In this document: positions 1 through 25,846 of the stretch, in pieces
Position numbering within the stretch: position 1 is the first letter of the stretch
Layout of the letters: every line of letters starts with the position of its first letter
Virus record (IMG/VR): IMGVR_UViG_3300038451_000690
Coordinates: 1-25,846 of that record
Source: a virus
Length of the DNA: 25,846 bases
Reading direction: 5' to 3' (one strand)
The notes under the pieces: model-generated
Told to the model about the DNA's origin: nothing
The model's input: the letters and a program-made list of their open reading frames with translations, nothing else
Databases searched by the model: none
Position numbers and translations under genes: made by a program

Positions 1-225
1 TTACAAAATATCCGACAGGTCCGTCGAAACCCCTATCGAAGGATGCGTTTCCCATTCTTCATCGACACATTTGAAACAATACACATCCAGGCAATACTCA
101 GAACCTTCGGAATATGTCAGGCCGCTTTCCAAACAACCGCTTTTTTCTTTGAGTTCGGGCACTTCTACCTCCCAGGCATATTTGAATCCATAATATAGTG
201 TAGAAATCAGACTTTGTGACGGCAA
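1..225 (-). CDS. Hypothetical small protein, possibly a remnant
   Basis: This is an open frame of about 74 codons on the minus strand ending in TAA at the very edge of the window. It has no ATG. The longest version starts with TTG at 225, only three codons after an in-frame TGA, and has no clear ribosome binding site. A GTG about 22 codons in follows a GAGG-like sequence and would give a product of about 53 residues. The product is acidic and has a cysteine cluster (YCLDVYCFKC). I do not recognise it. It points away from the phage genes and may be a bacterial gene whose start was lost, or a chance frame. Confidence 0.35.
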   Translation of the reverse strand: MPSQSLISTLYYGFKYAWEVEVPELKEKSGCLESGLTYSEGSEYCLDVYCFKCVDEEWETHPSIGVSTDLSDIL

Positions 226-514
226 GTGGCTTCACGGCGATTAAAATCAAGTAGCGTTCATAAGAGTAGGTCTGTCCCGGAAAAGCCAAAAGAGCGGGGG
301 CCACTGCCCCCCGCGTCCCATCGCCGCTACGCGGCCCAGTGTAGCGCTTTAGCGCGTGCGTCCAGAACATCGGACCCCTCAGAAAAATTTTTTCCTTCGC
401 CTGCATTTTGCCGCTTCTATTGCCGCTTCTATTGCCGTTTCTGGTTGCCGCTTCTATTGCCGTTTGGCAGCAAAAAATCCCACGTTGTATTTGTATGCCG
501 GAGAGGGAGAATGC
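226..514. other. Non-coding stretch upstream of the packaging genes
   Basis: I find no convincing gene here. Two frames cross it but have rare starts and low-complexity Phe/Cys/Arg-rich translations that come from the tandem repeat. It holds a GC-rich hairpin (GCGGGGG at 294-300 pairing with CCCCCGC at 308-314, no T-tract), a small GCGC-TTTA-GCGC hairpin near 343-354, an A5T6 run near 382-393, and the 12-bp tandem repeat described separately. As the spacer immediately before the terminase genes, it is where a late promoter or packaging site could sit, but I see no good sigma-70 promoter. Confidence 0.5.
408..468. repeat. 12-bp tandem repeat TTGCCGCTTCTA
   Basis: Five consecutive units begin with TTGCCG at 408, 420, 432, 445 and 457. 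Units 1, 2 and 4 are identical (TTGCCGCTTCTA). Units 3 and 5 carry TTGCCGTTT, and unit 3 is one base longer. The spacing of 12-13 bp is a little over one helical turn. The array lies about 50 bp before the first phage gene and about 360 bp before the small terminase gene. Confidence 0.85.
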
Positions 515-748
515 ATGGCAAATCAATACACACCACGGGGCATTTGCACGATATGCGGGCGCAGGCTCTCAGCTTACAATCCCGGCACGAAATGTTTTTT
601 CCATTCAGTCATGGACAGGTCACAGAATTTGCTGCCCGAAGAACATTACCACCCGGTTAAATACGTCGATCCCGAAAATGGCTCACTTAAGGTCCGCATC
701 AGCGAAGGTGGAGCGTGGCGCCAGTCCGCAAACAGAATAAACGGATAG
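515..748 (+). CDS. Small protein with a C2-C2H zinc-type site
   Basis: This 77-residue protein starts at ATG 515, preceded by a good ribosome binding site (GGAGAGGGAGA). Near the N-terminus it has CTICG (C11, C14) and, after a YNPG turn, KCFFH (C27, H30). This Cys-x2-Cys / Cys-x2-His layout would suit one structural zinc ion. Similar short zinc modules with a CxxCGxxLSxYN pattern occur in small bacterial and phage proteins, some of them regulators. The rest is polar with no further recognisable domain. It is the first gene before the terminases, on the same strand, so it may belong to the late operon. A DNA-binding or packaging-accessory role is possible but not shown. Confidence 0.65.
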   Translation: MANQYTPRGICTICGRRLSAYNPGTKCFFHSVMDRSQNLLPEEHYHPVKYVDPENGSLKVRISEGGAWRQSANRING

Positions 749-825
749 TGCCGCACCGGGATAAAGGGGGCGGTTACGGCCCTCAGGTATTGAGTATCCG
801 CAGGCAATCTTTTCGAGGGGCAATA

Positions 826-1320
826 ATGGCCAAGCCGACAAAATACAAAGAGGACATGCCCGCGCGGGCTGAAAAAATGGCTCGGGCGGGCAATACCATG
901 GCAAAGATCTCCAGGGCTTTCGGGGTCCAGAGGGACACGCTGGACAACTGGGTGCAGCAAAGGGGCAAACTTCGAGAGGCAATCGAGCGCGGCCGCACCC
1001 ACTTTCGTTCCGAGTGCGCGGAGAAAAACCTCTTCAAGCGGGTCGAAGGCTACTTCTATGAGGAAAAAACCGAGGAACTGCGCAAAGTCGAAGAACTTGA
1101 CCCGATAACCGGCAGGACTGTCATCGCCGAAAAGCCGGTCGTGGTTAAAACAGTCCGTAAACATGTGCCGCCGGATACGAGGGCTGTGATCTTCGCGGTA
1201 AAGTGTCTCATGCCTGATAAATACAAAGACAGGCAGGAGGTGCAAATATCCGGGTTGACCGAATTTGTGACCGAACTTCAGGAGGCCCGAAAGCGTGCGT
1301 CGAACAGCCAATCTTCCTAA
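826..1320 (+). CDS. Terminase small subunit
   Basis: This 164-residue protein would recognise the phage DNA for packaging and load the large terminase. I chose ATG 826 because CGAGGGG lies just upstream and the protein then opens directly on its DNA-binding domain. Residues about 10-45 form a helix-turn-helix (ARAGNTMAKISRAFGV followed by a DTLDNWVQQ recognition helix), typical of small terminases. Residues 60-150 are charged and helical, which fits the oligomerisation part. The end overlaps the large terminase gene by 26 bases, and the AGGAGG for that gene lies inside this one, so the two are translationally coupled. No pac/cos site can be assigned from the sequence alone. Confidence 0.85.
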   Translation: MAKPTKYKEDMPARAEKMARAGNTMAKISRAFGVQRDTLDNWVQQRGKLREAIERGRTHFRSECAEKNLFKRVEGYFYEEKTEELRKVEELDPITGRTVIAEKPVVVKTVRKHVPPDTRAVIFAVKCLMPDKYKDRQEVQISGLTEFVTELQEARKRASNSQSS

Positions 1321-2776
1321 GAAACTCGCAGCCGATCTTGGCAAATACGCCTTGGACCCGTTGGGGTGGGTGCTCTATGCGTTTGGTTGGGGCAAGGGCG
1401 AACTGGCCGGCCCCATCGGCCCTGACGAATGGCAGAAGGAATTCCTCGCCGGGCTGGGGCAAAAGCTGAAAGACGGCGCCGGGGCCGGAGCAATTATCCG
1501 CGACGCTACAGCAAGTGGCCACGGAATCGGAAAATCCGCCCTTGTGGCATGGCTCATCCTTTGGGCCGTCTCAACATTCCCAGACACAAAGGGCGTCGTT
1601 ACGGCAAATACCGAGACGCAGCTTAAAACCAAGACATGGTCGGAGCTTGCCAAGTGGTACCGGCTTTGCTGGTTTGCAAAAGAGATGTTCGATTTAACGG
1701 CGACGGCGATCTTTTCCAGGGTGCCGGAGCACGACCGCACCTGGCGGGTCGATCAGGTCGCGTGGTCCGAGCGAAATACCGAGGCCTTCGCGGGCCTGCA
1801 CAACAAGGGACGGCGCATTCTTTTGATATTCGATGAGGCAAGCGCCATTCCGGACGTCATCTGGGAGGTCTCCGAGGGGGCCCTGACCGATGAGGGGACG
1901 GAGATCATCTGGTGTGTATTCGGAAACCCGACCAGGAACACGGGCAGGTTCAAGGACTGCTTTACGGGCAAAACGCGCAATCGCTGGACTACGAGGCAGA
2001 TCGACTCCCGCATGAGCCGGTTTACGAATAAAGAGCAGATCGAGCAGTGGGTCCAGGATTACGGGATCGATTCGGATTTCGTGAAGGTGCGAGTGCGCGG
2101 TATGTTTCCGGCCCTGTCGGCGAGGCAGTTCATAAGCGTTGTGGACGTGGATGCCGCTTTTGGCAGGTTTTTAAGGGATGAGCAGTACAGCTTCGCGCCG
2201 AAGATAGTCTCGGTCGACCCGGCCTGGGAAGGCGACGACGAACTGGTGATAGGTCTTCGGCAGGGGCTCGCGTTCAGCATTAAGCGGGTCATTCCTAAAA
2301 ACGATAATGATATGCAGGTTGCTAACATTATTGCGCAGCTCGAAGACACGGAAAGTGCGGATGCGGTCTTTATCGATGCCGGCTACGGCACGGGAATCGT
2401 CTCCGCGGGAAGGACAATGGGCAGGAACTGGCAGCTCGTCTGGTTTTCCGGAGAATCATCCGATCCGGGGTATCTCAACAAACGCGCCGAGATGTGGGGC
2501 AACATGCGCGACTGGTTGAAATCGGGCGGAGCGATACCCAGGGATACGGCCCTGTACAATGACCTGATCGGACCTGAGACCGTCGGCAGGATGGACGGCA
2601 AGATCCAACTCGAAGCCAAGGCGGACATGAAGAAACGCGGGCTCAAGTCTCCAAACCGGGCCGATTGTCTGGCGATATCGTTTGCATATCCCGTAAGCGC
2701 CAAGATCAACCGGCTCCGCAAACCCGTTTTCGCCCTGACTGAGTACGATCCGTTGGCAAATAGTTTTGAGTTTTGA
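1295..2776 (+). CDS. Terminase large subunit (packaging ATPase and nuclease)
   Basis: This 493-residue motor pumps DNA into the prohead and cuts the concatemer. The start is GTG 1295, with GGAGG at 1281-1285, inside the end of the small subunit gene. The N-terminal ATPase has a P-loop SGHGIGKS (residues 74-81) and a Walker B ILLIFDEAS (175-183) with catalytic Glu181. The C-terminal RNase H-like nuclease shows three acidic positions in the right order: D308 in VSVDPA, D361 in FIDAG and D457 in NRADCLA. Length and motif order are normal, so it should be active. Oddly, the last residues (SFEF) are encoded by the repeat AGTTTTGAGTTTTGA, which continues into the spacer, suggesting the original C-terminus was replaced. 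Confidence 0.95.
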   Translation: MRRTANLPKKLAADLGKYALDPLGWVLYAFGWGKGELAGPIGPDEWQKEFLAGLGQKLKDGAGAGAIIRDATASGHGIGKSALVAWLILWAVSTFPDTKGVVTANTETQLKTKTWSELAKWYRLCWFAKEMFDLTATAIFSRVPEHDRTWRVDQVAWSERNTEAFAGLHNKGRRILLIFDEASAIPDVIWEVSEGALTDEGTEIIWCVFGNPTRNTGRFKDCFTGKTRNRWTTRQIDSRMSRFTNKEQIEQWVQDYGIDSDFVKVRVRGMFPALSARQFISVVDVDAAFGRFLRDEQYSFAPKIVSVDPAWEGDDELVIGLRQGLAFSIKRVIPKNDNDMQVANIIAQLEDTESADAVFIDAGYGTGIVSAGRTMGRNWQLVWFSGESSDPGYLNKRAEMWGNMRDWLKSGGAIPRDTALYNDLIGPETVGRMDGKIQLEAKADMKKRGLKSPNRADCLAISFAYPVSAKINRLRKPVFALTEYDPLANSFEF

Positions 2777-2850
2777 GTTTCCAGTTTTTAGTGAAAATCG
2801 GGAACTCGAAACCCTTACGACTCCAACTAAAAACTAACAACTAAAAACTC
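2762..2850. repeat. AGTTTTGAGTTTT repeat with inverted copy (spacer hairpin)
   Basis: The end of the large terminase gene and the following spacer contain AGTTTTGAGTTTTGAGTTT (2762-2780) and CAGTTTTTAGT, followed by inverted copies ACTAAAAACT (about 2826-2835 and 2840-2849). The arms can form an imperfect AT-rich hairpin. The same 19-bp word recurs in opposite orientation (18 of 19 bases) at 3088-3106, inside the portal gene. Confidence 0.75.
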
Positions 2851-2864
2851 GAACGGAGTGAGCA

Positions 2865-3071
2865 ATGTGCTTTTCATCCCCATCGGTACCAGCTCCTGTC
2901 CCGGCCCCGGCGCCTCCGCCGAGCTTGCCGGACAGCGGCGTGCAGAACGCGGGTGCAAATCAGCGCAACCTCGCGGCAATGGCTTACGGGGCGAGCTCGA
3001 CCATTTTAACCGGGCCTCAGGGCTTGCAGACACCGGCGAGCACCACCAACAAAAGCTTGCTGGGGGGCTAA
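2865..3071 (+). CDS. Small conserved phage protein next to the portal
   Basis: This 68-residue protein starts at ATG 2865 after GGAGTG. The first 25 residues are rich in Pro and Ala (PAPVPAPAPPPSLP) and begin MCFSSPS. The C-terminal half carries SSTILTGPQGL and ends KSLLGG. Small proteins with a Pro-rich start and an SSTILTG ... LLG ending are common beside the portal gene in podoviruses. Their function is not established; a minor virion or ejected protein is a reasonable guess. The gene is bracketed by inverted copies of the AAAACTC repeat, one at the end of the terminase gene and one at the start of the portal gene, and its stop lies one base before the portal start. Confidence 0.75.
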   Translation: MCFSSPSVPAPVPAPAPPPSLPDSGVQNAGANQRNLAAMAYGASSTILTGPQGLQTPASTTNKSLLGG

Positions 3072-3072
3072 G

Positions 3073-4779
3073 TTGACTCAAAACTCAAGACTCAAAACTC
3101 AAAACTCTTCCGAGCCGATCAAAGAGCTTCGGGGCTATCTTGACGGGCGCATGGCGGGCTTGAGGTCCGAGCGCTGGTCCTACTGGCAGCATTGGCGCCA
3201 ACTCTCTGACTTTATTTTACCCAGGCGCGGACGGTTCCTGCAGACGCCCAACCAGGCCACAAAGGGCGATCCCGTTGGGTCGAGGATTATCAACGAGACG
3301 CCGACCCTGGCCGCAAGAACACTATCGGCGGGATTGATGGCGGGGCTGACATCCCCCGCCCGGCCCTGGTTCAGGTTATCTATTCGGGACATGGATGTTT
3401 CTGATAATACCCCGGTGAGGTTGTGGCTGGATGAAGTTACTAAGCGGCTTCTGACGGTCTTATCCCAGAGCAACGCCTACAACGCCCTGCACGTGATCTA
3501 CGAAGAACTGGGGGTGTTCGGAACCGGCTGTGTGCTCATCGAGGAGGATTACGAGGATGTCGTTCGCTGTCAGACTTTGACGGTGGGAGAATATTATCTG
3601 GCAAGCTCCGGACGAAACGAAATCGATACGCTGTACCGAGAATACGTACTCACTGTTGCTCAAATCGTTGATCGATTCGGCGTCGAGGCCTGCAGCCGGA
3701 CCGTCCAAAGCCTTTTTGAGTCCAGACAGCACGACAAGGAAATAAACGTCTGCCAGGCCATTGAGCCAAACGACGACCGGGCGCCCCAGATACCGGGCTT
3801 GAAAGGCCGCAAGTTCCGGTCTGTCGTCTGGGAGTGGGGACAAAGCCAGGATAAGGTTTTAGAGCTAAGGGGCTACCATGAACAACCCTTTTGCGCGCCA
3901 CGGTGGCACGTCATCGGGAATGATTCTTACGGCAGATCCCCCGGCATGGAATGTCTGGGCGCATCCAAGATGCTGCAGACCCTCGAGCGCAGGACTGCCC
4001 AGGCAATCGACAAGGTGCTCAATCCTCCGATGGTGGCCGATGTTTCGATGAAAAACGAGCCTGCATCGCTTTTGCCCGGCGGGGTCACTTATGTTGCCAA
4101 CCTTGCGCAAAGCGGATTTAAGCCGGCCTATGAAGTTCCGCCGGATATCCGGGGAGCTGAGGAAAAGATCGCAAAGGCCGAGGAAAGGATCAAAAGCACA
4201 TTTTTTGCCGATCTCTTCCTGATGATAAGCCAGCTCGACACGGTGAGGACCGCAACCGAGATCATCGAGCGAAAGCAGGAAAAGATGCTGATGCTCGGGC
4301 CGTTTCTGGAAAGGTCTCAGTTCGAGCTTATCAATCCGTTCATCGAGCGCGTCTTCGCGGTGATGTACCGGGCGCGGCTTATCCCTTCGGCTCCGCGCGA
4401 AATCATGGGCAGGGCCCTCGATATCGAATGTGTGTCAACGCTGGCCGATGCGCAGAAGTCAACGGCAACGACCGGCATAGAGAGGCTCGTTGCATTCGTG
4501 GGGAACCTTGCCGCGGCCAGACCCGAAACCCTCGATAACATAGATTTCGATGAAACGGTGCGCGAGTACGCGGACCTCATCGGGGTTACGCAGAAACTCA
4601 TTGTGGCCCAGCAGCAAAGGGACCTCATCAGGAAGCAGCGTGCTCAGCAGATGCAGGCCCAACAGCAGGCGCAAATGGCGATGGCGGGGGTGCAGGGGGC
4701 AAAGACCCTCAGCGAAACAGACGTTGGCGGCGGGCAGAATGCGCTGGCCAAGATGCTTGGGACGGGGCAGGCAGCATAA
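3073..4779 (+). CDS. Portal (head-to-tail connector) protein
   Basis: This 568-residue protein forms the dodecameric ring at one capsid vertex through which DNA enters and leaves. It is of the T7 gp8 head-to-tail connector type. Signature stretches are FILPRRGRFL (about 48-57), NETPTLAARTLSAGLMAGL with SPARPWFRL just after it, and the helical C-terminal part with a Gln-rich tail (MQAQQQAQMAMAG). The start is TTG 3073, two bases after the previous stop and close to a G-run. The family normally starts only a few residues before the LRGYLDGRMAGLRSERW helix, so this start is plausible. The first 12 residues (TQNSRLKTQNS) are encoded by the AAAACTC repeat and are probably not ancestral. Confidence 0.93.
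   Translation: MTQNSRLKTQNSSEPIKELRGYLDGRMAGLRSERWSYWQHWRQLSDFILPRRGRFLQTPNQATKGDPVGSRIINETPTLAARTLSAGLMAGLTSPARPWFRLSIRDMDVSDNTPVRLWLDEVTKRLLTVLSQSNAYNALHVIYEELGVFGTGCVLIEEDYEDVVRCQTLTVGEYYLASSGRNEIDTLYREYVLTVAQIVDRFGVEACSRTVQSLFESRQHDKEINVCQAIEPNDDRAPQIPGLKGRKFRSVVWEWGQSQDKVLELRGYHEQPFCAPRWHVIGNDSYGRSPGMECLGASKMLQTLERRTAQAIDKVLNPPMVADVSMKNEPASLLPGGVTYVANLAQSGFKPAYEVPPDIRGAEEKIAKAEERIKSTFFADLFLMISQLDTVRTATEIIERKQEKMLMLGPFLERSQFELINPFIERVFAVMYRARLIPSAPREIMGRALDIECVSTLADAQKSTATTGIERLVAFVGNLAAARPETLDNIDFDETVREYADLIGVTQKLIVAQQQRDLIRKQRAQQMQAQQQAQMAMAGVQGAKTLSETDVGGGQNALAKMLGTGQAA
3077..3108. repeat. ACTCAAA tandem repeat at the 5' end of the portal gene
   Basis: ACTCAAA-type units are repeated about five times. 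Bases 3088-3106 match the reverse complement of 2762-2780 at 18 of 19 positions. The repeat lies within the coding sequence and supplies the N-terminal residues of the portal protein. Confidence 0.8.
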
Positions 4780-4794
4780 AATTTAGCTGGTCTC

Positions 4795-4819
4795 GGCCCG
4801 CTTGTGCCACAGGCGGGCC
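4795..4819 (+). promoter_or_regulatory. Hairpin after the portal gene
   Basis: GGCCCGCTTG (4795-4804) pairs with CAGGCGGGCC (4810-4819) over 10 bp with one G-U pair and a 5-base loop. There is no T-run behind it, and the ribosome binding site of the next gene (AAAGGGGA) follows within a few bases. It is more likely an mRNA stability or attenuation element than a strong terminator. Confidence 0.6.
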
Positions 4820-4835
4820 GGAAAGGGGATAAGAC

Positions 4836-5168
4836 GTGATCAGAGTAGCTCAGGCACTGGACAGTTTCAGCAATCCGTTAATTGGCGGGATACAGCAATC
4901 AGATACGATCTATGCGATTGCTCTGGCTGCAAACACCAGCCAGCAGATCCAGATCCCGACGGGGGCGAATGCGGTCAACTTTTCCGTAAGCGGCGGGACT
5001 GATTTCTACATGAAGTTCGCAAACGCGGTGATAGCCGTCCCAAGCTCAAACGTTGTTGACGGAAGCGCACCGGAGCTTAATCCGCAATTTAGATCATGTG
5101 CGGGTAAAACTTATGTGAGCCTGATCAGTGCGGCAAACTGTGTGGTGACAATTGCGTTTTACGCGTGA
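4836..5168 (+). CDS. Small virion-type protein of unknown function
   Basis: This 110-residue protein starts at GTG 4836 behind AAAGGGGA. It has no signal peptide and no membrane segment. The pattern IYAIALAANTSQQIQIPTGA, then an aromatic DFYMKF, VPSS, ELNPQFR and a final VVTIAFYA, looks like one compact beta-sandwich. Small beta-rich proteins of this kind occur among podovirus head and tail genes, but I cannot name a family. It lies between the portal and the secreted block and ends inside the upstream region of the next gene. A small decoration or fibre-base protein is possible. Confidence 0.7.
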   Translation: MIRVAQALDSFSNPLIGGIQQSDTIYAIALAANTSQQIQIPTGANAVNFSVSGGTDFYMKFANAVIAVPSSNVVDGSAPELNPQFRSCAGKTYVSLISAANCVVTIAFYA

Positions 5169-5178
5169 AGGGGCGGCG

Positions 5179-6405
5179 ATGAAAAGAGTACTGATTTTAT
5201 TGGCGGCTATTACGTTGATGTGCTCTGGCTCGGCCCTGGCGCAATACAATCAGCCGGGGCACGGGGGCAATTCGGGCAGCACGGGCCTACCAGCAGGTAC
5301 AACGGTAAACGGATCAGGCATCAATTTCCCTGGTTCAATAGGTATAGGGACTACGTCACTCCTATCAACCTCTGGTACCTGGACCAACGGCGATTACTGC
5401 ACTTATAGTTCGTCTGCCGGTTCGATAGTCTGCACGTCGGCGGGCACCGGTTCTCAGACCTGGCCTACAGGCAGTGCGGGTATCCCGAACTATAACGGCT
5501 CGAACGGGTGGGGTACATCGTATAGTGCCAGCAACCCCATCCCTGTAAACTTTCTGAAGTCAGGGACGCTCACCGATACGGACCTTTGCACTTATTCGGC
5601 CACCAACGGACTCGTTTGCAATACGCCCGTCCCGACAACTCTTCCTCCCAACGGGTCCGCAAGCGGTGATCTAAGTGGGTCATATCCCGGGCCGACGGTG
5701 GCTAAAGTAAACGGTGTAAGCTATGGCAGTTCCCCTCCCTCGCATTCCGTTCCCGTTAATGGCGTTTATAAAGTAGTCCCCGACTGCCAGGACAGTGCCG
5801 GAAACCATTTGAACTATACGCAGAGCACCGACGCTTTTAGCTGCGGAAACAGTGGCGGAGGTGGCGGCTCGATGACCTGGCCTTCCGCCGCAGGCATCGC
5901 TGTCTATGGCGGGTCAAGCGCATGGGGAACGTCTATCGGTGAAACAGATGGCAATATAATTTACGGAGCATCCGGATCATGGACTAAGGGCACCGCGCTA
6001 CCCAACGGGATCACGGCAACCACTCAGTCGGCAGATTCCAACGATACAAAGCTGGCAACTGATGCCTATGTAGATTCTGAGTTCGTTATCACAGGTACGT
6101 CTCTGACGGCAGGGGCCGCTTACTATATCAACTCAAGCACCGGCCTTGCCCTCGCACAAGCTAATTCCTCAACGACTATGCCTGCGGTTTGCGTGGCGAC
6201 CTCTTCGACCGTGTGCCGAAAAATCGGCAAGTACACCACAACGAGTCTCACTCAGGGCAGTCTCTACTATGTCAGTGACGGCGCGGCCGGACTTTTGACT
6301 ACCACAAAGCCTACAACGGTTGGGACAATAGTTCAGATCATGGGCTTTGCAGAGTCAACCACTGTGCTTGATATCAGTCCAAACCTTATGCTCATAACGA
6401 ATTAA
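5179..6405 (+). CDS. Fibre-like protein with a Sec signal peptide
   Basis: This is a 408-residue protein. I chose ATG 5179 (GAAGGGG upstream) because it gives a clean signal peptide: MKR, a hydrophobic LILLAAITLMCSGS core, and an ALA cleavage site before QYNQ. The mature part is Gly/Ser/Thr-rich with two copies of a module beginning TWP and containing a GWGTS or AWGTS turn (about residues 90-120 and 230-270). It has the phage-fibre phrase SGDLSGSYPGPTVAKVNG, a linker GGGGGS, the phrase DSNDTKLATDAYVDS, and a C-terminal beta domain with repeated LTAGAAYYI / LTQGSLYYV turns. These features point to a trimeric fibre or adhesin. Export is odd for a virion protein, because virions assemble in the cytoplasm. 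Either it acts at the cell surface or periplasm, or the leader has another use. Confidence 0.8.
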   Translation: MKRVLILLAAITLMCSGSALAQYNQPGHGGNSGSTGLPAGTTVNGSGINFPGSIGIGTTSLLSTSGTWTNGDYCTYSSSAGSIVCTSAGTGSQTWPTGSAGIPNYNGSNGWGTSYSASNPIPVNFLKSGTLTDTDLCTYSATNGLVCNTPVPTTLPPNGSASGDLSGSYPGPTVAKVNGVSYGSSPPSHSVPVNGVYKVVPDCQDSAGNHLNYTQSTDAFSCGNSGGGGGSMTWPSAAGIAVYGGSSAWGTSIGETDGNIIYGASGSWTKGTALPNGITATTQSADSNDTKLATDAYVDSEFVITGTSLTAGAAYYINSSTGLALAQANSSTTMPAVCVATSSTVCRKIGKYTTTSLTQGSLYYVSDGAAGLLTTTKPTTVGTIVQIMGFAESTTVLDISPNLMLITN

Positions 6406-6417
6406 AGGAGGCTGCCC

Positions 6418-8463
6418 ATGAGATACATTCTCTTTATACTGCTGGTGATCTCCATTCTGTTTGGCACTCACAGCTCTTTTGCCACAATGGCCTTTGACGG
6501 ATCGGGGGATCACGGGAATATTAACCCTACGGGTTCTTCCATAGTTGGAACGACGATAACAGTTCAACCTCGAATCTTGCCCGAGCCGGGGAAGTGGTAC
6601 GAATTTTTCTTTAAATTGACGGGTGCCAATGGGCAACAACCTACCTTTAAGGTCGTATGGGCTAATCATGTCTCGATTCCCTTGACCAGTCTATCCACTT
6701 ACTATTGGCAACCGTGCTGGACAACAACGCCAGATGATCTTTCCTCTTGGCAATTTGCAACCAGCTTTTCTACGGACAGCACCTATGCGACCTTTACTTT
6801 TCCAACCGCATTTTCCGCCGATACAGTCTATGTGGCTTTTCAACCTGTTGTCAGGGAGAGCTATATTCCGACTTGGATCGCAAGCCTCGACCAAACCCTT
6901 GTCTCTCAGCCTGCAAGTGCTATAGCCTTTGGAGGCGACCCCTTTCAGGTTGGAGTCGTTCCGGCCTCAACTGACGAACTTAGCAATACGATTCCGGCCC
7001 TGAAACAATACGGACTCAAGATTGGCACTGGTTCTAAAAGACTCGTCATCATATCGGGGCAACATGCGTGTGAACCTAGTGGTCCAATGATGGCTATATC
7101 TTTAGTCAACTTTCTCACTTCTGCAAATTGGGTAGCGCAGATGATGCGAGATGCCTTCACCATTTACGTCTACCCGATGGTGAACGTGCAGGGCTATTAT
7201 GCAGGGCAGACTCAGTATACTTGGGAGGCCGGAAACACCACAATCAATTGTAACAGGGATTGGTCTGTTGGCGGCTTTAAACTGGTGACTACCACCAATA
7301 TTAAAAACGCCATTCAAACCGACACGGGTGGCACATTTGACGCGTTTTTCGACCTACACGCCTGGTGGGGTACTCCAGACGGGCAGGTATGCCAATATGC
7401 GGGAAGTGCAACCGAAACAAACTGGTTGGCTAATTTTAACACTTATTATGAAACCTCTACGTCCTTTGGGACTACGTATACCACTACATCCACGGACTAT
7501 TATAAATCCGTTGGAACCATATCTATTGTGCTTGAATCATCAGTTTTTGATACCCAATCCATGAACACTTGTTCAACTGTGGTATCCAGAATGTACACAA
7601 GAGCAATCTGCGCTCTTTGCGCGATCAACCGGACATACAATATCTCTGCCGCTGGCGGGGTTAGCAGATATGGCATTGATTTTGGTGGCGATAACACGAC
7701 CAGATACTACACGGCCTCCGGCAATAGTGCCTTTGATCTTCCCAACTCTGATTGGAGCATGGGTTTCTGGGTAAAAATTGATGATAACTCGGGGTCAAAT
7801 ACCAAATATCCCGTTGGCTTCAATACAGTTGATACAGCAAATAGCTATTGGGTCAATGTAACAAATGCTTCGGCGAGTCCTGGGAATAGGATACAGTTTC
7901 GAGCCAGGGATGCGACGGGATCTGCTACGACATGGGCTACTTCGACGATTTCCGATATTGCGAACGGTGTGCCCAGGCATGTTTTGATTCAGCGTATAGG
8001 GGCTAACCTGGAAATTTGGGTTACTTCGCTTGGGGCATTGCCGCAGCGCCTGTATCAAGGTGCGTTGGGCAGCATCGGAGCGGTTACTTGCGGATCATCC
8101 GTATTCTATTTGGGTTCTCGAAATGATCTGAGCACTACCAGAATGTACACCGAGCATCTGAGTGGTCTATGGAAAGGCAATTTCTCAATAGCAAGACGAT
8201 GGGACATTGAGGGATTGTCGATGGGACTTGCTCATCCCCGTCAGTTGGGAACAGTGTCTTACATGTTCCCCCTAACCTCGCCGGCCGCAACTATTACAGA
8301 CGTGGTGAGCGGACTCGTCCTAACTCAATATGGGTCAAGTTGGCCTGCCGTATCGGCGCAGTTCCCGTCCTTTGGTTGGCCGTACACTATTGGAGGCGTG
8401 AGTTTGCCATCCAAAATCGGCGGAGTACATTCGTCGGTCATCTCTCAAGTTGGGGGGAAATAG
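6418..8463 (+). CDS. Secreted M14 (CCP-type) carboxypeptidase fused to a LamG-like domain
   Basis: This 681-residue protein has a strong ribosome binding site (AAAGGAGG). Residues 1-22 are a signal peptide. Residues about 50-150 resemble the N-terminal beta domain of cytosolic carboxypeptidases (KWYEFFFKLTGANG, TPDDLSSWQ, DTVYVAFQPV). The catalytic domain (about 185-400) has all key M14 residues in order: zinc ligands H216 and E219 in QHACEPSG, the Asn-Arg pair N279-R280 in INCNRDW, the third zinc ligand H314 in FFDLHAWW, and the general-base Glu373 in IVLESS. Residues about 418-600 look like a concanavalin A/LamG fold (IDFGGDN, SDWSMGFWVKI). The family removes C-terminal residues from peptides; the substrate here is unknown. 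The gene is more AT-rich than its neighbours (25 of 60 G+C at 7441-7500, against 37 of 60 at 11041-11100), suggesting acquisition. Confidence 0.82.
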   Translation: MRYILFILLVISILFGTHSSFATMAFDGSGDHGNINPTGSSIVGTTITVQPRILPEPGKWYEFFFKLTGANGQQPTFKVVWANHVSIPLTSLSTYYWQPCWTTTPDDLSSWQFATSFSTDSTYATFTFPTAFSADTVYVAFQPVVRESYIPTWIASLDQTLVSQPASAIAFGGDPFQVGVVPASTDELSNTIPALKQYGLKIGTGSKRLVIISGQHACEPSGPMMAISLVNFLTSANWVAQMMRDAFTIYVYPMVNVQGYYAGQTQYTWEAGNTTINCNRDWSVGGFKLVTTTNIKNAIQTDTGGTFDAFFDLHAWWGTPDGQVCQYAGSATETNWLANFNTYYETSTSFGTTYTTTSTDYYKSVGTISIVLESSVFDTQSMNTCSTVVSRMYTRAICALCAINRTYNISAAGGVSRYGIDFGGDNTTRYYTASGNSAFDLPNSDWSMGFWVKIDDNSGSNTKYPVGFNTVDTANSYWVNVTNASASPGNRIQFRARDATGSATTWATSTISDIANGVPRHVLIQRIGANLEIWVTSLGALPQRLYQGALGSIGAVTCGSSVFYLGSRNDLSTTRMYTEHLSGLWKGNFSIARRWDIEGLSMGLAHPRQLGTVSYMFPLTSPAATITDVVSGLVLTQYGSSWPAVSAQFPSFGWPYTIGGVSLPSKIGGVHSSVISQVGGK

Positions 8464-8527
8464 CCGCGGAGTATCGAATGAGTGGAATTGAGTAGCTTGG
8501 GACTATAGAGGGGAGCGAAGACTACCG

Positions 8528-8890
8528 ATGAAGAAGATTCTCATTGCATTACTCGTTTTATGGGCAGCTCCGGCGTTGGCCTTATCTCTTGAATGTCCGG
8601 CGCCTCCGGGCGGCAGCGAAACACCGCTGTTTTACTACGTCACGGGGATGCCAGCGGGTACAGTTGCCACCTACACCGCTGTGCTGCCCAACTGGTTTAC
8701 GGCTACCGGGGGAGTGGCGGCAGCGCCCGACAACACCGGTGCAACGGGCTTCAAGTTGCCTCTGCCTGCATCGTTCACGACACCGAGCGTAACGGGTACA
8801 GTCATGGCATGTGACGGAGTGGGTTGCACTGCCGCCGTCCCTTTCGGACCGCCATCAACACCGGGAAGTGTCCTTTTAGTAAGTCCGTAG
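8528..8890 (+). CDS. Small secreted protein, unknown function
   Basis: This 120-residue protein starts at ATG 8528, with a GAGGGGAG sequence somewhat far upstream. It has a classic signal peptide: MKK, the hydrophobic ILIALLVLWAAP, and an ALA site around residue 18. The mature part is about 100 residues, rich in Pro, Gly, Thr and Ala, with four cysteines including CDGVGC, and reads like a single Ig- or fibronectin-like beta domain. It is the third consecutive gene with an export signal, following the secreted peptidase, so the three may act together outside the cytoplasm. I do not recognise a family. Confidence 0.72.
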   Translation: MKKILIALLVLWAAPALALSLECPAPPGGSETPLFYYVTGMPAGTVATYTAVLPNWFTATGGVAAAPDNTGATGFKLPLPASFTTPSVTGTVMACDGVGCTAAVPFGPPSTPGSVLLVSP

Positions 8891-8908
8891 GCAAGTGTTT
8901 GGCTTGCC
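8890..8908 (+). promoter_or_regulatory. Short hairpin at the end of the secreted block
   Basis: GGCAAG (8890-8895) pairs with CTTGCC (8903-8908) across a 7-base loop, starting at the last base of the stop codon of the preceding gene. No T-run follows, so it would be a weak terminator at best. Confidence 0.35.
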
Positions 8909-8972
8909 ACACGGGTTGGAAGACCTTGAGCGGGATGAGCAAATAGTTCAGTAAAGACAGGGACTACAGACC

Positions 8973-9341
8973 ATGAACGATGAACAATATCGACAATCCA
9001 CACAATCCGGCGGTGCGCATGGAGGATTGCAGTTGACCGAATACAACGCAGGCGACGCCCAGCAGGTCGCAAAGGCCCAGGGCAGGGCCAAGACGCGGGA
9101 ATTGCAACGCAAATCCGGGCTTCGCAAGCTCATGTCCGATCCTGAAGGTCGTATGTGGATGTGGGACCTGCTTTCGGAATGCGGCGTATTCCACAGTTCC
9201 TTTTCAAGCGACGCTCTGACGATGGCTTTTGCCGAAGGCAGGCGAGATGTTGGCCTGCGGCGCGCAGCCGAGATCAACAGGCTCGATCCGAATCTTTATG
9301 TGAAGATGGCCCTGGAGAATACGAAGAAGTCAAACGACTAA
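8973..9341 (+). CDS. Bbp19-like phage protein
   Basis: This 122-residue protein has ATG 8973 as the likely start; only a weak ACAGGGA lies upstream. The first 35 residues are polar and Gln-rich. The core LRKLMSDPEGRMWMWDLLSECGVFHSS... continues to a conserved AFAEGRRDVGLR and ends with a helix LDPNLYVKMALEN. This GR-x-LL-x-CG, EGRR-x-VGL pattern matches the Bbp19 family first seen in Bordetella phage BPP-1, found among podovirus head genes. Its role is not known in detail; its position suggests a virion or assembly function. It is followed by the clearest terminator in the window. Confidence 0.8.
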   Translation: MNDEQYRQSTQSGGAHGGLQLTEYNAGDAQQVAKAQGRAKTRELQRKSGLRKLMSDPEGRMWMWDLLSECGVFHSSFSSDALTMAFAEGRRDVGLRRAAEINRLDPNLYVKMALENTKKSND

Positions 9342-9400
9342 GAAATAACCACTGAAAAACTTTTGCGTTCCGGCTGATCACCGTTGAGCGCACCAACATT

Positions 9401-9439
9401 AGAGCCCGTTTCCGTGCACGGCGGAGGCGGGCTCTTTTT
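9401..9439 (+). terminator. Rho-independent terminator
   Basis: GAGCCCG (9402-9408) pairs with CGGGCTC (9428-9434), a nested TCCG/CGGA stem strengthens the loop, and TTTTT follows at once (9435-9439). It lies between the Bbp19-like gene and the HNH gene and closes the first late transcription unit or sets up partial read-through into the head genes. Confidence 0.85.
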
Positions 9440-9458
9440 GTTGGGACAAGGGGACCAA

Positions 9459-9881
9459 ATGCAGCGTCACCTAAAGCTGGTTCACGACATCTTTAACGGC
9501 AAGCCCGCACACCTGCGAAGTCCGCACTGGCACGCAGTAGAGCATGAGCATCTGAAGAAGGAGCCCGAATGCCGGCGGTGCGGGGCCACCCTGGGATTGC
9601 AGGTCCATCACATAAGGCCGTTTCATCTTGCTCCCGAGCTCGAGCTCGACCCGGAAAACCTGATCACCCTTTGCGAGGAGGGGGGATATCTCAACTGCCA
9701 CCTGATTCACGGCCACAGCGGGGACTGGCGGAACTTCAACCTTGGGGTGAGGCAAGAATGCGAGGAACACCGCAAGGGGCCTGAATGGGTGCTTCTGAGA
9801 GCAATACAAAGGCAGGACCCCGATCTCTACGAGTGGATCACAAACAGCAAACGAATATCGAAAGGAAAGAGCAATGCCTGA
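9459..9881 (+). CDS. HNH endonuclease
   Basis: This 140-residue protein starts at ATG 9459 (AAGGGGACCAA upstream). A TTG start 75 bases earlier would put the terminator hairpin inside the gene and is unlikely. The fold is a zinc-containing HNH nuclease: C38-x2-C41 (ECRRCG), the catalytic HH pair at 50-51 (QVHHIRPF), N67 in DPENLITLC, and a final NCHLIHGH segment with C80, H81, H84 and H86. The GHSGDWRNFN phrase after it matches HNH proteins often found beside podovirus head genes. Phage HNH proteins often assist DNA packaging cleavage, and that is the likely role, although it could also be a free-standing homing-type nuclease. It overlaps the scaffold gene by 8 bases. Confidence 0.87.
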   Translation: MQRHLKLVHDIFNGKPAHLRSPHWHAVEHEHLKKEPECRRCGATLGLQVHHIRPFHLAPELELDPENLITLCEEGGYLNCHLIHGHSGDWRNFNLGVRQECEEHRKGPEWVLLRAIQRQDPDLYEWITNSKRISKGKSNA

Positions 9882-10572
9882 CGAACAGACGGCGACCACA
9901 TCAACCGAGACCACCGGGACCACGGAAGCGAAGAGCGAGGATAGTTTGCAAACCAATATCCTGGCCGATGCGGAGGATAAAAAGACCGATACGGCTTCTC
10001 AGGAAACTTCAGCGGAGACCAAATCGACCGAGGAGGGGGAGAAAAAGGACGAGGGCGAAAAGAAGTCTGAGACCAAAGCTCCCGAGGCATACGAGGAATT
10101 TAAGTTGCCGGAAGGCACAACCTTAGACGAGCAGGGCATGACTGATTTTAAGGGGCTGGCCAAAGAGCTGGACCTTACTCAGGATCAGGCCCAGAAGATG
10201 CTCGACTTCGGGGGTGACAAAATAAAGGCGTTAGCCGAGGCGCCATACAGGCTGTGGGCAGAGACCCAGGCCAAGTGGCAGGCGGAAGTAAAAGCCGACC
10301 CCGAGATAGGAGGCACGAGGTTCGCCGACTCGATAGCAGCGGCTGCAAAGGTGTTCGAAGTCTCGGAGTCTAATCCGTTCGTGGGAAGTGTGGATGAGGC
10401 CAAAACGCTTCGCGAAGCGCTGAACATGACCGGTGCGGGCAACAACCCCGCAATCGTGAAGATGTTCGTAAAGATGGGGAAGCTTTTGTCCGAGCCCGGC
10501 GGCCTTTCGGGTAAGCCCGTTAAGCAGTCTCAGGAAAGTCTTCTCGACAAATTGTATCCGACAATGACCTAA
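9874..10572 (+). CDS. Capsid scaffolding protein
   Basis: This 232-residue protein guides capsid assembly and leaves before the shell matures. The start ATG 9874 lies inside the end of the HNH gene, behind AAAGGAAAGA. Residues 1-70 are extremely polar (Thr, Ser, Glu, Lys) and probably disordered. From about 74 comes EEFKLPEGTTLDEQGM, then LTQDQAQKMLDF, WQAEVKADPEIGG, and a C-terminal part with LREALNMTGAGNNPAIVKMF and GKLLSEPGG. This layout, an acidic disordered head with a KLPEG motif and a GNNP motif directly before the major capsid gene, is typical of podovirus scaffold proteins. No protease motif is visible. Confidence 0.85.
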   Translation: MPDEQTATTSTETTGTTEAKSEDSLQTNILADAEDKKTDTASQETSAETKSTEEGEKKDEGEKKSETKAPEAYEEFKLPEGTTLDEQGMTDFKGLAKELDLTQDQAQKMLDFGGDKIKALAEAPYRLWAETQAKWQAEVKADPEIGGTRFADSIAAAAKVFEVSESNPFVGSVDEAKTLREALNMTGAGNNPAIVKMFVKMGKLLSEPGGLSGKPVKQSQESLLDKLYPTMT

Positions 10573-10577
10573 AAAGA

Positions 10578-10644
10578 GGTCGCGAGTCCCGAGTCGGCTG
10601 GTCGCGGGTCAAAAGCAGACCCGAGACCCGAAACCCGCAGACTC
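10578..10644. repeat. GAGTC/GACCCG palindromic repeat in the scaffold-capsid spacer
   Basis: The spacer contains GAGTCCCGAGTC followed by GCGGGTC (10604-10610), then GACCCGAGACCCGAAACCCGC and GACTC (10640-10644). CGGGTC (10605-10610) pairs with GACCCG (10618-10623) over a 7-base loop, and the outer GAGTC/GACTC pair could extend the structure. Several alternative pairings exist because the GACCC unit is repeated. Confidence 0.7.
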
Positions 10645-10660
10645 TTGAAAGGAGTGAAAG

Positions 10661-11698
10661 ATGTCCACAATAGGACCTGCCGCGTTAACCCTTATGGATT
10701 GGGCAAAGCGGATCGAAGATGACGGCAAAATTGCCCAGATCATCAACCTTTTGTCCCAGACCAATGAAATCCTCGACGACATGCTCTGGATAGAGGGAAA
10801 CCTCCCCACGGGGCACAAGACGACCGTTCGCACCGGACTTCCCCAGGCCTACTGGCGCCTGCTAAACGTCGGCGTCCCGACCGGGAAATCCACAACGGCG
10901 CAGATCACCGAGACCTGCGGTCACATGGAAACCTTTTCCGATATCGACGAGATGCTGATCGAGCTTGCCGGAGATAACAAAGCCCTTCGGCTCTCCGAAG
11001 AACTTGCCTTCCTCGAGGGCATGAACCAGCAGATGGCGCAGACCATCTTCTATAACTCCATCACTTCGACCCCGGCGGCCTTCATGGGACTGGCGCCCAG
11101 ATACCCGAGCATAACGGCTGCGACCGCTCAGACCGCCAATAACGTGATCGACGCGGGCGGAACGGGTGGCACCAACACCTCTATATGGCTCATCTTCTGG
11201 GGTCCTATGTCCGTTCACGGGATATTCCCCAAAGGCATGAAGTCCGGTTTCCAGCAGATAGATCTGGGCAAACAGCAAAAGCTCGACGGCTCCAATAACG
11301 TCTATTACGTGTGGCGAAGCCAGTTCAAGTGGGACGCCGGCCTTGTTGTAAAAGACTGGAGATACGCGGTCAGGATCGGCAACATCGACGTGACACAGCT
11401 CTCAGGCGGAACACCTCCGAACTTGATCAACCTCATGATCCGCGCCATCCACAGGCTGCCGACCCAGCCCGCACGGGCCGGAAACGTACAGAAAAGCGAT
11501 GCCCCGCAGCTCACCATGGGCAGGGCGGCTTTTTATGCGAACAGGTCGGTTACTACCTGGCTCGATATCCAGGCGTTGAACAAGCAAAACGTTCTGCTCC
11601 AGATGAACGAGTTCGACGGAAAGCCGGTGACCAGTTTCAGGGGCATTCCCATCAGGACCTGCGACCAACTTTTGAACAACGAGGCGCGGATTATCTAA
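10661..11698 (+). CDS. Major capsid protein
   Basis: This 345-residue protein is the main shell subunit, presumably of HK97 fold. It starts at ATG 10661 behind a strong GAAAGGAGTG. Family features run the whole length: LTLMDWAKRIEDDGKIAQIINLL, the segment ILDDMLWIEGNLPTGHKTTVRTGLP, WRLLNVGVPTGKSTTAQITETCG, FLEGMNQQMAQTIFY, and FMGLAPRYPSI. It corresponds to the capsid proteins of BPP-1-like podoviruses, where the gene sits between scaffold and Bbp16-type cement genes, exactly as here. Length is normal and no frame damage is visible. The unusually structured spacers before and after the gene may tune its expression. Confidence 0.92.
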   Translation: MSTIGPAALTLMDWAKRIEDDGKIAQIINLLSQTNEILDDMLWIEGNLPTGHKTTVRTGLPQAYWRLLNVGVPTGKSTTAQITETCGHMETFSDIDEMLIELAGDNKALRLSEELAFLEGMNQQMAQTIFYNSITSTPAAFMGLAPRYPSITAATAQTANNVIDAGGTGGTNTSIWLIFWGPMSVHGIFPKGMKSGFQQIDLGKQQKLDGSNNVYYVWRSQFKWDAGLVVKDWRYAVRIGNIDVTQLSGGTPPNLINLMIRAIHRLPTQPARAGNVQKSDAPQLTMGRAAFYANRSVTTWLDIQALNKQNVLLQMNEFDGKPVTSFRGIPIRTCDQLLNNEARII

Positions 11699-11700
11699 GA

Positions 11701-11735
11701 CGTCATCCCGGCGAAAGCCGGGACCCAAAACGGGA
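11701..11735. repeat. CGTCATCCCGGCGAAAGCCGGGA palindromic repeat
   Basis: TCCCGGC (11706-11712) pairs perfectly with GCCGGGA (11717-11723) across a GAAA tetraloop (11713-11716). The word CGTCATYCCGGCGAAAGCCGG resembles a palindromic repeat widely scattered between genes in many proteobacterial chromosomes. It fills the space between the major capsid and cement genes and ends just before the GGAAGGAG ribosome binding site. Confidence 0.85.
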
Positions 11736-11748
11736 AGGAGAAACAATC

Positions 11749-12282
11749 ATGATAATGGACAATCTTTTGTTGCTCGATGGGAGCGTATCTGCTGCCGGGG
11801 TTCTCTCCGGAACGCTTTATTCCGCCTGGACCGTGGGCGGCGGGGTTGGCGACCAGCCCAGCGCAAACGTAATCGATGTGAGCCAGCTTGCCTCTTCGGC
11901 TTCCGGCTACGGGCGGGACGTGGGCATTGGTGACGATCCGGCCCTTCTTCTCGTCGTGCAGGTTGCAACGACCTTTTCAACCGGGAGCAGCCCTACCCTT
12001 CAGGTTCGGCTCCAGACGGCGCCCGACAGCGGGACCGGCACCATCGGCGCATACGTGGACTTGGTGACGACTCCGGTCCTGGCCGCATCGGCTCTCACAG
12101 CCGGGACCGAACTGCTGAAGATTCCCCTTCCGGTAGGCATCCAGAAGTTTATCCGGGTGCTCTACACGGTGGGGACGGCGGCTTTTACGGCTGGGGCCGT
12201 GATCGCATCTATCGTGCTCGACCGTGAGGCCCTGGGACCGCAGCTTGGGTATCGCAGCGGCTACAGCAACACGTACATCTAA
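11749..12282 (+). CDS. Bbp16-like capsid cement protein
   Basis: This 177-residue protein starts at ATG 11749 behind GGAAGGAG. It opens with IMDNLLLLDGSVSAAGVLSGTLYS and continues as alternating beta strands (LLLVVQVATTF, TLQVRLQTAPDSG, LLKIPLPVGIQKFIRVLYTVG, FTAGAVIASIVLD). This is the pattern of the Bbp16 family, a beta-rich cement protein that binds the outside of the mature capsid in BPP-1-like phages and stabilises it. Its place right after the major capsid gene agrees. No lipoprotein or export signal is present. Confidence 0.85.
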   Translation: MIMDNLLLLDGSVSAAGVLSGTLYSAWTVGGGVGDQPSANVIDVSQLASSASGYGRDVGIGDDPALLLVVQVATTFSTGSSPTLQVRLQTAPDSGTGTIGAYVDLVTTPVLAASALTAGTELLKIPLPVGIQKFIRVLYTVGTAAFTAGAVIASIVLDREALGPQLGYRSGYSNTYI

Positions 12283-12293
12283 AGAGGTGGCGC

Positions 12294-12551
12294 ATGGCGA
12301 AGTACAGATTTTTGGCTGTTGCATATCAGGAAGATCGGCTGTGGCAGGCTGGTGAGTTCATCGACAAGCCCGATGATTTCGAGCCTTACTGGTACATGAA
12401 GCCCATGGATGCGGCAGCAAAGAAGATGGCTAAAAAGGTCGGCCTCGTAAACGTAGAGCCGCCCGATCCGATTGACGAACTAACCTCTATCGGCGCCTCG
12501 CCCGCGGGATCGAAAACGGGCATCCTGGCGGGTGAGGACGTGCCGCTTTAA
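12294..12551 (+). CDS. Small head-region protein, unknown function
   Basis: This 85-residue protein starts at ATG 12294 (AAAGAGGTGG upstream), 11 bases after the cement gene. It begins KYRFLAVAYQEDRLWQAGEFIDKPDDFEPYW, suggesting a small beta barrel, followed by a lysine-rich helix and a flexible acidic tail. Small proteins with this kind of start commonly follow capsid genes in tailed phages, but no function is established. It lies between the cement gene and a beta-rich virion-type gene in one tightly spaced operon. Confidence 0.7.
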   Translation: MAKYRFLAVAYQEDRLWQAGEFIDKPDDFEPYWYMKPMDAAAKKMAKKVGLVNVEPPDPIDELTSIGASPAGSKTGILAGEDVPL

Positions 12552-12561
12552 GGAGTGAGAT

Positions 12562-13365
12562 ATGGGCTTAAATGCTCAAAGCAATGTGTTCCCTCCGGGG
12601 TTAGCCTCGGGACAGTATAACGCATCGGCGCCCACGGTTGCGGACGGGCAGACAAATCCAATGCAGTTGGACTCAGCCGGGCGACAAATTGTCGTTCAGC
12701 CTTTGGTGAATGCTCCACTGGCCGGTGCGGCTACCGCTACGAGGGCGGTTGTTGCAGGCGGGGCTTTTAACGCGACCATCGCGGCCCTTTCCGACACCCA
12801 GCAGGCGGCGCTCCAGGTGGATTGTTCCGGAAGGCTTCTGGTTAACACTGAGCCGACTCCAGGGGCCAACGGCAAGTTGGCTTACCGGGTGGGCAATAGC
12901 GCCCTGACAGCCTTCACTACCACCTACGACCTTTTCTATGTCCAGGGCAGCGCCACCAGGACGGTCAAGATAAAGCGGATCATGCTGAGTTTTAACTGTG
13001 CCACGGCCGGTGCCTACTATTTCCAGCTCCAGAGGCACGCAGCGACAGGTACCGGCAATAACTCCGCCGATACGCCTCAGCCGATGGACTCGCGTAACGT
13101 CACCGCTGCAACAGCCGTTGTGAAACACCAGACGGCGGCGAGCGGGGCGCCCACCTCTCCGGTCATATTGGGCTCTCAGCGCATCTACGTTGCAACTAAC
13201 AATGGCAGCGTCCAAAGCGTTGTCTGGGAATTTGCCGGAAAAAACTCGATGCCTCTGATCGTCTCGGGGGCCACTGATTTCGTAAGCGTTTCCATGAACG
13301 GTCAGACCATTACGTCAAATGGGACCTACGATTTCGAAATCGAGTTCGAGGAAGACAACAGCTAA
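12562..13365 (+). CDS. Putative virion protein, beta-rich
   Basis: This 267-residue protein starts at ATG 12562 behind AAGGAGTGAG. The N-terminal 100 residues are Ala/Thr/Gln-rich and extended (ASAPTVADGQTNPMQLDSAG, ALQVDCSGRLLV). The phrases DGQ-x-PMQLDSAGRQ and ALQVDCSGRLLV resemble repeated elements of phage surface and fibre proteins. Residues about 105-267 form a beta-sandwich-like domain (YRVGNSALTAFTTTYDLFYVQGS, VKIKRIMLSFNCATAGAYYFQLQRH, GTYDFEIEFEED). The location after the capsid genes suggests a head decoration or head fibre. I do not recognise a named family. A GC-rich hairpin follows the stop codon. Confidence 0.7.
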   Translation: MGLNAQSNVFPPGLASGQYNASAPTVADGQTNPMQLDSAGRQIVVQPLVNAPLAGAATATRAVVAGGAFNATIAALSDTQQAALQVDCSGRLLVNTEPTPGANGKLAYRVGNSALTAFTTTYDLFYVQGSATRTVKIKRIMLSFNCATAGAYYFQLQRHAATGTGNNSADTPQPMDSRNVTAATAVVKHQTAASGAPTSPVILGSQRIYVATNNGSVQSVVWEFAGKNSMPLIVSGATDFVSVSMNGQTITSNGTYDFEIEFEEDNS

Positions 13366-13374
13366 CCAACGCAG

Positions 13375-13396
13375 GGGGGGGCTTGCAGGCCCCCCA
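13375..13396 (+). terminator. GC-rich hairpin, possible weak terminator
   Basis: GGGGGGC (13376-13382) pairs with GCCCCCC (13389-13395) over a 6-base loop, followed by ATTTAAAC rather than a T-run. It separates the head genes from the lysis genes and may cause partial termination or protect the mRNA. Confidence 0.5.
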
Positions 13397-13427
13397 TTTA
13401 AACAACCAAAAACACAGGGAGAAAGAG

Positions 13428-13883
13428 ATGAAGGGTTTCAAGGGATTTGCAGCAATCGTTTTGGTGTGTCTTTTTTGCGCCGCTTTTTCTTTTGGCTGTG
13501 CCGCTCTCAAGGCTGATTTCGCCAAAGTGGAGACCAAACTGGAAGCCGTTGACTGGCCGGCAGTTCAAGCCTACTGGAGCAAATTCGCCGCAGGCTTGAA
13601 TGAGGCCCTTCCGGTTATAGAGGCGCTTTTCCCCGGAAGCAAATCCACAATCGACAAGGTTGTGACTCCGGTTCTGGCCGATGCGAACACGGCGGTTACG
13701 GCCCTTACAACCAGCGTGCAGGCCTACAAGGCCGGAACTTTGACTGAAGACCAGGTGCAGGCGGCGGCCAAAGAAGTGCAGTCCAGTGTCACGGCGGCCA
13801 GCGCCGTCGTCGGTCAGGCACTCAAGGGCAAGGTGGGCGTGTCTGCCACAACGGCCAAAACCGCCGCGGTCCCTACGAAGTAG
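13428..13883 (+). CDS. Exported helical protein, possible lipoprotein, at the lysis region
   Basis: This 151-residue protein has ATG 13428 behind CAGGGAGAAAGAG. Residues 1-23 are a signal sequence (FAAIVLVCLFCAAFSFG) followed by C24, so a lipoprotein cleavage is possible, although SFGC is not a perfect lipobox. The mature part is Ala/Thr/Val-rich and predicted helical, with a DWPAVQAYWSKFAAGLNEALP segment and a VQAAAKEVQSS helix. It is the first gene of the lysis region, followed by holin-like and muramidase genes. An outer-membrane spanin-like or entry-exclusion role is conceivable; it is longer than ordinary outer spanins. Function not known. Confidence 0.7.
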   Translation: MKGFKGFAAIVLVCLFCAAFSFGCAALKADFAKVETKLEAVDWPAVQAYWSKFAAGLNEALPVIEALFPGSKSTIDKVVTPVLADANTAVTALTTSVQAYKAGTLTEDQVQAAAKEVQSSVTAASAVVGQALKGKVGVSATTAKTAAVPTK

Positions 13884-13918
13884 CCGGCCGCGATTGGTCC
13901 ATCCGGTTAAGCTATTCG

Positions 13919-14056
13919 ATGCCAGACATTGATTGCAGCGACATCGCCCCCGGCTTTGTTCAGTGGCCGGGGGCAGGTGGGGACCAAAACGGCATAGTGC
14001 CGGTTACGACCAAAACGAACAGGGTAATTTACCTTCAATGGACCTGGAGGTTTTGA
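13919..14056 (+). CDS. Possible 45-residue protein upstream of the holin gene
   Basis: An ATG at 13919 opens a 45-codon frame ending with TGA at 14054-14056, three bases before the holin-like ATG. The product starts MPDIDCSDIAPGFVQWPG and ends VIYLQWTWRF, with four Trp-Gly/Trp-rich turns and no membrane segment. There is no good ribosome binding site. A perfect 9-bp hairpin lies within the frame. The composition looks protein-like, but without homologs this remains uncertain. Confidence 0.3.
   Translation: MPDIDCSDIAPGFVQWPGAGGDQNGIVPVTTKTNRVIYLQWTWRF
13946..13974 (+). promoter_or_regulatory. Perfect 9-bp hairpin upstream of the holin-like gene
   Basis: GCCCCCGGC (13946-13954) and GCCGGGGGC (13966-13974) pair perfectly around an 11-base loop. 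No T-run follows. It lies about 85 bases before the holin-like start codon and could delay or tune expression of the lysis genes. Confidence 0.6.
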
Positions 14057-14058
14057 AA

Positions 14059-14346
14059 ATGGGCTATATCAAGCAATTAATCGAACTTGTCTATTACTAC
14101 CGTGACGACGCGAAGCACGGCAAACCCTACTGGCAAGATCCTGCATTTATCGGCCTGATGGTCAGTCTCCTGGCGACGATCCTGGCCAAGTATGCCGGAG
14201 TGAACATCGACAGCGATCTGCAGTTGAAAATCGTTGGAGCGGCAACCGGGATCGGCGTGGCGCTCTCACCCCATACCGGTCTCAAGAAACTTTCTCCGCC
14301 GGCGCCCAAGCCTGCCGAAACCCATGACCTTGGCTCGTTGAGCTGA
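14059..14346 (+). CDS. Holin-like membrane protein
   Basis: This 95-residue protein starts at ATG 14059 with GGAGG 8 bases upstream; an ATG 21 bases earlier lacks such a site. Residues 1-28 are amphipathic (IKQLIELVYYYRDDAKHGKPYW). A membrane segment spans about 29-46 (AFIGLMVSLLATILAKY) and a second hydrophobic helix about 57-70 (KIVGAATGIGVALS). The C-terminus is polar and Pro-rich. Size, two membrane segments and position directly before the muramidase gene agree with a holin that times lysis by opening the inner membrane. Holins have no sequence signature, so the call rests on context. Confidence 0.65.
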   Translation: MGYIKQLIELVYYYRDDAKHGKPYWQDPAFIGLMVSLLATILAKYAGVNIDSDLQLKIVGAATGIGVALSPHTGLKKLSPPAPKPAETHDLGSLS

Positions 14347-14358
14347 AAGGGAAAGCTG

Positions 14359-14772
14359 ATGCCTGACTATCCGGAAGATTTCCTGGTTGCGGTAAACGAT
14401 CTCATCGACAATTGGGAGGGGGGTTACGTAAACGATCCCAAGGACCCCGGCGGGGAGACCAGGTACGGGATCAGCAAGCGCTCCTATCCCAATGTGGATA
14501 TTAAGACGCTAACCCGCGACGGAGCGATCACGCTCTACTATTACGATTACTGGCTTGGGCCTCACATGGAAAAAATAGATCCGGCCATGCGCGCCAAGGT
14601 CTTCAATATGGGGGTTCTCGTGGGACCACAGACGGCCAAAAATCTGGCGATAGGCTGCCATAACCTCGATGAGTACCGCCAGGTCTGCAAGAAACACTTT
14701 GAGGCTATCGTCATCAGGCACCCCGTCTGCGCGAAGTATCTGAGGGGTTGGACAAGGAGAGCACTGGCATGA
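14359..14772 (+). CDS. GH108-type endolysin (N-acetylmuramidase), shortened
   Basis: This 137-residue enzyme would cut the peptidoglycan glycan chain during lysis. The GH108 core is intact: catalytic Glu20 in NWEGGYVNDPKDPGGETRYGIS and LYYYDYWLGP (59-68). The C-terminal peptidoglycan-binding part is compressed. VFNMGV (81-86), which normally opens a longer helical domain, is joined almost directly to GPQTAKNL, and the protein ends YLRGWTRRALA. Family members are usually about 165-190 residues, so roughly 30-40 residues seem to be missing from the middle, without loss of frame. No signal peptide is present, so it needs a holin. The stop overlaps the start of the next gene (ATGA). Confidence 0.85.
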   Translation: MPDYPEDFLVAVNDLIDNWEGGYVNDPKDPGGETRYGISKRSYPNVDIKTLTRDGAITLYYYDYWLGPHMEKIDPAMRAKVFNMGVLVGPQTAKNLAIGCHNLDEYRQVCKKHFEAIVIRHPVCAKYLRGWTRRALA

Positions 14773-15011
14773 GCTACATGGAAAACGCCGGGTGGATGCT
14801 CGCAATCAATCTGTTGCTCCTGATCGTGGGGGCCGGCGTAGGTCGGTTCACCGCACAGAAAAACGATTGTTCCAAGTGTGGAATCGCTCAGTTAAAAGCC
14901 GAAATCGTTCGTCTGTGCAACCTCGTCCGGGTGCTCTGCGAAAAGGCCGGAGTGCCGGTAAAAGAGCAGCTCCAAATCGAAAGCCTGGAAGCCGGCAAGC
15001 AGGGAGGATAG
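14769..15011 (+). CDS. Small single-span membrane protein of the lysis region
   Basis: This 80-residue protein starts at ATG 14769 (AAGGAG 9 bases upstream), overlapping the endolysin stop as ATGA. A membrane helix covers about residues 8-25 (GWMLAINLLLLIVGAGVG). The rest includes CSKCG (34, 37) and a helix LKAEIVRLCNLVRVLCEKAGVPVKE. An N-terminal anchor followed by a periplasmic or cytoplasmic helix, directly after the endolysin, would fit an inner-membrane spanin or an antiholin. It is shorter than most Rz proteins and I cannot decide between these. No overlapping Rz1-like lipoprotein frame is evident. Confidence 0.65.
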   Translation: MSYMENAGWMLAINLLLLIVGAGVGRFTAQKNDCSKCGIAQLKAEIVRLCNLVRVLCEKAGVPVKEQLQIESLEAGKQGG

Positions 15012-15015
15012 TAAA

Positions 15016-15795
15016 ATGCCAAGCCAAACTGATATCTGCAACCGCAGCCTCTCCATCGTTGGGACCAGGTCCACTATAGCGGCGCTCACCGAAAACTCGG
15101 CCGAGGCGATTCAATGCTCGCTCCACTACGATTCGGTGTTGCGCGGACTTTTGCGCCTGCATACCTGGAGCTTTGCAAGAAAGCAGGTTTCCGCGGCCAC
15201 GATCTGTGCGGCAGCCGGGATGCCTGAAAATTTGAGCGGCAACCCACCGCTTCCGCTCTACCCCTGGAGCTACGAATACGCGTGGCCGCAGGATTGTGTG
15301 AGATTTCGCAGGATCGAGGTCCCGCCTTCACTGCCTGGAACGGGCGCAACACTCTCCTGGACCGGGAACTATCCTCCGCTCAATGCCGGCTCCGGAATTT
15401 TCAGCGGAGGCGCCAGGCCGACTCCCCCTTTTGGAATATCGACCGACCAAGACGGCGCGGGCAACACCATCAAGGTCATTCTCACCAATCAGGCCCAGGC
15501 GATCTTTATCTACACCGCATTTATCGCCGACCCGAACATGTGGGACGCCGAATTTACCGAGGCCTTCGTCTACATCCTGGCGGCAAGGCTTTGCGGACCG
15601 CTGACGGGCGATAAGACCCTTACGAAGATCTATCTCGCCGAAGCGCAGAACGCAATCCTCCAGGCGAGGCTCGTCGATGCCACGGAATCCCCGGCGAGGC
15701 CCGAGCACACGCCCGACTGGATCAGAGCGCGAGGTTTTACTGGAATGGATGGGGTGAACTGGCTGGAATCGGATCTGTCTAACTTGATCCCTTAA
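15016..15795 (+). CDS. Tail adaptor protein (tail tubular A-like)
   Basis: This 259-residue protein connects the portal ring to the tail nozzle. ATG 15016 follows GGAGG. The N-terminus is typical of podovirus adaptors: DICNRSLSIVGTRSTIAAL, then ENSAEAIQCSLHYDSVLRGLLRLHTWSFARKQV. Later come WPQDCVRFRRIEV and a long helical part DAEFTEAFVYILAARLCGPLTGD with a KIYLAEAQNAILQAR helix. The loop at about 115-145 (Gly/Pro/Thr-rich) is larger than in T7 gp11. It is followed by fibre and nozzle genes, matching the usual tail gene order. Confidence 0.85.
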   Translation: MPSQTDICNRSLSIVGTRSTIAALTENSAEAIQCSLHYDSVLRGLLRLHTWSFARKQVSAATICAAAGMPENLSGNPPLPLYPWSYEYAWPQDCVRFRRIEVPPSLPGTGATLSWTGNYPPLNAGSGIFSGGARPTPPFGISTDQDGAGNTIKVILTNQAQAIFIYTAFIADPNMWDAEFTEAFVYILAARLCGPLTGDKTLTKIYLAEAQNAILQARLVDATESPARPEHTPDWIRARGFTGMDGVNWLESDLSNLIP

Positions 15796-15806
15796 AAGGA
15801 ATCGCG

Positions 15807-16922
15807 ATGCTCACTACGACGCAATCTTATGTGCAGTATCAGGGCAACGGCGTAACGACCGTTTTTCCATACAACTTTCCCATTCCGGCCGCCGGAGACC
15901 TGGTCGTTTCGGTTACGGACAACAATGTCAGTCCCGCGGTATCGACGGTCCTGCAGGCTACGCAATACTCCGTCACCGGGATCGGAAGCCCCGCCGGAGG
16001 CAATGTTACCTACTTGACGCTTCCATCCGGCTGGACGATCACGATTCAGCGGATCGTGGCGTTTCAGCAGAATACGTCTCTTACAAATCAGGGGGCGCTA
16101 TACCCCGCGGTGGTAGAAGGGGCGCTTGATTATCTCACCATGGCGATGCAGCAGCTTGCCGCCGGATTATCCTCCACGGGTCCGATACTGCCGGTCTTTC
16201 TCTCCTCGATGCAAACACTGACGCCTAATTCCGCGACCCCATCTGTAGCGAGTTTGGCCCCGATTTATCGGTCTGCTAATACACTCTCCACCACGATTAC
16301 CAGTTTTGCGGGTTTAACACCTGGATATGCTTTTGCGATCATATTCGGTGACGCAAATACCACCATCAGTTTCGGAGCGGGGATCAAAGGACGCGGTGGG
16401 TCCTCGACCTGGACGCCCCAGGTCGGTGACATCCTTTACTGCGTGAGTGATGGCAGTTTCGTCTACACAATCGATTCGGGCCTCTATGCGAGTCTAGTCG
16501 CCAATACGGCCGCGCAGATCGCCGCTTTTGCCCCTTCCGGTCTCTGGACGCCCTCTCTCACTTTTGGCGGCGCGTCTGTCGGAATGACCTATTCATCGCG
16601 TGGAGGATCATATCAGGTATTAGGCAAGGTTTGCGTGTGCGCATTTGCATTATCTTTATCCGCAAAAGGTACTTCCACCGGCACCGCAGTGATCACCGGA
16701 TTGCCCGTTGCCGCGATGGGTTACGGGGGTGTGGGGGGAAATATTGTGACATCGGATGCCAACTTTACCGGATTAACTGGTCCGGTAATGTTGGATACCA
16801 CTTACGGGACGACCACTGCCACGATAGGGGATCCGGGAGCCACGGGATTGGGCGGTCTAACCGATAGTTTTTTTACTAACACTACCTATTTGGGCTCAAC
16901 TTTCATGTATTTTATAGCATAA
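15807..16922 (+). CDS. Tail fibre with a T7-type N-terminal anchor
   Basis: This 371-residue protein is the likely receptor-binding fibre. The start ATG 15807 follows AAAAGGA. Residues 1-125 match the tail-attachment domain of podovirus fibres: QSYVQYQGNGVTTVFPYNFPI, DLVVSVTDN, TQYSVTGIGSPAGGNVTYL, ITIQRIVAFQQNTSL, VVEGALDYLTMAMQQL. Residues about 125-371 are Thr/Ser/Gly-rich beta repeats ending in a hydrophobic YLGSTFMYFIA, without an enzyme motif I can see, so this is a plain fibre rather than a spike with depolymerase. It is short; a longer host-contacting part may lie in another gene. Confidence 0.82.
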   Translation: MLTTTQSYVQYQGNGVTTVFPYNFPIPAAGDLVVSVTDNNVSPAVSTVLQATQYSVTGIGSPAGGNVTYLTLPSGWTITIQRIVAFQQNTSLTNQGALYPAVVEGALDYLTMAMQQLAAGLSSTGPILPVFLSSMQTLTPNSATPSVASLAPIYRSANTLSTTITSFAGLTPGYAFAIIFGDANTTISFGAGIKGRGGSSTWTPQVGDILYCVSDGSFVYTIDSGLYASLVANTAAQIAAFAPSGLWTPSLTFGGASVGMTYSSRGGSYQVLGKVCVCAFALSLSAKGTSTGTAVITGLPVAAMGYGGVGGNIVTSDANFTGLTGPVMLDTTYGTTTATIGDPGATGLGGLTDSFFTNTTYLGSTFMYFIA

Positions 16923-16931
16923 GGAGTCTGA

Positions 16932-19790
16932 ATGGCCGTCTCGTTTATTCAGCCTACGTTTGCAGCCGGAGAGATAGCGCCCTCTCTTTACGCCAGGGTC
17001 GACCTTGCCAAATATCACGCGGCGGCCAAGCTTCTCAGGAACTTCTTCGTACTTCCTCATGGCGGGGCATCCAACCGGGCGGGCACTCAATTTGTCGGAC
17101 GGTGTCTCATGTCGGCGTATCCCGTTCATTTGATACCGTTCCAGTTCAATTTGCTTCAGACCTACATTCTGGAATTCGGACACCTTTACATGCGGGTCAT
17201 CATGAACGGCGGGTATGTGCTGGAGCCCACCCAATCTATTTCCTCGATCACGAACGCAAATCCGGGAGTTGTCACGGCGACGGCGCACGGGTATTCAGAC
17301 GGAGACCAGGTCTATATTGCGGGGACCGGAACACGGCTCGATTCGACCCCGGGCAGGCAATACTTCGTCCAGGTCATCAACGCAAACACATTCACGTTGA
17401 CCGACCTCGACGGCAATAACATAAACACCGCGGCCTTCGGGACTTTCAGCCTGAGCAATGCTACGGTTGCCCGAGTCTTCACGCTCCCCACCCCTTACGA
17501 TGGAAACGATGTAGCCCTTCTTAAATGGACCCAGAGTGCCGACACCCTGAGCCTTTGTCATCCGAGTTATCCGCCTTGCGATTTAAGCAGGACGGAGCAC
17601 TGGAACTGGACCCTTACGCAAATCTCTTTTGCCCCAATCCTCTCACCGCCCGCGGGGCTGGGGTTCACAAACGGCGGGAGTGGGAGTTGGAACTACAGTT
17701 ATGTGGTGACGGGGGTTACGCTCACCCCTCCCGATGAATCCCTTGCCTCGACAGCAGCCGGGGGCACCGGCGCACAGCTGAATTCGAATACGGGTGTTGA
17801 AAATAATCTTTCCTGGACGGCTGTAACCGGGGCCACCCAATACCGGATATACAAGGCGAACCCTTCTAAAACCGCACTGCCTGCGGGATGTATGTACGGC
17901 TACATCGGCACGACAAATGCGACGTCCTTTGTCGATACCGAAATCGGGCCGGATTTTACCCAGGCCCCGCCCCAGGGAGCAAACCCTTTCTCAACGGGCA
18001 CGATCTCGGGCGTCGCAGTTTCAAACGGCGGAAGCGGTTATGATAGCAGTGCGGTTTTGGTCGTAAATGATGTCACCGGGGTCGGAGCCGTGCTTACGCC
18101 CACGATCGTAGGGGGCGTCATTCAATCCGTGAGCGTCACTAATGGCGGCAACGGTTACCAGAATCCAACCATTCTAACATCAGGCGCAGGCAGTGGGGCC
18201 GCGGGACATGCCACTATCTCGGCTGGGATATTGGGGGGGAACCCCATTATAAGCGCCGTAGTGACCGCTCCCGGCGGCAGCTACTACGGAAGTGTCAAGG
18301 TCACTTGCCCGGGAGTGACGGGGGTCCATTTCAGAGCTGTCATCTCCAATGGCGCCATCACGGGTGTGAATTGCAGCGGAGTGCCGACTGGCACGGTGGG
18401 ACAGCATGCACTCGTATTTTCCCAGCCCTCCGGGTCCGGCGCGATTTTTACGATAACGGTGACATCGGAAGGTAACTATCCCAGTTGCTGCACCTATTTC
18501 CAGGGACGAAAAATTTTTGCCGGAAGCAACGCATATCCACAGACGGTTTGGGCAACAAAACCCGCCGATTTTAAAAACATGGATATCACCAACCCGTCAG
18601 AGTCCGATGACGCCATAGTCGCGACCATCGTGGCCAGTCAGGTAAACGCCATCAAGTGGATGGTCCCGATGAACGATCTCATTTTAATGACAAGCGGCGG
18701 CGCGTGGAAAATGATCGGAGGTAGTGTAAACAGCCCGGTCGCCATAACACCGAGCAATATCGTCGTAGTCCCCCAAAGCTATACCGGGTGCGCCGACCTT
18801 CCGCCCATTGTCGTAAACTACGACATCCTCTATGTCCAGGCCAAGGGATCGATAGTCCGGGACCTGGCCTATAACTTCTACGCGCAGCTCTATACCGGAA
18901 CGGACATGAGCATCTTAAGCAACCATCTTTTCTTCGGGCATAACCTCGAGAGGTGGTGCTACGCCGAAGAGCCCTTCAAGCAGGTCTGGGCGGTAAGAGA
19001 CGACGGCATCTTGCTGTCATTTACCTACCTGAAGGAGCAAGACGTCTACGCGTGGGCGCATCACGATTCTCCCGGGAATTCGGGAACGGATCGGTTTCTT
19101 TCCTGCGCATCCATTCCCGAGCAGCAAGTAACGGGCATAAATGCCGATTCTGTCTATTTCGTGGTGCAAAGGACATTGCCGGGCGTAAACGGGGGAAATC
19201 CGGTCAAATATATCGAGCGGATGACATCGAGAAATTTTCTTACAAACGGCGTCTCGGATGTAACCAGGGCGTGGTTCGTGGACTGCGGACTGCAGTACAG
19301 CGGACTTGCGACTTCGAGTGTTTCAGGACTCGACCATTTGAACGGGGCGACGGTTTCCATTCTTGCCGACGGAAGCGTTCAGAAGCGCCAGGTAGTGGCC
19401 GGGGGGAGCGTAACCCTTCAGTACCCCGCATCCATCGTCACGGTTGGTCTGCCCTACGTCGCGCAACTCGAGACCCTGTGCCTCGAGCCGGACAGCCTTA
19501 GCATGCAGACGCAGAGCTTTCGGAAAAAGATTCCGGCGGTCATGGTCCGGGTGACAGATACCCGGGGGCTGAAAGTCGGGCCGAGCTTCGATGACCTGGA
19601 CGAGATGAAGGAAAGATCGGCATCGGTTTCAATGGGCGCGGCCGTTGCGCTTTTTACCGGAGATGAGCGCATTCAGATCGATAACAGGTACGTGCTCGAT
19701 GACGATGTGTGCATACAGCAGGACGCCCCGCTGCCCTGCACGATTCTGGGCGTAATTCCCAGCGTTTCAATAGGAGACACTCCGGGATGA
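16932..19790 (+). CDS. Tail nozzle protein (tail tubular B-like) with inserted domains
   Basis: This 952-residue protein forms the tail nozzle. The start ATG 16932 follows AAGGAG. Nozzle sequences lie at residues 1-100 (FIQPTFAAGEIAPSLYARVD, LRNFFVLPHGGASNRAGT) and from about 511 on (GNYPSCCTYFQGRKIFAG, YPQTVWATKPADFKNM, MVPMNDLILMTSGGAWKM). Between them are three insertions: a small beta domain of the FCCH kind (about 103-176, VVTATAHGYSDGDQVYIAG), a fibronectin-like domain (about 236-340, ENNLSWTAVTGATQYRIYKA), and GGSGY-type beta repeats (about 358-510). T7 gp12 is about 790 residues, so the extra length is in these insertions, which probably face outwards. The stop overlaps the next start (ATGA). 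Confidence 0.87.
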   Translation: MAVSFIQPTFAAGEIAPSLYARVDLAKYHAAAKLLRNFFVLPHGGASNRAGTQFVGRCLMSAYPVHLIPFQFNLLQTYILEFGHLYMRVIMNGGYVLEPTQSISSITNANPGVVTATAHGYSDGDQVYIAGTGTRLDSTPGRQYFVQVINANTFTLTDLDGNNINTAAFGTFSLSNATVARVFTLPTPYDGNDVALLKWTQSADTLSLCHPSYPPCDLSRTEHWNWTLTQISFAPILSPPAGLGFTNGGSGSWNYSYVVTGVTLTPPDESLASTAAGGTGAQLNSNTGVENNLSWTAVTGATQYRIYKANPSKTALPAGCMYGYIGTTNATSFVDTEIGPDFTQAPPQGANPFSTGTISGVAVSNGGSGYDSSAVLVVNDVTGVGAVLTPTIVGGVIQSVSVTNGGNGYQNPTILTSGAGSGAAGHATISAGILGGNPIISAVVTAPGGSYYGSVKVTCPGVTGVHFRAVISNGAITGVNCSGVPTGTVGQHALVFSQPSGSGAIFTITVTSEGNYPSCCTYFQGRKIFAGSNAYPQTVWATKPADFKNMDITNPSESDDAIVATIVASQVNAIKWMVPMNDLILMTSGGAWKMIGGSVNSPVAITPSNIVVVPQSYTGCADLPPIVVNYDILYVQAKGSIVRDLAYNFYAQLYTGTDMSILSNHLFFGHNLERWCYAEEPFKQVWAVRDDGILLSFTYLKEQDVYAWAHHDSPGNSGTDRFLSCASIPEQQVTGINADSVYFVVQRTLPGVNGGNPVKYIERMTSRNFLTNGVSDVTRAWFVDCGLQYSGLATSSVSGLDHLNGATVSILADGSVQKRQVVAGGSVTLQYPASIVTVGLPYVAQLETLCLEPDSLSMQTQSFRKKIPAVMVRVTDTRGLKVGPSFDDLDEMKERSASVSMGAAVALFTGDERIQIDNRYVLDDDVCIQQDAPLPCTILGVIPSVSIGDTPG

Positions 19791-20347
19791 AAAAAACAGA
19801 AATCGTTCCGGCACTGATGGAACACGCGGCCCACATCGCCAGCCAAATGAGGCGCGCGGACAGGGAAGAAGTCGCGGCCTGCGGAAAAGGACCTCTTGCC
19901 GCGATAAGCGATTGCCTTATAACGGCAGCGGCCGCCTGGACCGGGCTGGTAGACGACGAACCGGTCTGCATGTTCGGCGTAAGTCCGTCGATCAATTTTC
20001 TAAATGGTGTAGGGATTCCCTGGCTTTTGGGAACGGATAAGATCCGGGAAAATGCCCTTGCGTTCTTACGAAGAAATAAAACCTACGTCGGATTAATGCT
20101 CGACATTTTTCCACGTCTTATCAACTTCGTGGACGTTCGGAACCACCTCGGGATTTTGTGGCTCGTGTGGCTCGGTTTTAGGATAGATAATTCCAGGACC
20201 GTCGACGTGGGCGGATTTCCCTTCTATAGATTTGAAATGGAAAGGCCGCAGTCGAACAGGTCTCAAGGGCGGATCGTAGCCCACGGACCCCGCCAGATGA
20301 TTTTCGGACGATTTTACGAGGCAAAGGAGAAGAGAAATGGGGCTTGA
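19787..20347 (+). CDS. Internal virion protein, Gp13-like
   Basis: This 186-residue protein starts at ATG 19787, overlapping the nozzle stop as ATGA, with TAGGAGA upstream. It resembles the T7 Gp13 family, which shares an acetyltransferase-like (GNAT) fold: AHIASQMRRADREEVAACG, the strand WTGLVDDEPVCMFGVSPS, GVGIPWLLGTDKI, and DVRNHLGILWLVWLGFRID. T7 gp13 is needed for assembling the internal core; the GNAT-like part has no proven catalysis. Gene order (nozzle, Gp13-like, Gp14-like, transglycosylase) matches T7-type phages. It overlaps the next gene by 11 bases. Confidence 0.8.
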   Translation: MKKTEIVPALMEHAAHIASQMRRADREEVAACGKGPLAAISDCLITAAAAWTGLVDDEPVCMFGVSPSINFLNGVGIPWLLGTDKIRENALAFLRRNKTYVGLMLDIFPRLINFVDVRNHLGILWLVWLGFRIDNSRTVDVGGFPFYRFEMERPQSNRSQGRIVAHGPRQMIFGRFYEAKEKRNGA

Positions 20348-20891
20348 TCCTGTAAGCCTTGGAGTCATGAGCCTGGTAGCAGGTGTCGCGGGCGCGGGTA
20401 TGCAGGGGTACTCCCAGTACCAGGCGGCAAACTATAACGCCCAGGTCGCGGCCAATAACCAGAAGATCGCACAGCAAAACGCGGGCATCTCGCTTCAGCA
20501 GGGAACGATCGCAGAGGAAAACCAGCGGCTTAAAACAGGCGGCATGATTGCGGCCATCGATACTCAGCAGGCGGCATCCGGGATACAGACGAATTCGGGG
20601 TCCGCGTTGAACGTGCGATCGAGTGCCGCGGAAACCGGGGAGCTGGACGCCCTGACCATCCGGTACAATTCCCAGCTTGCGGCTCGAAATGAGATGCAGG
20701 CAGCTTCGAACTTCGGTGCGCAGTCGAGTCTTTACGGGGCCGAGTCGGGATGGGCCATTGATAATTCGATTCTCGGAGGGGCGTCATCGGTTTCCGATAA
20801 GTGGCTGAAATATCAGCAGACGGGGGTACTCGGCGGCGGTAATGCGGGCGACGCGGCCATGTCAAGCGTCTATTATCCCTGGATGAATTAG
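20337..20891 (+). CDS. Internal virion (ejection) protein, Gp14-like
   Basis: This 184-residue protein starts at ATG 20337 behind AAAGGAGAAGAG. The N-terminus has a hydrophobic glycine-rich stretch (VSLGVMSLVAGVAGAGMQGYSQYQAANYN), then a long Gln/Ala/Asn-rich coiled segment (AQVAANNQKIAQQNAGISLQ), a DTQQAASGIQTNSGSALNV turn, and a second helix. This layout is typical of podovirus internal proteins that enter the outer membrane as the first part of the ejection channel. The position between Gp13-like and transglycosylase genes supports the call; sequence identity to T7 gp14 itself is likely low. Confidence 0.75.
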   Translation: MGLDPVSLGVMSLVAGVAGAGMQGYSQYQAANYNAQVAANNQKIAQQNAGISLQQGTIAEENQRLKTGGMIAAIDTQQAASGIQTNSGSALNVRSSAAETGELDALTIRYNSQLAARNEMQAASNFGAQSSLYGAESGWAIDNSILGGASSVSDKWLKYQQTGVLGGGNAGDAAMSSVYYPWMN

Positions 20892-20902
20892 GAGCTAACC
20901 AA

Positions 20903-23215
20903 ATGCCGACCATTCCTTCAGAATTTGTACAAACCGTAATGCCGCAGGCAGGCCAGGAAGGATCAAGGCCCCTGAGCGAAACATACCAGAACGTACAGGC
21001 CACTCCGCAGGACTTTGGTGGCCAGGTCGGACAAGCGCTTCAGCAAAGCGGGGATATCTTTGCGCAACATGCAGTTCAGCGCCAGCAGATTCTGAATGAA
21101 GCCAATGTAAATGATGTCTACGCAAATCAATTCTCACCGGCATTCCGCAATCTTCAAAATCAATTCATGAAGCTCGAGGGCAAAGACGCCGAGACACAAT
21201 TCCCGGCCTACCAGCAGCAAATGAATGATATGCGGGCGCAGTACCGGGCAAACCTGCCGAATGCAATGCAACAAAGGCTTTTCGATGACAGGTCCACGCG
21301 GCGCGCCGAAATAGATCTGGATGGCATGAGCCGGTATGCGGCGCAACAAACGAAGGCCTGGGAGTGGAATACCCACCTCGCCACGACGGGAGATCTCATT
21401 TCGGAGGCGGAGGCCAACTGGAACAATCCTCAACGTCTGCAAAATGTGCAGGCCCGGCTCGATGATGAAATAATCGATTACGGCTCAAAGCACGGGTGGA
21501 GCACGGAAGTGTTCCAGGGACAACGCCGCGATCTGAGCGACAAGCTATGGGAAGGAGTAATCAAAAGACAGGCCGTTAGCGGCGACCCGGCCGGCGCGAT
21601 GCAGACTTTCCGGGAGCAAACCGGACAGAGTCGGATCTCCGGACAGGCCCAGGGCAAAATTGAATTATTTTTAAAGCCCTACCAGGACAATGCATACGCT
21701 CAAGCCGCTTACGGAAAAGTGACGGGGGGCATCGTAGCTCAGCAGATCAGCGCCCAGGCACAACAGCAAGGCCTTGATCCATCAACGGCCCTGACGGTCT
21801 GGGCTTGCGAAGGGGCCGTAACTGATCCGAGCGTGAAGAACCCGAACTCTCAGGCAACCGGCCATTTCCAATTTATGCCCGCCACCTGGTCGGACATGGG
21901 CGGAACGGACCAGGACCGGCTTGACTCAAACCGGCAAATCGAACTCGGTATAAAGCTCATAAAGCAAAACAGCGATCTACTTGCCAAAGACCTCGGGCGC
22001 CAACCTCAGCCATGGGAGGTCTACCTCGCGCATCAGCAAGGCATAGGAGGCGCCGAAAAGCTCATGGGCGCCGACCCGAACGCAAATGCCGGGCAGGTCG
22101 CAGGCAACATGAAAGCCATTACCCTGAACGGAGGAACTCCAGACACGACTGCCGGCCAATTCGTGAACATCGTCAAGGACTATGTCAATCGCAAGTCTCA
22201 ACAGTTCACAGCTCAAGGGGTCCCGACCGCTCAAAATCTTACTCAAAATTATGAAGCAGGCCTTCAGGCGGTAACCGATCTGGCCAGACAGGAACATCCG
22301 GGCGATCCGGCGGCACAGGATAGATATCAAAGCCATTATATTCAGCAGATGGGCCAGCAGTTGCACGCCGCCAATATGACCGACAACGCAAACAGGGACA
22401 TCATAAAATCGGGATTGACGGGACCACAAGGCGTTCAGTCCTGGCAGGATTTCATGAGCGACCCAGCCAGGGCACAGGCATACGCCGATACCTTTAAATC
22501 CGATCCGAGCATTTACGGCAAAGTGGACAAGGCGATCACAACTAACGCGCTTAACGCGTGGGACCCTCCGGCATCGGCGCAAACCAGCCAGTTATACGAT
22601 GACCTGAACGGCATGAAGACAACCGACAGGGACCAGTTCTCAAAACTGGACCTCATGGGGTACTATGGCGGAATGCCTCTCAGTCAGTTAAGCGATCTCC
22701 AAAAAGCCCAGCAAGCCATCCAAAAACAGGACGGCGCGGAGGCGGCCAAACATATCAATAGCGTTCATGCGCTCAGCGTGCTCAAACCCCTGATTAAGGA
22801 GGCGGCGGGAGACTCGGCAAACGAATTCTACAGGATGGACCCGGATTCGGATTACCCGGATGGTCTGAGAAAATATAATCAGTTTGTGAGCCAGTTTGAT
22901 CAAAATGTCCAGATTTGGCGGCAGAACAACAACGGCAAGTTACCCTCGGACGCCGATTATCGTGAAATCGGCCGGGAGATGCTTTTCCCGGAGCCGGTCC
23001 AGCAGCCAACAGCTGCACCCGGGGCGATTCAGCCCAAATCGTCAAAATCCGCCCCCGCTCAACAACCGGATAATTCCAAACCCGACCCGATCGTTCCGGA
23101 TCGGGTGAAGCAGCTTTCCGTTCAGGATACTCCATCACGGATATCGGGCTTCCTCAAAGCCAAAAATGTAAATCCAGCTACCTACGAATTGCCCGATGAA
23201 GAATCCATTCGATGA
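20903..23215 (+). CDS. Internal virion protein with a lytic transglycosylase domain
   Basis: This 770-residue ejected protein would open the peptidoglycan during DNA entry. ATG 20903 follows AGGAG. Residues 1-270 are helical and Gln-rich, as in ejection proteins. A lytic transglycosylase domain lies at about 280-400: catalytic Glu303 in VWACEGAVTDPSVKNPNS, then ATGHFQFMPATWSDMG (318-333) and YLAHQQGIGGA (374-384). Residues 430-770 are helical, with Pro-rich linkers near 690-740. In T7 the transglycosylase sits at the N-terminus of gp16; here it is in the middle of a smaller protein. The last 20 bases overlap the start of the truncated next gene. Confidence 0.87.
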   Translation: MPTIPSEFVQTVMPQAGQEGSRPLSETYQNVQATPQDFGGQVGQALQQSGDIFAQHAVQRQQILNEANVNDVYANQFSPAFRNLQNQFMKLEGKDAETQFPAYQQQMNDMRAQYRANLPNAMQQRLFDDRSTRRAEIDLDGMSRYAAQQTKAWEWNTHLATTGDLISEAEANWNNPQRLQNVQARLDDEIIDYGSKHGWSTEVFQGQRRDLSDKLWEGVIKRQAVSGDPAGAMQTFREQTGQSRISGQAQGKIELFLKPYQDNAYAQAAYGKVTGGIVAQQISAQAQQQGLDPSTALTVWACEGAVTDPSVKNPNSQATGHFQFMPATWSDMGGTDQDRLDSNRQIELGIKLIKQNSDLLAKDLGRQPQPWEVYLAHQQGIGGAEKLMGADPNANAGQVAGNMKAITLNGGTPDTTAGQFVNIVKDYVNRKSQQFTAQGVPTAQNLTQNYEAGLQAVTDLARQEHPGDPAAQDRYQSHYIQQMGQQLHAANMTDNANRDIIKSGLTGPQGVQSWQDFMSDPARAQAYADTFKSDPSIYGKVDKAITTNALNAWDPPASAQTSQLYDDLNGMKTTDRDQFSKLDLMGYYGGMPLSQLSDLQKAQQAIQKQDGAEAAKHINSVHALSVLKPLIKEAAGDSANEFYRMDPDSDYPDGLRKYNQFVSQFDQNVQIWRQNNNGKLPSDADYREIGREMLFPEPVQQPTAAPGAIQPKSSKSAPAQQPDNSKPDPIVPDRVKQLSVQDTPSRISGFLKAKNVNPATYELPDEESIR

Positions 23216-23294
23216 TTTCATTCCGGACAGGCCGAAGAGGCGCATGGGAAGACGCTGTAACTTCAGCGTTGGGCAGTGTCCTAATTTGACCTAG
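23196..23294 (+). pseudogene. Truncated start of a further phage gene
   Basis: An ATG at 23196, inside the end of the previous gene, opens a frame reading MKNPFDDFIPDRPKRR and stopping at TAG 23292-23294 after 32 codons. The NPFDDF opening is a common beginning of podovirus internal or ejection proteins, and the overlap with the preceding gene follows the tight spacing of the whole tail operon. From about residue 20 the sequence (CNFSVGQCPNLT) no longer looks phage-like. I infer that the gene was cut near 23255-23270 by a deletion, insertion or prophage end. It would normally encode a large late protein that is missing here. Confidence 0.5.
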
Positions 23295-23533
23295 GTGGAA
23301 CTTTGGCATAGTCTGTTCATCCGGTGAACACAGGGGAGAGAGTCGCGAAATGGCACTTAACTGCCACTTTCATCTTTTCTTCCCACATTCGCCTTACTAT
23401 GTAGATTGACGTACATAGTAGACCCCATTTTCGTTTTTCCCATTGGAAAATTGTTGCGATGGCACTCTTTCTCTACTACTTTATTTTCGGAAGCCAGTAG
23501 AGCCGCAAAAGGCAGAAGACAAAAAGGGGACAA
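23295..23533. promoter_or_regulatory. Spacer with three inverted repeats
   Basis: This stretch has no gene I can support. It holds TGTTCA-TCCGG-TGAACA (23314-23330), the imperfect palindrome TGGCACTTAACTGCCA (23351-23366), and TACTATGTA (23395-23403) with its perfect inverted copy TACATAGTA (23412-23420) eight bases later. They precede the gene at 23534. The sequence here is clearly more AT-rich than the phage genes. Sites of this size and spacing suit dimeric regulators; which regulator is unknown. Confidence 0.55.
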
Positions 23534-23884
23534 ATGGAAGAGAAGCCCAAGCAGGTTACCTTCGAGTATAAGATTGCCGCCAATCATAGCGTGTATGCCG
23601 CAACGGGAGCTATCGGTGGGTTGAATGCACAGGGTCAAGTTATAGTTAATTTTTTCAATGATCGGGCGGCCATTCCGAGAAAGCAAACACACGCTTTGGA
23701 CGAAAAAGGCGGCCTCATCATGCCACTTCTCCATGAAGAAAAAAAAGGCTCAGTTATAAGGGACGTATTCGTAGGCATCTCATTGCCCCCTGGAGTCGCT
23801 AAGGCGACTGGTCAATGGCTCATTAATCTAGCTGATCAGTTCGAAAAATTGCTTTCAAGTTCATCGCAAAAAGAGCCGAATTAA
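23534..23884 (+). CDS. Conserved hypothetical protein (bacterial type)
   Basis: This 116-residue protein starts at ATG 23534 behind AAAAGGGG. It opens with TFEYKIAANHSVYAATGAIGGLNAQGQVIVNFFNDRAAIP, a beta-rich part, and closes with GISLPPGVAKATGQWLINLADQFEKLL, an amphipathic helix. The order (N-terminal strands with Y-x-A-x-GAxGG, NFFN, final helix) looks like a family of small uncharacterised bacterial proteins. Codon and base use are more AT-rich than in the phage genes, and there is no virion feature, so it probably belongs to the host or to an accessory insertion. The next gene starts two bases after its stop. Confidence 0.65.
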   Translation: MEEKPKQVTFEYKIAANHSVYAATGAIGGLNAQGQVIVNFFNDRAAIPRKQTHALDEKGGLIMPLLHEEKKGSVIRDVFVGISLPPGVAKATGQWLINLADQFEKLLSSSSQKEPN

Positions 23885-23885
23885 T

Positions 23886-24266
23886 ATGTCGAAGAATTTT
23901 CAGCATCCGGTGGTTTCTTGGGACTTCCCGGTCCACATTGCGGTCCAACGACCGATGAATGATTATAGTCTGCTTCAAGGTGTAACGGTCATTTCCTATG
24001 TGACAGGCTATGTCCATGGAGTGACGGCAGCAAAGAGCCTTGAAGAACGGCGAGAGGAGGAGGACATGAATTCCGCTTGTCAATCCGCTCTTGAAGATGT
24101 GCCGATCAAGGAGGCAAAAGCCCGCATTAAGGGTTATTTCGAAGAGCATCATGGGGAAGACTTGGATTATGGGGATCTCAGAGAAGCCCTGTGCATCGCA
24201 TTGCCCACCATTGTGGAAGCTTGCGATCAGCTCGAACGGGAGGGAAAGATTGCCGGAGTCGATTAA
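23886..24266 (+). CDS. Hypothetical protein with a helical C-terminal half
   Basis: This 126-residue protein starts at ATG 23886, immediately behind the previous stop, so the two are co-transcribed. The N-terminal half has no recognisable pattern. Residues about 70-126 (VPIKEAKARIKGYFEEHHG, LDYGDLREALCIALPTIVEACDQLEREGKIAGVD) look like a small winged-helix domain: three helices followed by the LEREGKI turn that commonly ends such folds. A DNA-binding partner for the upstream inverted repeats is therefore possible but untested. There is no clear ribosome binding site of its own, in line with translational coupling. Confidence 0.6.
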   Translation: MSKNFQHPVVSWDFPVHIAVQRPMNDYSLLQGVTVISYVTGYVHGVTAAKSLEERREEEDMNSACQSALEDVPIKEAKARIKGYFEEHHGEDLDYGDLREALCIALPTIVEACDQLEREGKIAGVD

Positions 24267-24282
24267 GAAGAGCACTCATAAA

Positions 24283-24465
24283 GTGAGGCGTGAAGTCGGA
24301 GATGCCATCGAGGGCGACGCAATCCATATTCAATGCAGGAAACTTACTGGTGAGTGGGATAAGATTAGGGGTTCCGAGCAGCACCATTACTATTCTACGA
24401 TTGTCAAAATGAATGCATACGCCGTAATCTCCAGAAAATTCACCAACGTTAAAGAAACCTCCTGA
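24283..24465 (+). CDS. Possible small hypothetical protein
   Basis: A GTG at 24283 opens a 60-codon frame ending TGA at 24463-24465, reading VRREVGDAIEGDAIHIQCRKL and later HHYYSTIVKMNAYAVISRKF. The composition looks like a real small protein, but the start has no good ribosome binding site and the frame stays open further upstream inside the previous gene. It may be a gene fragment. Confidence 0.3.
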   Translation: MRREVGDAIEGDAIHIQCRKLTGEWDKIRGSEQHHYYSTIVKMNAYAVISRKFTNVKETS

Positions 24466-24494
24466 ATCCGGTTTTTTGCAGGGTTCCTACCATT

Positions 24495-24827
24495 TTAATC
24501 AACCAACTTTGCAACCATTGTTTCACTGATTGGTTCTGTATCCTGAACTATCGCCGCCCTCACGGCATCCCGCGCCGAAGTTACGGGCGGAACATGCAGC
24601 ACCGCGAAGAACTTCCGCTTTGTGCTTCCCTCTATCGGAGAGGACCAGGTGTAGCAGCGGGTAGCCAGCGCGTTGCCCTTGATGTAAAAAACGTCAACAA
24701 TACCTTCCCAGACAGTTTGCCCCTGGAAGGTTTCGAATACCTCCACCGATTCAACGTAAGATGCCGAGCAGTTATGCAGCCTTTCCGTTGCTATCCGCAG
24801 TTCTTCGATTTCAGGGTTATTCTTCAT
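24495..24827 (-). CDS. Conserved hypothetical protein (bacterial type)
   Basis: This 110-residue protein starts at ATG 24827 on the minus strand, with AAGGAG five bases upstream; a longer form would run through the neighbouring gene. The core NCSASYVESVEVFETFQGQTVWEGIVDVFYIKGNALATRCYTW, followed by FFAVLHVPPVTSARDAVRAAI, is a pattern I associate with uncharacterised proteins in bacterial chromosomes. The two beta-rich halves suggest a small barrel. It is the last gene of a three-gene minus-strand operon, overlapping the upstream gene by 11 bases, and is convergent with the + strand genes before it. Confidence 0.7.
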   Translation of the reverse strand: MKNNPEIEELRIATERLHNCSASYVESVEVFETFQGQTVWEGIVDVFYIKGNALATRCYTWSSPIEGSTKRKFFAVLHVPPVTSARDAVRAAIVQDTEPISETMVAKLVD

Positions 24828-25098
24828 CCGGCTCCTTGCCCTGAGGTTTTGAGTTGGGGGGATCGCCTTTCGGCAAGTCTTCTTTGTCAATCTCTAAGTG
24901 TTTAATGAGTTTAGTATATTCTTTTTGGGTAAACTCCGAATATGGCACGGAAGCTAAAAATCGCAGGCTGATGTTATTCCGAAAAGAATACCGTGCTATT
25001 TCATATTCCCTTTGTTGAATAGGAGGCGGTATCGTTCCCTCAGGGGCTTCCGCTGCATTGTGTTGAAGGGTTGTCAATCTTTTCTCACCGCGTCTCAC
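24817..25098 (-). CDS. Hypothetical small protein
   Basis: This 93-residue protein on the minus strand probably starts at GTG 25098, overlapping the end of the upstream gene by 14 bases; a TTG seven codons later is an alternative. It contains a helical middle (EYEIARYSFRNNISLRFLAS, then FTQKEYTKLIKHLEIDKEDLPKG) and an acidic proline-rich tail ending in EEPDEE-like residues (KEPDEE). No membrane segment or known domain is visible. The overlaps on both sides show that it belongs to the same operon as its neighbours. Confidence 0.6.
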   Translation of the reverse strand: MRRGEKRLTTLQHNAAEAPEGTIPPPIQQREYEIARYSFRNNISLRFLASVPYSEFTQKEYTKLIKHLEIDKEDLPKGDPPNSKPQGKEPDEE

Positions 25099-25846
25099 CG
25101 CCAGTTTTTTCCCGCTCTTTTACGATTGAGACCAGGTACTCGTGAGGCGGTTCGTTTTCTCTTACGCCGAGCAGGTGCAGAAGGAGTTTTTTCCCCTTAT
25201 ACGTAAAGGTCTGCGGCCGGTCCATCTGAAGGCAAAGGTCCCTTTTGCCGCCTCCACTGTCAAGATGGACAACCGCTGCCGCCTCCTTCGGGCACTGACC
25301 TCTATCGGAGGATTCATCGACCACAACGGCAACATCGTCGCCAAACGCCCTGGAAACTTCGCCGGCTTTGATCCATGAAGGTCCCAAAGCAAGCTGTTGA
25401 GCAAAAAGGTTTCTCAGTGCGGCGAGTTTTTCCTCACTATCGCGCAGATCATTTCGCAGGGATGCCGTTTCCGAGTCTTGCTCCTTCATTTTGGTAATAA
25501 AGCTGAGATTCGTGTCCTGACAGCTGTTCAGGTTTGCCGTCAAAGACGATATCTGGGAGTCGATTTTCATTTGAGTTTCATTGTTTCGTGCTTCCAATTC
25601 TTTATACTTATGGTCAACAAACTTATACAGATCATTTAATTGACTATATTTATCATTCATTTTCTCATTTGTGTTTTGCAATGCCTTGATTTCGTATTGA
25701 TACCGGGTAATCTCTTTTTGGTGTACTCGATCGGTAACAATGTGATCCAGCAGCACAATGTCGCCGACCAAAAACACGACACAAATTGCGGCAAGAATCG
25801 GATTATTTGAGAAAAAGTCCGGAAAAGAAAATCTTTCTCCTCTCAT
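25085..25846 (-). CDS. Membrane-anchored coiled-coil protein (may extend beyond the window)
   Basis: This minus-strand protein reads 253 residues with an ATG in the last three bases, so the true start could lie outside. A membrane helix covers about residues 17-34 (LAAICVVFLVGDIVLLDH). Residues about 40-150 form a long coiled coil (YEIKALQNTNEKMNDKYSQL, SLTANLNSC, RDSEEKLAALRNL). The last 90 residues are a compact beta-rich domain with CPKEAAAVVHLDSG and YKGKKLLLHLLGVRE. A single anchor, a stalk and a globular end suggest a structural or signalling role at the inner membrane. I do not recognise the C-terminal domain. It is the first visible gene of the minus-strand operon. Confidence 0.65.
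   Translation of the reverse strand: MRGERFSFPDFFSNNPILAAICVVFLVGDIVLLDHIVTDRVHQKEITRYQYEIKALQNTNEKMNDKYSQLNDLYKFVDHKYKELEARNNETQMKIDSQISSLTANLNSCQDTNLSFITKMKEQDSETASLRNDLRDSEEKLAALRNLFAQQLALGPSWIKAGEVSRAFGDDVAVVVDESSDRGQCPKEAAAVVHLDSGGGKRDLCLQMDRPQTFTYKGKKLLLHLLGVRENEPPHEYLVSIVKEREKTGGETR

Follow-up and report, generated by a model that had tools for sequence, protein, structure and literature searches.

The window analysed here is the whole 25,846-nt stretch of IMG/VR record IMGVR_UViG_3300038451_000690 (positions 1 to 25,846). On its plus strand lie the gene for the terminase large subunit (1295..2776; PHROG 2, E 7.4e-42; PHROG 5902, E 1.3e-63), the gene for a conserved small protein of 68 aa, PHROG 831 (2865..3071; E 1.6e-19), which has the same position in relatives, the gene for the portal or head-tail connector (3073..4779; PF12236, E 2.8e-161; PHROG 332), for which a TTG start was inferred, and the gene for a major capsid protein of the GP7 family (10661..11698; PF20911, E 5.9e-130). 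The order of terminase, PHROG 831, PF12236 portal and GP7 capsid is that of an Autographivirus- or podovirus-like head-tail connector phage.

Three blocks of AAAACTC-type heptamers, at 2759-2795, 2823-2853 and 3073-3110, occupy the terminase-portal region, where TRF detected period-7 arrays at 2762-2792, 2825-2849 and 3076-3107. The original prediction had described two inverted 19-nt copies matching at 18 of 19 positions, and we recovered them as AGTTTTGAGTTTTGAGTTT at 2762-2780 (plus strand) and again at 3088-3106 (minus strand) with one mismatch; within three mismatches, AGTTTTGAGTTTTGAGTTT was matched six times in the window and not once in 100 dinucleotide shuffles. The pair formed by the outer blocks (2759-2795 and 3073-3109; 37 nt, 84% complementary) is the top-ranked inverted repeat of the window. 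This pair is real. The prediction had overlooked the block at 2823-2853, which is a nearer inverted partner of the first block than the third array is. The left arm, (AGTTTTG)n at 2759..2795 (+), and the right arm, (AACTAAA)n at 2823..2853 (+), which is inverted to 2765-2792 and is followed closely by the ribosome-binding region (GGAG) of the PHROG 831 gene, form an inverted pair separated by 33 nt in the terminase/831 gap. For the third array, (ACTCAAA)n at 3073..3110 (+), no complementary arm was found within 200 bases; its ending, AAAACTCTTC, is also present at elements of a bacterial genome, G006, described below.

A second element of like kind (10573..10650, +), in which the heptamers are degenerate and inverted (CGAGTCC/CGGGTCA ... 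GACCCGA), fills the gap between the gene at the scaffold position and the major capsid gene at its right flank, and contains a period-7 array at 10615-10640. The idea that CGAACGGAGTGAG marks the element's right-hand border was rejected, as it corresponds to the ribosome-binding region, with a similar AACGGAGTGA preceding capsid starts; it is absent from 1 Mb of G006, and its lone unrelated match, in L210, is coding sequence that resembles it by chance. Two near-identical contigs of the same phage from other metagenomes, L006 and L037, carry identical arrays in the terminase-portal region, which argues against an assembly artefact.

Array-encoded ends of the terminase and portal genes

The open reading frames confirmed the prediction that the first copy encodes the terminase end SFEF and the second the portal start TQNSRLKTQNS. 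The terminase ends in EYDPLANSFEF, its last codons, S-F-E-F, and the TGA stop at 2774-2776 being supplied by the left arm. The first residues of the portal, MTQNSRLKTQNSS (TQNSRLKTQNS), are read from the third array after the TTG at 3073, upstream of which no in-frame ATG, GTG or TTG was found before the previous stop. The terminase tail is shorter than in several relatives, and in several of them a second [DE]YDP-type motif follows EYDPL (L009, with EYDPLEGAQASSRAQIQTDYNPF, and L020, L013 and L010); early terminase ends without an AAAACTC array also occur in L007, L031 and L041. Conservation of the portal among relatives begins at about residue 16-19. The changes in the terminase tail and at the portal start thus both sit in variable ends.

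Among the relatives compared, the terminal residues of the window are shared with L006 and L037 only, so the residues at both ends are unique to this phage. The arrays overlap both ends, so the earlier suggestion of repeats tolerated at the ends of essential genes proved largely right: repeat DNA can end up as the terminal codons, at either end, of an essential phage gene.

Similar overlaps were noticed elsewhere. AAAACTC-type heptamers overlap the start of the terminase gene at L088:7227-7249 and L025:2494-2522, the former in a prophage of G006 and a parallel to the portal start of the window, and translated GGACGGA-type heptamers lie within the scaffold-position gene at L018:8875-8946, L023:6700-6723 and L088:15690-15713.

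Array words in phage spacers and bacterial genomes

When the window genes were mapped onto the related phages of this bog group, the flanking genes were collinear and the 7-8-bp words in the terminase/831, 831/portal and scaffold/capsid gaps varied from phage to phage. In the 831/portal gap the words include AAAACTC (the window, within the portal start), GAAGCAG-type, GGTAATA, GGAGCGG-type, AAAAGTC and an 8-bp GCGCGAAG-type, together with AGGACTG in L018, TAGGCTG in L023 and CACGAAGG in L013, which were read by eye. At least seven words were found in the scaffold/capsid gap: GAGACCC (the window), GAAGCAT-type, GTGAACA, GGGGTAA, GGACTGA, AGGCTGA and an 8-bp GTGAACAG-type; in L009, L015, L022, L031 and L034 this gap is 29-42 nt long and holds no array. 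L010 and L014 are 91% identical over 4.5 kb: one carries a GAAGCAT-type and the other a GTGAACA-type word in the scaffold/capsid gap, between flanks that are 94% and 90% identical, and the 8-bp arrays upstream of their PHROG 831 genes differ by one unit. L012 is mosaic in the same scaffold/capsid gap, its left arm resembling that of L014 and its right arm that of L010. The word swap, the unit gain and the mosaic arms point to slippage and exchange within spacers.

The gaps hold repeats of other kinds as well. In L010 and L018, the scaffold/capsid and 831/portal gaps are occupied by inverted repeats of greater length, of the ACCACGGAGACACGGAGAACACAGAGG / CGCAGAGACGCAGAG type. A 12-13-bp array, TTGCCGYTTCTRKT, lies at 408-465 of the window, upstream of terS, and in the terminase/831 gap of L010, L015-L019, L021, L023-L025, L027 and L031, with a copy (L155) in the G006 sample; a -10-like sequence (e.g. 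CATAATAT) often follows it by about 30 nt, and the array is a candidate tandem operator for a promoter.

The bacterial side was approached through the portal. When a portal alignment was run against bacterial genomes, prophages were identified in assemblies of Deltaproteobacteria/Syntrophobacteraceae, among them prophage L088 (portal 84% identical) in G006 (bog_1154), a 7.1-Mb draft that may mix strains and represents the nearest prophage host. G006 contains 40 matches to AACTCAAAACTCAAAACTC at no more than two mismatches, and at this threshold none was found in six other prophage-bearing genomes; at no more than one mismatch, 24 of 25 other genomes of the family had no match and the remaining one had two, each with one mismatch. 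For this AAAACTC search the reversed-pattern control was uninformative because the word reads almost identically when reversed. The copies in G006 are 50-150 bp long, with a left arm (AGTTTTK)n and a right arm (AACTMAA)n, many as hairpins, and several end in GAAGAGTTTTGAG/CTCAAAACTCTTC, as does the third array of the window; other 7- and 8-bp words are present in the same genome. The predicted dispersed repeat family therefore exists in the genome of the nearest prophage host, and G006-like bacteria are the presumed host of this phage.

The period itself is specific. With a stricter threshold of 3.5 copies at 80% self-match, the 182 kb of related phage contigs (metagenomic fragments, near-duplicates of which were grouped by hand) held 27 arrays of period 7 against 0 in Markov sequence, and 0-4 at periods 9-11, 15 and 16. 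In 1.0 Mb of G006, from which N runs and low-complexity sequence were excluded, the counts were 46 against 0 for period 7, 30 against 1 for period 8 and at most 2 for periods 9-13. At 3.0 copies, 73 of 122 period-7 arrays lay outside ORFs (gene calls being simple ORFs), compared with about 17% of that sequence. The density of arrays differs between genomes, since small samples of G003, G001, G008 and G012 gave 4, 0, 7 and 0 period-7 arrays, respectively.

The words differ between genomes as well. In a phylum sample of 247 genomes, in which genomes of other families were sampled only, a triple GGACTGA word was counted 48 times in G006 and turned up in 8 others; GTGAACA occurs in 10 of the 247. 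The reversed control word of GGACTGA, AGTCAGG, is absent from G006 and frequent elsewhere, with up to 53 repeats in other genomes of the Desulfobacterota group (e.g. 53 in G171). Judging from these AGTCAGG repeats, heptamer arrays with other words appear to be widespread, and each genome seems to have its own words.

Origin of the arrays

We consider it probable that the elements are heptamer hairpins of the host type that grew by slippage and were exchanged within spacers, and that the recoding of gene ends is a by-product that is tolerated. The intergenic spacers of a wetland, Syntrophobacteraceae-type host and of its phages would be filled with short inverted arrays whose words are 7 bp, or also 8 bp, long; the length of an array would change by whole units through slippage, and recombination with a copy at another place, in the host or in a phage, would replace the content of a spacer by another word. 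The arrays would have no dedicated function, and selection would confine them to spacers and dispensable gene ends. At the present locus, one hairpin in the terminase/831 gap overlaps the tail of the terminase, the TGA stop being part of the forward word, and a single array in the stop-free orientation would have taken the place of the variable codons with which the portal begins; translation of the portal would start from a TTG that follows the G-run closing the PHROG 831 gene. Slippage plus exchange is what we infer from the comparisons of spacers. Against this reading, some hairpins fold far better than shuffled sequences (z to -5.25) and arrays recur in the same gaps, so they could have a function.

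A bolder proposal, which we think unlikely, is that a process recognizing the length of the unit (7 or 8 bp) and blind to its sequence writes, copies and exchanges inverted arrays, with each spacer acting as a slot that is filled from a shared vocabulary.

Alternatively, the arrays could be functional RNA hairpins, serving as spacer elements of the late operon and adjusting the stability of mRNA or the translation of PHROG 831, portal and capsid, with the structure kept and the sequence free. Inverted arms built from unrelated words at the same spacers, and the position of the elements just upstream of ribosome-binding sites, are consistent with this, as are the strong predicted folds (z against shuffles) of L018 (-4.66), L023 (-4.51), L025 (-3.56), L007 (-3.64) and the host copy L140 (-5.25), and that of the scaffold/capsid element of the window (10573..10650; -30.1 kcal/mol, z -2.58). 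The first element of the window gave a z of -2.33, and its minimum-energy fold leaves the two arms not cleanly paired. However, folding is weak in L015 (-0.18), L009 (-1.05) and the terminase/831 gap of L010 (-1.40), the third array of the window is unpaired and folds more poorly than shuffles (z +1.62), and several relatives have no array at the same gap. On these predictions a selected RNA hairpin is possible, and we judge the functional reading as a whole unlikely. A different role for the hairpin, as an orientation-independent stop in all frames, was not supported: for paired arms, the left arm held more stops than the right in 18 cases, fewer in 5 and an equal number in 7, but when all arrays next to the 3' ends of genes were taken together the count was 17 against 13.

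Movement of the arrays as REP- or MITE-type mobile elements by a host enzyme seems very unlikely to us. Dispersed copies in G006 and in phages, and the ends GAAGAGTTTTGAG...CTCAAAACTCTTC, which recur in several of the host copies, would fit such elements, but the many unrelated words have only their period in common, so no enzyme could recognize one sequence; words in the same gap differ between phages in place of a conserved element sequence, the ends are not constant across words, a paired arm within 150-200 bases is missing from most arrays, and the unit-wise change in length fits slippage.

The original prediction also offered the outer arrays as borders of a small mobile cassette, that is, as terminal inverted repeats that brought in the PHROG 831 gene; the geometry of the outer pair suits this idea, which is nevertheless almost certainly wrong, as nearly all relatives, repeat-free ones included, have the gene between terminase and portal (in L020, L036 and L041 it is in place with no surrounding repeats), the first block has its nearer inverted partner at 2823-2853, and the terminase/831 and 831/portal gaps vary independently, some relatives holding a different repeat in just one of them.

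Relation to known heptamer repeats

Heptamer repeats have long been noted in bacteria, and we know of no accepted origin or role for them. The phages compared here provide a natural allelic series, in which one spacer between flanking genes that are more than 90% identical holds unrelated words, extra units or no array, and questions about the origin of heptamers, their movement between host and phage, and hairpin versus spacing become directly testable.

Intergenic TAACTGA heptamers were described in marine Beggiatoaceae, Cyanobacteria and Bacteroidetes (MacGregor 2015, PMC4679880), where words read forward close every frame and terminate genes, and words read in reverse are free of stops and tolerated at the termini of proteins. 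The arrays described here share with them a 7-nt unit in two to six copies and a mostly intergenic location near start codons; as in intergenic heptameric repeats generally, the tandem 7-nt unit is over-represented, dispersed in a bacterial genome and mainly intergenic. The TAACTGA system, however, consists of one word, almost only in direct repeats (one indirect repeat in the genome), on bacterial chromosomes, whereas here there are many words, often in inverted pairs, in phages as well as in the host, and differing words in the same spacer of close relatives. TAACTGA predominates in BOGUAY, while G006 and single phages hold several words each, and we therefore regard the present arrays as a variant of the intergenic heptamer kind and not as a member of the TAACTGA type.

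In Geobacter metallireducens (PMC2700814), tandem heptanucleotide 'class 3' repeats of consensus MTYCTGA, defined by five tandem units recognized by IHF/HU, are depicted as a loop between two strands, and a GGGACCG family was also described. These repeats, too, come from a Deltaproteobacterium, have heptanucleotide units, are dispersed in intergenic and intragenic positions, and are partly drawn as hairpins. They were read as binding sites of global regulators or as RNA elements with a fixed consensus, whereas the word is interchangeable here; MTYCTGA differs from AAAACTC, and the two are set apart by consensus and description only. The GGGAATC / GGGGAYT heptamers of Xanthomonas and Nostoc (PMC4692102) are likewise intergenic, vary in length and sequence between close relatives and include some inverted pairs, but they are G-rich and quadruplex-forming, and the AAAACTC word is neither. 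The REP and GTAG-CGTC palindromes are also short, dispersed and intergenic; REPs are marked by a conserved sequence family and a tag at one end (PMC3733652), neither of which was seen here.

A literal sequence search of open-licence papers for the words found here returned unrelated papers only. The exchange of words in the same spacer of related phages is unreported in the portions of PMC4679880, PMC2700814 and PMC4692102 available to us, all of them open-licence literature outside which prior reports may exist. Intergenic heptamers in bacteria were already known; their swapping between the spacers of phages is new here.

Follow-up and report, generated by a model that had tools for sequence, protein, structure and literature searches.

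The gene at positions 6418..8463 (+ strand) of the virus record IMGVR_UViG_3300038451_000690 encodes a protein of 681 aa, P0001, which its sequence probably places, as a new phage-borne form fused to a lectin-like domain, in the CCP branch of the carboxypeptidases. The record is linear and 25.8 kb long, and all of its 25,846 nucleotides were analysed (hereafter, the window). P0001 is encoded by the second of three genes that fill a variable, signal-peptide-rich slot in the head operon, between the genes of two small proteins, o110 and o122. Our favoured but tentative reading is that P0001 is exchangeable cargo exported by the Sec system, and that, around the time of infection and release, it would act as a glycan-docking carboxypeptidase on peptide components in the envelope or matrix of the host cell.

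The phage and its late operon

Terminase, portal, head, tail and internal virion proteins place the phage near epsilon15 and BPP-1; it is a podovirus of this type, and the P0001 gene lies in its late operon. The portal or head-tail adaptor (3073..4779, + strand; phrog_332, E 1e-174) shares 40-44% identity with portals of the epsilon15/BPP-1 type. Beyond the slot, a protease/scaffold-like protein (9874..10572, + strand; phrog_458) and the major head protein (10661..11698, + strand; phrog_212) are encoded, which confirms that the P0001 gene sits between portal and capsid genes, as had been claimed from a first reading of the DNA. The order of portal, gp5/Bbp19-type gene, protease and major head protein is the same in epsilon15 (Uetakevirus) and BPP-1 (Rauchvirus). 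However, both genomes lack o110 and the slot with its signal-peptide cargo: in epsilon15, gp5, protease and head protein directly follow the portal, and BPP-1 has only one small ORF extra. The initial annotation was therefore right to call this position non-standard for a podovirus.

Elsewhere in the window we found a tail fibre of the ordinary T7 type (15807-16922) and a GH108 endolysin-type gene (14359-14772), so the phage owns an ordinary lysis enzyme. A small gene (13383-13883) whose lipoprotein-like product has a signal sequence is kept by the sister phages (43-65% identity). A terminator-like hairpin after o122 (9401..9435, + strand; 15 pairs and a T tail, recognised by pattern match only) is strong and lies at the start of an HNH ORF; the HNH gene itself probably begins beyond the hairpin. 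A search against Rfam gave no match.

P0001 is an M14 protein, probably of CCP type, with a predicted signal peptide

The P0001 frame starts with ATG, immediately preceded by the Shine-Dalgarno sequence AAAGGAGG. Inspection of the translation and a crude script both identified a signal peptide, MRYILFILLVISILFGTHSSFA, encoded by positions 6418..6483 (+ strand; residues 1-22), with a predicted cleavage SFA|T and a mature protein beginning with TMAF, in agreement with the earlier claim. The lower GC content of the gene (48.5% versus about 55%) likewise bears out the foreign composition attributed to it.

Directly behind the signal peptide begins a putative CCP-type N-terminal beta domain (6487..6984, + strand; residues ~24-189), which is followed by the M14 catalytic domain (6985..7647, + strand; residues ~190-410). 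Peptidase_M14 reached 35.3 bits (cut-off 21.6) and was the only peptidase family above cut-off for P0001 in Pfam. The active-site residues H216, E219, N279, R280, H314 and E373 stand at exactly the positions that had been predicted for them: the predicted zinc ligands of the His-x-x-Glu motif and the distal His (H216, E219 and H314), the Asn-Arg substrate pair (N279-R280) and the catalytic Glu (CPA Glu270), which is E373. In an alignment of seven sequences of diverse relatives, H216, E219, N279, R280, D312 and H314 are invariant. An Arg at CPA position 127 is a feature of classical M14 members, and P0001 has Gln266 instead; in the same alignment the Arg is also absent from several bacterial relatives. 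To judge from the sequence, this replacement may lower or alter the activity.

Assignment to the CCP branch, as a secreted enzyme, had also been proposed in the initial annotation and is supported by two comparisons. As an isolated fragment, the N-domain matched Pepdidase_M14_N, the N-domain of cytosolic carboxypeptidases, with E 9e-4 and 19.8 bits, under the 23.2-bit cut-off. Additionally, a profile built from P0001 and two homologs (L273 and L281) matched the solved bacterial CCP structures 3k2k, 4b6z, 3l2n and 4a37 over both the N-domain and the catalytic domain (E<1e-28), a support that comes from the family rather than from P0001 alone, since the profile has two bacterial sequences among its three. 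A single-sequence AlphaFold model of P0001 was unusable (pLDDT 35). Like these bacterial CCP-type M14 proteins and L273, P0001 combines a probable N-domain of this type with a catalytic domain and the HxxE...NR...H...E pattern; it differs from them in being phage-borne, in the Gln at the Arg127 position and in an identity of only about 26-29%. L273, from a Desulfobacterota genome, also has a signal-like N-terminal sequence, and it ends in a dockerin-like tail where P0001 has a LamG-like domain.

This C-terminal LamG/ConA-like domain (7663..8367, + strand; residues ~416-650) is the weakest element of our domain reading. Laminin_G_3 matched the isolated fragment with E 0.014 and 15.9 bits, below the cut-off of 27.6, and neither a solved structure in the PDB nor a phage protein matched it. 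The lectin-like fusion described earlier stays plausible; its naming as LamG is weakly supported. Common ancestry with the LamG-like slot proteins of sister phages was considered and found no support from BLAST, and the C-terminal IGGV repeat of P0001 had no match in the other loci.

A variable slot rich in signal peptides

The slot opens behind o110 (4836..5168, + strand), a small beta-sandwich protein (AlphaFold pLDDT 80; alignment) whose Foldseek matches are unnamed proteins of phages, about 110 aa long, and is closed by the conserved o122 (8973..9341, + strand; phrog_528), which takes the position of epsilon15 gp5. On the same strand as P0001, the first slot gene (5179..6405; 408 aa) encodes a signal peptide and a fibre-like low-complexity protein, as judged from the sequence and the signal-peptide test, and the third (8528..8890; 120 aa) a signal peptide and a small protein. 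That three adjacent genes all have signal peptides, and that related phages use the same hypervariable slot likewise, had been overlooked in the initial annotation.

Among 53 loci fetched by their portal, the stretch from o110 to o122 measures from nothing up to 5 kb. The slot is empty in L005, L007, L009, L011 and L031, and also in L019, L024 and L029, which are without o110; it is filled in the window, L004, L006/L035, L010, L015, L017, L018, L020, L022, L025 and the MAG locus L061. With duplicates removed and a rearranged locus (L068) included, signal peptides were predicted for 19 of 23 slot genes versus 9 of 202 other genes of the same loci, a large contrast for which the Fisher p of 3e-17 is only a guide, given that the predictor is our own crude script and that the genes are not fully independent. 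Three of the nine signal-peptide genes outside the slot are one conserved lipoprotein.

The slot proteins are mostly unrelated to one another. Short N-termini are common to L004 and L010, and to the first slot protein of the window and that of L017, in which the first 39 aa are 46% identical and the bodies unrelated; L035 and L068 form the single pair related over full length (33%). A Q-aromatic-x-QPG-like motif recurs at the mature N-termini of first slot genes in the window, L017, L025, L022 and L035, again with unrelated bodies, and may be a docking tag. In L068, o110 and a signal-peptide gene have changed sides together relative to the portal, as if the two formed one cassette. In this Deltaproteobacteria contig (8786-15628), a second signal-peptide gene (670 aa, tail-spike-like) comes after the portal; the fibre encoded next weakly matches the second domain of Mtd, as in BPP-1.

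The cargo includes a second enzyme. In L018 (4915-7530; also in L212 and partially in L213), an 871 aa protein with a signal peptide holds a GH30 domain among SMSGGAVAGGSF repeats; it scored 40 bits in Pfam, has the NEP and TE motifs and is nearest to the glucuronoarabinoxylan xylanase XynC (148 bits, below the equivalog cut-off). Other slot proteins resemble fibres, and fibre-type matches in phages were found for the slot partners: L068 has a tail-spike-like protein (phrog_14442, tail protein), L017 a collar-fibre-like protein of 1072 aa (phrog_24919, tail fiber) and L020 a Gly-rich protein, in a cargo set without signal peptides. Ig-like proteins in L022 and L061 scored below threshold, and the slot proteins of L017 and L025 look LamG-like by eye, with no supporting library match. 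We know of no earlier description of a head operon with a hypervariable site that serves Sec-exported proteins. Our search for papers on signal peptides of tail fibres or on phage M14 enzymes, with subscription journals and preprints outside its scope, gave no direct precedent.

The main rival to exported cargo is a role as virion appendages. The slot proteins, P0001 included, could be accessory fibres or spikes of the particle whose signal peptides serve periplasmic assembly or processing, the Q-aromatic-x-QPG-like motif docking them on o110 or the capsid. The tail-type PHROG matches of L017 and L068 and the Gly-rich protein of L020 speak for this, as do first slot genes that share a signal peptide and a short mature N-terminus ahead of differing bodies, the joint move of o110 and a signal-peptide gene in L068, and the phage-type beta-sandwich fold of o110. 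However, classical cleavable signal peptides are unexpected on proteins that are assembled on virions in the cytoplasm, and the phage already has a normal T7-type tail fibre. P0001 itself lacks the common mature N-terminus; we found in it no PHROG match and no known N-terminal domain for virion attachment, its signal peptide coming first. We consider a virion role rather unlikely.

Proposed role of P0001 and of the slot

The export, glycan binding, activity, substrate and benefit to the phage that we infer for P0001 could fit together as follows. P0001 would be made late in infection, a timing read from gene position, since promoter-like matches in the window are no more frequent than expected by chance. 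The host Sec system would carry it across the inner membrane, with cleavage by signal peptidase predicted behind Ala22. In a host with two membranes, Sec alone reaches the periplasm only; mature P0001 would thus be active there, and outside the cell after rupture of the outer membrane or onward secretion. Its LamG-like domain could tether it to glycans, and the zinc carboxypeptidase would shorten, from their exposed C-termini, peptides in the envelope or matrix of the host. In other slots, lectin-like, fibre-like and glycan-hydrolase proteins may serve the same task, that is, to open or modify a coat so that progeny can spread, or to give the infected cell a different surface.

We favour P0001 as exported cargo because its M14 domain scores above cut-off, a signal peptide is fused at the N-domain, the slot is rich in signal peptides, empty in several relatives and holds a second enzyme (GH30), a phage precedent exists in PghP, close portals occur in Syntrophobacteraceae and Deltaproteobacteria MAGs, and two relatives have an integrase. 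Doubt on an exported enzyme arises from the sub-threshold LamG match, Gln266, the fibre-like slot neighbours and the L020 cargo set devoid of signal peptides. For the clade as a whole, we put forward, with less than even confidence, that these Desulfobacterota podoviruses keep in the head operon an exchange slot, opened by the beta-sandwich protein, for Sec-exported adhesins, lectins and hydrolases (M14-LamG, GH30, tail-spike-like), and would use it to change the surface or matrix of the host from inside the cell, before lysis or during it, and not only from the virion. If true, a whole phage clade sends fast-changing surface-active proteins through host secretion, from a slot that keeps its place in the capsid operon. 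The slot would then be a hunting ground for new phage enzymes directed at the envelopes and biofilm matrices of bog bacteria not yet cultured, and would allow the effect of phages on the cell exterior during infection to be tested directly.

As a rule, the depolymerases of phages either belong to the virion or are set free when the cell lyses. Podovirus tail spikes and soluble depolymerases resemble the slot cargo in being exchangeable, glycan-interacting or hydrolytic proteins encoded beside structural genes; the slot cargo differs from them in its Sec signal peptides and in its place between portal and capsid genes, away from the tail fibre. PghP of phage NIT1 is a phage-encoded, soluble, CPA-like zinc hydrolase that strips a poly-gamma-glutamate coat, and the PghP/Pgh family (phage NIT1 and Bacillus prophages; MEROPS M86) is thought to open the peptide coat (PMC4497714, PMC6506827). 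It is a protein of 23 kDa in which His, Thr and Ser replace Arg127, Asn144 and Arg145 (PMC6506827). By analogy, PghP would be the nearest functional precedent among phages for P0001, which is of another family, retains the Asn-Arg pair and carries a signal peptide as well as additional domains. Membership of P0001 in PghP/M86 was considered and rejected, as only M14 exceeds its Pfam cut-off and N279-R280 are kept. Nothing points in particular to the polyglutamate substrate raised in the initial annotation; such a specificity is neither supported nor excluded.

Alternatively, P0001 might be a periplasmic helper that trims stem peptides of peptidoglycan, aiding lysis or stopping the entry of superinfecting DNA. 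Csd4 and Pgp1 are bacterial M14 enzymes with this trimming activity, and Sec export would put P0001 right beside the wall. Yet its domain layout differs from theirs, the N-domain and the profile matches assigning it to the CCP branch; the phage has its own GH108 endolysin, and the sister phage records that we searched are without such an enzyme. We regard a role on the wall as improbable.

Hosts, lysogeny and distribution

The closest portals found, 73-84% identical to that of the window, come from MAGs of Deltaproteobacteria and Syntrophobacteraceae; one such MAG is from a bog and two are labelled anoxic. In two MAG contigs, L056 and L068, bacterial nuo-type genes (named by eye) adjoin phage genes, which suggests prophages in Deltaproteobacteria/Syntrophobacteraceae-like hosts. 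The stretches where phage genes meet these NADH dehydrogenase genes (L056 11677-21419; L068 1-1800) are on contigs of two different MAGs, suggesting a preferred integration site near the nuo operon. Two close virus records have a tyrosine integrase, and the group probably consists of temperate podoviruses of Desulfobacterota. The phage of the window, which is from a bog, would thereby infect bacteria of the sulfate-reducer type.

Lysogeny raises the possibility that the slot carries moron cargo, by which a prophage would give its host secreted enzymes or adhesins useful in peat, for example in polymer degradation or attachment. The integrase of relatives, the prophage-like contigs with host genes, the xylanase-like GH30 cargo and the foreign composition of the P0001 gene all fit. 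Against it, the slot genes are part of the late head operon, where promoter-like signals do not exceed chance, and many cargo proteins are fibre-like; we consider such conversion improbable.

Returning to exported cargo, P0001 is a rare item gained by one phage lineage, and the general use of the slot is common to its relatives. Scans with the full protein, the core and the three-member alignment found a single viral copy besides the window, in L001, a separately assembled, near-identical contig (59 differences in 11,422 sites, 99.4% DNA identity). No M14 gene was found in any of 46 related virus records. We found no direct homolog in cultured phages and plasmids, nor any homolog in seven host-like MAGs. 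Distant homologs occur in one of 395 sampled Desulfobacterota genomes and in seven of 289 genomes from the phylum to which an Opitutae MAG belongs. The initial annotation held that homologs confined to bacterial chromosomes and never near phage genes would refute its reading; this applies by half, as the distant ones found are all in bacterial genomes, but P0001 itself lies firmly inside a phage late operon in two contigs. A recent chance insertion without selected function, which the low GC content and the restriction to one phage species would fit, is hardly credible, as between window and L001 the gene shows four silent and three coding changes, no stop and an intact 681 aa frame, all catalytic residues are kept, and sister phages have the same kind of cargo.

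Finally, some relatives appear to have decayed. In L012 (5443-6474), L013 and L014, contigs that come from several samples, one ORF is a fusion of the N-terminal 148 residues of the major head protein with the C-terminal 222 residues of the tail protein (phrog_376), and a similar junction occurs in L015 and L016. These look like defective prophages in which the tail module was deleted.
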